Assembly (NCBI RefSeq): GCF_002906165.1
Contig: NZ_PPCN01000011.1
Location: 62,001 to 126,000 of the forward strand
Direction of reading: 5' to 3'
DNA length: 64,000 bases
From: Roseibium marinum
GTDB lineage: Bacteria > Pseudomonadota > Alphaproteobacteria > Rhizobiales > Stappiaceae
The position numbers and the translations under genes were made by a program. The notes beneath the pieces are model-generated. The model made no database searches and was not told where the DNA came from. It saw only the letters and a program-made list of their open reading frames with translations. Positions within the stretch are counted from its first letter, which is position 1. Each line of letters starts with the position of its first letter. Shown here one piece after another: positions 1 to 64,000 of the stretch.

Positions 1-1
1 T

Positions 2-322
2 GCCTACCGTATCAAGAAGAACCGCAAGGCTCACTACACCCTGATGAACCTCGACGCACCGCATGCAGCGGTTGCCGAGATGGAACGCCAGATGGGTCTG
101 AGCGAAGATGTCCTGCGCTTCATGACGTTCCGCGTCGAAGAGCTGGACGAAGAACCGTCCGCAATGATGCAAAAGCGTGACCGTGACGACCGCCGTGGTG
201 GCGGCGGACGCGGCGATGGACCTCGTGGTGACCGGGGCGATCGCGGTGACCGGGGCGATCGTGGCGACCGGGGCGACCGCCCGGGTGGCAGCCGTCCTCC
301 GCGCCGTGCAGAAGGGGAGTAA
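2..322 (+). CDS. rpsF: 30S ribosomal protein S6, C-terminal part
   Basis: S6 binds 16S rRNA together with S18 in the small-subunit platform. The window opens inside the gene; the frame from base 2 reads [20 protein letters not shown], a typical late-S6 segment, followed by the last strand ([12 protein letters not shown]). After the S6 core there is a long low-complexity tail rich in Arg, Gly and Asp, with six consecutive RGD units and an end of [10 protein letters not shown]. It is followed after 6 bases by rpsR, the conserved order. The start lies outside the window. The tail is longer and more repetitive than in most S6 proteins and is probably disordered (inference). Confidence 0.95.
224..277 (+). 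repeat. Six 9-bp tandem units encoding RGD repeats in rpsF
   Basis: Six in-frame 9-base units of the form CGN-GGN-GAY encode (RGD)6. The units differ mostly at third codon positions and alternate in pairs, which suggests 18-bp duplication. The number of units could vary between strains by slippage (inference). Confidence 0.85.
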
Positions 323-328
323 GAGATC

Positions 329-577
329 ATGGTTGATGTTGCACAGCTTCCGAGCCGCCGTCCGTTCTTCCGCCGCCGGAAGACCTGCCCGTTCTCCGGT
401 TCCAACGCGCCGAAGATCGACTACAAGGACATCCGTCTGCTGCAGCGCTACATTTCCGAGCGCGGCAAGATCGTTCCGAGCCGCATTACCGCGGTTTCAG
501 CCAGAAAGCAGCGTGAACTGGCCCGTGCGATCAAGCGCGCCCGCCTGCTCGGCCTGCTGCCTTTCCTGATCGCCTAA
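329..577 (+). CDS. rpsR: 30S ribosomal protein S18
   Basis: S18 partners S6 on the platform of the 30S subunit. The 82-residue product has the family core: a basic N-terminus ([15 protein letters not shown]), then [20 protein letters not shown] and the C-terminal helix with [19 protein letters not shown]. Length is normal. It starts 6 bases after the rpsF stop, so the two are co-transcribed. It is followed by a 115-base spacer with three hairpins before rplI. Confidence 0.97.
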
Positions 578-674
578 GCGTCTCCCGTCTCTGGAGACGC
601 CTTTCTCCCGGGTCCGCCCGGGAGTCCCGAATTGGGGCCGCGGGCAAACGGCCTCTAACCACCGCTAACGGTGG
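578..674 (+). promoter_or_regulatory. Three hairpins in the rpsR-rplI spacer
   Basis: Three separate perfect inverted repeats fill this spacer: GCGTCTC (578-584) with GAGACGC (594-600); CTCCCGGG (605-612) with CCCGGGAG (617-624); and CCACCG (659-664) with CGGTGG (669-674), the last just before the rplI ribosome-binding site AGGAG. None has a real T-run, so they look more like processing or translational control structures than terminators (inference). Confidence 0.5.
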
Positions 675-692
675 GACAGTAGGAGAAATAAA

Positions 693-1301
693 ATGCAAGT
701 TATCCTTCTTGAGCGTATCGCCAGGCTCGGCCAGATGGGCGACACCGTACGCGTTCGCGACGGCTACGCCCGTAACTTCCTTTTGCCGCAGGGCAAGGCG
801 CTGCGCGCCAACAAGGCCAACCTGGAACGTTTCCAGAATGAGCGTGCTCAGCTTGAAGCCCGCAACCTCGAGCGCAAGAGCGAAGCGGAAGCGGTTTCCT
901 CCAAGCTCAACGGCGAAATTCTGGTCATGATCCGCTCTGCCGGCGAAACCGGCCAGCTCTACGGTTCGGTGTCCACCCGCGATATCGCGGAAGGTCTGAC
1001 CGGCACCGGCTTCAGTGTTGCCCGCAGCCAGGTTGAATTGCGCACTCCGATCAAGACGATCGGCCTGCACAGCGTTCTGATCAGGCTCCACCCGGAAGTC
1101 GAAGTCTCCGTTACGGTCAACGTTGCCCGTTCCACGGACGAGGCAGTCCGTCAGGCAGCCGGTGAAGACCTCACCACTCCGGAAATGGACGTCTTCGAAT
1201 TTGAAGAAGAAGAAGAAGAAAGCGGAGACGACGCTGAGTCCGAAGATGGCGAAGAAGCTGCCGAGGCCGCCGAAGAAGCGGTCGACGAAAAGCCAGAATA
1301 A
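693..1301 (+). CDS. rplI: 50S ribosomal protein L9 with acidic C-terminal tail
   Basis: L9 binds 23S rRNA at the L1 stalk base. The N-terminal domain is clear: [17 protein letters not shown], then [16 protein letters not shown], and the central helix. The product is 202 residues, about 50 more than common L9 proteins. The extra length is an acidic tail from about residue 168 ([13 protein letters not shown], then alternating Glu and Ala, ending DEKPE). An AGGAG ribosome-binding site precedes the ATG and a terminator follows. The acidic tail contrasts with the RGD-rich tail of S6 in the same operon. Confidence 0.96.
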
Positions 1302-1332
1302 CCCCTTCGCAAATCTTATCCGGCTAAAGTTA

Positions 1333-1363
1333 AACGGCGCTGCCCGCAGCGCCGTTTTTATTT
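1333..1363 (+). terminator. Rho-independent terminator after rplI
   Basis: The stem AACGGCGCTG / GCAGCGCCGTT closes on a short CCC-type loop, followed by TTTTATTTT. It ends the rpsF-rpsR-rplI operon. Confidence 0.85.
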
Positions 1364-1665
1364 TGCCGGCAATTCTTCTTCCCCGTTACGGAACCCGGCT
1401 AAACCGGCAAATTCAATCTCCGCCGCAAGGCATTGAAACCCATGATAAATTCTTAACCGTCTATTCATCATTCCAAAAAAAGATGTAATTTCAATAACTA
1501 AGACCTAGCGCGTTGAGTCCACAACAGGCTTTTAAGTCAAGCGGGATTCGATTCTATCCCCGTTGATCTGTGGATGTCAGTGGGAAACAAAATCATCCAT
1601 TTTGTCGCTTGAGCCTGTCACCGTCTGAGGGTATTCCGAATGAAGTTGGGCCACCGGGGGACGAT
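1364..1665. other. Intergenic region upstream of dnaB
   Basis: About 300 bases between the rplI terminator and the chosen dnaB start. It is AT-richer than its flanks around 1440-1510 and presumably holds the dnaB promoter. An open frame extends dnaB upstream to 1570, but that extension has no family similarity. I see no RNA gene or repeat here. Confidence 0.4.
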
Positions 1666-3150
1666 ATGAACGGCAAACTGCAGAAGGTCGAAACTGAGGA
1701 AGACATCCAGCGTCTGGCACCGCATAACGCGGAGGCCGAACGGCAACTACTGGGTGCGATTCTGGTGAACAACGAAACGTTCTACCGGGTGTCCGACTTT
1801 CTCGAGCCGCACCATTTTTTCGTACCGCCCCACACGGATGTTTACGAGAAGATCTCCCATCTTATCCGGGCCGGCAAAACCGCGTCTCCGGTCACGCTGA
1901 AAACCTTCTATCCGACGTCCGCGAAAATCGCCGACCTCACCGCGACCCAGTTTCTGCTGCGCCTTGCAGGCGACGCCGCGTCGATCATCAATGCGGAGGA
2001 CTACGGCCGCACGATCTACGATCTTGCCATCCGCCGGAACCTGATCCGCATCGGCGAGGACATGGTCAACATCGCCTATGACGCCCCCATCGACGTACCG
2101 CCGACCCAGCAGATCGACGACGCCGAACGCCGGCTGTTCGATCTGGCCGAAACAGGGCGAACCGAAGGCGGGTTCGTCTCCTTCAGCGACGCCCTGTCGG
2201 AAACCATCGAAATGGCGCATGCCGCCTACAACCGGGAGGGCGCCCTCTCAGGCATTTCCACGGGCATGCGCGAGCTCGACCGGCTGATGGGCGGGTTGCA
2301 GTCCTCCGACCTTATCGTTCTCGCAGGCCGTCCCGCCATGGGCAAAACCTCGCTTGCGACCAACATCGCCTACAATATCGCCCAGTCCTACAAGGCGGAA
2401 GAACGGCCCGACGGCAGCCTGGAAACAATCAACGGCGGTGTGGTCGGCTTTTTCTCGCTGGAAATGTCGGCGGAACAGCTCGCCACGCGTATCATTTCCG
2501 AACAGGCGGAAATTTCGTCCTCGAAAATCCGGCGGGGGGAGATTACCGAAGCTGAATTCGAGAAACTCGCGGCCTGTGCCCAGACCATGCAAACGGTCCC
2601 TCTGCATGTGGACCAGACCGGGGGTATCTCCATTGCCGCCCTGGTGTCGAAGGCCCGGCGGCTGAAGCGCCAGCGCGGGCTTGACCTGCTGGTGGTCGAC
2701 TATATTCAGCTGCTCTCGGGATCCGCCAAGAACTCCGGCAACCGGGTTCAGGAAATCACCGAAATCACGACCAACCTGAAGGCACTGGCAAAGGAGCTGC
2801 AGGTTCCGATCATCGCCCTGTCCCAGCTCTCCAGGCAGGTGGAATCTCGAGACGACAAGCGGCCGATGATGTCGGACCTGCGTGAATCGGGCTCCATCGA
2901 GCAGGACGCGGACGTGATTCTGTTCGTTTATCGCGAGGAATATTATCTTTCCAAAACAGAGCCGGAAATCGGCTCACCGGAATACGCGGCCTGGGAAGCC
3001 AAGCACGAGGCCGCCAAGGGCAAGGCGGAAGTGATCATCGCCAAGCAGCGTCACGGCCCGACAGGTACGGCTTACCTCCACTTCGAAGGCCAGTACACCC
3101 GCTTCTCCGACCTTGCGGAGGATGACCACCTGCCGGAGCGCTACGAATAG
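1666..3150 (+). CDS. dnaB: Replicative DNA helicase DnaB
   Basis: DnaB is the hexameric helicase that unwinds DNA at the replication fork. The product is 494 residues from ATG 1666. The N-terminal primase-interacting domain begins APHNAEAERQLLGAIL; the RecA-like domain has Walker A GRPAMGKTS (about residue 220), the FFSLEMSAEQLATR segment, Walker B LLVVDYIQLL (about 342) and IALSQLSRQVE. The start was chosen because homologues begin just before this conserved region and GGGGGA lies upstream; ATG 1570 would add 32 residues unlike the family. The last part (about residues 430-455) has an extra charged stretch. No intein is seen. Confidence 0.96.
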   Translation: MNGKLQKVETEEDIQRLAPHNAEAERQLLGAILVNNETFYRVSDFLEPHHFFVPPHTDVYEKISHLIRAGKTASPVTLKTFYPTSAKIADLTATQFLLRLAGDAASIINAEDYGRTIYDLAIRRNLIRIGEDMVNIAYDAPIDVPPTQQIDDAERRLFDLAETGRTEGGFVSFSDALSETIEMAHAAYNREGALSGISTGMRELDRLMGGLQSSDLIVLAGRPAMGKTSLATNIAYNIAQSYKAEERPDGSLETINGGVVGFFSLEMSAEQLATRIISEQAEISSSKIRRGEITEAEFEKLAACAQTMQTVPLHVDQTGGISIAALVSKARRLKRQRGLDLLVVDYIQLLSGSAKNSGNRVQEITEITTNLKALAKELQVPIIALSQLSRQVESRDDKRPMMSDLRESGSIEQDADVILFVYREEYYLSKTEPEIGSPEYAAWEAKHEAAKGKAEVIIAKQRHGPTGTAYLHFEGQYTRFSDLAEDDHLPERYE

Positions 3151-3199
3151 CCTGCAACAGACAAAAAGCGTATTGCTGCCGCGATACCTCAAGCGAACT

Positions 3200-3235
3200 G
3201 GCCGCGCGCGTAATTGCCGCGGCCCTGCTTTTTTG
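3200..3235 (+). terminator. Rho-independent terminator after dnaB
   Basis: GGCCGCG (3200-3206) pairs with CGCGGCC (3218-3224), followed by CTGC and six T residues. It separates dnaB from alr. Confidence 0.8.
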
Positions 3236-3331
3236 AAGATTGGCGGACACACCGGTCTATGCGTTAAACTCGACACCGATTCCAATGATGTCTTGCGTGA
3301 CTGGAGAACCATCCGGACCGTGTCTACTCCA

Positions 3332-4462
3332 ATGTCCTCCCCTTTTCCCTCCGGTTTGTATGGCGGACGCCTGACAATCGATCTGGAGGCACTCGCCGCG
3401 AACTGGACCTCGTTGAACGGCAGGCTGGACGGCGGAGCCGAATGCGCCGCGGCCGTCAAGGCGGATGCCTACGGCGTCGGCCAGGAACATGCCGGGCGGG
3501 CGCTTTTCGATGCGGGATGCAGAACCTTCTTCGTCGCGGTCCCGACCGAGGCGGTCGCCTTGCGCGCGTGTCTTCCGCAGGCAGTCATATACGTTCTCGA
3601 CGGTCTCTTTCCGGGAACCGCTGAGCATTTCATCCAGCACGATGTCCGCCCCGTCCTGGGATCGCTTTGCGAACTTCGCGAATGGACGCAGATATGCAGG
3701 ACGGCCGGAAAAAGCTTCGATGCGGCGATCCATGTCGATACGGGCATTCACCGTCTCGGCCTGACACCGACCGAATTTTCAGCCGCGATGCGTGATCAGG
3801 ATCTGCTCGGACCGTTCGTCCCCGCGCTGATCATGAGCCATCTGGCCTGCGGATCGACGCCCGCGCATCCGATGAACCGGCGGCAGCTCGACCTCTTTCG
3901 CGAGGTCACGGCTCCCTTTCCCCGCATCTCAAGATCCCTGGCGAATTCCGCCGGCATTCTGATGGGGCCGGACTATCATTTTGACCTCGCCCGGCCGGGC
4001 ATCGCGCTCTACGGGGGCCAGGCGATTGAAAACAAGGCCAATCCGATGCGGCCGGTGGCCAAGGTAGAGGCCCGCATCATGCTGGTGCGCGATGTGCCGG
4101 AGGGAGACACGATCGGCTATGGGGCCCGCCAGAGGGCCACCCGCCCCCTCAGGAACGCCGTGGTTGCCGCCGGCTATGCGGACGGCCTGCTGCGCCGCGC
4201 GAGTTCCACGGATGAACGTCCCGGCGGCTTCGCCATGATCGGCGGATACAGGGCGCCTATCCTGGGGCGCATTTCCATGGACATGATCACGCTCGATGTG
4301 ACCGATGTTCCTCAAGAGCTTCTCAAGAGGGGCGCCCTTGTGGAAATGCTGGGGCCGAGTGTTGCGGCTTCGGACCTTGCAGCTTATGCGGAAACCATCG
4401 ATTACGAATACCTGACAAGTCTCGGGCGGCGCTTTGAGCGCGTCTACGCCCCCCTTACCTGA
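3332..4462 (+). CDS. alr: Alanine racemase
   Basis: This PLP enzyme interconverts L- and D-alanine for peptidoglycan. The 376-residue product has the PLP-lysine motif AAVKADAYGVG (Lys near residue 42), the conserved GYGARQRA with the second catalytic Tyr near 263, and GRISMDMITLDVTDVP near the C-terminus. I chose ATG 3332; a GTG four codons earlier (3320) is an alternative. An open frame reaches back into dnaB but carries no family sequence. It is preceded by the dnaB terminator and lies 15 bases before radA. Confidence 0.93.
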   Translation: MSSPFPSGLYGGRLTIDLEALAANWTSLNGRLDGGAECAAAVKADAYGVGQEHAGRALFDAGCRTFFVAVPTEAVALRACLPQAVIYVLDGLFPGTAEHFIQHDVRPVLGSLCELREWTQICRTAGKSFDAAIHVDTGIHRLGLTPTEFSAAMRDQDLLGPFVPALIMSHLACGSTPAHPMNRRQLDLFREVTAPFPRISRSLANSAGILMGPDYHFDLARPGIALYGGQAIENKANPMRPVAKVEARIMLVRDVPEGDTIGYGARQRATRPLRNAVVAAGYADGLLRRASSTDERPGGFAMIGGYRAPILGRISMDMITLDVTDVPQELLKRGALVEMLGPSVAASDLAAYAETIDYEYLTSLGRRFERVYAPLT

Positions 4463-4477
4463 TCGGAGTAACGTTTC

Positions 4478-5872
4478 ATGGCCCGGCGGCCCTCGTCCTA
4501 TGTCTGCCAGTCCTGCGGGGCGGTTACGCCCAAATGGGCCGGGCGCTGCGAATCCTGCGGCGAATGGAACAGTATTGTCGAAGAGCAGACCGGCGGCGGG
4601 ATCGGCGGCGGCCCCGCCCGGGCGTCGCGCAGCAAGGGACGGGTCATACCGCTGGTGGGACTGACCGGCGATGCAAAGGAAGCAGCGCGCATCAAGACCG
4701 AGGTGGCCGAACTCGACCGGGTAACAGGTGGCGGGTTCGTTCGCGGCTCGGCCCTGCTCGTCGGCGGCGATCCGGGAATCGGCAAATCCACGCTGCTGAT
4801 CCAGGCGGCCGCCCAGCTTGCCCGCCTCGGGCACAAGACCGTCTATATCTCCGGCGAAGAGGCCATCGGTCAGGTGCGGCTGCGGGCTGAAAGGCTCGAC
4901 CTGTCGGAGGCCCCGGTGGCGCTTGCGGCGGAGACAAGCGTCGAAGACATTCTGGCAACGCTCGAATCGGATACGCCCCCTGCCCTGCTGATCCTGGATT
5001 CCGTTCAAACGCTATGGACCGACAAGGTCGAATCGCCGCCCGGCACGGTCACGCAGGTGCGTGCCTCGGCGCAGGCTATGGTGCGTTACGCAAAGAAGAA
5101 CGGCACGACCATGGTGCTTGTCGGACATGTGACCAAGGACGGCCAGATCGCCGGGCCACGGGTTGTCGAGCACATGGTCGATGCCGTGCTTTATTTTGAG
5201 GGCGACGGGGCGCACCAGTACCGCATCCTGCGTTCGGTCAAGAACCGCTTCGGCGCGACGGATGAAATCGGTGTCTTCGAGATGACGGGCAAGGGCCTTG
5301 TTGAAGTTCCGAACCCGTCGGCCCTGTTTCTGGGCGACCGGAACTCCAGCGCCCCGGGAGCCGCCGTTTTTGCCGGACTGGAAGGCTCGCGTCCGCTGCT
5401 GATCGAGATCCAGGCACTGGTGGCGCAATCCACCCTCGGCACGCCGCGCCGGGCCGTGATCGGCTGGGACAGTGCGCGCCTGTCGATGATCCTGGCGGTG
5501 CTGGAAGCGCGCTGCGGCGTCCGCTTCTCCCAGCACGATGTCTATCTGAATGTCGCCGGAGGGCTCAAGATCAACGAGCCTGGCGCCGACCTTGCCGTGG
5601 CGGCCGCCCTGATCTCTTCACTCAGCGGACTTGCCCTTCCGGCCAATTGCGTCTATTTCGGCGAAGTCAGCCTGTCCGGGGCCATCCGGCCGGTGGCCCA
5701 GGCGCAATCCAGGCTGAAGGAAGCGGAAAAACTCGGCTTCGATCAGGCCTATTGCCCTGAAGGCAACCTGAAGGACAGCGCGGGCTCGTCCTTCAGGACG
5801 ACCGGATTGGCGGAACTTGGGGACTTTGTCGCCAAAATCTCGGCTGAGGCTGGTGCCTCGGGTGAAAGTTGA
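4478..5872 (+). CDS. radA: DNA repair protein RadA
   Basis: RadA is a RecA-related ATPase that promotes branch migration in recombinational repair. The 464-residue product has the N-terminal zinc finger with Cys at residues 10, 13, 24 and 27 (YVCQSCG, CESCGEW), Walker A GGDPGIGKST (about 96), the RadA signature KNRFGATDEIG (about 250) and a C-terminal Lon-protease-like domain. The order alr-radA-cvpA-purF is common in rhizobial relatives. Length is standard. Confidence 0.97.
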   Translation: MARRPSSYVCQSCGAVTPKWAGRCESCGEWNSIVEEQTGGGIGGGPARASRSKGRVIPLVGLTGDAKEAARIKTEVAELDRVTGGGFVRGSALLVGGDPGIGKSTLLIQAAAQLARLGHKTVYISGEEAIGQVRLRAERLDLSEAPVALAAETSVEDILATLESDTPPALLILDSVQTLWTDKVESPPGTVTQVRASAQAMVRYAKKNGTTMVLVGHVTKDGQIAGPRVVEHMVDAVLYFEGDGAHQYRILRSVKNRFGATDEIGVFEMTGKGLVEVPNPSALFLGDRNSSAPGAAVFAGLEGSRPLLIEIQALVAQSTLGTPRRAVIGWDSARLSMILAVLEARCGVRFSQHDVYLNVAGGLKINEPGADLAVAAALISSLSGLALPANCVYFGEVSLSGAIRPVAQAQSRLKEAEKLGFDQAYCPEGNLKDSAGSSFRTTGLAELGDFVAKISAEAGASGES

Positions 5873-5945
5873 CGCATGATGGAAACGGGTTCGAACTGAA
5901 GGTTGCCGCTCGGTATCGAGCGCCAGAAGAGGATTTTTCAGGAAC

Positions 5946-6557
5946 ATGCCGATAACGCTGCTGGACGGACTGCTCTTGGTCATCATGTTCATTTCGGCGG
6001 TCCTCGCGATGATCCGCGGATTTGTCCGGGAAGTGCTCTCCATCGTCTCCTGGGTTGCGGCGGCGGCGGCGGCCTTTCTGCTCTATGAGCGCGTTCTGCC
6101 CTACGCCAAGCAATATATAGCGCATGATCTGGTCGCCATCGGCGTTTCCGCCGCGGCCGTCTTCCTGGTCACGCTGATCGTCGTCAGCTACATTACGATG
6201 CGCATTTCCGATTTCGTGCTGGACAGCCGGATCGGGGCGTTGGACCGGACACTGGGCTTTGTGTTCGGTGCCGTGCGCGGACTGCTTCTGGTCGTGGTGG
6301 CGATGATGTTCTTCAACTGGTTTGTCCAGCCCGACCAGCAACCGGGCTGGGTGGTGAATGCCAAAGCGCGGCCGATCCTCCTGTCCATCGGCGAGCGTCT
6401 GGTGGCCGTTCTGCCGGAAGATCCGGAAAAGGCGATCCTCGACAAGATCCGCGACAACAACCTGGGTGGCGGCGATGCCTCCACGCCGGCGGAAGAACCG
6501 AACTACAGCGATTCCGAGCGCCAGGGTCTTGAACAACTTACGACGGACAGCAATTGA
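5946..6557 (+). CDS. cvpA: CvpA family membrane protein
   Basis: The 203-residue protein begins MPITLLDGLLLVIMFISAVL and has four predicted membrane segments (about residues 5-25, 30-48, 65-85 and 105-125) with the CvpA pattern of a short loop reading AMIRGFVREVLSIVSW. It is followed by a hydrophilic, Glu/Asp-rich C-terminal tail of about 70 residues. CvpA proteins are inner-membrane proteins linked to colicin V secretion and envelope maintenance; the exact activity is not known. It precedes purF, the classical cvpA-purF pairing, but the spacer holds an intergenic repeat. Confidence 0.92.
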   Translation: MPITLLDGLLLVIMFISAVLAMIRGFVREVLSIVSWVAAAAAAFLLYERVLPYAKQYIAHDLVAIGVSAAAVFLVTLIVVSYITMRISDFVLDSRIGALDRTLGFVFGAVRGLLLVVVAMMFFNWFVQPDQQPGWVVNAKARPILLSIGERLVAVLPEDPEKAILDKIRDNNLGGGDASTPAEEPNYSDSERQGLEQLTTDSN

Positions 6558-6597
6558 CGCGGACAGGCAGCGCGTCCTGGAATGCAGAAAAATTGAT

Positions 6598-6696
6598 CCG
6601 CAGTATCCTGCATTCAGTAGAACGCAGGATACTGCGGCACTTTGAAATCGATCAACTTTCAAACGTCCAGCCGATTCCGATTGGACGTCTGTTGAT
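6598..6696 (-). repeat. Intergenic two-module repeat, copy 1
   Basis: Between cvpA and purF. Module B is a perfect 14-bp hairpin, CCGCAGTATCCTGC (6598-6611) with its complement at 6624-6637, around a CATTCAGTAGAACG centre. It is followed by CACTTTGAAATC and module A, GATCAAC...GTTGATC with an inner ACGTCCA/TGGACGT stem. The same order of elements recurs at 8216, 12497, 32078, 48391 and 51813. Strand is given relative to copy 5. Confidence 0.7.
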
Positions 6697-6740
6697 CCAG
6701 GCTGGCCCTTCCCGCCGGCCGGAATGAAGGAGTGTTCGCC

Positions 6741-8213
6741 ATGAAAGGCGAAGCCGACTTGCATGAAGCGTTTGACATCGATGCCGACACGCTGCGCGAA
6801 GAGTGCGGCGTGTTCGGTATTCTGGGTCACGAGGATGCCAGCGCCCTGACGGCCCTCGGCCTGCATGCCCTTCAGCACAGGGGCCAGGAAGCGGCCGGGA
6901 TTGTCACCTTCGACAATGAGCAGTTCAGGGCGGAACGCCATCTCGGGCTGGTCGGCGATCATTTCTCCGACGCGGAGACGATCGGGCGCCTGACCGGCAT
7001 GGCCGCCATCGGTCATGTGCGTTATTCCACGACCGGCGAGACGATCCTGCGCAACGTCCAGCCGCTGTTCGCCGAACTTGACGGCGGCGGCATCGCCGTG
7101 TGCCACAACGGCAATTTCACCAACGCCCTCACCCTGCGGCGCCAGTTGATCCGCGACGGGGCAATCTGCCAGTCGACATCGGATTCCGAAGTCGTTCTCC
7201 AGCTCGTCGCCCGCTCGCGCAAAGGCAAGATCGTCGACCGCTTCATCGAGGCGATCACCCAGATGGAGGGCGCCTATTCCCTGGTGGCGCTGACATCCAA
7301 GAAGCTGATCGGCGCACGCGACCCGCTGGGCATCCGCCCGCTGGTGCTGGGAGATCTCAACGGCGCCCCGATCCTGGCTTCCGAGACCTGCGCGCTCGAC
7401 ATCATCGGCGCGAAGTTCATCCGCGAAGTGGAGAACGGCGAAGTCATCGTGTGCACCCCGACCGGGATAGAATCCTATTTTCCGTTCGGCAAGCAGACCG
7501 CCCGGCCGTGCATCTTCGAATATATCTATTTCTCGCGTCCCGATTCCATCGTCGGCGGGCGCAGCGTCTATGACGTACGCCGGGAGATGGGCAGGCAGCT
7601 TGCCCGGGAAACCCAGGTGGAAGCGGATGTCATCGTCCCGGTGCCCGACAGCGGCGTCCCGGCCGCCATCGGTTACAGCCAGGAAAGCGGTGTGCCGTTC
7701 GAACTGGGCATTATCCGCAATCACTATGTCGGCCGCACCTTCATCGAGCCGACACAACAGATCCGTGCGCTCGGCGTGAAGATGAAACACTCGGCCAACC
7801 GGTCGCAGATCGAGGGCAAGCGCGTCGTCCTCGTCGACGACAGTCTGGTGCGCGGCACGACGTCCGTCAAAATCGTTCAGATGATCCGCGATGCCGGAGC
7901 CCGCGAGGTTCACTTCCGGCTGGCAAGCCCGCCGATCAGGTATTCCGACTATTACGGCATCGACACCCCGGTGCGCGAAAAGCTTCTGGCGGCCAAATAC
8001 GGCCTTGAGGAAATGCGCGCCTATATCGGTGCCGACAGTCTGGCGTTCCTGTCCGTGGACGGCATTTACAAGGCCATGGGCTATGACGGGCGCGACAATG
8101 CCAATCCGCAGTTCACCGATCACTGCTTCACCGGGGATTACCCGACGCCGCTGACAGACCTTTCCGGGGAGCAGGACTTCATCAGACCGCCCCGCCTTGT
8201 GGAAGTCGGCTAG
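6741..8213 (+). CDS. purF: Amidophosphoribosyltransferase
   Basis: PurF makes 5-phosphoribosylamine from PRPP and glutamine, the first step of purine synthesis. The 490-residue product carries a 21-residue propeptide before the N-terminal nucleophile Cys22 (REECGVFGILG), glutaminase residues in VRYSTTGE and CHNGNFTNA, and the PRPP-binding motif VVLVDDSLVRGTTS (about residue 365). Cys residues in RPCIFEYIYFSRPDS and DHCFTGDYP suit the iron-sulfur (B. subtilis) type. ATG 6741 was chosen because AAGGAG sits 8 bases upstream; a GTG at 6732 overlaps that site. Confidence 0.97.
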   Translation: MKGEADLHEAFDIDADTLREECGVFGILGHEDASALTALGLHALQHRGQEAAGIVTFDNEQFRAERHLGLVGDHFSDAETIGRLTGMAAIGHVRYSTTGETILRNVQPLFAELDGGGIAVCHNGNFTNALTLRRQLIRDGAICQSTSDSEVVLQLVARSRKGKIVDRFIEAITQMEGAYSLVALTSKKLIGARDPLGIRPLVLGDLNGAPILASETCALDIIGAKFIREVENGEVIVCTPTGIESYFPFGKQTARPCIFEYIYFSRPDSIVGGRSVYDVRREMGRQLARETQVEADVIVPVPDSGVPAAIGYSQESGVPFELGIIRNHYVGRTFIEPTQQIRALGVKMKHSANRSQIEGKRVVLVDDSLVRGTTSVKIVQMIRDAGAREVHFRLASPPIRYSDYYGIDTPVREKLLAAKYGLEEMRAYIGADSLAFLSVDGIYKAMGYDGRDNANPQFTDHCFTGDYPTPLTDLSGEQDFIRPPRLVEVG

Positions 8214-8215
8214 CA

Positions 8216-8274
8216 CCTCCTGCGTTCAGTTGAACGCGGGAGGCTCCAACACTTTCAAATCGATCAAGACATCC
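8216..8274 (-). repeat. Intergenic two-module repeat, copy 2
   Basis: Fills almost the whole purF-SDR spacer. The hairpin CCTCCTGCGTTCA/TGAACGCGGGAGG (loop GT) is followed by CTCCAACACTTTCAAATC and GATCAAG. Module A seems truncated, running into the start of the following gene at 8276. Confidence 0.65.
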
Positions 8275-8275
8275 A

Positions 8276-9004
8276 ATGGAAAAAGACTTCGAAGGCCGGA
8301 TCGCTCTGGTGACCGGCGCCTCCCGCGGCATTGGCTATCAGGTCGCCAAACAGCTTGGTGCGCGTGGTGCCCATGTTATCGCCCTCGCGCGCACGGTCGG
8401 CGGTCTGGAAGACCTGGACGACGACATCAAGGCCGCCGGAGGCCAGACAACGCTGGTGCCGGTCGACCTGACCGATTTCGACGCGCTCGACCGGCTGGGC
8501 GCGGCGATTTTCGAGCGCTGGAAAAAGCTCGACATCCTCGTCGGCAATGCCGGAATGCTGGGCGTCCTGTCGCCGCTTGGCCATATCGGTCCGAAGGACT
8601 TCGAAAAGGTCATGGCGGTGAATGTGACCGCGAACTGGCGGCTCATCCGCTCGCTGGACCCGCTGCTGCGCCAGTCGGATGCCGGCAGAGCGTTGTTCCT
8701 GACCTCCGTGCAGGCACAGACCTGCACGGCGTTCTGGGGCCTGCAGGCCACCAGCAAGGCGGCGGTCGAAGCGATGGCCAGGACCTGGGCCAATGAAAGC
8801 CGGCAGACCTCCATGAAAATCAATCTGATGGATCCCGGCCCGACCCGCACCGGTCTGCGCGCCAAGGCCATGCCGGGCGAGATTCCCGAAAACCTTGCAA
8901 CGCCCGCAGTCGTCGCCAACGACCTCCTGGAACTGCTGAGACCCGATGTGCTGGAAACGGGCCGGCTCTTCGACCGGGTCAGCCGTGAGTGGGTTCAACG
9001 CTGA
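8276..9004 (+). CDS. SDR family protein lacking the catalytic Tyr
   Basis: A 242-residue short-chain dehydrogenase/reductase fold protein, downstream of purF as in many rhizobial genomes. The dinucleotide-binding motif TGASRGIG is intact near residue 14 and NAG is present (VGNAGML). At the active site the family spacing Ser-x12-Tyr-x3-Lys is kept, but Tyr is replaced by Gln: the segment reads LTSVQAQTCTAFWGLQATSK, with codon CAG at the Tyr position. So it may bind NAD(P) without normal SDR catalysis (inference). An SDR is certain; the substrate is unknown. Its start lies at the end of a dispersed repeat and no clear ribosome-binding site is seen. Confidence 0.88.
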   Translation: MEKDFEGRIALVTGASRGIGYQVAKQLGARGAHVIALARTVGGLEDLDDDIKAAGGQTTLVPVDLTDFDALDRLGAAIFERWKKLDILVGNAGMLGVLSPLGHIGPKDFEKVMAVNVTANWRLIRSLDPLLRQSDAGRALFLTSVQAQTCTAFWGLQATSKAAVEAMARTWANESRQTSMKINLMDPGPTRTGLRAKAMPGEIPENLATPAVVANDLLELLRPDVLETGRLFDRVSREWVQR

Positions 9005-9075
9005 GGTCCGCCTTCCCCTCTCACGGTTTGCCAAGCCGGTGGTAACGGATAGTGCTGAATTCGGAGCATTCGTGA

Positions 9076-9690
9076 ATGCACAGCGACATCAAAGCGATCG
9101 CCTGGGACTTTGACGGGGTGCTCAACCGCAACATCGTCAACGGCCGGTTCGTGTGGGCCGACAATCTTGAAGCGGATCTGGGCATCCCGGTCGAGGCGTT
9201 CCAGAAAGGTATTTTCGACGCGCAGTTCGCCCACGTGATTTCCGGCAAGCGGGATCTGAAAACCCATGTGCAAGACTGGCTTGACCAGAGTGGTCACGCA
9301 ATCGACGCGTCCATGCTTCTGGACTACTGGTTCGCCAAGGACGACCTGAAAGATCCATACACGTTGGGGCTACTCGGGCAACTGGCTGAACGGAACATTG
9401 CGCAGGTGATCGCAACGAACAACGAAACCCGGCGCACGGCCTATATTGAGGAGCAGGCGGGGTTCGGGAAGCAGGTCAGCCACATTTTCTCGTCCGGACG
9501 CATCGGTCATGCCAAGCCCGACGCGGCTTTTTTCCGGCACGTTGCCGGGACAATAGGCTTTGCCCCCCATGAGATTCTGCTGATCGACGACAGTGCCACG
9601 AATATCAAATCAGCCGGCGCGCTCGGCTGGAAGGGCTATCATTTCACCGAAGATAACCGCGCTGAGCTTGCTTCCTTTCTCGGACTTTGA
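9076..9690 (+). CDS. HAD family hydrolase
   Basis: A 204-residue haloacid-dehalogenase-like phosphatase. Motif I is AWDFDGVLN with the nucleophile Asp11 and Asp13; motif III Lys is in GHAKPDAAFF; motif IV is LLIDDSATNIKSA. A helical cap lies between motif I and residue 90. Such proteins hydrolyse small phosphate monoesters; the substrate cannot be told from sequence. It lies 71 bases after the SDR on the same strand. Confidence 0.9.
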   Translation: MHSDIKAIAWDFDGVLNRNIVNGRFVWADNLEADLGIPVEAFQKGIFDAQFAHVISGKRDLKTHVQDWLDQSGHAIDASMLLDYWFAKDDLKDPYTLGLLGQLAERNIAQVIATNNETRRTAYIEEQAGFGKQVSHIFSSGRIGHAKPDAAFFRHVAGTIGFAPHEILLIDDSATNIKSAGALGWKGYHFTEDNRAELASFLGL

Positions 9691-9736
9691 AAGCATGCTT
9701 CCAAGGCTTCCCGGTATTCTGGAAAAGGAGCTTTCC

Positions 9737-10108
9737 ATGCAGCTCGGTGCGTTTTCAATCAGTCTTGCGGTCAAGGATCTTCAGAAATCAAAAGCCTTTT
9801 ACGAAGGGCTCGGCTTTTCCGATATTGGCATATCCAATGCGGATAACTGGACCGTCCTCAAGAACGGCGACACGATTATCGGATTGTTTCAGGGCATGTT
9901 CGAAAACAACATCCTGACCTTCAATCCCGGATGGGATCAGGACGGACAGACCCTCAAGGATTTTCAGGACGTGCGGGAAATCCAGAAAGACCTGAAAGCC
10001 AAAGGCTACAGCTTCGTCTCGGAGGCGGATGAGACAGGCAGCGGCCGCGCCAGTTTCATGCTGGTCGACCCGGATGGAAACCCGGTCCTGGTCGATCAGC
10101 ACGTCTGA
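9737..10108 (+). CDS. VOC (glyoxalase-like) superfamily protein
   Basis: A 123-residue protein with one vicinal-oxygen-chelate domain: FSISLAVKDLQKSKAFYEGL at the start, a central FNPGWDQ, and ASFMLVDPDGNPVLVDQHV at the end. It resembles the many small glyoxalase/bleomycin-resistance-fold proteins of unknown substrate. ATG 9737 is preceded by AAAAGGAG, which decides the start over an open frame that extends back into the HAD gene. Metal ligands cannot be assigned with certainty. Confidence 0.88.
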   Translation: MQLGAFSISLAVKDLQKSKAFYEGLGFSDIGISNADNWTVLKNGDTIIGLFQGMFENNILTFNPGWDQDGQTLKDFQDVREIQKDLKAKGYSFVSEADETGSGRASFMLVDPDGNPVLVDQHV

Positions 10109-10131
10109 ACCTGGAACAGCCGATTTGCCGG

Positions 10132-10929
10132 TCAGGCGGCCTCGAACGGGGCGAAGGAACTTTCGGCGATTTCCTTCAGGTCACTGAAGACGCCGGGAGC
10201 GCCGACAACCACCCGTGCACCGTGATGGAGGGATTGATTGATATCCTGTTCCATCACTTGGCCGCCGGCCTCGCTGGTGATCAGCATGCCGGCAAGGCAG
10301 TCCCAGGCGTTCATGTGGGATTCCACATAACCGATGAGACGGCCCGAGGCAGCGTAGGCGAGCATCAGGCCGCCGGAGGCATTGCGGAAGAAGACGCCGC
10401 CCTTGGACACCAGCGCACCGACGACGTTCACCGCGTCTGTGACTGCCGTGCGGCCATTGAACCCGACGCCCACGGAACCGTTGGAAAGGCTTTTGCTGTC
10501 AGACGCCTTGATCGGCTTGCCGTTGAGAAAGGCACCGTGACCTGCCGCCGCCTTGAAGGTTTCGTTGGATACCGGATCGTGAATGACGCCGACGATCACC
10601 TTCCCCTGGTGCACGCAGGCGATGATCACGCACCACTGCGGGATGCCGGCGACGAAATTCGCCGTTCCGTCGATGGGGTCGGTCACCCAGGTAAAACCCG
10701 AGGTGCCTTCCTCCATGCCATGCTCCTCACCCAGAATACCGTCTTGCGGATAAACCTTGCCGATTTCGTCGCGAATGAGCGTTTCCACATTCCGGTCGGC
10801 TTCGGAGACGAGGTCCTGATGGCCTTTTTGGGTCACCGTCAGGGTATCCAGCTTGCGGAAATATTCCATTCCAAGGTCACCCGCCTTGCGGGCCAGGTTT
10901 TCGGCGAAATCAAGCCGTTCCAGTGACAT
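10132..10929 (-). CDS. Inositol monophosphatase family protein
   Basis: A 265-residue Mg-dependent phosphatase of the IMPase/SuhB/CysQ superfamily. Metal-binding motifs are GEEHG (about residue 70), WVTDPIDGTANF (about 85) and WDCLAGMLI near the C-terminus. Candidates include inositol monophosphatase and related sugar phosphatases; sequence alone does not decide. The start ATG 10929 follows AAGGAGTTCTTTTG. It is convergent with the VOC gene (23-base gap) and downstream of der. Confidence 0.92.
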   Translation of the reverse strand: MSLERLDFAENLARKAGDLGMEYFRKLDTLTVTQKGHQDLVSEADRNVETLIRDEIGKVYPQDGILGEEHGMEEGTSGFTWVTDPIDGTANFVAGIPQWCVIIACVHQGKVIVGVIHDPVSNETFKAAAGHGAFLNGKPIKASDSKSLSNGSVGVGFNGRTAVTDAVNVVGALVSKGGVFFRNASGGLMLAYAASGRLIGYVESHMNAWDCLAGMLITSEAGGQVMEQDINQSLHHGARVVVGAPGVFSDLKEIAESSFAPFEAA

Positions 10930-11024
10930 CAAAAGAACTCCTTCAAAGAGATTTACCGGAGGAAAAGCTGTTCAAGGCCAATCGAACAGCTTTCGCATGA
11001 AAGTTTGCAGCGAGGGGCGCCCTG

Positions 11025-12452
11025 CTATTGGATTTTCCGCTTTTTCTTGGTCGCGTAAGGGTTTTCCCCTTTGCGGTAGGACAGGCGGATTGGCGTGCCG
11101 TGAATATTGAAGGTGGCCCTCAAGGTGTTCACCAGATAGCGGGTGTAGCTCTCCGGCAGCTGTTCCGGCCGGGAACAGAAGACCACGAAATGCGGCGGAC
11201 GGGTTTTCGCCTGGGTCATGTACCGCAGGCGCACGCGCCGTCCGGCGACGGCCGGCGGCGGATGGTTGACCGTCACCCGCTCAAGCCAGCGGTTCAGCTT
11301 TGAGGTGGAAACGCGCGAGTTCCAGGCCTCATAAGCCGTGAAGACGCTTTCGACCAGCTTGTCGATGCCCTGGCCCTGAAGACCGGACAGGGTCGCGATC
11401 TGCACGCCGCGGATCTGGTTGAAATAGCGCTCGTTGGCATCGCGGATCTTCTTCCAGGCCGCTTCCCGGTCCTCGACCAGGTCCCATTTGTTGATCGCGA
11501 TCACCAGGGCCCGGCCCTCGCGCGCAACGAGATCGATGATCTGAAGATCCTGCTTTTCGAAGGACATGGTGGCGTCCAGCGTCACGATCACCACTTCGGC
11601 GAACTTGATCGCCCGAAGGGCGTCGGCGACCGAGAGCTTCTCCAGCTTTTCCTGCACGCGCGCCTTGCGGCGGATGCCCGCCGTGTCGAACAGCTTGATG
11701 TGCCGTTCGCGCCAGGTCCAGTCGACGGAAATGGAATCGCGCGTGATGCCCGCTTCGGGGCCGGTCAGCATGCGTTCCTCGCCGAGCATCTTGTTGATCA
11801 GCGTGGATTTACCGGCATTCGGGCGGCCGACAATCGCAACCCGCAGCGGCCGGTCATGGGTGCCGACGGGATCCTCCTCGCCGACAATCTCGCCATCCTC
11901 GTCGACATCGACATTGGTTATGGCTTCTTCGCGCCTGGCCTCTTCCTCGTCGGTAATCCGGTCGACATGCGGTTTCAGCGCTTCGTAGAGATCCGCGAGG
12001 CCCTCGCCATGTTCAGCGGAAATGGCAATCGGTTCACCGAGGCCGAGCGAATAGGATTCATACAGGCCGCTCTGGCCCGCCCGGCCTTCCGCCTTGTTGG
12101 CAAGCAGGATCACCGGGCGCGTCGTCTTGCGCGCGACATCGGCGAAATGGGCGTCCAGCGGCGTGACGCCGGCGCGCGCATCGATAACGAAAAGAACCGC
12201 ATCCGCCGTCTCGATGGCTTCTTCCGTCTGGCGGCGCATGCGCCCAGCCAGCGTGCTCATATCCGCGTCCTCAAGACCCGCGGTGTCGATGATGGTGAAG
12301 CGCAGGTCGCCCAGACGGGCGTCGCCCGGCCGCCTGTCGCGGGTGACGCCGGGTGTGTCGTCCACAAGGGCCAGCCGCTTGCCGACCAGTCGATTGAACA
12401 ACGTGGACTTGCCGACATTCGGCCGTCCGATAATGGCGACTGTAGCGCCCAC
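11025..12452 (-). CDS. der: Ribosome biogenesis GTPase Der (EngA)
   Basis: Der has two tandem GTPase domains and a C-terminal KH-like domain and is needed for 50S assembly. The 475-residue product has G1 [11 protein letters not shown] at its start and a second [11 protein letters not shown] near residue 208, [15 protein letters not shown] for G3, and NKAEG and NKWDL for G4. It ends with basic [15 protein letters not shown]. The GTG start at 12452 has CAGGAG upstream. It lies downstream of the BamB-like gene, the same neighbourhood as in gammaproteobacteria. Confidence 0.97.
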
Positions 12453-12496
12453 AGCAATTACTCCTGATGGCGGACCTCCTGAAGGGCCCGGCCTAA

Positions 12497-12597
12497 GATC
12501 AGCCTGCTCTCATGCGGAACCGCAGGAAAGCAGGAAAGCTGATCGATTTTAAAGTGTCAGAGCGACTTGTTCGCGTTCATGCGAACGCGCGTGCTCC
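12497..12597 (+). repeat. Intergenic two-module repeat, copy 3
   Basis: Between der and the BamB-like gene. Module A is bounded by GATCAGC (12497-12503) and GCTGATC (12538-12544). It is followed by GATTTTAAAGTGTCAGAGC and the palindrome GCGTTCATGCGAACGC, then GTGCTCC. Same order as copy 5. Confidence 0.7.
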
Positions 12598-12602
12598 AAA
12601 AG

Positions 12603-13955
12603 CTAATTGAACCCGGCGACACCGTCATCGCCGGTCAGCACGACCACACGGCCTCCCGCCGCGATCGGCGTCACGTACACATCCGTATTGGTGCGCTGTG
12701 TCAACATGATCTTGCCGGAGGCCGCGTCCACGAGAGCAACCTGCCCGTCGCTGGAAAACGCCACAAGGGACCCGTTGGCCAGAATGGGGCCTGCCCAGTT
12801 GCGGCGGCGTTTCTTCTTTTCCGGGCGCGGCAGTGCGGTTGCCCAAAGAGTTTCCCCGGACTTCAGGCTGAGCGCCACCATCCGGTCGTCGAGATCCACC
12901 ATGAACAGCGCGCTTCCCGACACGACGGGCGTGTGAACACTGCCAAGATCCTGTTCCCACTTGCGCTGTCCGCCGCGGACGTCCACGGCGACGGTACGGC
13001 CCGCGACCCCGGTCGCGTAAACCGTGTTCCCCGAGACCACCGGGCTTGCCGAAACATCCGCCAGGCCCGAGAGGGCCAGCGTGCGGAAGCCGCGCGAAAC
13101 CCCGTCCACCCATGCCGGCTCACCGGACTTGATGTTGATCGCCATGATTTCACCCGAGGAGAACGGCACGATCACGCTGTTTCCCGAAATGGCTGGATTG
13201 GCGGCGGAGAGAAGACCCGCGGTTTCCTCTATACCGGCATAGGTCCAGGCAAGGCTGCCATCGGACTGGGAGAGTGCGTAGACCTCGTTGGATTGCGAGA
13301 CCACGAACACATGGCCGGCTCCTGCCACAGGCGCACCGCGCGCCGGCGTATCCAGTTCGACCTTCCAGATCACGCGGCCGGACCCCGCTTCGAGCGCGGC
13401 AAGCTGCCTGTAGCTGGTGGCGGCATAGACCACACCGCCCTCGACGGCCACGCCGCCGCCTGGTCCAATGTCACGTTCGCCTTCCGGGCGCAGGTTCTGC
13501 GTCCACTGGCGCGCGCCACCCGTCGACAGGGCAACCACTTCGCCGTTCGGCTTGTAGATGTAGATCCGGCTGCCGTCGCTGACGGGACGGGCCGAAATCC
13601 TCAGCGCCGAGGAGGTGATGCCGCGCCCCGAGGATCCGACCTGCGCGCGCCAGGCCCTGTTGCCGGAAACGGAAACGGCCACATTGCCCGGATCGTTGGT
13701 TAATCCTCCGCCGGCGGTGGTCCAGCTTTGCCCGCCGGTGGCGGGGCCGATCGATGCCGACTGGCCGAGCGCCTGTGCGACGGGATCCGCCCCGTCGAAA
13801 ACCGGTTCGCGTTCGCCCGGCAGGATCTTTTCACGGCCGAAGGGATTCACGCTATCGGCGAATTCGCCCACCGAACCGCATCCGGTCAGGGCCAGAGACA
13901 AAGCCAGTACACCCAACAAGCCACGCCGGCTGGAAGAAACGGTCGCAAAAATCAC
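12603..13955 (-). CDS. bamB: BamB-like PQQ-repeat outer-membrane lipoprotein
   Basis: A 450-residue beta-propeller lipoprotein. The signal ends in a lipobox (LALTGC, Cys26). PQQ-type blades repeat along the chain (GGVVYAATSYRQLAALEAGSG, then GHVFVVSQSNEVYALSQSDG, and others). BamB is part of the BAM complex that inserts outer-membrane proteins; this one sits between a YfgM-like protein and Der, matching BamB synteny. The start is GTG directly after the stop of the upstream gene (TAGGTG), so translation is probably coupled. Identity as BamB rests on fold and neighbourhood. Confidence 0.88.
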   Translation of the reverse strand: MIFATVSSSRRGLLGVLALSLALTGCGSVGEFADSVNPFGREKILPGEREPVFDGADPVAQALGQSASIGPATGGQSWTTAGGGLTNDPGNVAVSVSGNRAWRAQVGSSGRGITSSALRISARPVSDGSRIYIYKPNGEVVALSTGGARQWTQNLRPEGERDIGPGGGVAVEGGVVYAATSYRQLAALEAGSGRVIWKVELDTPARGAPVAGAGHVFVVSQSNEVYALSQSDGSLAWTYAGIEETAGLLSAANPAISGNSVIVPFSSGEIMAINIKSGEPAWVDGVSRGFRTLALSGLADVSASPVVSGNTVYATGVAGRTVAVDVRGGQRKWEQDLGSVHTPVVSGSALFMVDLDDRMVALSLKSGETLWATALPRPEKKKRRRNWAGPILANGSLVAFSSDGQVALVDAASGKIMLTQRTNTDVYVTPIAAGGRVVVLTGDDGVAGFN

Positions 13956-14636
13956 CTAGTTGTTTCCTTCACTATCCGCTTTCACGTCGCCGTTCTTGGC
14001 GCGGATGACATCGGCCAGAAGCGCCACGCGGCGGCCAAGATCAGCCGGGGTTTCCGGATCTTCCTGAAGCGCTGTTATCCATTGGCGAGCGGTTTCGATA
14101 TCACCGTTTTTCCAGGCGCTTAGAGCAAGAAGTTCACGTGCTGCCGCACGAAACGGCCCGGTATCTCCGGTCAGTCTTTCCACCCGGTCGGCGACGCTGG
14201 CGTAATCCTGCATATCGACCACCAGATATCCGGCCCGTAAAGCCGCGACATCCCTCAGGGCATCCGTCAGGCCGCTTTCCGCGGACAGGGCATCGAATTC
14301 GGCAAGCGCCTCCTCCGTCTGCCCGGCATTCGCCAGATCCGTTGCCTCACGGAACCTCGCCAGAGCGGGATAACCGCCAATGGCCGAATCGAGCTCGCCA
14401 TAAAGCGCGGCTGCTGCCTCGAAATTCCCGGCTTCGGACATCTGCACGGCTTCAAAGAATTTGTCACCGGCCGTCTGGGACTGATTTTCCTGCCAATAGA
14501 GCCAGCTGCGATAGCCACCCGTGCCGACCACGATCAGGACCGCAACACCGATTATCCACCAGCCGAACCGGTCCCAAAGCCGACGGTACTTTTCCTGGCG
14601 GATGTCTTCATCGACTTCACGAAATATATCGGACAT
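13956..14636 (-). CDS. YfgM-like membrane-anchored TPR protein
   Basis: A 226-residue protein with an N-terminal cytoplasmic segment (MSDIFREVDEDIRQEKYRRL), one transmembrane helix at about residues 25-45 (WWIIGVAVLIVVGTGGY), and a periplasmic region of TPR-like helices. This matches the YfgM / tetratricopeptide-like family that associates with SecYEG and periplasmic chaperones. It is the first gene of a minus-strand set followed directly by bamB and then der. The family is clear; its precise role here is inferred. Confidence 0.85.
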   Translation of the reverse strand: MSDIFREVDEDIRQEKYRRLWDRFGWWIIGVAVLIVVGTGGYRSWLYWQENQSQTAGDKFFEAVQMSEAGNFEAAAALYGELDSAIGGYPALARFREATDLANAGQTEEALAEFDALSAESGLTDALRDVAALRAGYLVVDMQDYASVADRVERLTGDTGPFRAAARELLALSAWKNGDIETARQWITALQEDPETPADLGRRVALLADVIRAKNGDVKADSEGNN

Positions 14637-14835
14637 GCGTGTCTTTTTCCTGCATTCACTCTGTCTGTCCGGCAGGCTGGCCGGACCGCGCCCCTGTTTG
14701 AGTGGCGCACATTATCCATTTGATCCCTTTCGGGCAATTCCCTGAACGGGCTTAACCTGCATTTCGTGGCGCAAGTGGGGCAACGCCTGCCGAAAAGGCC
14801 CGATCTGTCGGAAATTCCGCCGCCGTGGCCCCTGT

Positions 14836-15417
14836 TCAGGTCACGGATACGCCGATCAGCAGCGCGTGCAGTTTCCAGACGAACAAGCCATAAAGAGCGA
14901 TCCCGGCCAGAATCACGCCGACATCGGACCACTTTCCGGGGTCACCCGAAACAAAGTCCGGCAGCCCGGCTCCCGGCCCGCGTCGCTTGACCGATATCCT
15001 GTCAAACACCGCCCAGGCCAGAAAAGAACCGAAAAGCAGGACGGATGCCAGATCCCCGTTGGCGAGCAGATGGGAAAAGGCCCAGAGTTTGACCGCGACC
15101 AGCATCGGATGCTTCAGGGTATTCCTGATCCGGCACGGCACGTAAGCGGTAACGAGAAAGATGAAGACCGGTATCATCAGCAACAGGGTGACATGACGCA
15201 GCCAGACGGGCGGGTCGTATATCAGCGGCGAGCCGTCGAAACGCGCGCTACCGTAGCCGTAGACGATCAGAATGAAGCCGGCCGCCGCAATCAGCGTGAA
15301 GAGGCCCTTGTAGCCGTTTTCACCGAGTTTCGAAATCAATCCGGATCGAAGAAACGGTCTCGCCGGCACCAGGTGCATTCCCAAAAACAAAATCAGTCCC
15401 GCGACCAGTAAAACCAT
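14836..15417 (-). CDS. NnrU family membrane protein
   Basis: A 193-residue integral membrane protein starting MVLLVAGLILFLGMHLVPA, with about six hydrophobic segments and the family motif RNTLKHPMLVAVKLWAFSHL. NnrU was named from denitrifiers, where it sits by nitric oxide reduction genes; many members occur without denitrification genes, as here. Function is unresolved. It resembles the isoprenylcysteine methyltransferase-like membrane fold (established for the family). Confidence 0.87.
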   Translation of the reverse strand: MVLLVAGLILFLGMHLVPARPFLRSGLISKLGENGYKGLFTLIAAAGFILIVYGYGSARFDGSPLIYDPPVWLRHVTLLLMIPVFIFLVTAYVPCRIRNTLKHPMLVAVKLWAFSHLLANGDLASVLLFGSFLAWAVFDRISVKRRGPGAGLPDFVSGDPGKWSDVGVILAGIALYGLFVWKLHALLIGVSVT

Positions 15418-15513
15418 TCCCGCTCTCCCTCAATTCCCCTCAAAGCCACCCAGCCGTTTCGCACCGGACCTGCCCGTTCAACGCAACGAGACAAAGTACA
15501 ACGCAAACCCAGG

Positions 15514-15921
15514 CTAACCGGAGGCGACGCAGCCCTTGCAGGTGCCGCGCAATTCAATCGTCGTTCTTGCCAGGGCGAAACCCTGGCTTTCGGTCCAGTT
15601 TTTCAGCAACCCGACCGCATCGTCCGGCGTGAATTCGCGCACATCGCCGCATTTTTCGCAAATGGCGAAAGCGGCCGAGCCGTGCCCGGTGCAATCCTTG
15701 TGGCTGCAGGCCACAAAAGCATTCAGGCTTTCCAGCCGGTGGACCATTCCGAATTCAACCAGCTTGTCGAGCGCTCTATAGACCTGAAGCGGCGCCCGGA
15801 AGCCATCTTCGCGCAGAAGATCCAAAATGGCATAGGCCGTCAGCGGACCGCCCGCATCGGAAAGGGACCCGAAGACCAGAGCCTGGTTTTTCGTCAGTTC
15901 GCGATGAGCATGTGCACTCAA
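15514..15921 (-). CDS. zur: Zinc uptake regulator Zur (Fur family)
   Basis: A 135-residue Fur-family repressor that senses zinc. The winged-helix region runs from about residue 10 to 75 (LTAYAILDLLREDGF, PLQVYRALDKLVEFGMVHR). Metal-binding Cys pairs are in ICEKCGD and in the C-terminal CKGC. The frame is open far upstream; TTG 15921 is the best start because GAGGAG lies 7 bases upstream and the TTGA overlaps the znuB stop by four bases. It is co-transcribed with znuC and znuB and probably represses that operon. Confidence 0.92.
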   Translation of the reverse strand: MSAHAHRELTKNQALVFGSLSDAGGPLTAYAILDLLREDGFRAPLQVYRALDKLVEFGMVHRLESLNAFVACSHKDCTGHGSAAFAICEKCGDVREFTPDDAVGLLKNWTESQGFALARTTIELRGTCKGCVASG

Positions 15922-16745
15922 GGCCGGTCTCCTCGTGTCTTTGCGCCCATCCTTCTCACGATTAGCCCCCCGGGGACAAGGCTGACCACAAACAACACCA
16001 TGGCCGCCACGACAATCGACGGCCCCGATGGCGTATCGTAGTGCAGGGACGCATAAAGCCCGCCGGCCGCCGATGCGGCCCCGGCCAGCGCCGCGACCAC
16101 CGCCATCTGCTCCGGTGTGGATGAAAGCCGGCGCGCGGCTGCCGCCGGAATGATCAGTAGCGCGGTGATCAGCAGCGCACCGATGATTTTCAGGGAGATG
16201 GCAATCACCACCGCCGTCAGGACCATGAAAACCAGATCCGTCCGGTCCGGCTGCTGGCCCTCCCCGGCCGCCAGATCCGCACTGACCGTCGCCGCGAAGA
16301 GACGCCGCCAGATCAGCGCCAGAACACACAAAACAAGCCCGCCGCCGCCATAGATCATGGCGATGTCCAGTCTAGTCACCGCGAGGATATCGCCGAAGAG
16401 CAATCCCAGAAGATCCACACGGACCCAGGTCATGAAAGCAAGGCACACCAGACCGAGCGCCAGCGCGGAATGCGACAGCAGGCCCAGGAGCGCATCGGAG
16501 GACAGCGTGTCGCTGCGCCGCAGGAAAAGCAGCAGCACGGCCACGAGGACGGAAACACCCGCTACCGCCAGAGTGGTATTGATTTCCAGCAGCAGCGCCA
16601 AGGTGACACCCAAAAGGGCCGCATGCGAGAGCGTGTCACCGAAATAGGCCATCCGGCGCCAGATGATGAAGCAGCCCAGCGGTCCGGCAACCAGCGCAAC
16701 CCCGATTCCGGCAACCAGGGCCCTTGTGAAAAAATCATCCAGCAT
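15918..16745 (-). CDS. znuB: Zinc ABC transporter permease ZnuB
   Basis: A 275-residue ABC-3 family permease with eight or more hydrophobic segments, starting MLDDFFTRALVAGIGVAL and containing the family signature GDTLSHAALLGVTLALLLE. It forms the channel for Zn2+ import. ATG 16745 overlaps the end of znuC by 11 bases; upstream residues in the open frame are znuC in another frame. It ends in TGA overlapping the zur start. Confidence 0.94.
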   Translation of the reverse strand: MLDDFFTRALVAGIGVALVAGPLGCFIIWRRMAYFGDTLSHAALLGVTLALLLEINTTLAVAGVSVLVAVLLLFLRRSDTLSSDALLGLLSHSALALGLVCLAFMTWVRVDLLGLLFGDILAVTRLDIAMIYGGGGLVLCVLALIWRRLFAATVSADLAAGEGQQPDRTDLVFMVLTAVVIAISLKIIGALLITALLIIPAAAARRLSSTPEQMAVVAALAGAASAAGGLYASLHYDTPSGPSIVVAAMVLFVVSLVPGGLIVRRMGAKTRGDRP

Positions 16746-17688
16746 TGCCGAGCTCTTTGCGTTTGCCCGCCTCGTTATGGGCGGCTCCGTCCGTACCATT
16801 TCCATCTACGGCATGCCTATCTGCGGCATGAATGTGTCCATCAACGGTATGGTCGTGATGAGCTCCCGGGCAATCGGAGCACAACGAGCCGTCGGCATGG
16901 CGGACCTTTCCGTCCGGCAGGTGGACATGGTCGTGACGATGTTCATAGACCGCCAGGGCGGTCCCGGCGCGCGCGCCGAAAAGAGCATGGTAACTGTCGT
17001 CCTGGCTCACATCCGAGGGCGTCCCCCGGCAACAGACATGGCCGTTCAGGCAAATGACCTGATCGGCGGCGGCCATGACGACATGAAGATCGTGGGAGAT
17101 CATCAAAATACCACAACCGAGAGAGCCGCGAATTTCGGAAATCAGATCGTAGATCGCGATTTCACCCGCATAATCCACACCCTGCACCGGCTCGTCGAGC
17201 ACGAGGAGATCGGGATTGCGAGCGATGGCCCGCGCCAGCATGACGCGCTGAAGCTCACCGCCCGACAGGGTCCGTATTTCCGATTTCAACAACCTGCCGG
17301 CACCGGTCTGCTCCAGAGCATCCCTGCATTGCGCGTCGGACAGGGGATTGGTCAGGCGCAGGAACCGCTGAACACTCAGCGGCAGGGTCCAGTCTATGGC
17401 GAGCTTCTGCGGAACATAGCCGACCTTGAGCCCCGGCCGCCTCGATGCACGCCCCTCGCTCGGTTTCAGGATGCCGAGCGCCAATTTGGCGGTCGTGGAT
17501 TTTCCGGAGCCGTTCGGGCCGATCAAGGTGACGATTTCACCCGGCGAAACCGTCAGATCGACACCCCGGACCAGCCAGTCCCCACCTTTGCGAATGCCTG
17601 CCTTGTCGAGCCGGACCAGCACAGCCTCCCGCGTGGACGCGGGCATGAGTTCCGGTTTGGATTCTGTCATGAATTCTGCTTGTTTCAT
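16735..17688 (-). CDS. znuC: Zinc ABC transporter ATP-binding protein ZnuC with His-rich tail
   Basis: A 317-residue ATPase for zinc import. Walker A is GPNGSGKST (about residue 58), the Q-loop is VPQK, the signature is LSGGELQRVMLARA (about 142) and Walker B is LLVLDEP. After residue 245 there is a His/Asp-rich tail (YEHRHDHVHLPDGK, HHDHTVDGHIHAADRH), typical of zinc-handling versions and a likely metal store or sensor (inference). Start 17688 or ATG 17670 are both possible. A Zur-box-like palindrome lies 45 bases upstream. The binding protein gene znuA is not adjacent. Confidence 0.94.
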   Translation of the reverse strand: MKQAEFMTESKPELMPASTREAVLVRLDKAGIRKGGDWLVRGVDLTVSPGEIVTLIGPNGSGKSTTAKLALGILKPSEGRASRRPGLKVGYVPQKLAIDWTLPLSVQRFLRLTNPLSDAQCRDALEQTGAGRLLKSEIRTLSGGELQRVMLARAIARNPDLLVLDEPVQGVDYAGEIAIYDLISEIRGSLGCGILMISHDLHVVMAAADQVICLNGHVCCRGTPSDVSQDDSYHALFGARAGTALAVYEHRHDHVHLPDGKVRHADGSLCSDCPGAHHDHTVDGHIHAADRHAVDGNGTDGAAHNEAGKRKELGNAG

Positions 17689-17732
17689 GGTGTTGCGAGC
17701 CTGTTATGCCCGTCCTGCAAAGCGGCTGTTTA

Positions 17733-17747
17733 TGTTATGTTGTAACA
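17733..17747 (-). promoter_or_regulatory. Putative Zur operator upstream of znuC
   Basis: TGTTATGTTGTAACA has perfect 5-bp arms TGTTA/TAACA around a 5-base centre. It resembles the ATGTTATAN-type palindromes bound by alphaproteobacterial Zur. It lies 45 bases before the znuC start, where an operator would block transcription of znuC-znuB-zur. Confidence 0.6.
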
Positions 17748-17859
17748 CAGATAGCGGTCCCGCGCGCTGCTTGCAACTTCCACCGGCGATGTTTATCTCT
17801 CGGAACGGGCTGGCAGGCTCCGAGTTTACATTTCGCATACAAATTTCGGGAGCAGGCAT

Positions 17860-19263
17860 ATGATTTTTCCGTGCATTCTGTCCGGCGGCATCGGTTCGCG
17901 GCTGTGGCCTCTGTCGCGCACGGACAGACCGAAGCAATTTCTGACGCTGTTCGGCGGTGAAAGTCTTTTTCAAAAAACCTGCAAGCGCGTCAACCACTCC
18001 GGCTTCGCAACCCCGATCGTGATCGGCAGCAACAATCACCGCTTCCTTATCGGAGAGCAGCTTTCCGAAATCGGGCTGGAAGCAAATTCCATCCTGTTGG
18101 AGCCGGTCGGCCGCAACACCGCCCCTCCCGCCCTAATGGCAGCCATGATCGCCGCCGAGACCGATCCGGACGCACTTGTGCTCCTGCTTCCCTCCGATCA
18201 TCTGATCAAGAAAGAGGACGTCTTCCTTGAAGCCGTCTCCGCTGCCGAAGAAGCGGCCCGGAGCGGCGCAATTGTTACTTTCGGCATCACGCCAAGCGAG
18301 CCGAATACCGGCTATGGCTATATCAAGGTTGCCGCAGGCAGCGCTCCGGTCCGGCCGGTGGAGGCGTTTGTCGAAAAGCCGGATCCCGCCCGCGCCGAAG
18401 CCTTCCTCAAGGATGGCGGGTATGTCTGGAATGCCGGCATTTTTCTTTATTCGGCGCAAACGATGATCGACGCGTTCAAGACGCATCAGCCGGAAATGTA
18501 CAAGGATATTGCCGCGGTGATGAAATCCCGGCACGGGGATCTCGACTTTACACGGCTCGATCAGGAGAGTTTCGAAAAGCTCGCCGATATCTCCATCGAT
18601 TACGCGATCATGGAAAAGGCGGACAATGTCGTGTGTGCCCCGATGGCGCCCGAATGGGACGATCTGGGCTCATGGTCGGCGATCTGGACCGTTCTCGACA
18701 AGGACGGAGATGGAAACTCCGCTCTCGGAGACGCACGATTTCTGGACAGTTCCGGCTGTCTTGCCTATGCGGGCCGCGGACTGGTTTCGCTCATCGGTCT
18801 CGAAGATGTCATGGTGATCGCCACCACCGACAGTGTTCTGGTCGCCCACAAGGACAAGGCTCAGGACGTTAAAAAGGTTGTCGAGCAGCTCAAGGCGGAA
18901 GGCCGCACGGAAGTGGATATCCACCCGCGCTCCTACCGGCCGTGGGGCTATACCGAACGTATTAATGCCGGCGACCGGTTTTCGGTCCAGTCGATGATGA
19001 TCAAACCCGGCAAGCGTCTCAGCCTGCAGAGCCATCTGCACCGGGCAGAGCACTGGGTCGTCGTCTCCGGAACAATGGAAATCACCATCAACGGGCAGAC
19101 CAGGCTGCTGACGGAAAACCAGTCGGCCTATGTTCCCCTCGGCGCGCAGCACACATTGCACAATCCGGGAAAGATTCCGGTCCGGATGATCGAGGTCCAG
19201 TCGGGAACCTATCTCGATGAAGACGATATTGTGCGGCACTCTGAAACATCACAGGATTCATAA
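17860..19263 (+). CDS. manC: Mannose-1-phosphate guanylyltransferase / mannose-6-phosphate isomerase
   Basis: A bifunctional 467-residue enzyme supplying GDP-mannose for surface polysaccharides. The nucleotidyltransferase domain has PCILSGGIGSRLWPLSR at the start and FVEKPD (about residue 167); the C-terminal cupin isomerase domain has RPWGYTERI (about 362), HRAEHWVVVSGT and NQSAYVPLGAQHTLHNPG. GGGAGCAGG precedes the ATG. No other exopolysaccharide gene is adjacent. Confidence 0.95.
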   Translation: MIFPCILSGGIGSRLWPLSRTDRPKQFLTLFGGESLFQKTCKRVNHSGFATPIVIGSNNHRFLIGEQLSEIGLEANSILLEPVGRNTAPPALMAAMIAAETDPDALVLLLPSDHLIKKEDVFLEAVSAAEEAARSGAIVTFGITPSEPNTGYGYIKVAAGSAPVRPVEAFVEKPDPARAEAFLKDGGYVWNAGIFLYSAQTMIDAFKTHQPEMYKDIAAVMKSRHGDLDFTRLDQESFEKLADISIDYAIMEKADNVVCAPMAPEWDDLGSWSAIWTVLDKDGDGNSALGDARFLDSSGCLAYAGRGLVSLIGLEDVMVIATTDSVLVAHKDKAQDVKKVVEQLKAEGRTEVDIHPRSYRPWGYTERINAGDRFSVQSMMIKPGKRLSLQSHLHRAEHWVVVSGTMEITINGQTRLLTENQSAYVPLGAQHTLHNPGKIPVRMIEVQSGTYLDEDDIVRHSETSQDS

Positions 19264-19374
19264 CGATCTCCGCAAGCCTGTGACACATTCTTGCCTTCGG
19301 TCCTGAATTCCGGCAAAACTTGCCCCGACCGGAGCGCTTCGGTCCCTTCCCTGCACCGAGATCAGGAACAGCAC

Positions 19375-20580
19375 ATGCATCACGTATTCATATGCGACTA
19401 CGTCCGGACCCCGATAGGCCGGTTCGGCGGCATTCTTTCCGGCGTGCGTGCCGACGATCTGGGAGCGATTCCGATCGAAGCGCTGATGGAGCGCAATGCG
19501 GATACGGACTGGGCGAATGTCGATGATGTCTTTTACGGCTGCGCCAATCAGGCAGGAGAGGACAACCGAAACGTTGCGCGCATGTCCGCGCTTCTGGCCG
19601 GCCTGCCCGATACCGTTCCCGGCCTGACCCTCAACCGGTTATGCGGCTCCGGAATGGATGCGGTCCTGACCGCCGCCAGAGCCATCAAGGCCGGAGAGAT
19701 CGATCTGGCGATCGCCGGCGGTGTTGAAAGCATGTCCCGCGCCCCTTTCGTTCTGCCGAAGGCGGACGTCGCGTTTTCCCGAAATGCAGAAATCCACGAC
19801 ACCACGATCGGCTGGCGCTTTGTCAATCCGCTGCTGAAAAACCAGTACGGCATCGACTCCATGCCCGAGACGGCGGAAAATGTCGCCGAGGAATTCGGCA
19901 TTTCGCGGCAGGATCAGGATGCCTTTGCCCTGCGTAGCCAGCAACGCGCGGAGAAGGCACAGGCCTCCGGCCGGTTCGCGGAGGAAATCGTGCCGGTGAT
20001 GATCCCGCAGCGCAGGGGCGATCCGATTCTTGTCGATACGGACGAACATCCGCGCTCCGGAACGACGCGGGAACAGCTGGCCGGCCTGAAGACACCTTTT
20101 CGGGAAAACGGCTCGGTAACCGCCGGAAACGCGTCCGGGGTGAATGACGGCGCGGCTGCCCTCCTGATCGCGTCGGAAGCCGCCGTCGAAAAATACAATC
20201 TCAAACCGATTACCCGGATTGTCGGCGGCGCAACGGCAGGCGTGCCGCCGCGCATCATGGGGATTGGCCCCGCCCCCGCGACACGCAAGCTGTGTGCCCG
20301 GCACGGCATCGCGCTTGGGGAATTCGATGTGATCGAACTGAACGAAGCCTTCGCCGCGCAAGCCGTCGCCGTGATGCGCGATCTCGGCCTGCCGGAAGAC
20401 AGTGAGAGCCTCAATCCGAACGGCGGAGCCATCGCCCTTGGCCATCCCCTTGGAATGTCCGGCGCGCGGATTACAGGTTCAGCCGCGCTTGAGTTGAACA
20501 AACGTGGTGGAAAACTTGCGCTTGCGGCAATGTGCATCGGTGTCGGCCAGGGCATCGCAATCGCCCTGGCGGCCGTTTAA
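19375..20580 (+). CDS. pcaF: Acetyl-CoA acyltransferase, probably 3-oxoadipyl-CoA thiolase
   Basis: A 401-residue thiolase. Catalytic Cys90 is in LNRLCGSGMD, the His is in ALGHPLGMSGAR and the second Cys in MCIGVGQG. The N-terminus VFICDYVRTPIGRFGGILSG and YGCANQAGEDNRNVARM are characteristic of 3-oxoadipyl-CoA thiolases (PcaF/PaaJ), which release succinyl-CoA and acetyl-CoA in aromatic degradation. ATG 19375 gives the standard N-terminus; an open frame upstream adds 28 unlike residues. No other beta-ketoadipate gene is nearby, so a general beta-ketothiolase remains possible. Confidence 0.9.
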   Translation: MHHVFICDYVRTPIGRFGGILSGVRADDLGAIPIEALMERNADTDWANVDDVFYGCANQAGEDNRNVARMSALLAGLPDTVPGLTLNRLCGSGMDAVLTAARAIKAGEIDLAIAGGVESMSRAPFVLPKADVAFSRNAEIHDTTIGWRFVNPLLKNQYGIDSMPETAENVAEEFGISRQDQDAFALRSQQRAEKAQASGRFAEEIVPVMIPQRRGDPILVDTDEHPRSGTTREQLAGLKTPFRENGSVTAGNASGVNDGAAALLIASEAAVEKYNLKPITRIVGGATAGVPPRIMGIGPAPATRKLCARHGIALGEFDVIELNEAFAAQAVAVMRDLGLPEDSESLNPNGGAIALGHPLGMSGARITGSAALELNKRGGKLALAAMCIGVGQGIAIALAAV

Positions 20581-20620
20581 GTAAGCCCGGGAAGCGATCA
20601 GATCGGTCGGATAGGGGCAC

Positions 20621-21052
20621 TCAGACTTTTGGCAATGCGACCGCCGGGTTCCAGTGGCCTGGGCGTGCCGGACGCGTGAAGGTTACGCTGATACGCAGCA
20701 CCGACAGCTTCCGCCGAGCTTCGTCTTCCATGCCAGGGGCTTGCGCGCGCCGCTGCCTGGACATCTTCCGCTCGACCTCGTCGAGCCTTTTCGCGAGGCC
20801 TTCGAACAACAGCGTCGGCATGCGCAGCGTTTTGGCATAGAGCGACACAACTTCATCAGCCGCATCCAGCAAGTTAACCTGCCGGACTTCCTTGTAGGCA
20901 CCGACAGCCAGCTCCTTCAGCTCCACGGCATCCTCAACCAATGGCCGCACCAGATGGACAGTCCGTTCGGGTTCGTTCGCGACAAAAAGCGCCGAAAAGA
21001 CCGAAAAAGACACAAAAACAAATATATGGAGATTCCTGAACAAGTAACGCAT
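20621..21052 (-). CDS. Hypothetical membrane-anchored protein
   Basis: A 143-residue protein beginning MRYLFRNLHIFVFVSFSVFSA, a single N-terminal membrane segment or signal anchor (about residues 8-28), followed by a charged, mostly helical region (VEDAVELKELAVGAYKEV, LAKRLDEVERKMSRQRR). I do not recognise the family. ATG 21052 has GGGG upstream; a start at 21067 is possible. A plus-strand frame covers the same DNA, but the membrane segment and helical pattern favour this strand. Confidence 0.55.
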   Translation of the reverse strand: MRYLFRNLHIFVFVSFSVFSALFVANEPERTVHLVRPLVEDAVELKELAVGAYKEVRQVNLLDAADEVVSLYAKTLRMPTLLFEGLAKRLDEVERKMSRQRRAQAPGMEDEARRKLSVLRISVTFTRPARPGHWNPAVALPKV

Positions 21053-21200
21053 CACAACCCCAAGCAATGGTTAATAACCAATTAATCTACTCAAGGTCGT
21101 AAAACAGGCAGTCCCGGCATGCAACCGTATTTGCTCGATTTTAAGTTGTATTTTAACGATTTTGGTTAATTTCGCGCGCCGTATACATTGCGTCAGAAAA

Positions 21201-21227
21201 CAAAAAAGGCGCTTCCTGCGAAGCCCC
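21201..21227 (-). terminator. Terminator after the allantoinase gene
   Basis: Read on the minus strand, GGGGCTTC and GAAGCGCC pair (one mismatch) around GCAG and are followed by TTTTTTGTTTTC. It lies 25 bases past the puuE stop. Confidence 0.7.
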
Positions 21228-21252
21228 TTGCACATAGTCAAAAGCGGCCGGT

Positions 21253-22164
21253 TCAGCTTCGGCTGTGATGCGCATGCCAGTGCCAGGCGATGTCGATCCG
21301 CCGCGCCACCCACACGTCCTCATGTGACAGAACATAGTCGAGGAAACGGGCAAGCGCGGCGGCGCGTCCCGGACGCCCGATCAGCCGGCAGTGCAGACCG
21401 ACATTCAGCATTTTCGGCGCGCCGTCCGCCCCTTCCGCGTAGAGCGTGTCGAAGGAATCCTTGAGATAAGTGTAGAACTGGTCCCCGGAATTGAAGCCCT
21501 GGATGGCGGCAAAGCGCATATCGTTGCTATCGAGCGTATAGGGGATCACGAGATGGTCGCCGTTCGGGCCATCGACCCAGTAAGGCAAATCATCCGCATA
21601 GCTGTCGGAATCGTAGAGAAAACCGCCCTCTTCCATGACCAGATCCCGGGTCTGCATGGAGCACCGGCCGGTATACCAGCCGAGCGGCCTGGCGCCGGTC
21701 ACCTCTTCATGGATGCGGATCGCCTCCTGAAGCTGGCGGCGCTCCTCCTCCTCGGTCATATCGGCGTATTCGATCCATTTCAATCCGTGCGAGGCGATTT
21801 CCCAGTCGGCTTCCTTCATGGCCGCCACCACATCGGGGTTGCGCATCAGCGCTGTGGCCACGCCGTAGACCGTGACCGGCAGAGAGCGCTGCGTGAACAT
21901 GCGCCAGACCCGCCAGAAACCGGCCCGCGAGCCGTATTCATAGATCGATTCCATGTTCCAGTGACGCTTGCCCGGCCAGGGCTGCGCCCCGACGATTTCC
22001 GAGAGAAATGCTTCGGATGCCGGGTCACCGTGCAGAATATTGTTTTCGCCGCCTTCTTCGTAGTTCAGCACGAATTGAACCGCGATTTTAGCTCCCCCGG
22101 GCCATTCCGGATCCGGCGGTGTCCGGCCGTATCCAATCATGTCACGCGGATAAGAATCGTTCAT
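21253..22164 (-). CDS. puuE: Allantoinase PuuE / polysaccharide deacetylase family
   Basis: A 303-residue NodB-fold hydrolase. It begins MNDSYPRDMIGYGRTPPDP and contains AVQFVLNYEEGGENNILHGD, ASHGLKWIEY and TGRCSMQTRDL, all typical of the metal-independent allantoinase PuuE, which opens allantoin in purine breakdown. ATG 22164 follows CTGGAGCAAAAA; upstream residues are not conserved. No other ureide gene is in the window. It is divergent from a very small gene at 22340. Confidence 0.88.
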   Translation of the reverse strand: MNDSYPRDMIGYGRTPPDPEWPGGAKIAVQFVLNYEEGGENNILHGDPASEAFLSEIVGAQPWPGKRHWNMESIYEYGSRAGFWRVWRMFTQRSLPVTVYGVATALMRNPDVVAAMKEADWEIASHGLKWIEYADMTEEEERRQLQEAIRIHEEVTGARPLGWYTGRCSMQTRDLVMEEGGFLYDSDSYADDLPYWVDGPNGDHLVIPYTLDSNDMRFAAIQGFNSGDQFYTYLKDSFDTLYAEGADGAPKMLNVGLHCRLIGRPGRAAALARFLDYVLSHEDVWVARRIDIAWHWHAHHSRS

Positions 22165-22339
22165 TTTTTGCTCCAGGCAGACTTGTTCTCCAGACAAAAG
22201 AGCGCATCGGGACAAGCCGTGCAAGCATACAGATAATCGGCCATGTCAAAAGTGCCGGTAGGTAAAATTTTACTGGAGCTGTTACCGGAGCCTTAGAAGC
22301 TGCGGCGCTATAACCCGCCTGACAAACAAGGAGAACGTC

Positions 22340-22489
22340 ATGATCGAAAGGACCGGAGAGATGAAGCTTTCATCCGCAGGGCTGCTGCTTCTTCTTACGG
22401 CTGCGGCCATGACACTGTTCGCTGATTTCGACCCGCGCCAGACAAACGGCGCCAAAGCGAACGTCGTCTACAGGACGCTGGCAGACTAG
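22340..22489 (+). CDS. Small hydrophobic protein, 49 residues
   Basis: A short gene with an AAGGAG site (22328-22333) six bases before ATG 22340. The product has a charged start (MIERTGEMK), a hydrophobic stretch at about residues 11-27 (LLLLLTAAAMTLFA) and a polar end (ANVVYRTLAD). It may be a secreted or membrane-tethered small protein. No family is recognised. The strong ribosome-binding site and signal-like N-terminus are the support. Confidence 0.5.
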   Translation: MIERTGEMKLSSAGLLLLLTAAAMTLFADFDPRQTNGAKANVVYRTLAD

Positions 22490-22504
22490 ATTTTTCAGGT
22501 ATTA

Positions 22505-22861
22505 TCAGCGGCGGCTGCCCGCCGCGACCGGCAGCGGCTTGAGTTCATTTTTCAAGCGCATACGGCCGGTTCTCAGCGGGGTCGCACCCCCGGCATCGGT
22601 TTCCCCAAGCAGCATGATGGCCGATCCGATGACAACGGATCCGAGCGTGATCACCAGCGCAAAGGCCAGCATCAGAACCGGCAGGACCGGATCGTCAGAA
22701 TTGACCACCAGCACCCGTAAATTGCCGATATTGGCCCAGAATATTCCGACGAGAACCAGGCCGGCGATGGCGATACCTGCAATGCCGTTTATCGCCAGGA
22801 GCCTGAACAGCGGATCGCGCGGTAATTTCAGCTGGCCGAACGCCTTGCCAAACCTGCCCAT
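22505..22861 (-). CDS. Hypothetical membrane protein, two helices
   Basis: A 118-residue protein with two membrane helices (about residues 24-46, LLAINGIAGIAIAGLVLVGI, and 60-85, VLPVLMLAFALVITLGSVV) and a basic C-terminus (RMRLKNELKPLPVAAGSRR). ATG 22861 has GGGAGA upstream, better than the ATG at 22906. It resembles small uncharacterised proteins found across Hyphomicrobiales; no function can be given. Confidence 0.65.
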   Translation of the reverse strand: MGRFGKAFGQLKLPRDPLFRLLAINGIAGIAIAGLVLVGIFWANIGNLRVLVVNSDDPVLPVLMLAFALVITLGSVVIGSAIMLLGETDAGGATPLRTGRMRLKNELKPLPVAAGSRR

Positions 22862-23172
22862 CCTGGTGTCTCCCAATGCTGGAATTGCGAAAAGAAGTGG
22901 CGTCATTCTAGCGTCCGCTTCGCGCCTTCAACAAGCTGTCAAAAGCAGCGAATAAGTTCAAACCGGTTTGGATCGTCTGAATTTGTTTATCCAACACGGA
23001 AAAATTGTGCATCGCAGTCTTGATTGCCGTGGAGAAGATATATATTTGTTCGATATATCGGACCGTCATATGTGGGTTTTTGACAGGTCCAGGGGTGTGG
23101 CTGGTTCTGTCATTCCGTTCATGTTGAAAGGACCGTCAATCCGGGAGGAAGCTCCCGGTCGCGGAGAAGCCA
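22862..23172. other. Divergent intergenic region before padR
   Basis: About 310 bases between the membrane protein gene and the PadR regulator. It contains the inverted repeat described at 23037-23059 and otherwise presumably both promoters. No gene is supported here. Confidence 0.4.
23037..23059 (+). promoter_or_regulatory. Inverted repeat, candidate PadR operator
   Basis: GATATAT (23037-23043) and ATATATC (23053-23059) are perfect inverted arms separated by nine bases; the right arm is also centred in a palindrome, CGATATATCG. It sits 114 bases before padR, in a locally AT-rich patch. Confidence 0.45.
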
Positions 23173-23730
23173 ATGAGCGTACGCAGCTTATGTCTTGCAA
23201 TCCTGTCTTTCGGGGATGCCACCGGATACGAGATCCGCAAGGAGTCTACCGAGGGGCGGTTCAGCTATTTCGAAGACGCGAGCTTCGGGTCGATCTATCC
23301 GGCTCTGGCGCGCCTTGAATCGGAGGGGCTGGTGACTGTGCGCGAGGAACCCCAGGCAGGCAAACCCGCGCGGAAAGTCTATTCCATTACGGAGGCCGGG
23401 CGGACGGAATTCATAAACTCGCTCTGCGAACCGCAAGCGCCGGACACCTTCAAATCCCCGTTTCTACTCATCGCCCTGAATGCGGCGCAGCTTCCGCCGG
23501 AAGTCATCCGCCGCGCCCTGGAGCGGCGTAAAGCGCAGGTGCAAGAGGATTTGCGCCTGCTGACGGACACACACAAGGACAAGGAATGCCCCCACCCCGG
23601 CTCCGGATGGACGCGGGACTTCGGCATTGCCTGCATGAGTTTCACCCTCGCCTATCTGGAAGAACATGGCGAGGCCCTGATCAATATTGCTGAAGACGCA
23701 GCCCGGCCTCTTGCGCCGGCGGCGGAGTAA
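23173..23730 (+). CDS. PadR family transcriptional regulator
   Basis: A 185-residue PadR-type winged-helix repressor: SLCLAILSFGDATGYEIRKE, then FGSIYPALARLESEGLVTVRE and RKVYSITEAGRTEF, with a C-terminal helical dimerisation region. GGAGAAG precedes the ATG. It is 27 bases upstream of an RND adaptor gene on the same strand, so it probably controls the efflux operon it heads (inference). Confidence 0.92.
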   Translation: MSVRSLCLAILSFGDATGYEIRKESTEGRFSYFEDASFGSIYPALARLESEGLVTVREEPQAGKPARKVYSITEAGRTEFINSLCEPQAPDTFKSPFLLIALNAAQLPPEVIRRALERRKAQVQEDLRLLTDTHKDKECPHPGSGWTRDFGIACMSFTLAYLEEHGEALINIAEDAARPLAPAAE

Positions 23731-23757
23731 GCCTTGACGTTTCGGAGATAAAGACAG

Positions 23758-24861
23758 ATGCGCGTGAAAGTTTCCTACATCCTGGCGGCCGCGCTCGCGG
23801 CCGGTATCGGATTTTGGATGTATACCGGCACGATGGTGATCGGCGGTGTCGGCGACAGTGAACACGCGACGCCTTCTCCGGCTCAGCGGGTCAGCCAGGC
23901 AACCGACACCCTTTTCCGCGTTCGGGTTCAGCGGCTGACGGCAAAAGACCGTCAGGCTGTTCTGGAAGTTCGCGGGCGAACGGAAGCCGAGGCGAAGGTC
24001 GCCGTGCGGACAGTCACCACCGACAACGTGCTGGAGCGACCTGCGCGCGAAGGAAGCCGTGTGTCCGCAGGCGACATCCTTTGTGTCCTCGACCGGGGAA
24101 CCCGTGAGGCAAGCGTGCTGGAGGCAAAGGCCGTGCTTGCGCAGGCGAAACTCGACCATGATGCGGCCACGCAGTTGAACAGCAAGGGCTTCACCGCAGA
24201 AACCCGGGTTGCCGCTGCCCTCGCCCAGCTCGACGCGGCCAGTGCCCGGCTCAAGGAGGCCGAACTTGAACTCCAGCGCACCGTGATAAAGTCACCGATC
24301 GACGGTGTCATCGAAAGCCCGATGGCTGAAGTGGGAGCGCATCTCGAAAAAGGCGATATCTGCGCGACCGTGATCGATTCCGATCCGATGATCGCCATCG
24401 GCCAGGTGTCGGAACTGGATATCAGCCATGTGTCCATCGACATGCCGGCGACGGTCAAGCTGGTGACCGGAGAAACGCTCGAGGGCAAGGTGCGCTACAT
24501 CTCGCCGTCGGCCAATCCCGACACGAAGACCTTTCGCATCGAGGTCGAATTGCCGAACCCGGAGGGCAAGGCCCGCGATGGTGTTACCGCGGTCACAATG
24601 CTGTCTCTACCGGCTGAAAAGGCACATCTGATCTCCCCGGCGATCCTGACGCTCAACGATGCGGGACAAGTGGGAATTCGCGCCGTGGACGAGAACAACA
24701 AGACCGTCTTTTATCCAGTCAAGGTTCTGGACGGCGAGCAGGATGGCATGTGGCTCGGCGGTCTGCCGGACGAAGTGATCGCCATCACCGTGGGGCAGGA
24801 ATACGTTTCGGACGGACAAATTGTGGAGCCGGTTTTTGAGACGGCAGAGGTAAGCCGATGA
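23758..24861 (+). CDS. RND efflux periplasmic adaptor (MFP) subunit
   Basis: A 367-residue membrane fusion protein. N-terminal signal anchor (YILAAALAAGIGFWMY), barrel-sandwich (lipoyl-like) halves around residues 80-115 and 180-200 (REGSRVSAGDILCVLDRG; IKSPIDGVIESPMAEVG), a short helical hairpin between them, and a beta-barrel domain. It links the inner-membrane pump to an outer-membrane channel. It overlaps the downstream pump gene by four bases (ATGA). No TolC-like gene is adjacent. Confidence 0.93.
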   Translation: MRVKVSYILAAALAAGIGFWMYTGTMVIGGVGDSEHATPSPAQRVSQATDTLFRVRVQRLTAKDRQAVLEVRGRTEAEAKVAVRTVTTDNVLERPAREGSRVSAGDILCVLDRGTREASVLEAKAVLAQAKLDHDAATQLNSKGFTAETRVAAALAQLDAASARLKEAELELQRTVIKSPIDGVIESPMAEVGAHLEKGDICATVIDSDPMIAIGQVSELDISHVSIDMPATVKLVTGETLEGKVRYISPSANPDTKTFRIEVELPNPEGKARDGVTAVTMLSLPAEKAHLISPAILTLNDAGQVGIRAVDENNKTVFYPVKVLDGEQDGMWLGGLPDEVIAITVGQEYVSDGQIVEPVFETAEVSR

Positions 24862-27800
24862 TTGAGATGCTCGAAGGCGTCCTTCGACGCCCCAAAACAG
24901 TTTTCGTCATGATGCTGGCGCTGATCATCGCCGGCACCGCGACCTATATCTCCATCCCGAAGGAAGCCAGCCCGGATATCGACCTGCCGATCTTCTACAT
25001 CTCCATCACCCAGCAGGGCATCTCACCGGAAGATTCCGAACGCCTGCTGGTACGGCCGATGGAGACGGAGCTGCGCGGTCTGGACGGCCTGAAGGAAATC
25101 ACGGCGATCGCGTCGGAAAGCCACGCGGGCATCGTCCTTGAATTCGACATCTCGTTCAACAAGGACGAGGCACTCGCGGATGTGCGCGACAAGGTCGATC
25201 AGGCAAAGAGCAAATTGCCGAACGAGGCCGAAGAGCCGACAATCACCGAGATGAACTTCGCGCTGGCGCCAACGATGATCATCGCCCTTTCGGGCAATGT
25301 TCCCGAGCGCACGCTCTATCAGCACGCCCGCAGGCTCAAGGATGAAGTCGAGGCGATCGACTCGGTGCGGTCGGCGGATCTCACCGGCCACCGGGAAGAG
25401 CTGCTGGAAGTGCTGATCGACACCCAGAAACTGGAATCCTATTCGATCACCCAGCAGGAACTGCTGAACACGCTGCAACTCAACAACCAGCTCGTTCCGG
25501 CTGGCTTCATCGACGGCGGCAAGGGCCGTTTCAACGTCAAGGTTCCCGGCCTCGTCGAAACGGCCGAGGACGTTTACACCCTGCCTCTGAAACAGAGCGG
25601 AGAAGGTGTCGTCACCCTGGCGGACGTTGCCGAAATCCGCCGCACCTTCAAGGATGCGAACGCCTATACGCGCGTCAACGGCAATCCCGCGATCTCCCTC
25701 CAGGTGGTCAAGCGGATCGGCACCAACATCATCGAGAACAACGCCGCGGTGAAGGACGTCGTCGAGCAGGCTTCGAAGGACTGGCCCGATACCATCCGCG
25801 TCGATTTGATGCTCGACCAGTCCTCGAACATCTTCGAGGTGCTCGGCTCGCTGCAGTCCTCGATCCTGACCGCGATCTTCCTGGTGATGATCCTGGTTCT
25901 GGCGGCGCTCGGATTGCGATCCGCCCTGCTTGTCGGCCTTGCGATCCCGACCTCCTTCATGGTCGGCTTCCTCATCCTTGGGGGCATCGGGCAAACGGTC
26001 AACAACATGGTCATGTTCGGCCTCGTGCTGACGGTGGGCCTGCTTGTCGATGGCGCGATCGTGATGACCGAATATGCCGACCGGAAGATCCAGGAGGGCA
26101 TGGAGGACCGGGAAGCCTATATCCGGGCCGCGAAGCTGATGTTCTGGCCGATCGTCTCCTCGACCGCGACGACGCTGGTGGCCTTCCTGCCGATGCTGCT
26201 TTGGCCCGGTGTCGCCGGCGAGTTCATGAGCTATCTGCCGATCATGGTGATCATCATCCTGACCGCGTCGCTGTTCACCGCAATGGTGTTCCTGCCCGTG
26301 ACCGGGGGCATACTGGCCCAGGTGTCGCACTGGATGAGCCGCCACGCCACCGCGCTGCTCGCCCTGACCATTGCAATCCTGTCCACTCTCGCGGTGGTCG
26401 CGGGTCCCTTCTTGCCGCTGGCCTTGTCGGGCCTCGTTCCCGCGGGCCTGATCCAGCCCCTCACAATGGTTCTCGGCGTTCTCGCCTTTGTCCTGGTTGG
26501 CTATTTCTCCTACCGCATCCTGCGCCCGTTCGTCCGCTGGTCCCAGGCCCGCGCCGCGAAACGCGCCGAACTGGATCGGCTGGAAGCAGCCAAGCTTTCG
26601 GGTTCGGAAGCCTTTGACGTCAGGAATGTCCGCGGTTTCACCGGGCTCTATGTCCGGCTCCTGAAGCTCTTTGCCGGCAATCCCATCGGCAACGTGGCCG
26701 CTCTCCTCGTGCTGTTCGTCAGCTGCGCTGCAATCATCGGCGCCTTCATTGCCAACCCCACCGGTGTGCAGTTCTTCATCGACGAGGAACCGGAACAGGC
26801 CGTGGTGCTGGTTTCGGGCCGGGGCAACATGTCGGCGGCCGAGGCCCGCGATCTGGTCGTCCAGGTGGAAGACAGGATCATGACGATCGCCGGTGTCGAG
26901 AACGTCATCACCAATGCTTTCCCGCCGGGTGGTTCTTCCGGTGGTCCGTCCGTCGGCGACGTCCAGGACAAGCCCGCCGACGTCATGGGCGAAATCAACA
27001 TCGAGCTCGCCAATTTCTGCTGCCGGCGCGTGGCGAAGGAAATCTTCGCCGATATTCGCACCCAAACAGCGGATATCCCCGGTATCAAGGTGGAAACCCG
27101 CAAGATCGAGGGTGGTCCGCCGACCGGCAAGGATGTACAGCTTGAAGTCAAGTCGACCGACTATGACGACATGGTCGCGGCCATTGCGAAGATCCGGGAG
27201 CACATCAACGGCGAAGACGTGCTGATGGACCAGGAGGACGACCGTCCCCTGCCCGGCATCGAATGGCAGATTTCCATCGACCGGGAACAGGCCGGCCGCT
27301 ATCAGGCACATATCGCTTCTGTCGGCAACATGGTCCAGCTCGTCACCAATGGCGTCCTGATCGGAACCTACCGTCCGGGCGACAGCGAGGACGAGGTCGA
27401 TATCCGCGTCCGCCTGCCGGAAAACGAACGCAGCATCGGCCGGTTCGACCAATTGCGCCTGCAGACCAGCCTCGGCCTGGTGCCGATGGCCAATTTCGTC
27501 AGCCGCGAACCAGCGCCGAAGGTGTCGGAAATCGTCCGGCGGGACGGGCTCTATTCCATGATGGTGAAAGCCACCGTCAATCCGGAATCCGGGTCCAATC
27601 CGACGGAACAGGTCGCGGCCCTGCAGACCTGGCTGGACGGTCAGGAATGGCCGGATAATGTCTACCTGAAGTTCCGCGGAGCGGATGAGGATCAGCAGGA
27701 ATCGGGCGAGTTCCTGATGAAGGCAATGTTTGCCTCGCTGTTCCTGATGTTCCTGATCCTGCTGACCCAGTTCAACTCGTTCTATCAGACCTTCCTGACC

Positions 27801-28412
27801 CTTTCGACGGTGGTTCTGTCGGTCTTCGGGGTGCTGCTGGGCATGCTCATCACCAACCAGCCTTTCTCGATCATCATGACCGGGACCGGGGTGGTCGCGC
27901 TTGCCGGTATCGTCGTGAACAATGCCATCGTTCTGATAGACACCTACAACCGGTTCATCGAGGACGGGCTGCCGCCGCTTGACGCGATCCTGAAAACCTC
28001 CGCACAGCGGATCCGCCCGATCCTGCTGACGACGATCACCACCATCGCTGGTCTCATTCCGATGGCCACCATGGTCAACTTCGATTTCTTCAATCAGGTG
28101 ATTGCCTATGGCGGCATAACGGCGGTGTGGTGGGTGCAACTGGCAACGGCGGTGATCTCCGGCCTCGCCTTCTCCACCCTGCTGACGCTCCTGATGATCC
28201 CCGTCATGATCGCGGCGCCGAGTGTCTGGTCCGCATCCTTCTGGAATATCGTCGCCTATTTCCAGCGCAAGCCCGCCATCGCGGCGGGCCCGGCCGGGGA
28301 TGGCACAGAGGATCAGGACAAGGACAGGGTTGCCGCCACGGTGGTCCCCATGCCGAAACCGGCGTCACCCATGCTCCCCCCCCGGGAGGAGCTGCCGCAC
28401 GCTGCGGAGTGA
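24858..28412 (+). CDS. RND efflux transporter permease with inserted membrane segments
   Basis: A 1184-residue inner-membrane proton-driven pump. It starts with IEMLEGVLRRPKTVFVMMLA (TM1) and includes the RND TM4 segment GLVLTVGLLVDGAIVMTEYA with an acidic residue. It is about 130 residues longer than usual. Between TM6 and TM7, at about residues 495-560, there are additional hydrophobic stretches (ALLALTIAILSTLAVVAGPF; LTMVLGVLAFVLVGYFSYRI) followed by a charged linker. Substrates are unknown; the adaptor and PadR genes upstream suggest toxic-compound export. Confidence 0.94.
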   Translation: MIEMLEGVLRRPKTVFVMMLALIIAGTATYISIPKEASPDIDLPIFYISITQQGISPEDSERLLVRPMETELRGLDGLKEITAIASESHAGIVLEFDISFNKDEALADVRDKVDQAKSKLPNEAEEPTITEMNFALAPTMIIALSGNVPERTLYQHARRLKDEVEAIDSVRSADLTGHREELLEVLIDTQKLESYSITQQELLNTLQLNNQLVPAGFIDGGKGRFNVKVPGLVETAEDVYTLPLKQSGEGVVTLADVAEIRRTFKDANAYTRVNGNPAISLQVVKRIGTNIIENNAAVKDVVEQASKDWPDTIRVDLMLDQSSNIFEVLGSLQSSILTAIFLVMILVLAALGLRSALLVGLAIPTSFMVGFLILGGIGQTVNNMVMFGLVLTVGLLVDGAIVMTEYADRKIQEGMEDREAYIRAAKLMFWPIVSSTATTLVAFLPMLLWPGVAGEFMSYLPIMVIIILTASLFTAMVFLPVTGGILAQVSHWMSRHATALLALTIAILSTLAVVAGPFLPLALSGLVPAGLIQPLTMVLGVLAFVLVGYFSYRILRPFVRWSQARAAKRAELDRLEAAKLSGSEAFDVRNVRGFTGLYVRLLKLFAGNPIGNVAALLVLFVSCAAIIGAFIANPTGVQFFIDEEPEQAVVLVSGRGNMSAAEARDLVVQVEDRIMTIAGVENVITNAFPPGGSSGGPSVGDVQDKPADVMGEINIELANFCCRRVAKEIFADIRTQTADIPGIKVETRKIEGGPPTGKDVQLEVKSTDYDDMVAAIAKIREHINGEDVLMDQEDDRPLPGIEWQISIDREQAGRYQAHIASVGNMVQLVTNGVLIGTYRPGDSEDEVDIRVRLPENERSIGRFDQLRLQTSLGLVPMANFVSREPAPKVSEIVRRDGLYSMMVKATVNPESGSNPTEQVAALQTWLDGQEWPDNVYLKFRGADEDQQESGEFLMKAMFASLFLMFLILLTQFNSFYQTFLTLSTVVLSVFGVLLGMLITNQPFSIIMTGTGVVALAGIVVNNAIVLIDTYNRFIEDGLPPLDAILKTSAQRIRPILLTTITTIAGLIPMATMVNFDFFNQVIAYGGITAVWWVQLATAVISGLAFSTLLTLLMIPVMIAAPSVWSASFWNIVAYFQRKPAIAAGPAGDGTEDQDKDRVAATVVPMPKPASPMLPPREELPHAAE

Positions 28413-28462
28413 GGCCGGACCGCATTGGACAGGCCGCCGGAAACATCCCGCTTCGGGATCGA

Positions 28463-28494
28463 CAGGCCTCCAGTCGGACTCGACTGGAGGCCTG
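28463..28494 (+). terminator. 13-bp perfect hairpin after the RND gene
   Basis: CAGGCCTCCAGTC (28463-28475) and its exact complement (28482-28494) flank a six-base loop. A smaller hairpin, ATCCCG/CGGGAT, lies just before it (28445-28459). There is no T-run, so termination would need Rho or the hairpin may act in mRNA stability. Confidence 0.5.
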
Positions 28495-28630
28495 AAACCT
28501 GACCGGTTCCTTGGACTTGGCGAGCGGGATCCTTCAGAGTTTCAAACCGGTACAGGTTGACATCGCCTTCCGGGAGGAAGATCCAGGCCTCCCGCCTCGC
28601 AAAACCATTCCCGCCTCTTGAAAACATCCT

Positions 28631-28673
28631 GTGCGTTCCATATAGTTGCTACTTACAACTATATGGAACGCAC
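28631..28673 (+). promoter_or_regulatory. Perfect 18-bp inverted repeat at the MarR-GNAT start
   Basis: GTGCGTTCCATATAGTTG (28631-28648) is repeated exactly inverted at 28656-28673, around CTACTTA. The repeat ends two bases before ATG 28676. The inner ATAGTTG...CAACTAT part has the size and symmetry of MarR operators. It is most likely the autoregulatory operator; as RNA it would hide the GGAA ribosome-binding site. Confidence 0.7.
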
Positions 28674-28675
28674 AG

Positions 28676-29629
28676 ATGACCGCCGCCTCTCCAGCTCTTG
28701 TGAAAGACATCCGCGCCGCCTCCCGGAAACTGGTCCGGGAATTCGGCTTTCTCGACAAGACCATTGCCGGAACAGACCTTTCCGGCTCGGGTGTCCACGC
28801 CATCATGGAAATCGGGCTTCATCCGGGCATCACGGCCAAGGAGCTCGCAGCCAAGCTGAAACTGGAGAAATCCACCATCAGCCGGCTTTTGAAAACTCTC
28901 GAGAAACGGGACGAGATCGAACTGACCCGGTCGGCAACGGATCGCCGGGCCTTTGGTTTGAACCTGACGCGGGAAGGGAAGAAGACCTTCCGGACAATCG
29001 ACCGGTTTGGCGAGCGGCTGGCCTGCGGCGCTCTTTCGCGGGTGAAGGGCGTGACAGCGGAAACCGTTGCCGAGACTCTCTCCGCCTATGCCGACGCGCT
29101 GCCATCCCCTGAGGAGCAAACGGACGTGCCGCGATCCTCTCCCGAGATCCTGGAAGGCTATCAGACCGGCATGATCGGAGATGTCGCCGCAATGCATGCC
29201 CGCACCCACGCGCCGATCATCGGAACGGGTCCGGACTTCGAAAGCGTTGTCTCAAAAGCCATGGCGGACTTCATGCCGCGTATCGGCAATCCCGTGAACA
29301 ACAGCTGGAGTGTTGTCGAGGACAGACAGGTCATCGGGTCGATCACAATCGATGGCGAGGACCTTGGCGGCAACATCGCCCATCTGCGCTGGTTCATCCT
29401 GTCCGAGCCACTGCGCGGCACGGGTCTCGGCAAGGCCCTGCTTCTCAAGGCATTGACCCATTGCGACAAGCACGGGTTTGACGAAATCCACCTCTGGACC
29501 CTGAAGGGCCTCGATGCCGCCCGGGCGCTTTACGAAAGAAACGGCTTCGAACTGGCGGACGAATATGTCGGCGATCAATGGGGCAAGGCGGTCACCGAAC
29601 AGAAATTCCTTCGCAAGCGGCCGGTCTGA
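28676..29629 (+). CDS. MarR-GNAT fusion: regulator with acetyltransferase domain
   Basis: A 317-residue two-domain protein. Residues about 5-115 are a MarR-type winged helix (KLVREFGFLDKTI, ITAKELAAKLKLEKSTISRL, DRRAFGLNLTREGKK). Residues about 155-315 are a GNAT acetyltransferase with the acetyl-CoA loop LRGTGLGKALLLKAL and a C-terminal ALYERNGFELADEY. This architecture is known in proteobacteria as HTH-GNAT regulators; targets are unknown. ATG 28676 was chosen because the TTG at 28646 lies inside the inverted repeat. Confidence 0.9.
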   Translation: MTAASPALVKDIRAASRKLVREFGFLDKTIAGTDLSGSGVHAIMEIGLHPGITAKELAAKLKLEKSTISRLLKTLEKRDEIELTRSATDRRAFGLNLTREGKKTFRTIDRFGERLACGALSRVKGVTAETVAETLSAYADALPSPEEQTDVPRSSPEILEGYQTGMIGDVAAMHARTHAPIIGTGPDFESVVSKAMADFMPRIGNPVNNSWSVVEDRQVIGSITIDGEDLGGNIAHLRWFILSEPLRGTGLGKALLLKALTHCDKHGFDEIHLWTLKGLDAARALYERNGFELADEYVGDQWGKAVTEQKFLRKRPV

Positions 29630-30297
29630 CAGCAGATATTCCCTGTACGGGGAACGGACGGATGGGATCGCAGGATCAACCCCCCTGCCGTCCGGTTTAA
29701 GGCCTGGGGCTACCGGTCCGCTGTTGAAAACATTATAGATTCTTCGCTTACCGGACATCTTTCTCCCTTTTGACGTGTCGTCCCGGCGTGACGCGTCAGC
29801 GGCAAGACCAGGTTCCGGCATGAAGCGCGATTTTACTACACAGACCCTTCTCTGTAAGTATACATTAATATAAGTATTTTTATCATTCATATTTTACTAT
29901 AAAATAGCTAGCCAACTTACGCAGTAATCTCAATTTGTAAATTATTACCCCTTGAAAAGATCGCAATACATAAATAGCGTTATCTATAGATACGAAGAAT
30001 AATTTCTTTCTTGAGCAACTTTCCTATCAATCCGCACTAGCGGACCCTAGATAACGTTGTGCTTGAACACCTCGCCCATAGCGAGGACTTTTCAGAGTTG
30101 GAAAAACCGAAGTGCCAGAGTCGCAATTTTTCCATGTACCGGGCCAAGAGCGCATCAGTCCGTGGCGTGCAGGTTCACTCACAAACAGGATTTCGGATTT
30201 CCGTCGCTTTGTTCTCACCAGACATGGACATGACGATTCTGACGGAACGGGGCAAGTTTTCAGGTCTGATGTCAGCAGCCTCCCCGGCTCCGCAACG
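29630..30297. other. AT-rich gene-free stretch
   Basis: About 670 bases with no supported gene. Bases about 29840-30040 are strikingly AT-rich compared with the roughly 60% GC flanks (runs such as TACATTAATATAAGTATTTT). The minus-strand frame over 29252-29890 is the shadow of the GNAT gene. An open frame extends the next gene back to 30112 but lacks protein character. It may hold promoters for the binding-protein gene or mark a past insertion. Confidence 0.5.
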
Positions 30298-31056
30298 ATG
30301 ACCGGAATCGCGCTGAAATCAGCGAAATTATTTTTGATGCTTTTTTGGGCGGCAGCACCGATGCCTGCTTTCGCCGAGCCCGAAATCACAATTGTCTCGC
30401 CCGAGCTGGGAGAAGGGCTGCAATCGAACGACAACAAAGGCCACTATCCCGAGCTCGCGCATGAAGTCCTCGATCGCACCGGTAAAGCCTATTCCTATTC
30501 TGTTTTGCCTCTCAAACGTGTGCTGTCAGAGCTAACGACGGGTCAAGCCGATTGTGTCTTCGGCATGGACAAAAGGTTTCTTCGTAAATTTGGCATCGAT
30601 ACTCAAAACCTGGTGGAAAGCGACCCGGTTCTTGTTTCACGCCAGCACATCTTCACGCCTCCCGGTGCCAAGTTGTTGACCGACCTGAAATCTCTGCGCA
30701 ACAAGTCGGTGGCCATACTAAACGGCAGCAACCTGGAGAAAACACTGAAACGGCAGGGAGTGAACTTCGTTCTGGTCAACTCTCAAGAAGCCAAGCTGAA
30801 GATGTTACAGCTTCATCGTGTCGATGCCATCATGGGATGGATGCCCGACATGTATCTAACCGCCGACTATTTTGGCATCGAGAAGCCGGATTACGACCCG
30901 CAGGCAGTACTCACCACTACAGATGTGAAGCTCATTTGTCGCGACGACGATACCGGTCGCGCACTCGTATCGGCTACAAACGAAGTGATTTGGCGCTTCA
31001 GGGCGGACAGCACGTTCCAACGAATCAACGAGCAGTGGAGCGGCGCCCTGTTCTGA
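30298..31056 (+). CDS. Periplasmic amino-acid-type substrate-binding protein
   Basis: A 252-residue secreted protein of the family 3 solute-binding type. Signal peptide to about residue 26 (SAKLFLMLFWAAAPMPAFA, cleavage before EPE). The mature part has PELAHEVLDRTGKAYSY, LTTGQADCVFGMDKRFLR, LKSLRNKSVAILNGSNLE and DAIMGWMPDMYLTADYFG. No permease or ATPase gene is adjacent, so it is an orphan that may serve a remote transporter or a sensor. ATG 30298 puts the signal peptide at the N-terminus; its ribosome-binding site is weak. Confidence 0.82.
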   Translation: MTGIALKSAKLFLMLFWAAAPMPAFAEPEITIVSPELGEGLQSNDNKGHYPELAHEVLDRTGKAYSYSVLPLKRVLSELTTGQADCVFGMDKRFLRKFGIDTQNLVESDPVLVSRQHIFTPPGAKLLTDLKSLRNKSVAILNGSNLEKTLKRQGVNFVLVNSQEAKLKMLQLHRVDAIMGWMPDMYLTADYFGIEKPDYDPQAVLTTTDVKLICRDDDTGRALVSATNEVIWRFRADSTFQRINEQWSGALF

Positions 31057-31082
31057 GCCGTGTTTCAGGGTCGGTACATTGA

Positions 31083-31112
31083 GAGCTTTCGGCAACCATC
31101 GTCCGAAAGCTC
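31083..31112 (+). terminator. Hairpin after the binding-protein gene
   Basis: GAGCTTTCGG (31083-31092) pairs perfectly with CCGAAAGCTC (31103-31112), followed by GTTGGCTTGTT. It is a probable terminator, though the T-run is poor. Confidence 0.55.
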
Positions 31113-31249
31113 GTTGGCTTGTTCACACATGCCGTAATTTGGGGCTTTTCCAAGCGCCATTTGCTCAGACCTTCCGGACACTGGCAAGCTTGCGGAGTTT
31201 CTCCAGTCTCCCCCGCAAGAGAGGAAGACTGGTACATGGTGCAGGCCGA

Positions 31250-31999
31250 TCAGGCCTTGGTGATGGAATTTCCACCGTCGCAGAGCATCGCCGACCCCGT
31301 GACGAACGATCCAGCGTCCGACAACAGGAACATCGCCGCGCGGGCGATCTCCTCCGGGTCCGCCATGCGCTTGAGCGCATGCAGTCCGGCGACATAGTCA
31401 TGAAACGCAGGGTCGTCGCCAGCCATTTCCGTTTTTGTACCTCCCGGCAACAAAGCGTTCACCCGGATGTTGTCCGCTCCGTGTTCGACAGCCAGAACCT
31501 GGGTCAGACCGGTCAGACCGGCCTTCGCCGCCGCATAGGCCGCCATCCCCGGCAGGCCGATCGTATGGCCGACAAAGGAGGAGGTGAAGACGATCGATCC
31601 GCCTCCTCGGGCTTTCATAGCGGGGATCTGGTGTTTTGCCGCCAGGAAGGCGCTGGTGAGATTGGTCGCGACGACCTCGTTCCACGTCTCCAGGGCCATT
31701 TCCGGCACAGGGCCCATGTCACCCAGCATCCCTGCATTGTTAAAGGCAGCGTCCAGACCGCCGAAGGCCTCCTCAGCGGCCCGGACGGACCTTTCCGAAA
31801 AGCCCGGATCGGTGACATCGCCCGCGAAAACGCAAATCCGCCCGGCTGCTTCCGGCAGCGCGTCCCTCACCTCTTCCAGCCTGTCCTGGCGCCGGGCGGC
31901 AAGTATGAGATTGGCGCCGGCGACGGCGAACAGGCGGGCGGCGGCGGCACCGATGCCGCTGCTGGCGCCGGTGATCAGGACTGTTTTTCCGGTTAACAT
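31250..31999 (-). CDS. SDR family oxidoreductase
   Basis: A 249-residue classical short-chain dehydrogenase: TGASSGIG (residues 10-17), NNAG, catalytic Ser in VFTSSFVGH, and Tyr/Lys in MAAYAAAKAGLTG, all in normal spacing, with a C-terminal CDGGNSITKA. Unlike the SDR at 8276, the active site is complete. Substrate is unknown. It is convergent with the binding-protein gene and not in an evident operon. Confidence 0.9.
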   Translation of the reverse strand: MLTGKTVLITGASSGIGAAAARLFAVAGANLILAARRQDRLEEVRDALPEAAGRICVFAGDVTDPGFSERSVRAAEEAFGGLDAAFNNAGMLGDMGPVPEMALETWNEVVATNLTSAFLAAKHQIPAMKARGGGSIVFTSSFVGHTIGLPGMAAYAAAKAGLTGLTQVLAVEHGADNIRVNALLPGGTKTEMAGDDPAFHDYVAGLHALKRMADPEEIARAAMFLLSDAGSFVTGSAMLCDGGNSITKA

Positions 32000-32077
32000 G
32001 GGTTTGGCTCCTCAAGTGATCGAGGGCCTATGTCTGAACCGGAAAAAGATACCGGGAAACCCGATACGCGAGCGTCT

Positions 32078-32151
32078 GGAGCATCCCGCGTTCAGCTGAA
32101 CGCAGGGGCCGTGACACCTTAATATCAATCACGATTGGAAGTCTGTTGATC
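32078..32151 (-). repeat. Intergenic two-module repeat, copy 4
   Basis: Between an SDR gene and pssA. GGAGCATCC, then CGCGTTCAGCTGAACGCA, then CACCTTAATATCAATC and a module ending GATTGGAAGTCTGTTGATC, the same ending as copy 1. It abuts the pssA stop codon at 32151. Confidence 0.65.
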
Positions 32152-33026
32152 TACCCGCCGTGATCCTTGTCCCGGTCGCCAAGATTGTCGAGATCGGTGT
32201 CGCATTCGTCGCCATCGTCATCCAGGGCAAGCGATGCATCGGCCAGGATCAGTTTGCGGTGCGCCCGCCAGGAAAACGGAACGCTCAGCAGATACAGCAC
32301 CGAACCTCCGGCAAGCATGCGGAACGGATAGCTGACGATAAGTGCCACGATCAGCACAGTGAAGACAAAGAGCGGCAGTACGAGATCCCGGCGCACGCGG
32401 GTGCCGAACGACTTGCCGGAATAGGTCGGCAGACGGCTGATCAGCAGGAAGGCGATGGCAATCGTATAGGCCGCCACGAAGGCTTCATCGGCAAACCAGT
32501 GCGGGAACAGGCCGAGAAAGTCGAGATAAAGCGGCAGCAGCACCGTCAGCGCTCCCGCCGGCGCCGGTACACCTGTAAAGAAGCGATGCGCCCAGGCCGG
32601 TTTTTGCGGATCTTCTAGCGCCACGTTGAAACGGGCAAGGCGAAGGGCCGCGGAAATCGCGAAGATCAGCGCCGCGATCCAACCGATCGAACCGGCGTCT
32701 TTCAGGATCCAGAGATACAGCATCAGAGCCGGAGTAACGCCGAAATTGACGAAATCGGCGAGCGAATCCAGTTCAGCACCGAAACGGGATGTCCCTTTCA
32801 TGTACCGTGCAACCCGGCCGTCGATGGCATCGAGAACCGCGGCGATCAGGACTGCGCCGACGGCGAAATCCCAGGCACCGTCATAAGCCATGCGTACAGC
32901 TGTGAGGCCGGAACACAGGGCCAGCAGCGTGACCAGATTCGGGATGATCAGACGCAAGGGAACGCGGCGGAATCTCGGTTGCTGCCGTTGTTGCGCCACC
33001 TTGGGTTCGGGAGACTCAGACACCAT
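32151..33026 (-). CDS. pssA: CDP-diacylglycerol-serine O-phosphatidyltransferase
   Basis: This membrane enzyme makes phosphatidylserine. The 291-residue product has the CDP-alcohol phosphotransferase motif DAIDGRVAR...G...D...D (DAIDGRVARYMKGTSRFGAE then LDSLAD; about residues 85-115) and about eight membrane segments. The C-terminus is an acidic tail (DDDGDECDTDLDNLGDRDKD) of about 30 residues. It starts 5 bases after the psd stop, forming a psd-pssA pair for phosphatidylethanolamine synthesis. Confidence 0.95.
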   Translation of the reverse strand: MVSESPEPKVAQQRQQPRFRRVPLRLIIPNLVTLLALCSGLTAVRMAYDGAWDFAVGAVLIAAVLDAIDGRVARYMKGTSRFGAELDSLADFVNFGVTPALMLYLWILKDAGSIGWIAALIFAISAALRLARFNVALEDPQKPAWAHRFFTGVPAPAGALTVLLPLYLDFLGLFPHWFADEAFVAAYTIAIAFLLISRLPTYSGKSFGTRVRRDLVLPLFVFTVLIVALIVSYPFRMLAGGSVLYLLSVPFSWRAHRKLILADASLALDDDGDECDTDLDNLGDRDKDHGG

Positions 33027-33031
33027 CGCCC

Positions 33032-33736
33032 TCAGCTGACACGGGTTAGAGGCTGGGAGGGAGCCTGCGGTTGCGTCAGGTCGGCAAGGATGGTCTCACC
33101 GGCGATCATGGTCTGGCCGAAGGCAACTTTCGGCACCGTTCCCACCGGGAAATAGACATCCAGCCTGGAGCCGAAGCGGATGAGCCCGAAACGGTCACCG
33201 GTGGAAATCGTTTCCCCTTCGCGCACGAAACAGACGATCCGCCGGGCGACGAGACCGGCTATCTGGACCACACCTATCCTTGTATCGCCCGCTTCGATGA
33301 CCAGACCGTTGCGCTCATTGTCCTCGCTCGCCTTGTCCAGGTCGGCATTCAGAAACTTGCCGGCACGGTAGGCGACACGGGTGATCCTGCCACCGAACGG
33401 CGCACGGTTCACGTGGCAGTTGAAGACATTCATGAAGATCGACACGCGCATCAAGGGTTCGTTGCCGAGTTCCAGCTCCACCGGTGGCCGGGCAAGCCCC
33501 ACATGGCTGACCACCCCATCCGCCGGTGAAATCACCAGGCTGTCACCGACAGGTGTTACCCGCCTGGGATCGCGGAAAAAGTAACATACCCAACCGGTAA
33601 AAATCAGCCCGATCCAGAACAGGGGATCGATGAACCAGCCGATGACCAGCGTCGCGACCAGCGCAATCGCGATGAAGGGCCAGCCCTCCCGGTGGATCGG
33701 CACCATGGCCTTGGTGACGGAATCTACTATCGACAT
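33032..33736 (-). CDS. psd: Phosphatidylserine decarboxylase
   Basis: A 234-residue proenzyme, short (type II / archaeal-like) form, that converts phosphatidylserine to phosphatidylethanolamine. N-terminal membrane segments ([19 protein letters not shown]), [28 protein letters not shown] and the self-cleavage site [10 protein letters not shown], where Ser becomes the pyruvoyl group. It is the first gene of the psd-pssA pair. Confidence 0.95.
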
Positions 33737-33887
33737 TCTGACTTTCCGCTTTCAGAACAGGAGCATGCGCGCATTACGCTTCTCGCTTTTCCGGAACATG
33801 TCAGCTCCGTAAATGCACCTGTTGCGTCTTTTTCTCCCCCTGCTTCTAGAGGCTTTTGGAGCGGAAGAGAACAGGCTTTGCGGAATT

Positions 33888-34838
33888 TCAAGCGCTTTTC
33901 AAAGCACCTTGCCCGGATGCCCCGGTGGCGGCCTGCCGGTAATCGGTTTCCCAGTAAGCCGGACGGCCATATTTGGAGATCAGGAAATCGACAAAGGTGG
34001 TGATCTTGGGCGGGATGAACTTGGCCGGCGGATAAACAGCAAAGATATTGCCGGTGCGTGTGATCGGAAAATCCTCCAGGAGTTCCACCAGCCGGCCGTC
34101 GCGCAGGTCCTCCCAGACATGCGCCAGAGACTTGACCGTCAGACCGAGACCGAAAATCGCGGCATCATAGGCGAAGTCGCCGTTGTCACCCGAGATCACC
34201 GGGTCTTCGGCCTGGTAGGCAATCTCGCCGTCCGGTCCGCTGAAATACCATACGGGCATGGATTCAAAGCCGATACAATCGTGATGGCGCAGGTCGTCCA
34301 GCGTCTTCGGTGCCCCCTTGCGGGCAAGATAGTCGGGGCTGGCGCACAGCACACGCCGGTTGCCGCCGAGTTTCCGGGCGATGAGGCTGGAATCGGGCAT
34401 CGGCCCGCCACGGATACCGAGGTCATAACCACCCTCCAGGAGATCGACCATCCGATCCGTCATGTCGACCTGAAGGTGGAGATCCGGATAGAGCTGCCGG
34501 TATTCCGCCAGGTGGGGCAGAATGTGCTTGCGACCGAAGAAGACATTCGAAGATAGCCGCAAGGTGCCGCGGGGCGTATCCCCGGCGGCATCGATCAGCG
34601 TCCGGGCCTGGTCCATCTCGCGAACCGCGGAACTGGCATGGCGCAGGAATACCTCGCCGGCCTCCGTCAGGCGCGTGCGCCGGGTGGTCCGGGACACAAG
34701 TTGAGCCCCCAGGTTCTTTTCCAGCGTGCTGAGCCGGCTGCTGGCCGCGGAGGGGGACAGGCCGATCTCGCGGCCGGCCGCGGAAAGACTGCCGAGCTCC
34801 GCAACCCGTTTGAAGAACTTCAGATCATCAAGGCGCAT
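33888..34838 (-). CDS. LysR family transcriptional regulator
   Basis: A 316-residue LysR regulator. The helix-turn-helix is at the N-terminus (LKFFKRVAELGSLSAAGREI, SPSAASSRLSTLEKNLGAQL), followed by the effector domain. ATG 34838 puts the helix-turn-helix at the usual position; the frame is open 255 bases further, but that part is not LysR-like. It is divergent from a small gene at 34930, with a palindrome between them. Confidence 0.93.
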   Translation of the reverse strand: MRLDDLKFFKRVAELGSLSAAGREIGLSPSAASSRLSTLEKNLGAQLVSRTTRRTRLTEAGEVFLRHASSAVREMDQARTLIDAAGDTPRGTLRLSSNVFFGRKHILPHLAEYRQLYPDLHLQVDMTDRMVDLLEGGYDLGIRGGPMPDSSLIARKLGGNRRVLCASPDYLARKGAPKTLDDLRHHDCIGFESMPVWYFSGPDGEIAYQAEDPVISGDNGDFAYDAAIFGLGLTVKSLAHVWEDLRDGRLVELLEDFPITRTGNIFAVYPPAKFIPPKITTFVDFLISKYGRPAYWETDYRQAATGASGQGALKSA

Positions 34839-34840
34839 TA

Positions 34841-34857
34841 TTCGAAACTTTCGAAAG
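34841..34857. promoter_or_regulatory. Palindrome between lysR-type gene and small gene
   Basis: TTCGAA (34841-34846) and TTCGAA (34850-34855), the second within the perfect palindrome CTTTCGAAAG (34848-34857). It lies directly before the LysR start, in the divergent promoter region. It is a candidate binding site. Confidence 0.4.
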
Positions 34858-34929
34858 ATGTTTTTGAAATTAGCCCAATTCTTCAACCAAACGCAACATG
34901 CGATACCATTCTCACCGAAACGGAGAAAC

Positions 34930-35127
34930 ATGACCATGATGCATACAGGAGACGAGTACGAAGCCCGCGCCCGCGCCGCCAGACATGCGGAACTGCGCGC
35001 GCTTGTCCGTGTATTGTCCGGATTTCTGTTCCGTCCGCAGCCCTCGCGCAATTCAGGCCGCCCACCCCATTTAGGACGCACCGCATGCGCCAACGACCGG
35101 GCGCCGAAGAAAGACCGGGCCGCGTAG
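34930..35127 (+). CDS. Small protein divergent to the LysR regulator
   Basis: A 65-residue protein. The N-terminal half, MTMMHTGDEYEARARAARHA followed by ELRALVRVLSGFLF, resembles short helical proteins common in Rhodobacterales/Hyphomicrobiales (RSP_7527-like), which is only a tentative match. The C-terminal half is Arg/Pro-rich. GGAG lies a few bases before ATG 34930; ATG 34936 is an alternative. Divergence from a LysR gene suggests it may be its target. Confidence 0.5.
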   Translation: MTMMHTGDEYEARARAARHAELRALVRVLSGFLFRPQPSRNSGRPPHLGRTACANDRAPKKDRAA

Positions 35128-35156
35128 GCACTCCAACCGGACAGATCCTGACGGCT

Positions 35157-37115
35157 CTATTTTGCCGGAACGTAGTCCGCCGTCTGACCGCGCGTGACGA
35201 TGCCGAGCTCGTCGTTTTCCCGCGCCGCCCGCAGCCGCTCCTCGGCTTCGTCCGCCTCACGCTGGCGCGCCCACATGGAGGCGTAGAGCCCGCCGCTGTC
35301 CAGCAGCTCCGTATGGGTTCCCCGCTCGGCGATCCGGCCGGCTTCCAGCACGATGATCTGATCGGCATTGACCACCGTCGACAGCCGGTGGGCGATGACG
35401 AGTGTCGTGCGGTTCTGGGAAACCTCGTCCAACGCGGACTGGATTTCGCGCTCCGTATGGGTATCGAGCGCCGAAGTCGCCTCGTCCAGGATCAGGATCG
35501 GCGGAGACTTCAGGATCGTACGGGCAATCGCCACGCGCTGCTTCTCGCCGCCGGAAAGTTTCAGGCCGCGTTCACCGACTTCCGACGCATAGCCCTTGGG
35601 CAGTTTTTCGATGAAGTCGTGGATCTGCGCCATACGGGCCGCTTCCCGGACTTCCTCGTCGCTCGCAGCCGGACGCCCGTAGCGGATGTTATAGGCAATG
35701 GTGTCGTTGAAGAGCACCGTATCCTGCGGCACCATGCCGATGGCGTGGCGCACGCTTTCCTGCGTGACGTCGCGCAAATCCTGCCCGTCGATCTCAACCG
35801 ACCCGCCGGTCACGTCATAAAACCGGAACAGCAGCCGGGAGATGGTCGACTTGCCTGCTCCGGACGGGCCGACGATCGCGATGGTCCGGCCGGCCGGCAC
35901 TTCGAAGTCGATCCCCTTCAGGATCGGCCGGTCGGGATCGTAGTGAAAGCGGACGTCCTTGAAGGAGATCGTGCCTTCGACCGCCTTGAGCGGAACGGCG
36001 TCCGGCTTGTCGCTGATTTCGGTGGGAACCAGCAGCAGATCGAACATGGATTCCATGTCCGCGAGCCCTTGCCGGATTTCCCGGTAGAGGAAGCCGATGA
36101 AGTTCAACGGAATGGAGATCTGCATCAGCAGCGCATTGATCAGGACGAAGTCGCCGATATCCTGTTCGCCCGCCAGAACCGCCCGGGCCGACAGCCCCAT
36201 GCAGGCCGCCATGCCGAAGCCGAGAATCACCGATTGGCCGAGGTTGAGCCAGGCGAGCGACGTCCAGGTTTTGGTGGCCGCGCTCTCGTATTTCGCCATG
36301 GATTCATCGAAGCGCCGCGCTTCCATCTTTTCATTGCCGAAATATTTGACCGTCTCGAAATTCAACAGGCTGTCGATGGCCTTGGAGTTGGCGTCCGTGT
36401 CGCTGTCGTTCATCTCACGCCGGATTTCGATCCGCCAGTTCGAGCATTTGATCGTGAACCAGACATAGGCAACGATCATCACGGCGACGATGATGACGTA
36501 GTAAAAGCCGAACTGATACCAGATCACCGCAGCCATAAGGGCGAATTCCAGGACGGTGGGGATGCCGTTCAGGATGGTGAAGCGGACGATGGATTCAATG
36601 CCCTTGACACCGCGCTCGATGACACGGCTGAGCCCGCCGGTCCGCCGGGCAAGATGAAAACGAAGCGACAGTTCGTGCAGATGGCGGAAGGTCAGGAACG
36701 CGAGCTGGCGCACAGCGTGCTGTCCGACCCGGGCAAACAGCGCATCGCGCAGCTGGTTGAAGGCGACAGCCAGAACGCGGGCAGCATTGTAGGCAAGGAC
36801 AAGCATGACCGGTGCGACGAGAAAGGCCGGCAGATTTGGCGTCCCTTCCCCGGTCAGGGCATCGGTCGCCCAGGCGAAAAAGTAGGGAGAGAGCACCGTC
36901 ACGAACTTGGCGATCACAAGGGCAAAGATGGCCAGCAGGACCCGTTGTTTCAGGTCGGGACGCTCCGACGGCCAGATATAGGGCCACAGATTGGTCAGCG
37001 TTGTCAGTATGCTGCCTTCATCGGCACTGACCGCCTTGACCGGGGCCTGTTTTGGATGGCTGCCTGATGCCGCGGCCGATGGCTTTCGCGGCGAGGTGGC
37101 TGATGGGTCTGTCAC
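35157..37115 (-). CDS. Atm1/HMT1-like ABC transporter, fused permease-ATPase
   Basis: A 652-residue half-transporter. Six membrane helices fall in about residues 40-350; the ATPase domain has Walker A GPSGAGKST (about 446), the signature KLSGGEKQRVAIARTIL and Walker B ILILDEATSALDTH. FETVKYFGNE and the overall type match the ABCB7/Atm1/HMT1 group, exporters of glutathione-linked metals or sulfur species. GTG 37115 has GGAG seven bases upstream and does not overlap the upstream regulator, so it was preferred. An ArsR gene is 37 bases upstream on the same strand. Confidence 0.92.
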   Translation of the reverse strand: MTDPSATSPRKPSAAASGSHPKQAPVKAVSADEGSILTTLTNLWPYIWPSERPDLKQRVLLAIFALVIAKFVTVLSPYFFAWATDALTGEGTPNLPAFLVAPVMLVLAYNAARVLAVAFNQLRDALFARVGQHAVRQLAFLTFRHLHELSLRFHLARRTGGLSRVIERGVKGIESIVRFTILNGIPTVLEFALMAAVIWYQFGFYYVIIVAVMIVAYVWFTIKCSNWRIEIRREMNDSDTDANSKAIDSLLNFETVKYFGNEKMEARRFDESMAKYESAATKTWTSLAWLNLGQSVILGFGMAACMGLSARAVLAGEQDIGDFVLINALLMQISIPLNFIGFLYREIRQGLADMESMFDLLLVPTEISDKPDAVPLKAVEGTISFKDVRFHYDPDRPILKGIDFEVPAGRTIAIVGPSGAGKSTISRLLFRFYDVTGGSVEIDGQDLRDVTQESVRHAIGMVPQDTVLFNDTIAYNIRYGRPAASDEEVREAARMAQIHDFIEKLPKGYASEVGERGLKLSGGEKQRVAIARTILKSPPILILDEATSALDTHTEREIQSALDEVSQNRTTLVIAHRLSTVVNADQIIVLEAGRIAERGTHTELLDSGGLYASMWARQREADEAEERLRAARENDELGIVTRGQTADYVPAK

Positions 37116-37152
37116 ATGAATTCTCCGGACTGCCGGGGCAGCCTGTAAATCT

Positions 37153-37545
37153 CTATTTTCTGTTGGAACCGAACGGTTCATCCGCCTGAAGCCCGGCGGA
37201 CTCCACGGCATTGAGACGGGACCAGAACTCGTTCGAGCTCTGCTCCGCCTGACGCAGCTTGTCCCGGTTCAAAAGATAGTGGCAATTGCGCCCGCGGGTA
37301 TCGCAGGACAGGAGACCGGCGTCCTTGAGCACCTGCAGATGCTGGGAAACGGTCGACTGGGCGAGCGGCAGGTGGCTCACGATTTCCCCGCAACAGGCAT
37401 CGGTCTGCCTGGCAAGCTGTCTGATGATCGCAAGACGCGCCGGATGGCCCAAGGCACGGAAAATGGCTGCGAGTTCCTCGCAACTCGACATTTCCTCCCT
37501 GGACGCCACGCATCCGGTTTCCGACGGCGATCCCGCCCCGCTCAT
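37153..37545 (-). CDS. ArsR family regulator with Cys-Cys motif
   Basis: A 130-residue ArsR/SmtB-type repressor. The winged helix has LGHPARLAIIRQLARQ, AQSTVSQHLQVLKDAGLL and a Cys pair in TDACCGEIV, where related proteins bind arsenite or heavy metals. It also has Cys in EEMSSCEEL and LLSCDTRGRNCHYL. AAGGAG lies seven bases before ATG 37545. It precedes the Atm1-like exporter and probably represses it. Confidence 0.9.
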   Translation of the reverse strand: MSGAGSPSETGCVASREEMSSCEELAAIFRALGHPARLAIIRQLARQTDACCGEIVSHLPLAQSTVSQHLQVLKDAGLLSCDTRGRNCHYLLNRDKLRQAEQSSNEFWSRLNAVESAGLQADEPFGSNRK

Positions 37546-37698
37546 TTCTCAGCTCCTTCGAAGAAACCCATATCATCTGCTTTCACGCGATGCCGCACGA
37601 CAGCGGGAAAGCCGGTTTTGTGGTTGGTCAGGGCAACCTGCGGACAGCGACGCGCGCACAGGAAACCCGGAAATGTCTTATCGGTGATATGCGATGAA

Positions 37699-37763
37699 AC
37701 ACCCCTAAAACAAGGGGTGTGACAAAAAGGACAGAAAACCGGATGTGGTTTCCTGTCCTTTTT
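37699..37763 (-). terminator. Tandem terminator hairpins after the LysM gene
   Basis: On the minus strand, the stem AAAAAGGACAG / CTGTCCTTTTT (37724-37763) ends in TTTTTG. A second hairpin, ACACCCCT (37699-37706) with AGGGGTGT (37713-37720), follows. The first is a strong Rho-independent terminator for the gene ending at 37786 and could work in both directions. Confidence 0.8.
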
Positions 37764-37785
37764 CTTTGAAAAGTCCAGCCTGAAA

Positions 37786-39279
37786 TCAGCCGTTGTCGGC
37801 CGGCGGTTTTGGCCAGTTCAGATCCCCTTCCGGCGTCAGGAACACCTGTCCGGGATAGATGAGGTCCGGATCGCGAATCTGATCCTGGTTGGCCTGGTAG
37901 ATGGTGGAGTAGCGAACTCCGTCGCCATAAAGACGGCGGGAGATCCGCCAGAGATTGTCGCCCTTGCGGATGATGACCACCGGCAGGGATTTGCGGACGT
38001 CAGCCCCCTGGTCTGCGCTGCCGCCGCTGGCGCCGGTCGCGACCACCTTGGTGAGGACGATCTGCTTGTCCTGTTCCTTTTCAAAGGTCACGGCCGCGCG
38101 GGCATGCACCGAATTGCCGTCTTCTCCGATCAGGTCGGCACGGACTTCCACATTCCCTTCGGCAACGTTCTTGGTGCCCTGCACAAGCCATTTTCCGCTG
38201 GGATCGACCTTGGCTTCACCCTGGAAGTCTTCGCCGACATAGACGCGGACGGAAGACCCGGGTGCACCCGTCCCGGCGACGTAAACCTTGTCTTTTTCCG
38301 ATTCGACCGCTTCGACCGTAACGGTCGGGGCTGCCGTATCCGCATCACCGGCCGATCCGCTTTTCACGGTAACCGCTGGTAACGGGCTCTTTTCACCGTC
38401 GGCGGTCTCAAGCGCGCTCTTCGAACCGGCAGCAGGCTCATCAGGCGCCGTTGCCGCGGCAAGTTCCGTCCCTGCGCCGTCATCATCCGTTGCCGGACCG
38501 GAGGTTGCGGGTGCGGAAGCCTGCCGATCCGGTACAGCGGGCCTGGTTTCCCCGGTTGCCGGTTCCGCCGAAGCTATCACCGTTTCCGATGCTCCGGTTT
38601 CCGTCTCCTCCGGCTTCGCCATGACCCCGGCCACCTGTTCTTCGCCCGCGGCAGGAGCATTTCCGGTCCGGGCGACGTCCTGCCCGGCATCCGGTTTCTG
38701 TAGAATGTCGGACGGGCCTTCCGGCGAGTTCAGGACAACGAGCGGCTGTTCGTTTCCGCCTTCCGGCAGGGAAACCGCAATGCGCTGCTCGGATTGCGCG
38801 ATGGGAGTTCCCTTCTCGTCATGGATTTCCAGTCCGACGTCATAATCGCCGGGTTTCAGCGGTGCGTCGAGAATGATGGTCCACTCTCCCGCTTCATTGG
38901 CGATACTCTTCCCGACGACTTTTCCATTGGCAGTCAGCGCGACTATGGCACCGGCTTCAGAGCGGCCGGCAACAACGGTCTCGCCGGTCGGTTCGACACC
39001 GACCACGTCGAAGCTCGGCCCCTTCACGGCTGCCTTGTCAACGGCCTGATCCTGAGGATCTGCCGTCGCTGTTTGACCGGCCTGATCCGCGAGCGGCTGG
39101 GTATCGCCGACAGCTGCCTGATCCTGCGCCGGGCTGTCGGTCGCCGCTGGCGTGGAAACGGTCTCGGCGGGCGTCTGGAACGGCAGGCGGCCGGTCTCGT
39201 GATAAACATACCCCGCCACCGCCGCTGCCGCGGCCGGCACCGCTACGATCAAACTCCAGATCAGTGTCTGCTTGTTCAT
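37786..39279 (-). CDS. LysM domain protein with Ig-like repeats
   Basis: A 497-residue envelope protein. N-terminal anchor (TLIWSLIVAVPAAAAAVAGY), an Ala/Pro/Glu-rich linker, an Ig-like segment (VVGVEPTGETVVAGRSEAGA, about residues 90-170), a second long low-complexity linker (about 175-310), another Ig-like segment (VYVAGTGAPGSSVRVYVG) and a C-terminal LysM (VIIRKGDNLWRISRRLYGDG) that binds peptidoglycan. This architecture is common in Hyphomicrobiales; the role is probably cell-wall binding. Confidence 0.87.
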   Translation of the reverse strand: MNKQTLIWSLIVAVPAAAAAVAGYVYHETGRLPFQTPAETVSTPAATDSPAQDQAAVGDTQPLADQAGQTATADPQDQAVDKAAVKGPSFDVVGVEPTGETVVAGRSEAGAIVALTANGKVVGKSIANEAGEWTIILDAPLKPGDYDVGLEIHDEKGTPIAQSEQRIAVSLPEGGNEQPLVVLNSPEGPSDILQKPDAGQDVARTGNAPAAGEEQVAGVMAKPEETETGASETVIASAEPATGETRPAVPDRQASAPATSGPATDDDGAGTELAAATAPDEPAAGSKSALETADGEKSPLPAVTVKSGSAGDADTAAPTVTVEAVESEKDKVYVAGTGAPGSSVRVYVGEDFQGEAKVDPSGKWLVQGTKNVAEGNVEVRADLIGEDGNSVHARAAVTFEKEQDKQIVLTKVVATGASGGSADQGADVRKSLPVVIIRKGDNLWRISRRLYGDGVRYSTIYQANQDQIRDPDLIYPGQVFLTPEGDLNWPKPPADNG

Positions 39280-39493
39280 TGTTCATCCCATCAGAAAAGC
39301 GGAAGGATACTCCGGCGCTTTCCTGAAACTGTCCCCTTCAGCGCGAAGCGACTGGTGCCGCCGTCGCATAATTCCATCAGGTTTCATGCATAGCCGCCTT
39401 TTAAAGGCGCGGCAAGAAATCCTGCTTGAAGACCAGGGTCCGCCGAACAGAATGCTTGACGTTTCACCCGTCACGATGCCACATCTTTGAGTC

Positions 39494-40111
39494 ATGAATA
39501 CGGTCTCTCAAAATCAACTCAAAAGCGTATGTGTGTATTGCGGATCCAGCTTCGGTTCGGATTCCTCACATGAGGCGGCTGCGATCTGGCTGGGTCAGCT
39601 CATAGCGGAAGCGGGCCTGCGTCTGGTCTATGGCGGAGGGTCTGTCGGTCTGATGGGCACGGTCGCGAATTCCGCACTGGAAGCGGGCGGAGCCGTCACG
39701 GGCATCATTCCGCATTTCCTGGAAAAGCGGGAAGTCATGCTGGAGTCCCTTGACGATCTGATCGTCACAAAGGACATGCACGAGCGTAAGCATCTGATGT
39801 TCCAGAAGTCGGATGCCTTTATCGCCCTGCCCGGCGGTATCGGAACGCTTGAGGAAGCCGTGGAGATGATGACCTGGGCGCAACTTGGTCAGCATCGCAA
39901 ACCGGTCGCGCTCGCCAATATCAACGGCTTCTGGTCACCGCTGCTTGAACTTTTCGATCACATGCGGGCGCAGGGCTATATTCGGCCGGAAACCGAAGTG
40001 CCCTATCTGGTCGCCAATCGGATCGAGGATATCCTGCCGATGCTGCGCCGGTCGCTTTCAGGTGAACCTCAGGAAATCTCCACCGACTTTGTCTCCGTTT
40101 CGGATCTTTAG
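39494..40111 (+). CDS. LOG family protein (TIGR00730)
   Basis: A 205-residue lysine-decarboxylase-like Rossmann protein, probably a nucleoside-5'-monophosphate phosphoribohydrolase (cytokinin-activating LOG type). It has VCVYCGSSFGSD, GGGSVGLMG and the catalytic signature PGGIGTLEEAVEMMTW. Its stop codon TAG is made of the target TA and the first base of a mobile element that begins at 40111; without the element the stop would be the same, TAG. Confidence 0.92.
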   Translation: MNTVSQNQLKSVCVYCGSSFGSDSSHEAAAIWLGQLIAEAGLRLVYGGGSVGLMGTVANSALEAGGAVTGIIPHFLEKREVMLESLDDLIVTKDMHERKHLMFQKSDAFIALPGGIGTLEEAVEMMTWAQLGQHRKPVALANINGFWSPLLELFDHMRAQGYIRPETEVPYLVANRIEDILPMLRRSLSGEPQEISTDFVSVSDL

Positions 40112-40294
40112 GGTCTGTGGACAATTAGGTTTGGGTCGCGGCGCGAGCCGGATTTCGGTGTCCGAACAGGAGGAAAGTCCGCAGTGGTGCCGCCCACCAC
40201 AAGGACTTTCCGACGCAGTCGGGACCGAAATCCGCCGCGTCTCGAAGAGATTTGGATGCAAAACCTCGACCAAATCCTTAGTGTCCACAGACCC
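40111..40294. mobile_element. MITE-like hairpin element with TA duplications
   Basis: A 184-bp non-coding element. Ends are inverted repeats: GGGTCTGTGGACA is exact for 13 bases and matches at 24 of the first 28. TA flanks both ends (40109-40110 and 40295-40296), as in IS630/Tc1-mariner insertions. Inside, nested arms GGATTTCGGT (40150-40159)/ACCGAAATCC (40224-40233) and GGAAAGTCC (40172-40180)/GGACTTTCC (40203-40211) allow one long hairpin. It has no transposase gene, so movement would need a helper elsewhere. Confidence 0.8.
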
Positions 40295-41238
40295 TAGAGC
40301 ACTTTTTCCGGCAGCGTCACGCCCTTCCGCAGGCTTTTCCGGTAACGCCGCCAGCTGTCATAGGTGAAAACCGCCAGCGCGGCCCAGATCATGACAAAGC
40401 CGATCAGCCTGGTTTGATCCAGCGGTTCGCCCCAGACATAGACGGCCATCAGGAAATGCAGGGATGGCGCAAGATATTGCATCAGCCCGAGCATGAAGAG
40501 CGGCACCCTGCGGGCAGCCGAGGAAAACAAGATCAGCGGCAGAGCCGTGACAATGCCGGTTCCCGCAAGCGCCGCCAGAACCGGCAGGTCGTTGAGGACG
40601 AGGGCATCCACTCCCCAGCTCAGGTTCAACAGAATGTAGACCCCGGCCAGAGGAAACAGCAGCAGTGTTTCGACAAACAGGCCGGGCGTTGCCTTGACCG
40701 GCGTGACCTTGCGGACATAGCCATAGCCGGCGAAGGAAAACGCCAGGACAAGCGATACCCACGGCAAGCCGCCAGCCAGAATAGCCTGCAGGATCACAGC
40801 CAGCACAGCGATCGCGACCGCAATCCCCTGCCCGCGCGACAGTTTCTCGTGCAGCACCGCCAGCCCGACCACAATGCTCACCAGCGGATTGATGAAGTAT
40901 CCGAGCGAAACATCAAGCACCTGGTTGTTGGCAATCGCCCAGACGAACACCAGCCAGTTCACCGCGATGAAGGTAGCCGAGGCACTCAGTGCCATGAGCA
41001 CCTTCGGCTGGCGGAAGACCTCCCGCACTTCCTGCCATCGGCCGCGCAGGTAAAGATACAGCCCGACGAACAGCACCGACCACAATATCCGGTGGGAGAC
41101 GACGAGATCCGCCGGAACCGTCTCCGTCAGCTTGTAGTAGGCCGGAAGAAAGCCCCACATGGCATAGGCCGCCAGGCCGAACAGGAGACCTTGGCGCAAA
41201 TCGGCCTGCGCGTCGGTGTCGGGCACCGTCTGCGACAT
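40294..41238 (-). CDS. rarD: RarD protein, EamA-type transporter
   Basis: A 314-residue permease with ten membrane helices of the EamA/DMT superfamily, RarD type: GLAAYAMWGFLPAYYKL, SHRILWSVLFVGLYLYL, NWLVFVWAIANNQVLDVSLG and a final WAALAVFTYDSWRRYRK. Substrate is unknown in this family. Its stop codon is formed at the edge of the MITE-like element; removing the element would leave TAA at the same position. Confidence 0.92.
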   Translation of the reverse strand: MSQTVPDTDAQADLRQGLLFGLAAYAMWGFLPAYYKLTETVPADLVVSHRILWSVLFVGLYLYLRGRWQEVREVFRQPKVLMALSASATFIAVNWLVFVWAIANNQVLDVSLGYFINPLVSIVVGLAVLHEKLSRGQGIAVAIAVLAVILQAILAGGLPWVSLVLAFSFAGYGYVRKVTPVKATPGLFVETLLLFPLAGVYILLNLSWGVDALVLNDLPVLAALAGTGIVTALPLILFSSAARRVPLFMLGLMQYLAPSLHFLMAVYVWGEPLDQTRLIGFVMIWAALAVFTYDSWRRYRKSLRKGVTLPEKVL

Positions 41239-41256
41239 GAAATCTGCCTTTCTGGA

Positions 41257-41304
41257 TCAACCTTCGCAAATCCGTCCGGAACCGGTTAGACGTACGAAGG
41301 TTGA
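41257..41304 (-). promoter_or_regulatory. Inverted repeat upstream of rarD
   Basis: TCAACCTTCG (41257-41266) and CGAAGGTTGA (41295-41304) are exact inverted arms, 28 bases apart. It lies 18-66 bases before the rarD start, and could be a leader hairpin or operator. Confidence 0.4.
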
Positions 41305-41370
41305 CCTAATTTCAGGTGGTTACGCAGCCCTCGTCCGTTCTGACATCAAGCTGCACTTGTGCGTTTCGCC

Positions 41371-42966
41371 TCAGGCGGGGTTCGCCTTCAGCAGCGCGAA
41401 TGTGATGGAGTCCACCAGTGCCTGGAAGGAGGCATCGACGATATTGGAGGAGACCCCGATCGTGAACCATCGGCGATGGGTCTTCGTATCTTGGCTTTCG
41501 ATCAGGACGCGCGTGACGGCGCCGGTGCCGCCATTGAGGATACGCACCTTGTAGTCGATCAGCTCCAGACCTTCGATGGCGGACTGGTATTTGCCCAGGT
41601 CCTTGCGCAAGGCCATGTCGAGCGCATTGACCGGGCCGTTGCCTTCGGCGACCGACATCCGGGTCTCGCCGTCGATATCGACCTTTACCACGGCTTCCGA
41701 AACGGTGAGCAGATCTCCGATGGCATTGAACCTGCGTTCCACCATCACGCGGAAGGAATTGACTTCAAAGAACCGCGGCACATCGCCCAGTACCTTTCGG
41801 GCAAGCAATTCGAACGAGGCATCGGCCGCCTCATAGGCATAGCCTTCCGCCTCACGATCCTTGACCTTCGCCAGAAGCCTGTCCAGCCGTGGATCGGCCT
41901 TGTCGACCTTGATGCCCACCCGGGCGAGTTCGCCGATCAGATTGCTCTTGCCGGCCTGATCGGAGACCAGCACGCGGCGCTGGTTGCCGACGCTTTCCGG
42001 CGTGACATGCTCATAGGTCTGCGGATCCTTCAGGATCGCGGACGCATGAATTCCGGCCTTGGTGGCAAATGCGGTCTCGCCGACATAAGGCGCCTGCCTT
42101 GCTGGCGACCGGTTCAGGACTTCGTCGAAGGCATGCGAGATCGAGGTGATTTCCTTGAGCTGGTCGTCACTGACGCCGGTCTCGAACCGGTCCGCGAAGG
42201 CGGCTTTCAGCTTGAGTGTCGGGATCAGCGTGATCAGGTTGGCATTGCCGCAGCGCTCACCGAGACCGTTCAGGGTTCCCTGAATCTGCCGGACGCCGGC
42301 GTCGACAGCCGCCAGCGAGTTGGCCACCGCATGACTGGTGTCGTCATGGGTGTGAATGCCGAGATGCGAGCCGGGAACGACGTCCTGCACCTTGGTGACG
42401 ATGTCGAAGATCTCGTCCGGCAACGTGCCGCCATTGGTGTCGCAAAGCACGACCCAGCGGGCGCCTGCCTGATAGGCGGCGCGCACGCAGCCGAGCGCAT
42501 AGTCCGGATTGGCTTTGTAACCGTCGAAGAAATGCTCGCAGTCGATCATCGCTTCCTTGCCGGCGGCAACCGCGGCGGACACCGTGTCCGCGATGGAATC
42601 CAGATTTTCCTCGTTGCTGCAGCCCAGCGCGACACGGACATGGTAATCCCACGCCTTGGCCACGAAACAGCAGGCATCGGAGCTGCTGGACAGGATGTCC
42701 TGGAGACCGGGATCGTTGGCTGCCGAACGTCCCGCCCGCTTGGTCATGCCGAAGGCCGTGAAGACCGCCTTTTCCGTCCGCTTCCTGCTGAAAAATTCCG
42801 TATCGGTCGGGTTGGCGCCGGGATATCCGCCCTCGATGTAATCGACCCCCAGACGCTCCAGAAGTTCCGCGACGACGATCTTTTCATTGACCGAAAAATC
42901 GACGCCGCTGGTCTGCGCGCCGTCGCGCAGCGTTGTGTCGAAAAGGTAGAGACGTTCCTTGCTCAT
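41371..42966 (-). CDS. cimA: Citramalate synthase
   Basis: A 531-residue enzyme that condenses pyruvate and acetyl-CoA to citramalate for isoleucine synthesis. It has LFDTTLRDGAQTSGVDFS near the start, DTNGGTLPDEIFDIV, HTHDDTSHAVANSLAAVDAG and GNANLITLIPTLKLK, all in the order of CimA, then the LeuA-like regulatory domain. ATG 42966 has GGAAA upstream and places DTTLRDG at the usual position. Confidence 0.93.
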   Translation of the reverse strand: MSKERLYLFDTTLRDGAQTSGVDFSVNEKIVVAELLERLGVDYIEGGYPGANPTDTEFFSRKRTEKAVFTAFGMTKRAGRSAANDPGLQDILSSSSDACCFVAKAWDYHVRVALGCSNEENLDSIADTVSAAVAAGKEAMIDCEHFFDGYKANPDYALGCVRAAYQAGARWVVLCDTNGGTLPDEIFDIVTKVQDVVPGSHLGIHTHDDTSHAVANSLAAVDAGVRQIQGTLNGLGERCGNANLITLIPTLKLKAAFADRFETGVSDDQLKEITSISHAFDEVLNRSPARQAPYVGETAFATKAGIHASAILKDPQTYEHVTPESVGNQRRVLVSDQAGKSNLIGELARVGIKVDKADPRLDRLLAKVKDREAEGYAYEAADASFELLARKVLGDVPRFFEVNSFRVMVERRFNAIGDLLTVSEAVVKVDIDGETRMSVAEGNGPVNALDMALRKDLGKYQSAIEGLELIDYKVRILNGGTGAVTRVLIESQDTKTHRRWFTIGVSSNIVDASFQALVDSITFALLKANPA

Positions 42967-43034
42967 GGGCGTTTCCTGCCTGGATCGAACCGCATTGCCG
43001 CGAAAGCGCAACGCAACCGATCCTTTTTGTCCTG

Positions 43035-43532
43035 TTATCCGTTTTCCGTTTCGCCGGGGTGAACCGGCGGCCAGGTTTCCGTGTCGTGATCGGGATGCTG
43101 GTTTGAAACGATGGCTGCCAGAAAGGCCTCCGCCTCGTAGTCCTCTTGCGTGGTGCGGGCCGGGATGTCGGCCATGTGGTCGGTATAGGGAAGCTTGCCT
43201 TCCACCCCATACTGGATGACCGGTGCAATCGCACCCGGATCGTCAAAAGCGCCAATCGCGATCGCGATGCCGTCCGGCGCTTCATAGGTCAGCGGCGTGC
43301 CGCACTCCGGGCAGAAGCCGCGAGCGCCCATATTGGAACTCTGGAACCGCTTCGGCTCGGCCCGCGTCCAGGTGAGATCCGTCTCGTTCACGACGCTGAC
43401 CAATGGAGCGTAAAAACCGCCGAAGGCCTTCTGGCACATGCGGCAATGGCAGATCGATGCCTGGCCAAGCTTTCCGGAAACGCGGAACCGCACCGCGCCG
43501 CACTGGCATCCGCCTGTGTGAACCTCGCTCAT
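43035..43532 (-). CDS. GFA family protein, copy 1
   Basis: A 165-residue member of the GFA (Gfa/CENP-V) zinc-binding fold. Cys ligands lie in GGCQCGAVRF, ICHCRMCQKAFGG and FCPECGTPLTYE. The family was named after glutathione-dependent formaldehyde-activating enzyme, but most members are of unknown activity. Its start overlaps the stop of the second GFA gene (ATGA), which shows the pair is translated together. Confidence 0.9.
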   Translation of the reverse strand: MSEVHTGGCQCGAVRFRVSGKLGQASICHCRMCQKAFGGFYAPLVSVVNETDLTWTRAEPKRFQSSNMGARGFCPECGTPLTYEAPDGIAIAIGAFDDPGAIAPVIQYGVEGKLPYTDHMADIPARTTQEDYEAEAFLAAIVSNQHPDHDTETWPPVHPGETENG

Positions 43533-44023
43533 ATAGCTTCACAGCTCCAGTTTTCCGTGTCGTGGTCGGGATGCTGCCGGTTCGTCGTCGCCACATCCTT
43601 GATTCCGCCCGGCAGGTCGTCCCGACTGGAAGGGGTTTCCCGCAACGAGAAGAGACCGGCATAGAACGGCACCCGCCCCTCGACACCGGACTGTTCGACC
43701 GGGGTCACGGCCGCGACGTCATCAAGGCTGCCGTGAGTGAAGGCGATATAGTCGTCCCCGACCGTCTCGAAGGACAGCGGCGTGCCGCAATTTCCGCAAA
43801 ACCCGCGCCGGACGGGTTTTGAGGAATGGAACCAGGAAGGTTCTCCGCGGGTCCAATGAAATTCGTCTTTCGCCGCACCGATCAGCGGCAGGAAGAAGTT
43901 TCCCGATGCCTTCTGGCACATGCGGCAATGGCACAAATGCGGGTAGCCGACTTCTCCCGTCACCCTGTAGCGCACGGCACCGCATTGGCAGCCGCCGGTA
44001 AGTTCGCTCAACTTGTCCGCCAT
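43529..44023 (-). CDS. GFA family protein, copy 2
   Basis: A 164-residue paralogue of the neighbour: GGCQCGAVRYRVTGE, LCHCRMCQKASGN, FCGNCGTPLSFE. The two share the same Cys pattern and similar length, so they come from a tandem duplication. ATG 44023 has AAGGAG eight bases upstream. Its start overlaps the stop of the DUF559 gene by one base (TGATG), so all three may be co-transcribed. Confidence 0.9.
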   Translation of the reverse strand: MADKLSELTGGCQCGAVRYRVTGEVGYPHLCHCRMCQKASGNFFLPLIGAAKDEFHWTRGEPSWFHSSKPVRRGFCGNCGTPLSFETVGDDYIAFTHGSLDDVAAVTPVEQSGVEGRVPFYAGLFSLRETPSSRDDLPGGIKDVATTNRQHPDHDTENWSCEAI

Positions 44024-44391
44024 CAAAAATGCTCCTTGCGGCAGGCATCCAGGATTTTCCGGCAGACACCGTCGAGATCGGTCACGACCTCCGTATTCCA
44101 GAACCGCAGAACCGTCCAGCCGAGGGAACGGAGCGTTCGGTCTCGCCGTTCATCGCTGGCTCGACCTTGAATTTCACCGTGCCGGGAACCGTCCAACTCA
44201 ACGATCAAACGATGGGTTGGCGCTGCGAAATCCACGATGTATCCGGCGATTGGCATCTGACGTCGAAAGGCAAGCCCTTCAAGCCGGTGACCTCCGATAA
44301 CTTGCCAAAGCTTTTTCTCCGCTTCCGTCATATCCGAACGGAGTTTCCGTGCGTTGCTTCTGAGACTTTGGGGGATCTTCTGATGTGGCAT
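44023..44391 (-). CDS. DUF559 endonuclease-like protein
   Basis: A 122-residue protein of the DUF559 group, related to very-short-patch-repair-type nucleases. It contains MTEAEKKLWQVI, FRRQMPIAGYIVDFAAP and LIVELDGSRH, the latter two carrying the acidic residues expected in a PD-(D/E)XK-type site, and ends TVLRFWNTEV...CRKEHF. The frame is open 300 bases further upstream, but that stretch is repeat DNA. DUF559 genes are often seen near GC-rich palindromic repeats in Hyphomicrobiales, as here (from memory, not checked). Confidence 0.85.
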   Translation of the reverse strand: MPHQKIPQSLRSNARKLRSDMTEAEKKLWQVIGGHRLEGLAFRRQMPIAGYIVDFAAPTHRLIVELDGSRHGEIQGRASDERRDRTLRSLGWTVLRFWNTEVVTDLDGVCRKILDACRKEHF

Positions 44392-44445
44392 CGGGCAGGC
44401 TCTTTTTTGTATCCCGAAGACAGCGTGTGGAACCGAGGCTGTATA

Positions 44446-44492
44446 CCCCCCTCTACCCGCCAAGGCGGGCATCTCCCCCGCAAGGGGGGAGA
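44446..44492 (+). repeat. GC-rich palindromic repeat, copy A
   Basis: CCCCCCTCT, then a small hairpin CCCGCC-AA-GGCGGG, then ATCTCCCCCGCAAGGGGGGAGA, itself a hairpin around GCAA. It lies just upstream of the DUF559 gene and matches copy B in the opposite orientation. Confidence 0.75.
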
Positions 44493-44614
44493 CTGGAGTT
44501 TGCCGCATTCGCCCGGTGAAATTTAATTCATTCGATGTGAGAAGACCTTGCGAACGGCCACGCTGCCACAGTCCACCGAGGACTTTGTGAGCACAGCGGC
44601 CCGGCAGACGCCCC

Positions 44615-44660
44615 TCTCCCCCCTTGCGGGGCAGATGTCCCCGCAGGAGACAGAGGGGGG
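44615..44660 (-). repeat. GC-rich palindromic repeat, copy B
   Basis: Read on the minus strand: CCCCCCTCTGTCTCCTGCGG, then GGACATCTGCC and CCGCAAGGGGGGAGA. Same framework as copy A (CCCCCCTCT - variable hairpin - ATCTSCCCCGCAAGGGGGGA), inverted, 122 bases away and 28 bases from the cysS stop. Confidence 0.75.
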
Positions 44661-44687
44661 TATGTGGCCTATCCGCCAGAACGACCC

Positions 44688-46103
44688 TCACCTCTTGACC
44701 TCCCAGGTAGTCACCCGCTCGCCGGTTTCTGAGTCTTTTGAATCCTTTAGGAGGATACCCTGAGATGTCAGATCATCCCGGATCCGGTCGGCTTCCGCCC
44801 AGTTTTTGTTTCCGAGCGCTGCCAGACGGGCCGCGACGGATGCTTCAACCGCCGCCGTGTCGATGCCCGACAGGTCGGCCTTGACCGGCGAGAGTCCAAG
44901 CAAAGCCGCCGAGGCGGAATAGACCGCCAGCTTTTGCGGGTCCTTTGCCGCTTCGCCGGCCAGGGCGTGCAGGGACTGGATGGCGACGGTGGTATTCAGG
45001 TCATCGCAAAGCGCCGCGACGATTTCCGGCGCGGGCCCGGCCTGCGTTGCCACCGGTTCCGGCCACTTGGCCAGAAGGTTCTCCGCTTCTTCCAGCTTGC
45101 GCACCGAAAAGTCGATCGGTTCGCGGTAGTTGGTCATCACCATGGCAAGCCGCAACACTTCGCCCGGCCATTTGCGGCCGCCGAAATTTTCCGTTTCCAG
45201 CAGTTCCTGTATGGTGAAGAAATTGCCCTCCGATTTGGACATCTTCCTGCCTTCGACCTGCAGAAAACCGTTATGGAGCCAATAGTTGGCCATGGTTTGC
45301 GTCCCATGCGCGCAGCGGGACTGGGCGATCTCGTTTTCATGGTGCGGGAAGATCAGGTCCAGGCCCCCGCCGTGGATGTCGAACACCTTGCCCAAGTGAT
45401 GCTCGCTCATGACCGAGCACTCGATATGCCAGCCCGGGCGCCCGCGGCCCCAGGGGCTCTGCCAGCCCGGTTCGTCTCCCGAAGACAGTTTCCACAAGAC
45501 GAAATCACCCGGATTTTTCTTGTGCGCATCGACGGCGATACGGGCGCCCGCCATCTGTTCGTCCAGCTTGCGTTTGGAAAGTCCGCCGTAGTCCGGCATG
45601 GAGGCCGTATCGAAGAGCACCTCCCCGCCCGCTTCATAGGCGTGACCTTTTTCAATCAGCACCGCGATCATGTCGATCATGCCGCCGATATGGCCGGTCG
45701 CCCGCGGTTCGAAACTCGGCTCCAGAACAGCCAGCGCCGCGATGTCCTTGTGGAACTGGTCAGCGGTTTTCTTCGTCACACCGGCGATGGCTTCATTCAG
45801 CGGCAGATCCGGGAAGTCCCTGAGCGCCCGCGCGTTGATCTTGTCGTCGACGTCGGTGATGTTGCGCACATAAGTGACATGGTCCGCGCCATAGAGATGC
45901 CGCAACAGGCGGAAAAGCACGTCGAAGACGATGACGGGCCGGGCATTGCCGATATGCGCGAAATCGTAGACCGTCGGCCCGCAGACATAAAGACGCACGT
46001 TTTCATCATCGATCGCCCGGAAGTCTTCCTTGCGGCGCGTCAATGTGTTGGTGAGCCTCAAACCCTTGAAAGTGCCGGATGACCCGGTCTCGGCGGCGCT
46101 CAT
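44688..46103 (-). CDS. cysS: Cysteinyl-tRNA synthetase
   Basis: A 471-residue class I synthetase charging tRNA-Cys. It has [20 protein letters not shown] with a zinc Cys and the HIGN (HIGH) motif, [13 protein letters not shown] and [19 protein letters not shown] for zinc binding, and KMSKSEGNF (about residue 268). Length is standard. It is divergent from the L,D-transpeptidase gene. Confidence 0.96.
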
Positions 46104-46378
46104 GTCAAACGGTCTCCTGGCCGGCTGGCCGGGCGGTCCGTCTCAGGGGAAATTTTGCCATGAGGGATCGGCCACAGCCAGCGGTGTCGCTAGCTGCAAA
46201 TAATGGTGATCGAAATGATGTTCCGTGTGGCCGTCATCATGGCCACTTTATGGACCGGAAGACGGAAGCCGGTCAAGACCGCAATTGCCGGCAAATGCTG
46301 AAAGCCGCCAACGCGGCGTTGGCGGCCGGCACGACTTCGACTAGTCTTCTGCACGTGGGAATCAGAGGGGGCTTTCCC

Positions 46379-48049
46379 GTGAAATGCATTCGTTCGTTCC
46401 GTTCTTTATCTTCTGCTTTGCTGTTGGTGTCCGTTGTGGCTCTTTCTCCGGCGCTGACCGCCGGTTTCGCGCAGGCACAGTCCGCAGCGCCCGAGGCTTC
46501 GGGGGCCGAAACGGCTGCGCCACCGGCTGCCGGTGAGCCGCAAACACCGATCGCGGAAGCGATTCAGGCCGCCATATCCACGGATATCCCGGACGGGCTG
46601 GCGCGTTACTACGGCAACAGGGCTTTCGCCCCTGTGTGGTTCGATCAGAACGGCTTGAGCGAAAAGGCGCATCTGGTGATCGCCGCGATGGCCGCGGCCA
46701 ACGACCATGCGCTCAATCCTAACAACTACGGCCCGCTGGACCTGGTTCAATTGTCGGAGACGGCACGAACACCCGATGAGTGGGCCCAGTTCGATCTTCA
46801 GCTTTCCGTTCAGTTCCTGCGCTATGCCACCCACCTGTCCTCCGGCCGTGTGCAGCCCAACAGGGTCAATCAGGCGCTCAATCTCTTTCCCGACCGGCCG
46901 GAGCCGGAAACGCTGTTTGAAACGGCGGAAAAAGCTGCCGATTTCAGTGCGTTTCTTGAAAGCCTCGTTCCCCGGTCCGACAATTACGCCAGGCTGAAGC
47001 GGCGGCTTGCCCAATACAGAAAAAAGGCGGCCGAGGGCGGGTTCACGCCAGTCCCGGACGGCGACGTCCTCAAACCCGGCATGAGCGACCCGCGCGTCGC
47101 CGTGTTGCGGACCCGGCTGATGGAAGAGGATATTCCGGGCGCCGGAGATCACACCGGCGAGGTCTATGACGGCGCGCTGGTCGAGGCGGTGAAGGTCTTT
47201 CAGGACTATCATGGCCTGGAAACCGACGGTGTCATCGGCAAGAACACGCTGGAGCGCATCAATATTCCCATCCAGGAAAAGCTCATCCAGATGGAGCTCA
47301 ACATGGAGCGGCGACGCTGGATGCGCGATGACCTTGGAGACTTCTATGTCTTCGTCAATCTTGCCGACCAGAACCTGAAGGTGGTGCGCGACGGCAAGAC
47401 CGTCCACACGACCCGGGTCGTTGTCGGCAAGCCTTATCATGCGACCCCGGTCTTTTCCGACCGCCTGGAATACGTGGAAATAAACCCCTTCTGGAACGTG
47501 CCCTATTCCATCGCGACAAAGGAATATCTTCCGAAGCTGAAGAAAAATCCGTCAGCGCTGAGCGCGCAGAACATCCGGATCTTCGAGAACGAACGGGAAG
47601 TTCCCGCCACTCAGGTAGCCTGGAACAGCTATTCGGGAGGCAATTTCCCCTTCCGGCTGCGCCAGGACCCGGGAAACGGCAACGCCCTTGGCCGTGTCAA
47701 ATTCATGTTCCCCAACAAGTTCAACATCTACATCCACGACACACCGTCGAAATCCCTGTTCTCACGATCCGAACGGGCGTTCAGCCACGGCTGCATCAGG
47801 GTTCTCGATCCCTTTGCGCTTGCCGATGTTCTGTTGCAAGACGTCAATTCCACTCCCGGATACTGGGAACAGGTGCGCGACAGCGGAGAGCGGCAGGTCG
47901 TAAAGTCGCAAACGCCCATCGAGGTTCACCTGACATATCTGACCGCCTGGATGAACAAGGACGGTTCCACCCATTTCAGAAAGGACATCTACGGGCGTGA
48001 CAAAGTTCTGCTGGACGCCCTCAGAACGGCTATGACGCAGAACCTATGA
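46379..48049 (+). CDS. L,D-transpeptidase, YcbB-type
   Basis: A 556-residue periplasmic enzyme that forms 3-3 crosslinks in peptidoglycan or attaches proteins to it. Signal peptide to about residue 33 (SALLLVSVVALSPALTAGFA), an N-terminal scaffold domain, a peptidoglycan-binding domain (RVAVLRTRLMEEDIPGAG...VFQDYHGLETDGVIGKNTLE) and the YkuD catalytic motif IYIHDTP...FSHGCIRVLDP with Cys near residue 475. GTG 46379 follows AGAGGGGG and starts the signal peptide; the frame is open upstream without similarity. Confidence 0.92.
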   Translation: MKCIRSFRSLSSALLLVSVVALSPALTAGFAQAQSAAPEASGAETAAPPAAGEPQTPIAEAIQAAISTDIPDGLARYYGNRAFAPVWFDQNGLSEKAHLVIAAMAAANDHALNPNNYGPLDLVQLSETARTPDEWAQFDLQLSVQFLRYATHLSSGRVQPNRVNQALNLFPDRPEPETLFETAEKAADFSAFLESLVPRSDNYARLKRRLAQYRKKAAEGGFTPVPDGDVLKPGMSDPRVAVLRTRLMEEDIPGAGDHTGEVYDGALVEAVKVFQDYHGLETDGVIGKNTLERINIPIQEKLIQMELNMERRRWMRDDLGDFYVFVNLADQNLKVVRDGKTVHTTRVVVGKPYHATPVFSDRLEYVEINPFWNVPYSIATKEYLPKLKKNPSALSAQNIRIFENEREVPATQVAWNSYSGGNFPFRLRQDPGNGNALGRVKFMFPNKFNIYIHDTPSKSLFSRSERAFSHGCIRVLDPFALADVLLQDVNSTPGYWEQVRDSGERQVVKSQTPIEVHLTYLTAWMNKDGSTHFRKDIYGRDKVLLDALRTAMTQNL

Positions 48050-48190
48050 TCGCTATAACAGATTGATTATTATCATATTTTCAATTTGTTTAGATAACTG
48101 AACGCAAGCTGAACGGGCCACTCAGCATGGGTTCAAGGCAGCGCCGGTAATCTCCGGGCAATCGAAACGGATTGCCTTCAGGAGACGACC

Positions 48191-48379
48191 ATGTTGAACC
48201 GCCTTTTTGTCCTCATCTTCCTCGCCATCGTTCTGGCAGGACCGTTCGCGGCAATTATCGCGATCACCGACGGCACCAAGGCGTTCGGCCAGGAAATGCA
48301 GCAGAAAAGCCTGTGCCTCATGTCCGGTACGGGCTGCGGCAACGGAAACATCATTGTCACCGCCGCGAGCCGGATATAA
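48191..48379 (+). CDS. Small protein with signal-like N-terminus
   Basis: A 62-residue protein: MLNRLFVLIFLAIVLAGPFA is a hydrophobic N-terminal segment, followed by a short polar part with two Cys residues in CLMSGTGCGNG. AGGAG lies seven bases upstream of the ATG. It is probably exported or membrane-bound. No family is recognised. Confidence 0.6.
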   Translation: MLNRLFVLIFLAIVLAGPFAAIIAITDGTKAFGQEMQQKSLCLMSGTGCGNGNIIVTAASRI

Positions 48380-48390
48380 AAGCAGCAGCA

Positions 48391-48504
48391 GATCAACTTT
48401 TCCGCTTTCATACGGAATGATGTGAAATCAGAAAAGTTGATCGGTTTTAAAGTGCTCAAGCATCTTGTCCGCCTAAGGGTACGGACCGCAGGGTGCTCCA
48501 GAGC
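48391..48504 (+). repeat. Intergenic two-module repeat, copy 5
   Basis: Best-formed copy. Module A: GATCAACTTTTC (48391-48402) and its exact complement GAAAAGTTGATC (48431-48442). It is followed by GGTTTTAAAGTGCTC and module B, a weaker hairpin GTCCGCC...GGTACGGACC, ending GGGTGCTCC. It lies between a small gene and an ArsR gene. Confidence 0.75.
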
Positions 48505-48557
48505 GGGAACGGTTGCTCCTGCTTGCAGTTTACCGGCATGTTTGGCAAGGTTGCTCC

Positions 48558-48899
48558 ATGGATTATGACTTGCTTGAAGAGAAGGCGGAATCCGCTGCGG
48601 AGTTCTTGAAGATGATGGCGTCCGCTCCGCGCCTTCTCCTGATGTGCCTCGTTCTGGAAGAAGAGCGCAGCGTCGGTGAACTTGCGGAAAAGACGGGCCT
48701 GCGCATGCCGACGGTTTCCCAGCAGCTCGCCCTCTTGCGCGCGCAGGGACTGGTGACGACCCGCCGGGAAGGCACCACCATTTACTACAGACTTGCCAGC
48801 GAAGCTGTCAAAGACATCATGGCGATGCTCTACAAGCATTTCTGCGCCGGTTCGGATCTGCCCGTCGCGCAACATCTGGAAAGCCTGGAAGCGAAGTGA
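48558..48899 (+). CDS. ArsR family transcriptional regulator
   Basis: A 113-residue winged-helix regulator: FLKMMASAPRLLLMCLVLEE, VGELAEKTGLRMPTVSQQLA, LRAQGLVTTRREGTTIYYRL. ATG 48558 was chosen over a frame extending to 48513. No metal-binding Cys cluster is seen except Cys in HFCAGSD. Nearby target is not obvious; the CreA gene downstream is on the other strand. Confidence 0.88.
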   Translation: MDYDLLEEKAESAAEFLKMMASAPRLLLMCLVLEEERSVGELAEKTGLRMPTVSQQLALLRAQGLVTTRREGTTIYYRLASEAVKDIMAMLYKHFCAGSDLPVAQHLESLEAK

Positions 48900-48931
48900 T
48901 CCGCGTTGCGGCGCCGGATTCAGTTCCCGTC

Positions 48932-49447
48932 TCAGTCGGTGAGGAAATCACCGCATTTCGGCGGCATCTGGTCGCCCCAGGGCATCAGCGGAACGGTTGA
49001 AGTCGAATTTTTCGGACTGCCCTCGATCAGCTTGTCGGAATAGACCAGATAGACCAGAACGTTGCGTTTGATGTCGCAGCCCCGCACGATCCGCATCTTC
49101 TTGAAGACGAAAGACCGGCGCTGGCGGAACATTTCCTCGCCCTGTTCGAACTTCTCCTTGATGGTAACCGGCCCCACCTGGCGGCAGGCGAGCGAGACGT
49201 CGGAGACTTCCTCGGCAACGCCAAGCCAGCCGGTAACACCACCTTTTTCAGGAACCGTGAAATGACAGGCAACGCCATCGACAATCGGGTCGTCGATCGC
49301 GTAGGTAGCCAGCTTGTGGTCCGGTGTCAGGAGTTTCCAGACGGTCGATTTCTTGAAGATCAGATCGGGTTCATCGGCGGCAAGAGCAGCGCCCGCCCCC
49401 TGAACGCACAGTACAAGAGCAAGAGCGATTGCGGTCAGGAAACGCAT
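48932..49447 (-). CDS. creA: CreA family protein
   Basis: A 171-residue periplasmic protein. Signal peptide to about residue 23 (FLTAIALALVLCVQGAGAALA). The mature part has VDGVACHFTVPEKGGVTGWL, SLACRQVGP and RGCDIKRNVLVYLVYSDKLI, the CreA pattern. CreA's function is unknown; it sits in the cre locus in enterics. ATG 49447 has GGAGG six bases upstream. Confidence 0.92.
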   Translation of the reverse strand: MRFLTAIALALVLCVQGAGAALAADEPDLIFKKSTVWKLLTPDHKLATYAIDDPIVDGVACHFTVPEKGGVTGWLGVAEEVSDVSLACRQVGPVTIKEKFEQGEEMFRQRRSFVFKKMRIVRGCDIKRNVLVYLVYSDKLIEGSPKNSTSTVPLMPWGDQMPPKCGDFLTD

Positions 49448-49583
49448 TGGGACCTCCGGGTGTGAATCGAGTGACATGTGGGGTTCGCCATCGGGCGATC
49501 AAGCAAGGCCGTCAAATAAATCAAAACGCGCGCCGAGACGGCGCGCGCATACGGAAATTACACAAAACGGTTGCCGCAGCCTG

Positions 49584-50882
49584 TCAGCGGGCGTTTTCCA
49601 GAACCTTTTCCGTGTCTTCCCCGGCCGTATCCTCGGGCTGCGCGGCTTCGCCATCCTCGTCTTCCGCCCCGGCGATGTCTTGCGCGGAAAGATCCGGACC
49701 ACCCTCTTCGTCCGCCTGTTCCAGGGAGGCGGCGAAATCGCTGTCGGCAACCAGCTCGCGCTTGCCGTCTCCAGCGTCTGCCTCGTTCGCGGCGTCTTCC
49801 GCCTCCAGGTCAGATACAGGCTCAGGCTCGGTATCCGCGGCCGTTTCAGCAGCGTCCCCGGCGGACAGGGCGATGGAGGAAAAGCCACCCAGGGCATCTT
49901 CCAGATCCGCCAGGCGCTCCCGCGTCCACACCTGGGGCTGATCCAGTCCGAGCGCTTCGTCATAAGCCCGGGCAAGGCTGAGAGGCAGATTGAATTCAAA
50001 ACCGGTCATGGATCCAAAGCGTGGCTCCAGCGCATCCTTCACAGCCAGAAAAGTATCCTTCAGGCCGAGGCTCTGGACGACGCAGGCAGCAGCGGCATCG
50101 TGCAGGGTTGTGACGAAATCCCGCGTGGTCTCGATGGCCTTGGCAACGGCGGAAGCGCCGATCGCCGGGCGTCCGCGGCCGGGCATGAGGGACGTGGGCC
50201 GGAAGGCGGAAATTCGGTCAAGGGCGCGCGGCCAGTCGGCCAGATGCGCGTCGCCGCAGAAGGGTACCGCCGATTTCTGGACCAGATCGCCCGCGAACAG
50301 GACCCCGCGGGCCGGCACCCAGACCACAAGGTCTCCCATGGTGTGTCCACGGCCGAGATGCATCAGCCTGACGTCCAGTCCTCCAAGATCGATCGTCATG
50401 GAGGACGCGATGGTCATCGTCGGTCCGACGATACCGGCATTTTCAGGCAGTCCCTCAAAAAGAGCCGGCATGCGTTGCCTTGAGACGCGGATCTCCTCAC
50501 TGCCCCGCGTGTCCATCATCCGCCGGGTCAGATCGGAGGCGACAATCTCCCCCGGTTCGAAAGCCAGGGCACCTAGACAGCTGTCTGAATGAAAATGGGT
50601 CAGAACCACCTGTTTGACGGGTTTATCCGTGAGGTCGCGAATTTTCTGGAGAACCTTTTCCGCCAGTTGGGGCGTTGCCTGACCGTCAACGACCAGCACC
50701 GCCTTTTCGCCGATGATCACGCCGGTATTGGAACATCCGTCCGCGCTGTAGGCGTAACAGCCGCGTCCGAGTTCCTCGAACCGCCCGTTTTCACCAGGCA
50801 CAGTGCCGGACTTGTTGTTGATCTCTACCATAGCGGTCTCGCTTTCCTGCCGGCTGACGGTCTGACTTCTCATGCTTTTCAT
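49584..50882 (-). CDS. MBL-fold metallohydrolase with acidic C-terminal tail
   Basis: A 432-residue protein (415 if the start is ATG 50831). The metallo-beta-lactamase domain covers about residues 30-300: VVLTHFHSDSCLGAL (metal site), HLGRGHTMGDLVVWV and LFAGDLVQKSAVPF. From about residue 340 the chain becomes strongly acidic and low-complexity (PEPVSDLEAEDAANEADAGD) to the end. The tail is unusual for the family. The substrate is not known; some relatives belong to quinoprotein-linked groups. Confidence 0.85.
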   Translation of the reverse strand: MKSMRSQTVSRQESETAMVEINNKSGTVPGENGRFEELGRGCYAYSADGCSNTGVIIGEKAVLVVDGQATPQLAEKVLQKIRDLTDKPVKQVVLTHFHSDSCLGALAFEPGEIVASDLTRRMMDTRGSEEIRVSRQRMPALFEGLPENAGIVGPTMTIASSMTIDLGGLDVRLMHLGRGHTMGDLVVWVPARGVLFAGDLVQKSAVPFCGDAHLADWPRALDRISAFRPTSLMPGRGRPAIGASAVAKAIETTRDFVTTLHDAAAACVVQSLGLKDTFLAVKDALEPRFGSMTGFEFNLPLSLARAYDEALGLDQPQVWTRERLADLEDALGGFSSIALSAGDAAETAADTEPEPVSDLEAEDAANEADAGDGKRELVADSDFAASLEQADEEGGPDLSAQDIAGAEDEDGEAAQPEDTAGEDTEKVLENAR

Positions 50883-51218
50883 CCGGAAAAACGTCTTTTA
50901 CTGTTGACTGCAGCGTCTCAGTTTCCATCCCTGATTCGCAAACTTTCATTCTCCAATTCGTTAACTAATCCTTTCTTATCAACAGATAGGTCAGCTTAAA
51001 TCGCAGCTTTTCGACTATATACGCTCAAGCTCTCCGTCAACCTTGCTTGCATTACCGCGTTTTTACCGAAGCAGCGCTGGTTGTCTTTTCCGATTTGTTC
51101 AGTTGGTTATACTTGCTAGTTATCGAACGTGGCCGGATGACGGCAACTTTATCTGCCGGTCCTGACGCGCGTCCGGTATGACAGCGCATAACGAAATTTC
51201 CGAGGCAGCTTCCAACTC
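50883..51218. other. Divergent intergenic region
   Basis: About 335 bases between the MBL gene and the marR-type gene. AT-richer between 50935 and 51020 and again near 51100, so both promoters are likely here. No gene or repeat is recognised. Confidence 0.4.
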
Positions 51219-51719
51219 ATGTCCGAAGACCCCGTTCCCCCCCTCGATCAGACCTGCGGCGAGGACGAAATCCGGCCGGTTCTGAAGCTCAACAGGTTCC
51301 TGCCCTACCGGCTCAACCACCTTGCGGAGACCGTCAGCCGCTCCTTTTCGAAAATCTATGCCGGCAAATACGGCATAGGCGTTCCCGAATGGCGGGTGGT
51401 CGCCACCCTCGGCGAGCATCACGCCATGACCGCGCGCGACATCAGCCAGGCAACCGCCATGCACAAGACCAAGGTGAGCCGCGCGGTGGCAGCGCTCGAA
51501 CAACGCGGGCTGATCGTGCGTGGCAGAAACCCTGACGATCAGCGCGAGCAAATGCTGAAGCTCAGCCCCGAGGGCTGTGCCATGTATGAGGAACTGATCC
51601 CGGAAGCCCTGGTCTATTCCGCAAAACTGCAGAATGCCCTCACCGAGGAGCAGAAAGCGCTTCTTGACGACATCTTCGAACGCCTGCTCACCGCGGCCAG
51701 TTCCACCCCGCGTGAATAG
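51219..51719 (+). CDS. MarR family transcriptional regulator
   Basis: A 166-residue MarR-type winged-helix protein: FLPYRLNHLAETVSRSFSKI, GIGVPEWRVVATLGEHHAMT, HKTKVSRAVAALEQRGLIVR, NPDDQREQMLKLSPEG. The DNA-binding wing and recognition helix are complete. The ligand is unknown. The gene stands alone between divergent and repeat-bearing spacers. Confidence 0.92.
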   Translation: MSEDPVPPLDQTCGEDEIRPVLKLNRFLPYRLNHLAETVSRSFSKIYAGKYGIGVPEWRVVATLGEHHAMTARDISQATAMHKTKVSRAVAALEQRGLIVRGRNPDDQREQMLKLSPEGCAMYEELIPEALVYSAKLQNALTEEQKALLDDIFERLLTAASSTPRE

Positions 51720-51812
51720 GCATTCTTTCGGATGCCGGTATTAACCGAACGTCAGAGCTTTCATTGCTATTGATAGGGGTAACAGCGATAGTGAAGCCGA
51801 CGGCCCGGGTCA

Positions 51813-51867
51813 TCTTTCAGAGCGTTAGTTCATCTTGTCCGCGTTCATCTGAATGCGTGGATGCATC
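51813..51867 (+). repeat. Intergenic repeat, module B only, copy 6
   Basis: TTTCAGAGCGTTAGTTC, then ATCTTGTCCGCGTTCATCTG and AATGCGTGGATGCATC, similar to module B of copies 3 and 5 (AGAGC...CTTGTYCGCGTTCAT). Module A is missing. Located upstream of the DUF2865 gene. Confidence 0.6.
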
Positions 51868-51909
51868 AGGGCCGGTCCGGCGCAAGGCAATGCGCTGCAG
51901 GGGAAGGGT

Positions 51910-53280
51910 ATGTGGTTTCGCAGCACCGTCTGGTCTGGTGATTTCGTGCGTGCACTTGTCGTGTGCGCGGCATTCCTGTTGCCCTTGAACACTGCCGCCG
52001 CCGCCAGCTGTTCCGGTCTGAAGGCCGAATTGCGGCGGCTGGAGTCCGGTTCCGCTTCCAGTTCACCCGCTGCCAGGAAATGGACGACCGCCCGGAGCCA
52101 GCAGCAAAAGGCGATCACGGCGGCTGAGCGCGATGCCCGATATTTAGGCTGCGCGAGCGCGGCGACACCCAACTGCCAGAGCCTCAACGGCAAGATCAGG
52201 CGCATGAAGGCCAATCTGTCCGCGATCGAGCGTCAGCTTGCCAAGGCTGGCGGCGGCTCTTCGGGCAATGCCAAACGGTTGAGACAGGTCCGCTCGCAAC
52301 TTGCCGGACAGAATTGCAACGCGCCCGCCTCCGCCCGGCAGGCACAGGCCGAGCAAACCGGCGATCAGGACAAACCTCGCTCCCTGCTGTCGCGTCTTTT
52401 CAATCCCCGCTCCCAGCCGGAGCAACGCTCAAAAGCGACAGTGGACCTTGCCTCCGCCAGATCGGGAGACCGGGAAATCGCCGCTGTGCGTGCGCAGAAA
52501 AACAGCGGGGCGTCGCGTGTACGTCTTCCCTCCGGCGGCACCTTCCGCACTCTTTGCGTGCGCACCTGCGACGGCTATTTCTTCCCGCTGAGCTTTTCGG
52601 CGGGTAAGGACCAGTTCGGCTATGACGAAGCCCGCTGTTCGGAAATCTGCCCGGCTGCGCAGACCGAGCTTTATGTCTACCGCAACCCGGGAGGCGACCA
52701 GTCGCAGATGATATCTCTGGCCGGGGCGCTCTATTCGGAACAACCCTATGCCGACCGCTACAAATCGGAATTCGTGGAAGGCTGCAGTTGCCGTCCGACA
52801 CGTCAGTCCCGCATGCGCTCCGACTGGACGGAGCTGACCTCCGGATCCGGCGACCGCGTGTTCTTTGCCGATATCAGCGCCGGACTGCCGAGGAGAACCC
52901 TGCAGCCGCCCCGCGGCGGAACGTTCGAGGACAACGCCGACACGCCCTCCCCCTTGTCGCGACCGCCGCTGCGAAGAGCGCAATTGCCGTCCCATGAAGA
53001 CCCCGACACCCTGATCAATCTGGAAAAGGGTTTTGACGTCACTGTCCCCTTGCACCAGGCCGCCGTAAGGCTGTCCCCCGATCAGGACCGGCCCACCGGC
53101 CCGTCGGTAACCGTGAACGGGTTGCCACTGCTGTCCGTGCGAGCGCTGGCAGGAGACGGTGCCGCGATGGATTCCCCGTTGGCTCCGGTGTTCAAAAGCA
53201 ACGATACGGGTTTCCGTCCGGCCCCCGGGGAAAAGGCATCCGTCAGGGTAGTCGGTCCAGAATATTTTGTCGCCCAATAA
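51910..53280 (+). CDS. DUF2865 family protein
   Basis: A 456-residue secreted protein. Signal peptide to about residue 31 ([20 protein letters not shown]). After a coiled N-terminal part ([20 protein letters not shown]) with several Cys, the DUF2865 core is [20 protein letters not shown]...[20 protein letters not shown]. The C-terminal half is Pro/Arg-rich. ATG 51910 has GGGGAAGGG upstream. Function unknown; typical of Hyphomicrobiales. Its last 38 bases overlap the end of gltX on the other strand. Confidence 0.87.
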
Positions 53281-54604
53281 GGGGCAGCAGCGCTTTCATG
53301 TCCGGTCCGTGATCCATTCCGGTCAAGGCACGCCGCAGCGGCATGAACAAGCCGCGGCCCTTGCGTCCGGTTTCCGACTTCAGCGCCGCCGTCCACAGAC
53401 CCCAGGTGTCCGGAGTGATCTCCCCTTCCGGCAGCAGCTGCCCGGCCTTGGCGACAAACTCCCTGTCCTCGTCCTCGACCCGGCTTTCGACCGGTCCGGT
53501 AACGACCTTCCAGTACTCGAGGGCATCCCCGACCGTCTGGCAGTTGCCGCGCACCGTCTCCCAGAAGTTCGCGTCCGCCGCGATACCGAGCCCCGCCAGC
53601 CTGTCTTTCACCGCCTCGTAAGGCAAATCGTGGACCAGACGGGCGTTGAGGTTCCGCAACTCGTCAGGATCGAATTTCGCCAAGGATCTCGAAACGCTTG
53701 AAAGGTCAAATTTTTCCATGAGGGCGTCCATGGTCGCAACAGGTTCGACGGCCTGGCTTGTTCCCGTCAGTACGGCAAGCGAGGCCACCGCCATCGCTTC
53801 CAGGCCTTCGTCCCGCAGGGAGCCGATCGACAGTGCGCCCTTGCGCTTCGACAACCCTTCCCCGTCCCGCGTCGTCAGCAGATTGTGGTGGCCGAAAACC
53901 GGCGCGGCGGCGCCGAGCACCTCGAAAATCGCGATCTGGACACCCGTGTTCGACACATGATCCTCGCCGCGGATGATGTGGGTGACGCCCATGTCGATGT
54001 CATCGACAATCGATGTGAAGGTATAAAGATATGTGCCGTCCGCGCGGATGAGAACCGGATCGGAGAGCGACGCCAGATCCACCGCCTGCGTGCCGCGGCA
54101 AAGGTCGTCCCAGGACACCTCCGTGCGCCGAGTCCGCAACGGATCGCCGTCGTGATTGGGGAGCAGGAACCGCCAATGCGGCTTGCGGCCCTCCGCCTCG
54201 AAAGCGGCTCTCTCTTCCGCTGTCAACTTGAGCCCGGTGCGGTCGTAAACGGGCGGACGGCCCATCGCGCGCTGGCGCGAGCGGCGGCGTTCCAGTTCGT
54301 CCGGCGTCTCGTAACAGGGATAAAGCAGCCCCGCGTCCTTCAGCTTCTGCGCGGCGGCATCATAGCTGGCGACGCGCTCCGACTGGCGTTCGACAAGATC
54401 CGGCTCGATGCCCAGCCAGCGCAGGTCCCGCTCGATCGACTCGACATACTCCTGCCTGGAGCGTTCCAGGTCGGTATCGTCAAAGCGCAGGATGAACCGC
54501 CCGCCCGCCTTTTTGGCGAACAGCCAGTTGAACAACGCGGGACGGCTATTGCCGATATGGATGTGGCCGGTCGGCGACGGCGCGAAACGTACGATGACAG
54601 TCAT
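53243..54604 (-). CDS. gltX: Glutamyl-tRNA synthetase, second type
   Basis: A 453-residue class I synthetase. HIGN in [20 protein letters not shown], the tRNA acceptor-binding region, and the KMSKS-like [20 protein letters not shown] (about residue 235). Many alphaproteobacteria have two GltX proteins; this shorter form resembles the second type (GluRS2). ATG 54604 places the HIGN motif at the usual position. Its 3' end overlaps the DUF2865 gene tail-to-tail. Confidence 0.93.
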
Positions 54605-54648
54605 GGCGTTTGAGTTAGCCGGGGATCGTCCGCACGGCAACCCCAAAC

Positions 54649-55875
54649 TCATTCCGGTTTCAAGATTGTTTCCCTTTCCCTGTACGCCCGGGCCACCAGC
54701 GCCAGCACGGCACAGAAGATGAGGCAGTAGAGACCCATTGCCCTGACCTGCATATCGAAAGGCACGCCGATGTCGATCAGCCAGCCGACCAGTCCGGGTC
54801 CGGCAGCGGAGGCGAACACCATGACGGAGAAGGCGCTGGCGCGAATGGCACCCATGTGGCGCGTTCCGTAGACCTCCGGCCAGAACGAGCTGACAAGCGT
54901 GCTGTTGAAGCCGTTGGAAATCCCGATGAGCCCCATGAAGATGAACGCCGACAGAGGCGCATGGTACTGCGCCAGCACGAGGCAGGCCAGCGACAGTGGT
55001 ATCAGCGTGAAAGGCAGCAGCCGGCGGGCGGAAAAGCGGTCGATCAGCGGTCCGACCACCAGCGACGTGCAGACGACGCCGGCAGCCATCCCCAGGAAGG
55101 CGCTGGCAAACACCTCCAAGGACCAGCCGCGCAGGTTGACCAGATAGACCTGGTGGAAAAAGATCGCCGTGCCGATGAAGGCCGGCGCATTGATGCCGCA
55201 GGACACCAGCCAGAAACGCGAATCGCGAAGCGTTTCATTGCGCGTCCATTGCCGCCCTTCCGCCTTGATGGAGGCGATCTCCGTCGCACTCGGCACCCGG
55301 TCCCTGGCAAGCAGGACCATGAGCACGGGCAGCGCCGCCAGAAGCAGGACCAGGGCGGCGACCGTCCACGCCCCTCGCCAGCCTAAAATGCCGGCGAGGG
55401 TCACGAAGCACAGCGGAAACAGGGCTTCGGCGGTCGGCAGCCCGAGGAGCGCGATGGAGAGCGCCCGGCCGCGCCGCGCGGAAAACCAGCGCCCGGCCGC
55501 CGTGACCGCGGTATGGGTCATCATGCCCTGCCCGCACAGGCGCAGCCCGTAGTAGGACAAGGCGATCATCCAGACGGAAAAGGTGCTCGCCATGGCGAAA
55601 CAGAACAGGGCCAGGGTGGTCATCACCACGGCCGCGATCGTGCGCACCGGAAAGTGGTCGACGCTCTTGCCGACGTAAGGCAGCGTCAGCGCGCTGCCGA
55701 GCGTCGCCAGCATGTAGAGCAGACCCAGATCGCCGTGGCTGAGCGCGAACTCCGCCCGCAGGTCGCCCGCCGAAAGCGAAATGAAAAACGTCTGACCGAA
55801 GCCGGAAAACATCGCGAGCAGATAGCTGGCAGACAGCCAGCGCGCATTCTCGCGCAGGAATTTGAAATAGGTCAT
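54649..55875 (-). CDS. MFS transporter
   Basis: A 408-residue permease with twelve membrane helices: [20 protein letters not shown] (TM1), [20 protein letters not shown], the MFS loop [20 protein letters not shown], and a second half from about residue 205. The central linker is short. Resembles oxalate/formate or monocarboxylate-type MFS members only loosely; substrate cannot be assigned. It lies between nadE and gltX on the same strand with gaps of 32 and 44 bases. Confidence 0.9.
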
Positions 55876-55907
55876 GGGGCCTGCATTGACAGGAGCCCCG
55901 GATCGCG

Positions 55908-57575
55908 TCAGCTGCGGTCGCGGAACCGGTTGGTGATGGGATAGCGGCGGTCCTTGCCGAAATTCCGTTCAGTGATCTTGACGCCGGGAGGGGCTTGCCG
56001 GCGCTTGTATTCTGCAATGTAAAGGAGGTGTTCGATCCGATGGATCAACGCGCGGTCATGACCGCGTTTTTCAATCTCGCCAACCGACATTTCCTCCTCG
56101 ACAAGACAGTCCAGGATATCGTCGAGAACGTCATAAGGCGGAAGGGAATCCTGATCTGTCTGGTTTTCGCGGAGTTCGGCGGTCGGAACCTTGGTGATGA
56201 TATTGGTTGGGGTTACCTCCCCCGCCGGCCCCAGCAGGCCCTTCGGACGGTTGGCGTTACGCCAGGCCGCCAGATGGTAGACCTGGGTCTTGTAGAGATC
56301 CTTGATCGGATTGTAGCCGCCGTTCATGTCGCCATACAGCGTTGCGTAGCCGACCGACATTTCCGATTTGTTGCCGGTGGTCACAACCATCCATCCGAAC
56401 TTGTTGGAAACCGCCATCAGGATAACGCCACGCGTGCGCGATTGCAGGTTTTCCTCCGTCGTATCCTCCTTAGTGCCCTTGAAGAGGTCGCTCAATACAT
56501 TGCGGAACCCCTCGACCGGTTCCGCAATCGGAACCGTGTCGTAACGGATACCGAGGGCGGAGGCGCATGCGGCGGCATCCTCGATGCTCTCTTCGGAGGT
56601 ATAGCGGTAAGGCAGCATGATCGCGTGGACCTTGTCGGCTCCAAGAGCATCGACCGCCATGGCCGCGCAGATCGCGGAATCGATCCCGCCGGACAGTCCG
56701 AGAACAACGCCTGGAAACCCGTTCTTGTTCACGTAATCGCCGAGACCCAGGACACAGGCTCGCCAGTTCGCCTCATCGAGACCGGGCAGCGGCTCGGTGA
56801 CGCCGTTCTCGCAGATCCAGGTTTCCCCGGCGCGTGTCCAGTCGGTGATGGCGAGCGCCGGTTCGAATTGCGGCATCTGGAAGGCCAGCGACCGGTCTCC
56901 CTGAAGGGCGAAGGAGCCGCCATCGAACACCAGTTCGTCCTGACCGCCAAGCTGATTGCAATAGACCAGCGGCAGCCCGGTCTGGACCACGCGGGCGACG
57001 ACCACCTGCAGGCGCTCCTCGGCCCGGTTTTGCCAGTAAGGCGATCCATTGGGGACCAGCAGAATTTCCGCGCCGGTTTCCTCAAGGCACTCGCAGACCT
57101 CGTCGTTCCAGATGTCCTCGCAGATCGGCAGACCTATGCGCACGCCGCGGAAATCGACGGGTCCCGGCAAGGGGCCGGCGGCAAACACGCGCTTTTCGTC
57201 AAAGACGCTGTAATTGGGCAGGTCGTATTTGTAGCGAACCGCCCTGATTTCCCCCTGGTCGAGAAGAAGCGCGGCGTTGTAGACCTTGCCGTCATCGCCC
57301 TTCCAGGGCGTACCGATCACCAGCCCCGGACCGCCGTCGGCGGTCTCCTTCGCCAAGGCGTGTGCCGCATCCATACAGCGACGGACAAAGGCGGGTTTCA
57401 GCACCAGATCCTCTGGCAGGTAGCCGGCAAGAATGAGTTCGGAGGCAAGCACCAGATCGGCGCCTTTCGCAGCGGCCTCGACGCGCGCCTCGCGCACCAG
57501 ATTGGCATTTCCATCGACATCGCCGACAGTCGGATTGAGCTGTGCGACCGCCAGTCTGAATCGATCTGAAATCAT
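55908..57575 (-). CDS. nadE: Glutamine-dependent NAD+ synthase
   Basis: A 555-residue two-domain enzyme making NAD+ from deamido-NAD+. N-terminal nitrilase-like glutaminase: LASELILAGYLPEDL (Glu), VRYKYDLPNYSVFDE (Lys), GLPICEDIWND (Cys near residue 150). C-terminal synthase: VVLGLSGGIDSAICAAMAVD (SGGxDS loop), TTGNKSEMSVGYATLYGD. ATG 57575 begins just before the conserved RFRLAVAQLNPTVGD; an earlier ATG 57599 is possible. Confidence 0.95.
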   Translation of the reverse strand: MISDRFRLAVAQLNPTVGDVDGNANLVREARVEAAAKGADLVLASELILAGYLPEDLVLKPAFVRRCMDAAHALAKETADGGPGLVIGTPWKGDDGKVYNAALLLDQGEIRAVRYKYDLPNYSVFDEKRVFAAGPLPGPVDFRGVRIGLPICEDIWNDEVCECLEETGAEILLVPNGSPYWQNRAEERLQVVVARVVQTGLPLVYCNQLGGQDELVFDGGSFALQGDRSLAFQMPQFEPALAITDWTRAGETWICENGVTEPLPGLDEANWRACVLGLGDYVNKNGFPGVVLGLSGGIDSAICAAMAVDALGADKVHAIMLPYRYTSEESIEDAAACASALGIRYDTVPIAEPVEGFRNVLSDLFKGTKEDTTEENLQSRTRGVILMAVSNKFGWMVVTTGNKSEMSVGYATLYGDMNGGYNPIKDLYKTQVYHLAAWRNANRPKGLLGPAGEVTPTNIITKVPTAELRENQTDQDSLPPYDVLDDILDCLVEEEMSVGEIEKRGHDRALIHRIEHLLYIAEYKRRQAPPGVKITERNFGKDRRYPITNRFRDRS

Positions 57576-57732
57576 GGGAGCATTTCCAGGAAGTGTCATG
57601 TCTTCATGATGTAGCCGCAAGGCCTGACCGTTGCAATCACCCAGGCTTGCAGAATGCTGGCTCACTTCCAAGTCGTTCAACTTTCAGACAGCCAATCGGT
57701 TCGGATAGGAGGTTCGTACGGTCATATTCAAG

Positions 57733-58266
57733 CTAAAGCAGCGCCAGGGTGCTTTCCCTTGAGCTGGTCGCAGCCGGGGCCATGCCGGACGGGGCGATGG
57801 TATCGGTTTCCCGGGTTCCCGAGCTTTTTTCGGGACGGGGTATCCCCCTCGTCCGGCCATACAGACCCTGGCGCTCCAGAACCTCGCCGATATGCCGGTA
57901 GAGAATGACCGGGGCGATCGGCTTGGCGACGAAACCGTGAATACCGATATCGATGGCTTCCAGGATGGTGGACCGCCTGGCATGCGCCGTCACGACAAGC
58001 ACGGGCGTGGTGCTGAGCAAACGGTCCCGGTCGGCACGCAGGACCCGGAGGAACTCGTTTCCGCCGAAGAGGCTCATTACCCAGTCGCACAGAACGATGT
58101 CCGGCCTGCGGTCGACCACGAACTCAAGAGCCTCCGCGCCGTCGCCGGCCTCGAACAGGGTCCTCATCCCGAAGCCGGAAAGCACCGAACGCAGGATTGT
58201 ACGCATGTGGGAATTGTCCTCGACAATCAGGCAGGAGACGCCGGAAAGATCCCACTTTTCACGCAA
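57733..58266 (-). CDS. CheY-like response regulator
   Basis: A 177-residue single receiver-domain protein: CLIVEDNSHMRTILRSVLSG, phosphoacceptor Asp in PDIVLCDWVMS, the Thr in VLVVTAHARRS and the Lys in GFVAKPIAP. The last 40 residues are a Ser/Thr/Arg-rich tail (TRGIPRPEKSSGTRETD) without a recognised output domain. I prefer the TTG start at 58266 because AAGGAAG lies upstream; GTG at 58302 is possible. No kinase gene is adjacent. Confidence 0.88.
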   Translation of the reverse strand: MREKWDLSGVSCLIVEDNSHMRTILRSVLSGFGMRTLFEAGDGAEALEFVVDRRPDIVLCDWVMSLFGGNEFLRVLRADRDRLLSTTPVLVVTAHARRSTILEAIDIGIHGFVAKPIAPVILYRHIGEVLERQGLYGRTRGIPRPEKSSGTRETDTIAPSGMAPAATSSRESTLALL

Positions 58267-58479
58267 TTCCCTCTTCCTTCCCTTAGGTAAACCGACGACC
58301 ACGGAAGGAGGTATGCACTTTGAGCGTTAAACGAACCTTACTGGACGGTCGAATCTTCAAAAATAACTACTTTTACGGGAAATTCCATCTTCGTCATCAC
58401 CGCTGTTTCGTCAGATTCCGAGGCCGCCGCACGATATGGAACCTGTCATTCAGCATCACTTGGGCGATATCCGTCATGC

Positions 58480-58506
58480 AAAAGAAAAGGGCGGCAAATG
58501 CCGCCC
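58480..58506 (-). terminator. Rho-independent terminator after the DAHP synthase gene
   Basis: Minus strand: GGGCGGC / GCCGCCC stem around ATTT followed by TTTTCTTTT. It ends the aroG-type gene 28 bases past its stop. Confidence 0.9.
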
Positions 58507-58534
58507 GATCCATGTTGCGAAATTCGATCCGCCC

Positions 58535-59917
58535 TTACGCGCTGGCAACCATCGGTTCTGTCTGGCGGCCATCGCGCTCCTTCTTGAGGTTCTCGGCGAT
58601 GAGGAAAGCCAGTTCCAGGGCCTGATCCGCGTTCAGGCGCGGGTCGCAATGGGTGTGGTAGCGGTCGCCGAGCTGTTCAGCCGTCAGCGCCCGCGCACCG
58701 CCGGTGCATTCGGTCACATTCCGGCCGGTCATTTCGACATGGACACCACCCGCATGGGTGCCTTCCGCGTTGTGGACCTCAAAAAACGCTTCCACTTCCT
58801 TGAGGATACGGTCAAACGGGCGGGTCTTGTATCCGCCTGCCGTGATCGTGTTGCCGTGCATCGGGTCGCAGGACCAGACGACCGTCTTGCCTTCGCGTTC
58901 GACGGCCCGGATCAGCTGCGGCAGGTGATCGAAGACCTTGTCCGCGCCGAAGCGCGCAATCAGGGTCAACCGGCCTGGCTCGTCGTCCGGGTTCAGGATG
59001 TCGATCAGCTCCAGCAATCCGTCCGGTGTCATCGACGGGCCGCATTTCAGACCGATCGGGTTCTTGATGCCGCGGCAGAATTCCACATGGGCGTGGTCAG
59101 GCTGACGGGTCCGGTCGCCGATCCAGATCATGTGACCGGAAGTCGCGTACCAGTCGCCTGAAGTGGAATCGACGCGGGTCAGGGACTCCTCGTAACCCAG
59201 AAGCAGCGCTTCGTGGCTGGTGAAGAAATCGGTCGAACGCAACTGCGGAACGCTGTCGGCATTGATGCCGCAAGCCTTCATGAAGTTCAGGGCCTCGGAG
59301 ATCCGGTCGGCGAGTTCCTGGTAGCGGTGTCCCTGCGGGCTGTCGGAAATGAAGCCGAGCATCCAGCGGTGCACCTGATCCAGATTGGCGAAACCGCCCT
59401 GGGCGAAGGCGCGCAGCAGGTTCAGGGTCGCGGCCGACTGGCGGTAGGCCATGGCCATGCGGCCCGGATCGGGAATGCGGCTTTCCGGAGTGAAGTTGAT
59501 GTCGTTGATGATATCGCCGCGATAGCTCGGCAGCTCCACATCGCCCTTTTTCTCGAAATTGGACGAGCGCGGCTTGGCGAACTGGCCGGCGATCCGGCCG
59601 ACCTTGACGACGGGCTGGCTGGCCGCATAGGTCAGGACCACCGCCATCTGCAGGAACACACGGAAGAAGTCGCGGATGTGATCGGGATGGTGTTCGGCAA
59701 AGCTTTCGGCGCAGTCGCCGCCCTGGAGCAGAAAACCGTTGCCCTTCGCGACGTTCGCAAGCTGGCTTTTCAGCGAACGCGCCTCACCTGCAAAAACGAG
59801 CGGCGGATAAGTTGCCAGGCGTTGTTCAACATCCGCCACAGCCGCTTGATCCGGGTATTCCGGCACCTGAAGGATCGGCTTCGATCTCCAGCTTTCCGGG
59901 CTCCACTTCTGCGCCAT
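58535..59917 (-). CDS. DAHP synthase, class II
   Basis: The first enzyme of the shikimate pathway. The 460-residue product is of the plant/AroAII type: [80 protein letters not shown] and [14 protein letters not shown], with metal-binding Cys, His and Glu in these motifs. Length fits the class. A strong terminator follows. Confidence 0.96.
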
Positions 59918-60247
59918 ACTTCCTACTCCTCACTGGACCCGCGGGTGCATTCCAGATCAGCCCGCGTTCACTTGCAACGCATGTTTCATTCAGTCCGGGC
60001 TGCGCGGTCCGCGACATTTCAATTGTTAGAGCGTAAGGCGAAAAATCTCGCCCAAACTCAGCAAACGTGCGGCCTTATACACCCCGAAAGCTGTTAAGGC
60101 CACCGTTCAATCCAGCTATTATACTTCGATTTCCAGCCATTGTGCCGAGAACGGCCATTCGGCGGATTTAAAGGTATTTTGAGGCTGATCAAGGTGCCCG
60201 TCTTCCAGACGGGGGATGTAGTCAAACGAATTCGCAAGGACGCAGCC
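59918..60247. other. Divergent intergenic region, aroG-type gene and VIT gene
   Basis: About 330 bases with no supported gene. The aroG-type gene has GGAG nine bases before its start; the VIT gene has AAGGA. I see no clear iron-regulator box or repeat in it. Confidence 0.4.
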
Positions 60248-60979
60248 ATGCCAAGCAAAAGACTGGAACACAGCCACCGTCCGGCCGACATTGCCTCCCG
60301 GCTGGCGACAGGGCCGGATGCCAGCTACCTGAGGGACTGGATCTATGGCGGCATCGACGGCGCCGTTACCACGTTTGCCGTCGTCGCCGGCTCGCTCGGC
60401 GCCGACCTGTCGTCAAAGGTCATCCTGATCCTGGGGATCGCCAATCTGCTCGCCGACGGTTTCTCCATGGCCGCGGCCAATTACAGCGGTTCGAAATCCG
60501 AGAACGAGGATTATGCCCGGCTCAAGGCGGTGGAGGAAAAGCATATCTCCGTCGCCCCGGACGGCGAACGGGAAGAAATCCGCCAGATCTTCCTGACCAA
60601 GGGCTTCGAAGGTGAGGATCTGGAAACCATGGTGCGCCTGGTCACCTCCAACAGGGCGGCGTGGATCGAAACCATGATGCAGGGGGAATACGGTATGACG
60701 GATGCGACCCGCACGCCCATGAAGGCAGCGCTCTACACATTCGCCGCCTTCATCGTGTTCGGCTCGATCCCGCTCCTGCCCTTTGTCCTGGATCTCCCCG
60801 CAAGCGCCATAACCGCCACCGTCATGACGGCGCTCGCGTTCTTCACCATCGGCTCCTTCCGCGCGCACTGGTCTCAAAGACACTGGATTTCCTGTGGCCT
60901 GGAAACGATGGCGATCGGCATGCTGGCTGCCGGCATCGCCTTTGCCGCCGGACACGGATTGCAGACCCTGCTCGGTTAG
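60248..60979 (+). CDS. VIT1/CCC1 family transporter
   Basis: A 243-residue membrane protein of the VIT/CCC1 (DUF125) family, transporters of Fe2+ or Mn2+. TM1 region YLRDWIYGGIDGAVTTFAVV, then LGIANLLADGFSMAAANYSG with the family motif, a cytoplasmic helical metal-binding-like loop (residues about 95-150) and three more helices. ATG 60248 with AAGGA upstream was chosen over a longer open frame. It may protect against metal excess (inference). Confidence 0.92.
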   Translation: MPSKRLEHSHRPADIASRLATGPDASYLRDWIYGGIDGAVTTFAVVAGSLGADLSSKVILILGIANLLADGFSMAAANYSGSKSENEDYARLKAVEEKHISVAPDGEREEIRQIFLTKGFEGEDLETMVRLVTSNRAAWIETMMQGEYGMTDATRTPMKAALYTFAAFIVFGSIPLLPFVLDLPASAITATVMTALAFFTIGSFRAHWSQRHWISCGLETMAIGMLAAGIAFAAGHGLQTLLG

Positions 60980-61578
60980 ACTTTCTCGTCCGGCGTCAGA
61001 TAGCTGACGCCCAGCTCTGCCAGTTTGCCATCGATCAGATCGGCCAGGACCGGGCCGGGAACGATCTTCCTCGGGTAGTGCGGCCTGTCCCGGTCCTGCA
61101 GCACCGGCACGTGCCAGCCATCGGTGGTTTCGATGAAGTGGTCGATGCCCTCTTCACCCCAGATCCGGAAATATCCGGCGAGAACGCAGTCCAGATAGCT
61201 CTGCAGGATCGGATGGGTGTCCGTTCCCCAACGGCGGTGGCCGGGTGCCGCCTTGAAGAGGAACATGTCCCCCGATCCCGGCTTTTGGCCCGCTTCGCAG
61301 CGGAACTTCGCGCCGATCGCTTCCACCTTGTGATAGCGCCGTTCGCGCAGTTCAAGATCCTTCAGCCCGGTGCGCGGCTCCCGCGCCATGATACCGCGGA
61401 TCTCGACGCCCTCCTGCTCGCGGACGGTCAAGGCGCAACGGCCCTGGCCGTCCTCGCCCTCGCCGCAAACCTTCCATTCGCGCATCCATCCGCTCAGTCT
61501 CCCGGGGACTGTTTCCGTGGCAGCGGGAATGGTGTCAGTATTGACGAGCGATCCGTAGCCAAAATATGTGATCGTCAT
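60976..61578 (-). CDS. Gamma-glutamylcyclotransferase-like protein
   Basis: A 200-residue protein of the GGCT-like fold. The N-terminus TITYFGYGSLVNTDT carries the YGS(L/N) substrate-binding motif, followed by ATETVPGRLSGWMREWKVCG and ALTVREQEGVEIRGIMAREP. The usual catalytic Glu region aligns with LELRERRYHKVEAI. It overlaps the VIT gene by four bases at their 3' ends. The substrate is not known. Confidence 0.82.
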   Translation of the reverse strand: MTITYFGYGSLVNTDTIPAATETVPGRLSGWMREWKVCGEGEDGQGRCALTVREQEGVEIRGIMAREPRTGLKDLELRERRYHKVEAIGAKFRCEAGQKPGSGDMFLFKAAPGHRRWGTDTHPILQSYLDCVLAGYFRIWGEEGIDHFIETTDGWHVPVLQDRDRPHYPRKIVPGPVLADLIDGKLAELGVSYLTPDEKV

Positions 61579-61633
61579 GTGGTGCTAAACTTGATTCTGT
61601 AACCTGAAAGCAACGCGAAGCCTTGGGGGTCTC

Positions 61634-62827
61634 ATGATCGTTCCTTCCCTTTCCCAACACGATGTCGAGCTTTTAAGGGAAGATACTCCCGGTGTAGGGC
61701 AGCTGATCCACTTTAACAATGCCGGCACGGGTCTCGCCCTGACGCCTGTCCTCAATGCCGTGAAGCAGCATCTGGATCTGGAAGCCCGGTTGGGAGGCTA
61801 TGAAGCCGCCGCCCATGCGAGCGCGGACATGGACGCCTTTTACACCGGCCTTGCCGCGCTGATCGGCAGCAAACCCCACGAAATCGCCTATGTGGAAAAT
61901 GCCACCCGTGCCTGGGACATGGCGTTTTACGGCATCGACTTCCGCGAGGGCGACCGGATCGTGACGGGCCGGGCGGAATATGTTTCCAACTATGTCGCCT
62001 TCCTGCAGATGAAACGCCGCAAGGGTATAGAAATCGACATTGTCGAGGACGACGCGAGCGGACAGATCGATCTGAAGGGCGTGAAAGCGGCCATCGGCGC
62101 GCGGACGCGCCTGATTGCCCTGACCCATATTCCCACTTTCTCCGGACTGATCAACCCGGCGGAAGATGTCGGGGAAATCGCCCGGTCGGCGAAAGTTCTC
62201 TACCTGCTGGATGCGTGCCAGTCCGCCGGGCAGATACCCGTCAGTGTCAGCGAAACCGGCTGCGACATGCTCTCCGGGACAGGCCGTAAATATCTGCGTG
62301 GGCCGCGCGGCACCGGTTTTTTGTATGTCAGGGACGAGGTTCTGGACCAGCTCGATCCTCCCTTCGTCGATCTTCAATCCGCGGACTGGATTGATGAAAC
62401 GTCCTATGAACTTGTCCCGCATGCGCGGCGCTTCGAAACCTGGGAACGCTATGTCGCCGGTCAGATCGGTCTCGGCGTTGCCGTCAGCTACGCGATCGGC
62501 TTTGGAATGGAACGGATTGGCAATCGGGTCTGCGCTCTGGGAGCCCAAATGAGATCGGAGCTTTCCGGGCTGGCGAATGTCACACTGCATGACAAGGGCC
62601 AGCGGAAGGGCGGGATCGTAACTTTCACCGTTGAAGGCGAAGCGCCGGCCCATACAAAAGCCCGCCTCACAGCGGCGCAAATCAATGTGTCTGTTAGCAA
62701 TGCCGGCTCTGCCAGAATTGACCTGCCCCACCGCAATCTCGACGCGGTGGTGCGCGCCTCCGTGCATGCCTTCAACACCGAAGCCGAAATAGAGACATTC
62801 GTCAAAGTGCTCGGCAACCACACCTGA
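61634..62827 (+). CDS. Class V aminotransferase-fold PLP enzyme
   Basis: A 397-residue fold-type I PLP protein. It begins near [40 protein letters not shown] and [20 protein letters not shown] form the active site; the PLP Lys is in [20 protein letters not shown] (about residue 220). Similar sequences are called isopenicillin N epimerase-like, cysteine desulfurase-like or kynureninase-like; none can be chosen here. It stands alone. Confidence 0.9.
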
Positions 62828-63171
62828 AGCCGCCTTTTCCCGGGCCCGGACCCAAACCACCGGCGTCGAACCTAGGTGTGAGGCATGAACGCGGGAAAGC
62901 GCACGAATACACTGCAACAAAGCGCAGAAACAATACAAACAACTTCTGCGCGTACCCACATCAAGAGATGAACAAGTTCTTTCAGCTTAATCCGGCATTG
63001 TTGTATTTGGCATTGATAAAAAATTTACTTATGGAACGTTAAGATAGCAGCATAAGCTACCTATGTAATACCACCCATATCCTCATAAATTGTTTGTCCA
63101 TATATTTCCCATTACATATCATTCGGTGACAAGAGCCCGCCAGGCGCGGCGGCTTCCAACAGGATTTTAGA
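62828..63171. other. AT-rich intergenic region before the CHASE4 gene
   Basis: About 345 bases, notably AT-rich from 62990 to 63110. It presumably holds the promoter of the sensor gene. I see no RNA gene. A minus-strand frame across 63112-63375 is a shadow. Confidence 0.4.
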
Positions 63172-64000
63172 TTGACCGAATTCCGGCGGAGATACAGCGA
63201 TCAGACCGCGAGTGTAGCGCGGCAGCATATTTCGCGGCTCGCATTCCTTCTTGCCGGCCTTTTGATTGCTGTTACATCCGCTTCCCTGCTGTTCGTCGGA
63301 TTTATTGCCTCGCAGGCATCGACGGAGCAGGCAATCGCCAACGAAAAGCGGCTGTTCCGAAATACGCTTGCGCATCGCATGCGCGCTCTGGTGCGCGAGC
63401 AGATCACCGTTACTTCGTCAGATAAGTCCGTAGCCGGACTAGTGCTGAATTTCGACGCCGACTACGCATACAAGGTGATCGATACACTGTGGTCCGACTA
63501 CCGGCACAGCAAGGTTATGGTGATCTCCGGAAACGGCGATGTTCTTGCGGAAACCTTCGAACACTACACGCATATTCTGAAGAGACCGATTGCCGAGGCG
63601 CCCGAACTGGAAGCCTTGTTCGGAAAAATCAAAAGCCTGTTTGAAAAGAACCGGGTGCGCGTCCCCGGAGGATACGGCCACCGGTCCCTTCAGGGGATGG
63701 ATCCGGAGGAATACGCCCTTATGGGGTTCACCCGCATTGACGGAAAGCCCGCCATGTTCGGTGTGATGCCCGTCATTCCGGACGATTATGAAAATGTGCT
63801 CCCGGACGGTCCGCCGACTGTGGTTCTGTCCGCCCATTACATTGACGAGACCTTGCTCGGGCAAGTGAATGCCCAACTGAATTTCGCGTCTCTCAAGTTC
63901 GTGGAGGAAGCGCCGGCGGGCTCGGCTGCATTTCATGCGATCTCGAATCCGGATGGAGAAACCATCGGCCTCTTCACATGGGACAGCCAGACCGTCGGCA
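63172..64000 (+). CDS. CHASE4-like membrane sensor, N-terminal part
   Basis: A partial gene cut by the window end, 276 codons visible. It begins TTG (AGGA seven bases upstream; no other start codon exists after the in-frame TGA at 63127). The product has an N-terminal membrane helix (FLLAGLLIAVTSASLLFVGF, about residues 24-43), then a periplasmic region with the CHASE4-like pattern TLWSDYRHSKVMVISGNGDV and ending ETIGLFTWDSQTVG. Such sensors usually continue with a second helix and GGDEF/EAL or kinase domains; these lie outside the window. Confidence 0.8.
   Translation, partial: MTEFRRRYSDQTASVARQHISRLAFLLAGLLIAVTSASLLFVGFIASQASTEQAIANEKRLFRNTLAHRMRALVREQITVTSSDKSVAGLVLNFDADYAYKVIDTLWSDYRHSKVMVISGNGDVLAETFEHYTHILKRPIAEAPELEALFGKIKSLFEKNRVRVPGGYGHRSLQGMDPEEYALMGFTRIDGKPAMFGVMPVIPDDYENVLPDGPPTVVLSAHYIDETLLGQVNAQLNFASLKFVEEAPAGSAAFHAISNPDGETIGLFTWDSQTVG

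Follow-up and report, generated by a model that had tools for sequence, protein, structure and literature searches.

MITEs usually keep their ends while their interior drifts. Correia elements and the RIME of Rhizobium are structured, mostly intergenic and of the 100–200 bp class, and REPINs and REP elements are moved by REP-associated tyrosine transposases. We know of no TA duplication at YTAR for REPINs or REP elements. The account in PMC3116915 presents them as palindromic, gene-free, dispersed and often extragenic, and MiniMdi3 of Methylobacterium, as outlined in PMC2680597, is a short, gene-free IS-derived MITE with ends matching a resident IS. For Paracoccus, the account in PMC3281130 gives the ISs of the IS427 group of the IS5 family (such as ISPpa6 and ISPam4) a length of 832–865 bp (for the tabulated ISs considered here), mostly 2-bp repeats, inverted ends of 13–21 bp and two ORFs that overlap and in some cases contain a frameshift motif.

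We analyzed an element that lies in a 64,000-nucleotide stretch of Roseibium marinum DNA (contig NZ_PPCN01000011.1, positions 62,001 to 126,000), hereafter the window. With the IS427 group, as described in PMC3281130, it shares the 2-bp duplication and the inverted ends, and its presumed partner IS, presented below, resembles the group in size and in a DUF4096/DDE transposase split over two overlapping frames. Unlike these ISs, the window element is gene-free and only its outer 20–24 bp match the IS. In its shortness, its lack of genes and its ends matching a resident IS it is similar to MiniMdi3 (PMC2680597), and in its palindromic, gene-free, dispersed and often extragenic nature to REPINs and REP elements, which are much shorter (PMC3116915). 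The likeness to Correia elements and RIME is one of descriptions, not of sequences. Unlike in usual MITEs, the outer ends are less conserved here than the interior fold across an order. No description of this MITE family, or of IS5-type docking at double stops, was found in the titles and abstract starts surveyed from the open-licence PMC literature.

The element at the LOG-rarD junction

The element separates two convergent genes, and the features of the junction are as follows.

39494..40111, plus strand: LOG-type gene (PF03641), 205 aa; its stop TAG overlaps the left edge of the element
40109..40296, plus strand: MITE copy including the edge TAs (184 bp without them), from repeat and copy alignment
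40109..40110, no strand: left copy of the duplicated TA, the first two bases of the LOG stop TAG
40111..40127, plus strand: left terminal inverted repeat, GGGTCTGTGGACAATTA
40144..40239, no strand: first long arm of the conserved fold, with arms 40144–40159 / 40224–40239 and nested hairpin GGAAAGTCC..GGACTTTCC
40255..40264, no strand: deletion junction (approximate); the copy lacks some 86 bp present in the 270-bp form, from alignment with 17 full-length copies
40278..40294, minus strand: right terminal inverted repeat
40295..40296, no strand: right copy of the duplicated TA, within the rarD stop (TAG, minus strand, 40294–40296)
40294..41238, minus strand: rarD/EamA transporter gene (PF00892), 314 aa; its stop TAG overlaps the right edge of the element

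The first-pass annotation had described a 184-bp element with inverted ends and TA at both edges, into which LOG reads CTT-TAG from the left and rarD CTC-TAG from the right, and the sequence confirms this description: 40109–40296 reads as TA, 184 bp with inverted ends, and TA. The arms 40106–40141 and 40264–40299 are 83% complementary over 36 nt. Folding with RNA parameters gives –107.8 kcal/mol (z –11.1), a value reached by none of 200 shuffles. Compared with the form of about 270 bp the window copy is internally deleted, being short of about 86 bp that make up most of the second long hairpin arm. A scan for intrinsic terminators found no terminator-like site at this copy, and a terminator role was rejected for it on this ground. 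The body also contains GAGGAAAGTCCG, which we take to be reminiscent of RNase P. Rfam covariance searches were empty for window positions 39900–40500 (E up to 1) and for the full-length copy L003 (E up to 5) and, for L246, returned one CRISPR-DR20 row (E 2.1) far below the gathering score and overlapping the element edge; an RNase P-like or other known RNA was set aside, there being no Rfam match on the elements tested.

According to the same annotation, the insertion hit a TA shared by two overlapping stop codons and spared both proteins. In silico removal of the element and one TA does give the claimed join (CTT-TAG-AG, in which LOG ends in TAG, rarD in TAA, and the TA is common to both), but this exact empty site is absent from every relative read in the genus. 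The comparison covered 30 loci, the own genome included; the script missed LOG in nine of them, and rarD was found beside LOG in three relatives, where the two stops are 7 nt (G040), 7 nt (G021) and 37 nt (L062) apart, and not in the rest. In G024, the 57 nt after the LOG stop hold no stop overlap. The LOG proteins of the four closest relatives (G040, G024, G021 and G017) terminate in VSDL or VSEL, hence LOG was not truncated by the insertion. The end of rarD differs among relatives, so the insertion may have been into the LOG stop alone, with rarD coming to end at the element later. The rarD of G024 (locus L041) has its stop within CTAG (ACC-TAG), a site open to insertion that carries no element.

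Copies and target sites

The R. marinum genome (6.06 Mb) carries 21 two-ended copies plus fragments, in agreement with the proposal of a multicopy MITE that duplicates TA. Seventeen of the 21 are full-length, about 270 bp, and 96–100% identical to L003; the folding energy of this form is –151.7 kcal/mol (z –11.5). Internal deletions mark the remaining four, the window copy together with L021, L023 and L025. Together with one IS, the two-ended copies make up the 22 R. marinum sites used below, from which one-ended or decayed pieces (C1:203872, C1:963558, C4:60360, C5:114527, C5:116467 and C15:89320) were left out.

The piece at C5:116467, outside the site counts, also ends a called gene at its TAG. 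In the same region (L033 2028–4014, i.e. C5:114527–116513), two MITE pieces in opposite places flank two genes, named by eye as short-chain dehydrogenase-like and BKACE/DUF849-like, the second of which ends at the TAG of the right piece. L033 could be a cassette bounded by MITEs.

Of 68 insertion sites, 65 have the TA within YTAR, and 48 of the 68 are CTAG; the 68 include two IS copies (L031, L232), and the edge TA was assumed where it has decayed (L015, L023 on the left, L323 and L324). The R. marinum sites (21 MITEs and the IS) comprise 20 CTAG and 2 TTAG, the window copy being at TTAG. From other genomes of the genus 40 loci were fetched, 13 with decayed or partial ends were left out, and the 27 classified are all YTAR (19 CTAG, 4 TTAG, 3 CTAA, 1 TTAA). 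From the family, the order, two plasmids and one MAG, 18 MITE sites were classified along with the IS of G017, L245, L255, L315, L317 and others with partial ends being left out; 16 of these 19 are YTAR and the exceptions are TTAT, TTAC and CTAC. A 4-bp CTAG duplication is disfavored, since the TTAA and CTAA sites in other genomes favor TA within YTAR.

The first base of the element, next to the TA, is G and its last is C, so that a TAA or TAG stop struck at its TA reads TAG on either side. Because the edges read TAG both ways, overlapping convergent stops are rebuilt as two separate TAGs. CTAG itself is about 12-fold under-represented (386 seen versus 4515 expected by base composition in 1.264 Mb of the R. 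marinum genome, window included).

Empty sites, although not found in exact form at LOG-rarD, were recovered at other copies when the joined R. marinum flanks were aligned with G040, G021, G024 and G017. Orthologs were available for seven of nine queried loci; none was found for L007 and L011. At L003, a second double-stop site, a copy lies between convergent genes (PF07786 and PF01636) with overlapping stops. In three of the four relatives this site is empty and the stops share one TA (TAA/TAA in G021, TAA/TAA in G024, TAA/TAG in G040), while G017 differs; insertion into a TA common to two convergent stops is thus supported at L003. At L002, GCTCTAGAAACTC is identical in G040 and G021, and at L013 G021, G040 and G024 retain GTTCTCTAG or something close to it. 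Homologous stops are empty in at least one of the four relatives at L002, L006, L013, L014, L015 and L018. Examples of a stop missing at the homologous place are G017 at L006, G017 and G024 at L018, and G021 at L014.

Association of insertion sites with stop codons

Outside MITE copies, 1.264 Mb of the R. marinum genome contain 368 CTAGs, distributed over called genes (143), intergenic DNA (179), single stops (44) and double stops (2). The corresponding numbers for the 22 sites are 0 in genes, 9 intergenic, 11 at single stops and 2 at double stops, so that 13 of the 22 lie at stops. With a home-made gene caller, which allowed genes open at the ends of short loci, and with sites treated as independent (which they are not fully), stop overlap is overrepresented relative to the non-coding CTAGs (13/22 versus 46/225, Fisher test, P-value 2e–4), also for MITEs only (12/21 versus 46/225, P-value 5e–4) and for two-ended copies with the same caller and the same segments (6/9 versus 46/225, P-value 0.005). 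The excess shrinks as the background is tightened: it is less pronounced against YCTAGR (22/80, P-value 0.007) and when intergenic gaps above 600 bp are dropped (46/131, P-value 0.03), so that 59% of sites stand against 20–35%, depending on the background. Double stops (2/22 versus 2/225, P-value 0.04) are too few to build on. In the other genomes of the genus 10 of 27 sites are at stops, 13 are intergenic and 4 were scored inside a called gene; in the set from the family, order, plasmids and MAG, with the G017 IS, 12 of 19 are at stops and 1 is inside a gene. We conclude that the stop excess is likely real but moderate.

An IS with matching ends

We searched the R. marinum genome for the 15-base ends, allowing up to two mismatches, and found a single inward pair at IS spacing, C2:129111–129956 (846 bp). 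It encodes, split over two overlapping frames, the DUF4096 and DDE portions of an IS5-family transposase (NCBIfam transpos_IS5_3; PF13340, 5e–27; NF033580, 1e–34 and 1e–24 for the two pieces, the second of which alone falls below the curated cut-off) and is the only NF033580 match in the genome. The ends differ from those of the MITE by one mismatch per 15 bases, and 20–24 bp are common to both at each end. A blastn comparison of two MITE copies with two IS copies matched below E 0.1 at the ends only; the interior shows no sign of derivation from the IS.

The IS of G017 is 94% identical, has TAGGGTCTGTGGACA at both ends without mismatch over 15 bases, and is set at CCC-TA..TA-GAG. No MITE match was found in G017, the holder of this best-matching IS. 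Similar ends at CTAG occur on IS5-type ISs of G017 and G043, those in G043 differing from the ends of its own MITEs. Of 32 IS5-type loci that were scanned, 12 had inverted ends; for some other subfamilies, such as that of G042, no IS with matching ends was identified. Judging by the ends, the MITE would be moved in trans by an IS5-family transposase of the IS427 type.

Distribution and conserved fold of the family

Family matches are present in 13 of 45 genomes of the genus and in 12 of 397 sampled genomes of the order Hyphomicrobiales, own genome included in both, the latter representing 9 of 141 genera. Plasmids of Roseibium aggregatum, of Terrarubrum flagellatum and of a Rhizobium carry them too, and among the hosts are several bacteria of marine and of soil origin. 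On the Terrarubrum plasmid (NZ_CP091854), the annotated stop of a sarcosine oxidase beta gene coincides with the right edge of the element, and the start codon of the delta gene abuts its left edge. Scanning for a 19-base motif of the body brought up 30 loci, of which 15 were from Roseibium/Labrenzia; only three of the other 15 (L250, L255, L263) belong to the family by nhmmer.

The consensus fold of 31 aligned members (alignment A2) consists of an outer stem, two long arms and a small hairpin. Two-sided changes are seen at 64 of its 90 pairs (43 of 61 outside the outermost helix), and standard pairs are formed in 94.8% of cells. The covariation score is 0.420, compared with 0.143 for shuffles (none of 500 reached it) and no more than 0.102 for the slid structure, with the reservation that the structure was derived from the same alignment, which favors it, and that shuffles ignore relatedness. 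What is G-U on one strand reads A-C on the opposite one. The folds of the two strands have 81 pairs in common, and in these G-U and A-C cells are about equally frequent (48 and 50); in the union of both folds they number 122 and 144. An oriented RNA is hence not clearly indicated. A strand-specific RNA was rejected for want of a wobble bias in the common pairs. The fold appears to be kept at the DNA level or equally in both directions; however, the minus strand is predicted to be more stable in 25 of 31 members, which counts against full symmetry.

Ends and bodies

Mean pairwise identity is 0.587 for the outer 12 bp of the repeats (alignment columns 6–17 and 277–288), 0.635 for unpaired and 0.743 for paired core positions, with the outermost TAGG nearly invariant. 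Ends and bodies disagree on kinship: the Terrarubrum element and G205a have identical ends and bodies 56% alike, whereas RHIZO2 and the Rhizobium plasmid copy are 83% alike in body and 53% in ends, and G085a and G073a 77% and 41%. The end of the G073 copy, TAGGCCGTGTGGACG, matches one end of an IS5-type IS of G040 exactly and the other with one mismatch. The simplest reading would be an exchange of ends; as an alternative, ends may change independently along with the transposases. The comparison suggests a structured, end-swapping passenger of IS5-type transposases.

In Roseibium sediminicola (G018), the flank common to four copies (L165, L170, L173, L176) reads ...CAGATTCGGGTGAC or the complement of this, which places the MITE there beside or within another dispersed repeat. 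The same genome has an inward pair of TAGGGTCATTTGA, 261 bp apart (C23:40059–40319), possibly another MITE subfamily; unpaired TAGGGTCATTTGA sites occur also in G034 and G042.

Discussion

Overall, this MITE enters the TA of YTAR, preferably CTAG, and duplicates the TA, as the copy alignment and the empty sites show. The sequences at the edges show that a struck TAA or TAG stop is rebuilt on the spot, and that overlapping convergent stops become two separate TAGs. Where CTAG is avoided genome-wide, stop codons and intergenic DNA would make up most of the harmless targets, which would explain the frequent docking at stops. The window copy probably inserted into the overlap of the LOG and rarD stops, or sits there at present, and has lost the greater part of its second arm. 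The weakest step is that the branched body would be kept by selection at the DNA level or strand-symmetrically, and perhaps aids mobility or the pairing of ends. We hold it highly probable, on comparison of the sequences, that the explanation as a whole is right, i.e. that this is a MITE mobilized by an IS5/IS427-type transposase, with a YTAR target, stop-rebuilding ends and a selected fold.

The first-pass annotation had assigned the element to the IS630/mariner type, and a TA duplication with short inverted ends would be expected of an IS630/Tc1-mariner MITE with a plain TA target. However, the proposed check for an IS630 transposase with matching ends led to an IS5-type IS instead: the sole end pair at IS spacing in the R. 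marinum genome bounds an IS5/IS427-type element (the search being for ends, not for IS630 transposases), the target is YTAR, with CTAG in 48 of 68 sites, and similar ends at CTAG are found on the IS5-type ISs of G017 and G043. We rejected the assignment on the ends and regard it as barely credible. The annotation also left a choice between selection and targeting as the cause of stop docking. The answer lies mostly in the target sequence, YTAR/CTAG, and the modest excess over it fits selection. An active preference for stops beyond YTAR, through transcription, R-loops or a host factor, could draw on that same excess (59% of R. marinum sites versus 20–35% of CTAG backgrounds) and on the double stops (2/22 versus 2/225, P-value 0.04), but the latter amount to two events, the background depends on gene calls, and purifying selection on coding and promoter-proximal insertions yields the same skew. 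We therefore consider such a preference unlikely; selection against coding and promoter insertions is sufficient to explain the excess, which fits the loss of such insertions.

The conserved body invites two further readings. It could be a functional RNA (a 3' UTR stabilizer, a bidirectional terminator or an sRNA), with docking at stops kept as the host profits; the very strong fold with its two-sided changes, the placement directly behind stop codons and the greater stability of the minus strand in 25 of 31 members would agree with this. Yet G-U and A-C cells are balanced in the common pairs (48 versus 50 in 81), either end may face the gene (11 versus 21, P-value 0.11), the window copy has no terminator-like site, the elements tested have no Rfam match, and the relatives' sites are empty at the compared loci, so that docking is not shared. 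This makes a functional RNA quite improbable. Compensatory changes could also be a by-product of templated repair rather than of selection: long imperfect hairpins are known to undergo quasi-palindrome templated correction, and the strand symmetry fits. Changes between recent copies in paired columns are mostly one-sided, though, 67 of 72 over three genomes (one-sided/two-sided 23/0 in 17 R. marinum copies, 36/5 in 10 copies of G018 and 8/0 in 7 of G042), which makes it less likely that fast templated repair is the only cause. We find this reading doubtful, with some chance of being right. Selection on the fold, the reading we prefer, leads to a broader and still tentative idea, which we put forward as possible: the family might be an ancient modular passenger, about 270 bp of branched DNA kept across Hyphomicrobiales, that would swap its ends to match the available IS5-type transposase and would be near-harmless through stop rebuilding, its fold (e.g. 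as a cruciform joining the ends) making it movable by many transposases.

The LOG-rarD insertion was read correctly and exemplifies a rule that holds generally for this MITE family. New here are a fold conserved across an order, the variability of the ends and the way in which stops are regenerated, including a second double-stop locus whose site is empty in relatives. The family offers a sequence logic for low-cost entry into gene-dense DNA: the target is palindromic, seldom occurs in coding frames and in many cases is a stop, while the ends of the element restore a stop in both directions, so that convergent genes can both stay intact. That the fold is conserved and the ends are more variable inverts the usual expectation for MITEs, and gives a testable case that secondary structure, beside terminal repeats, matters for MITE spread.
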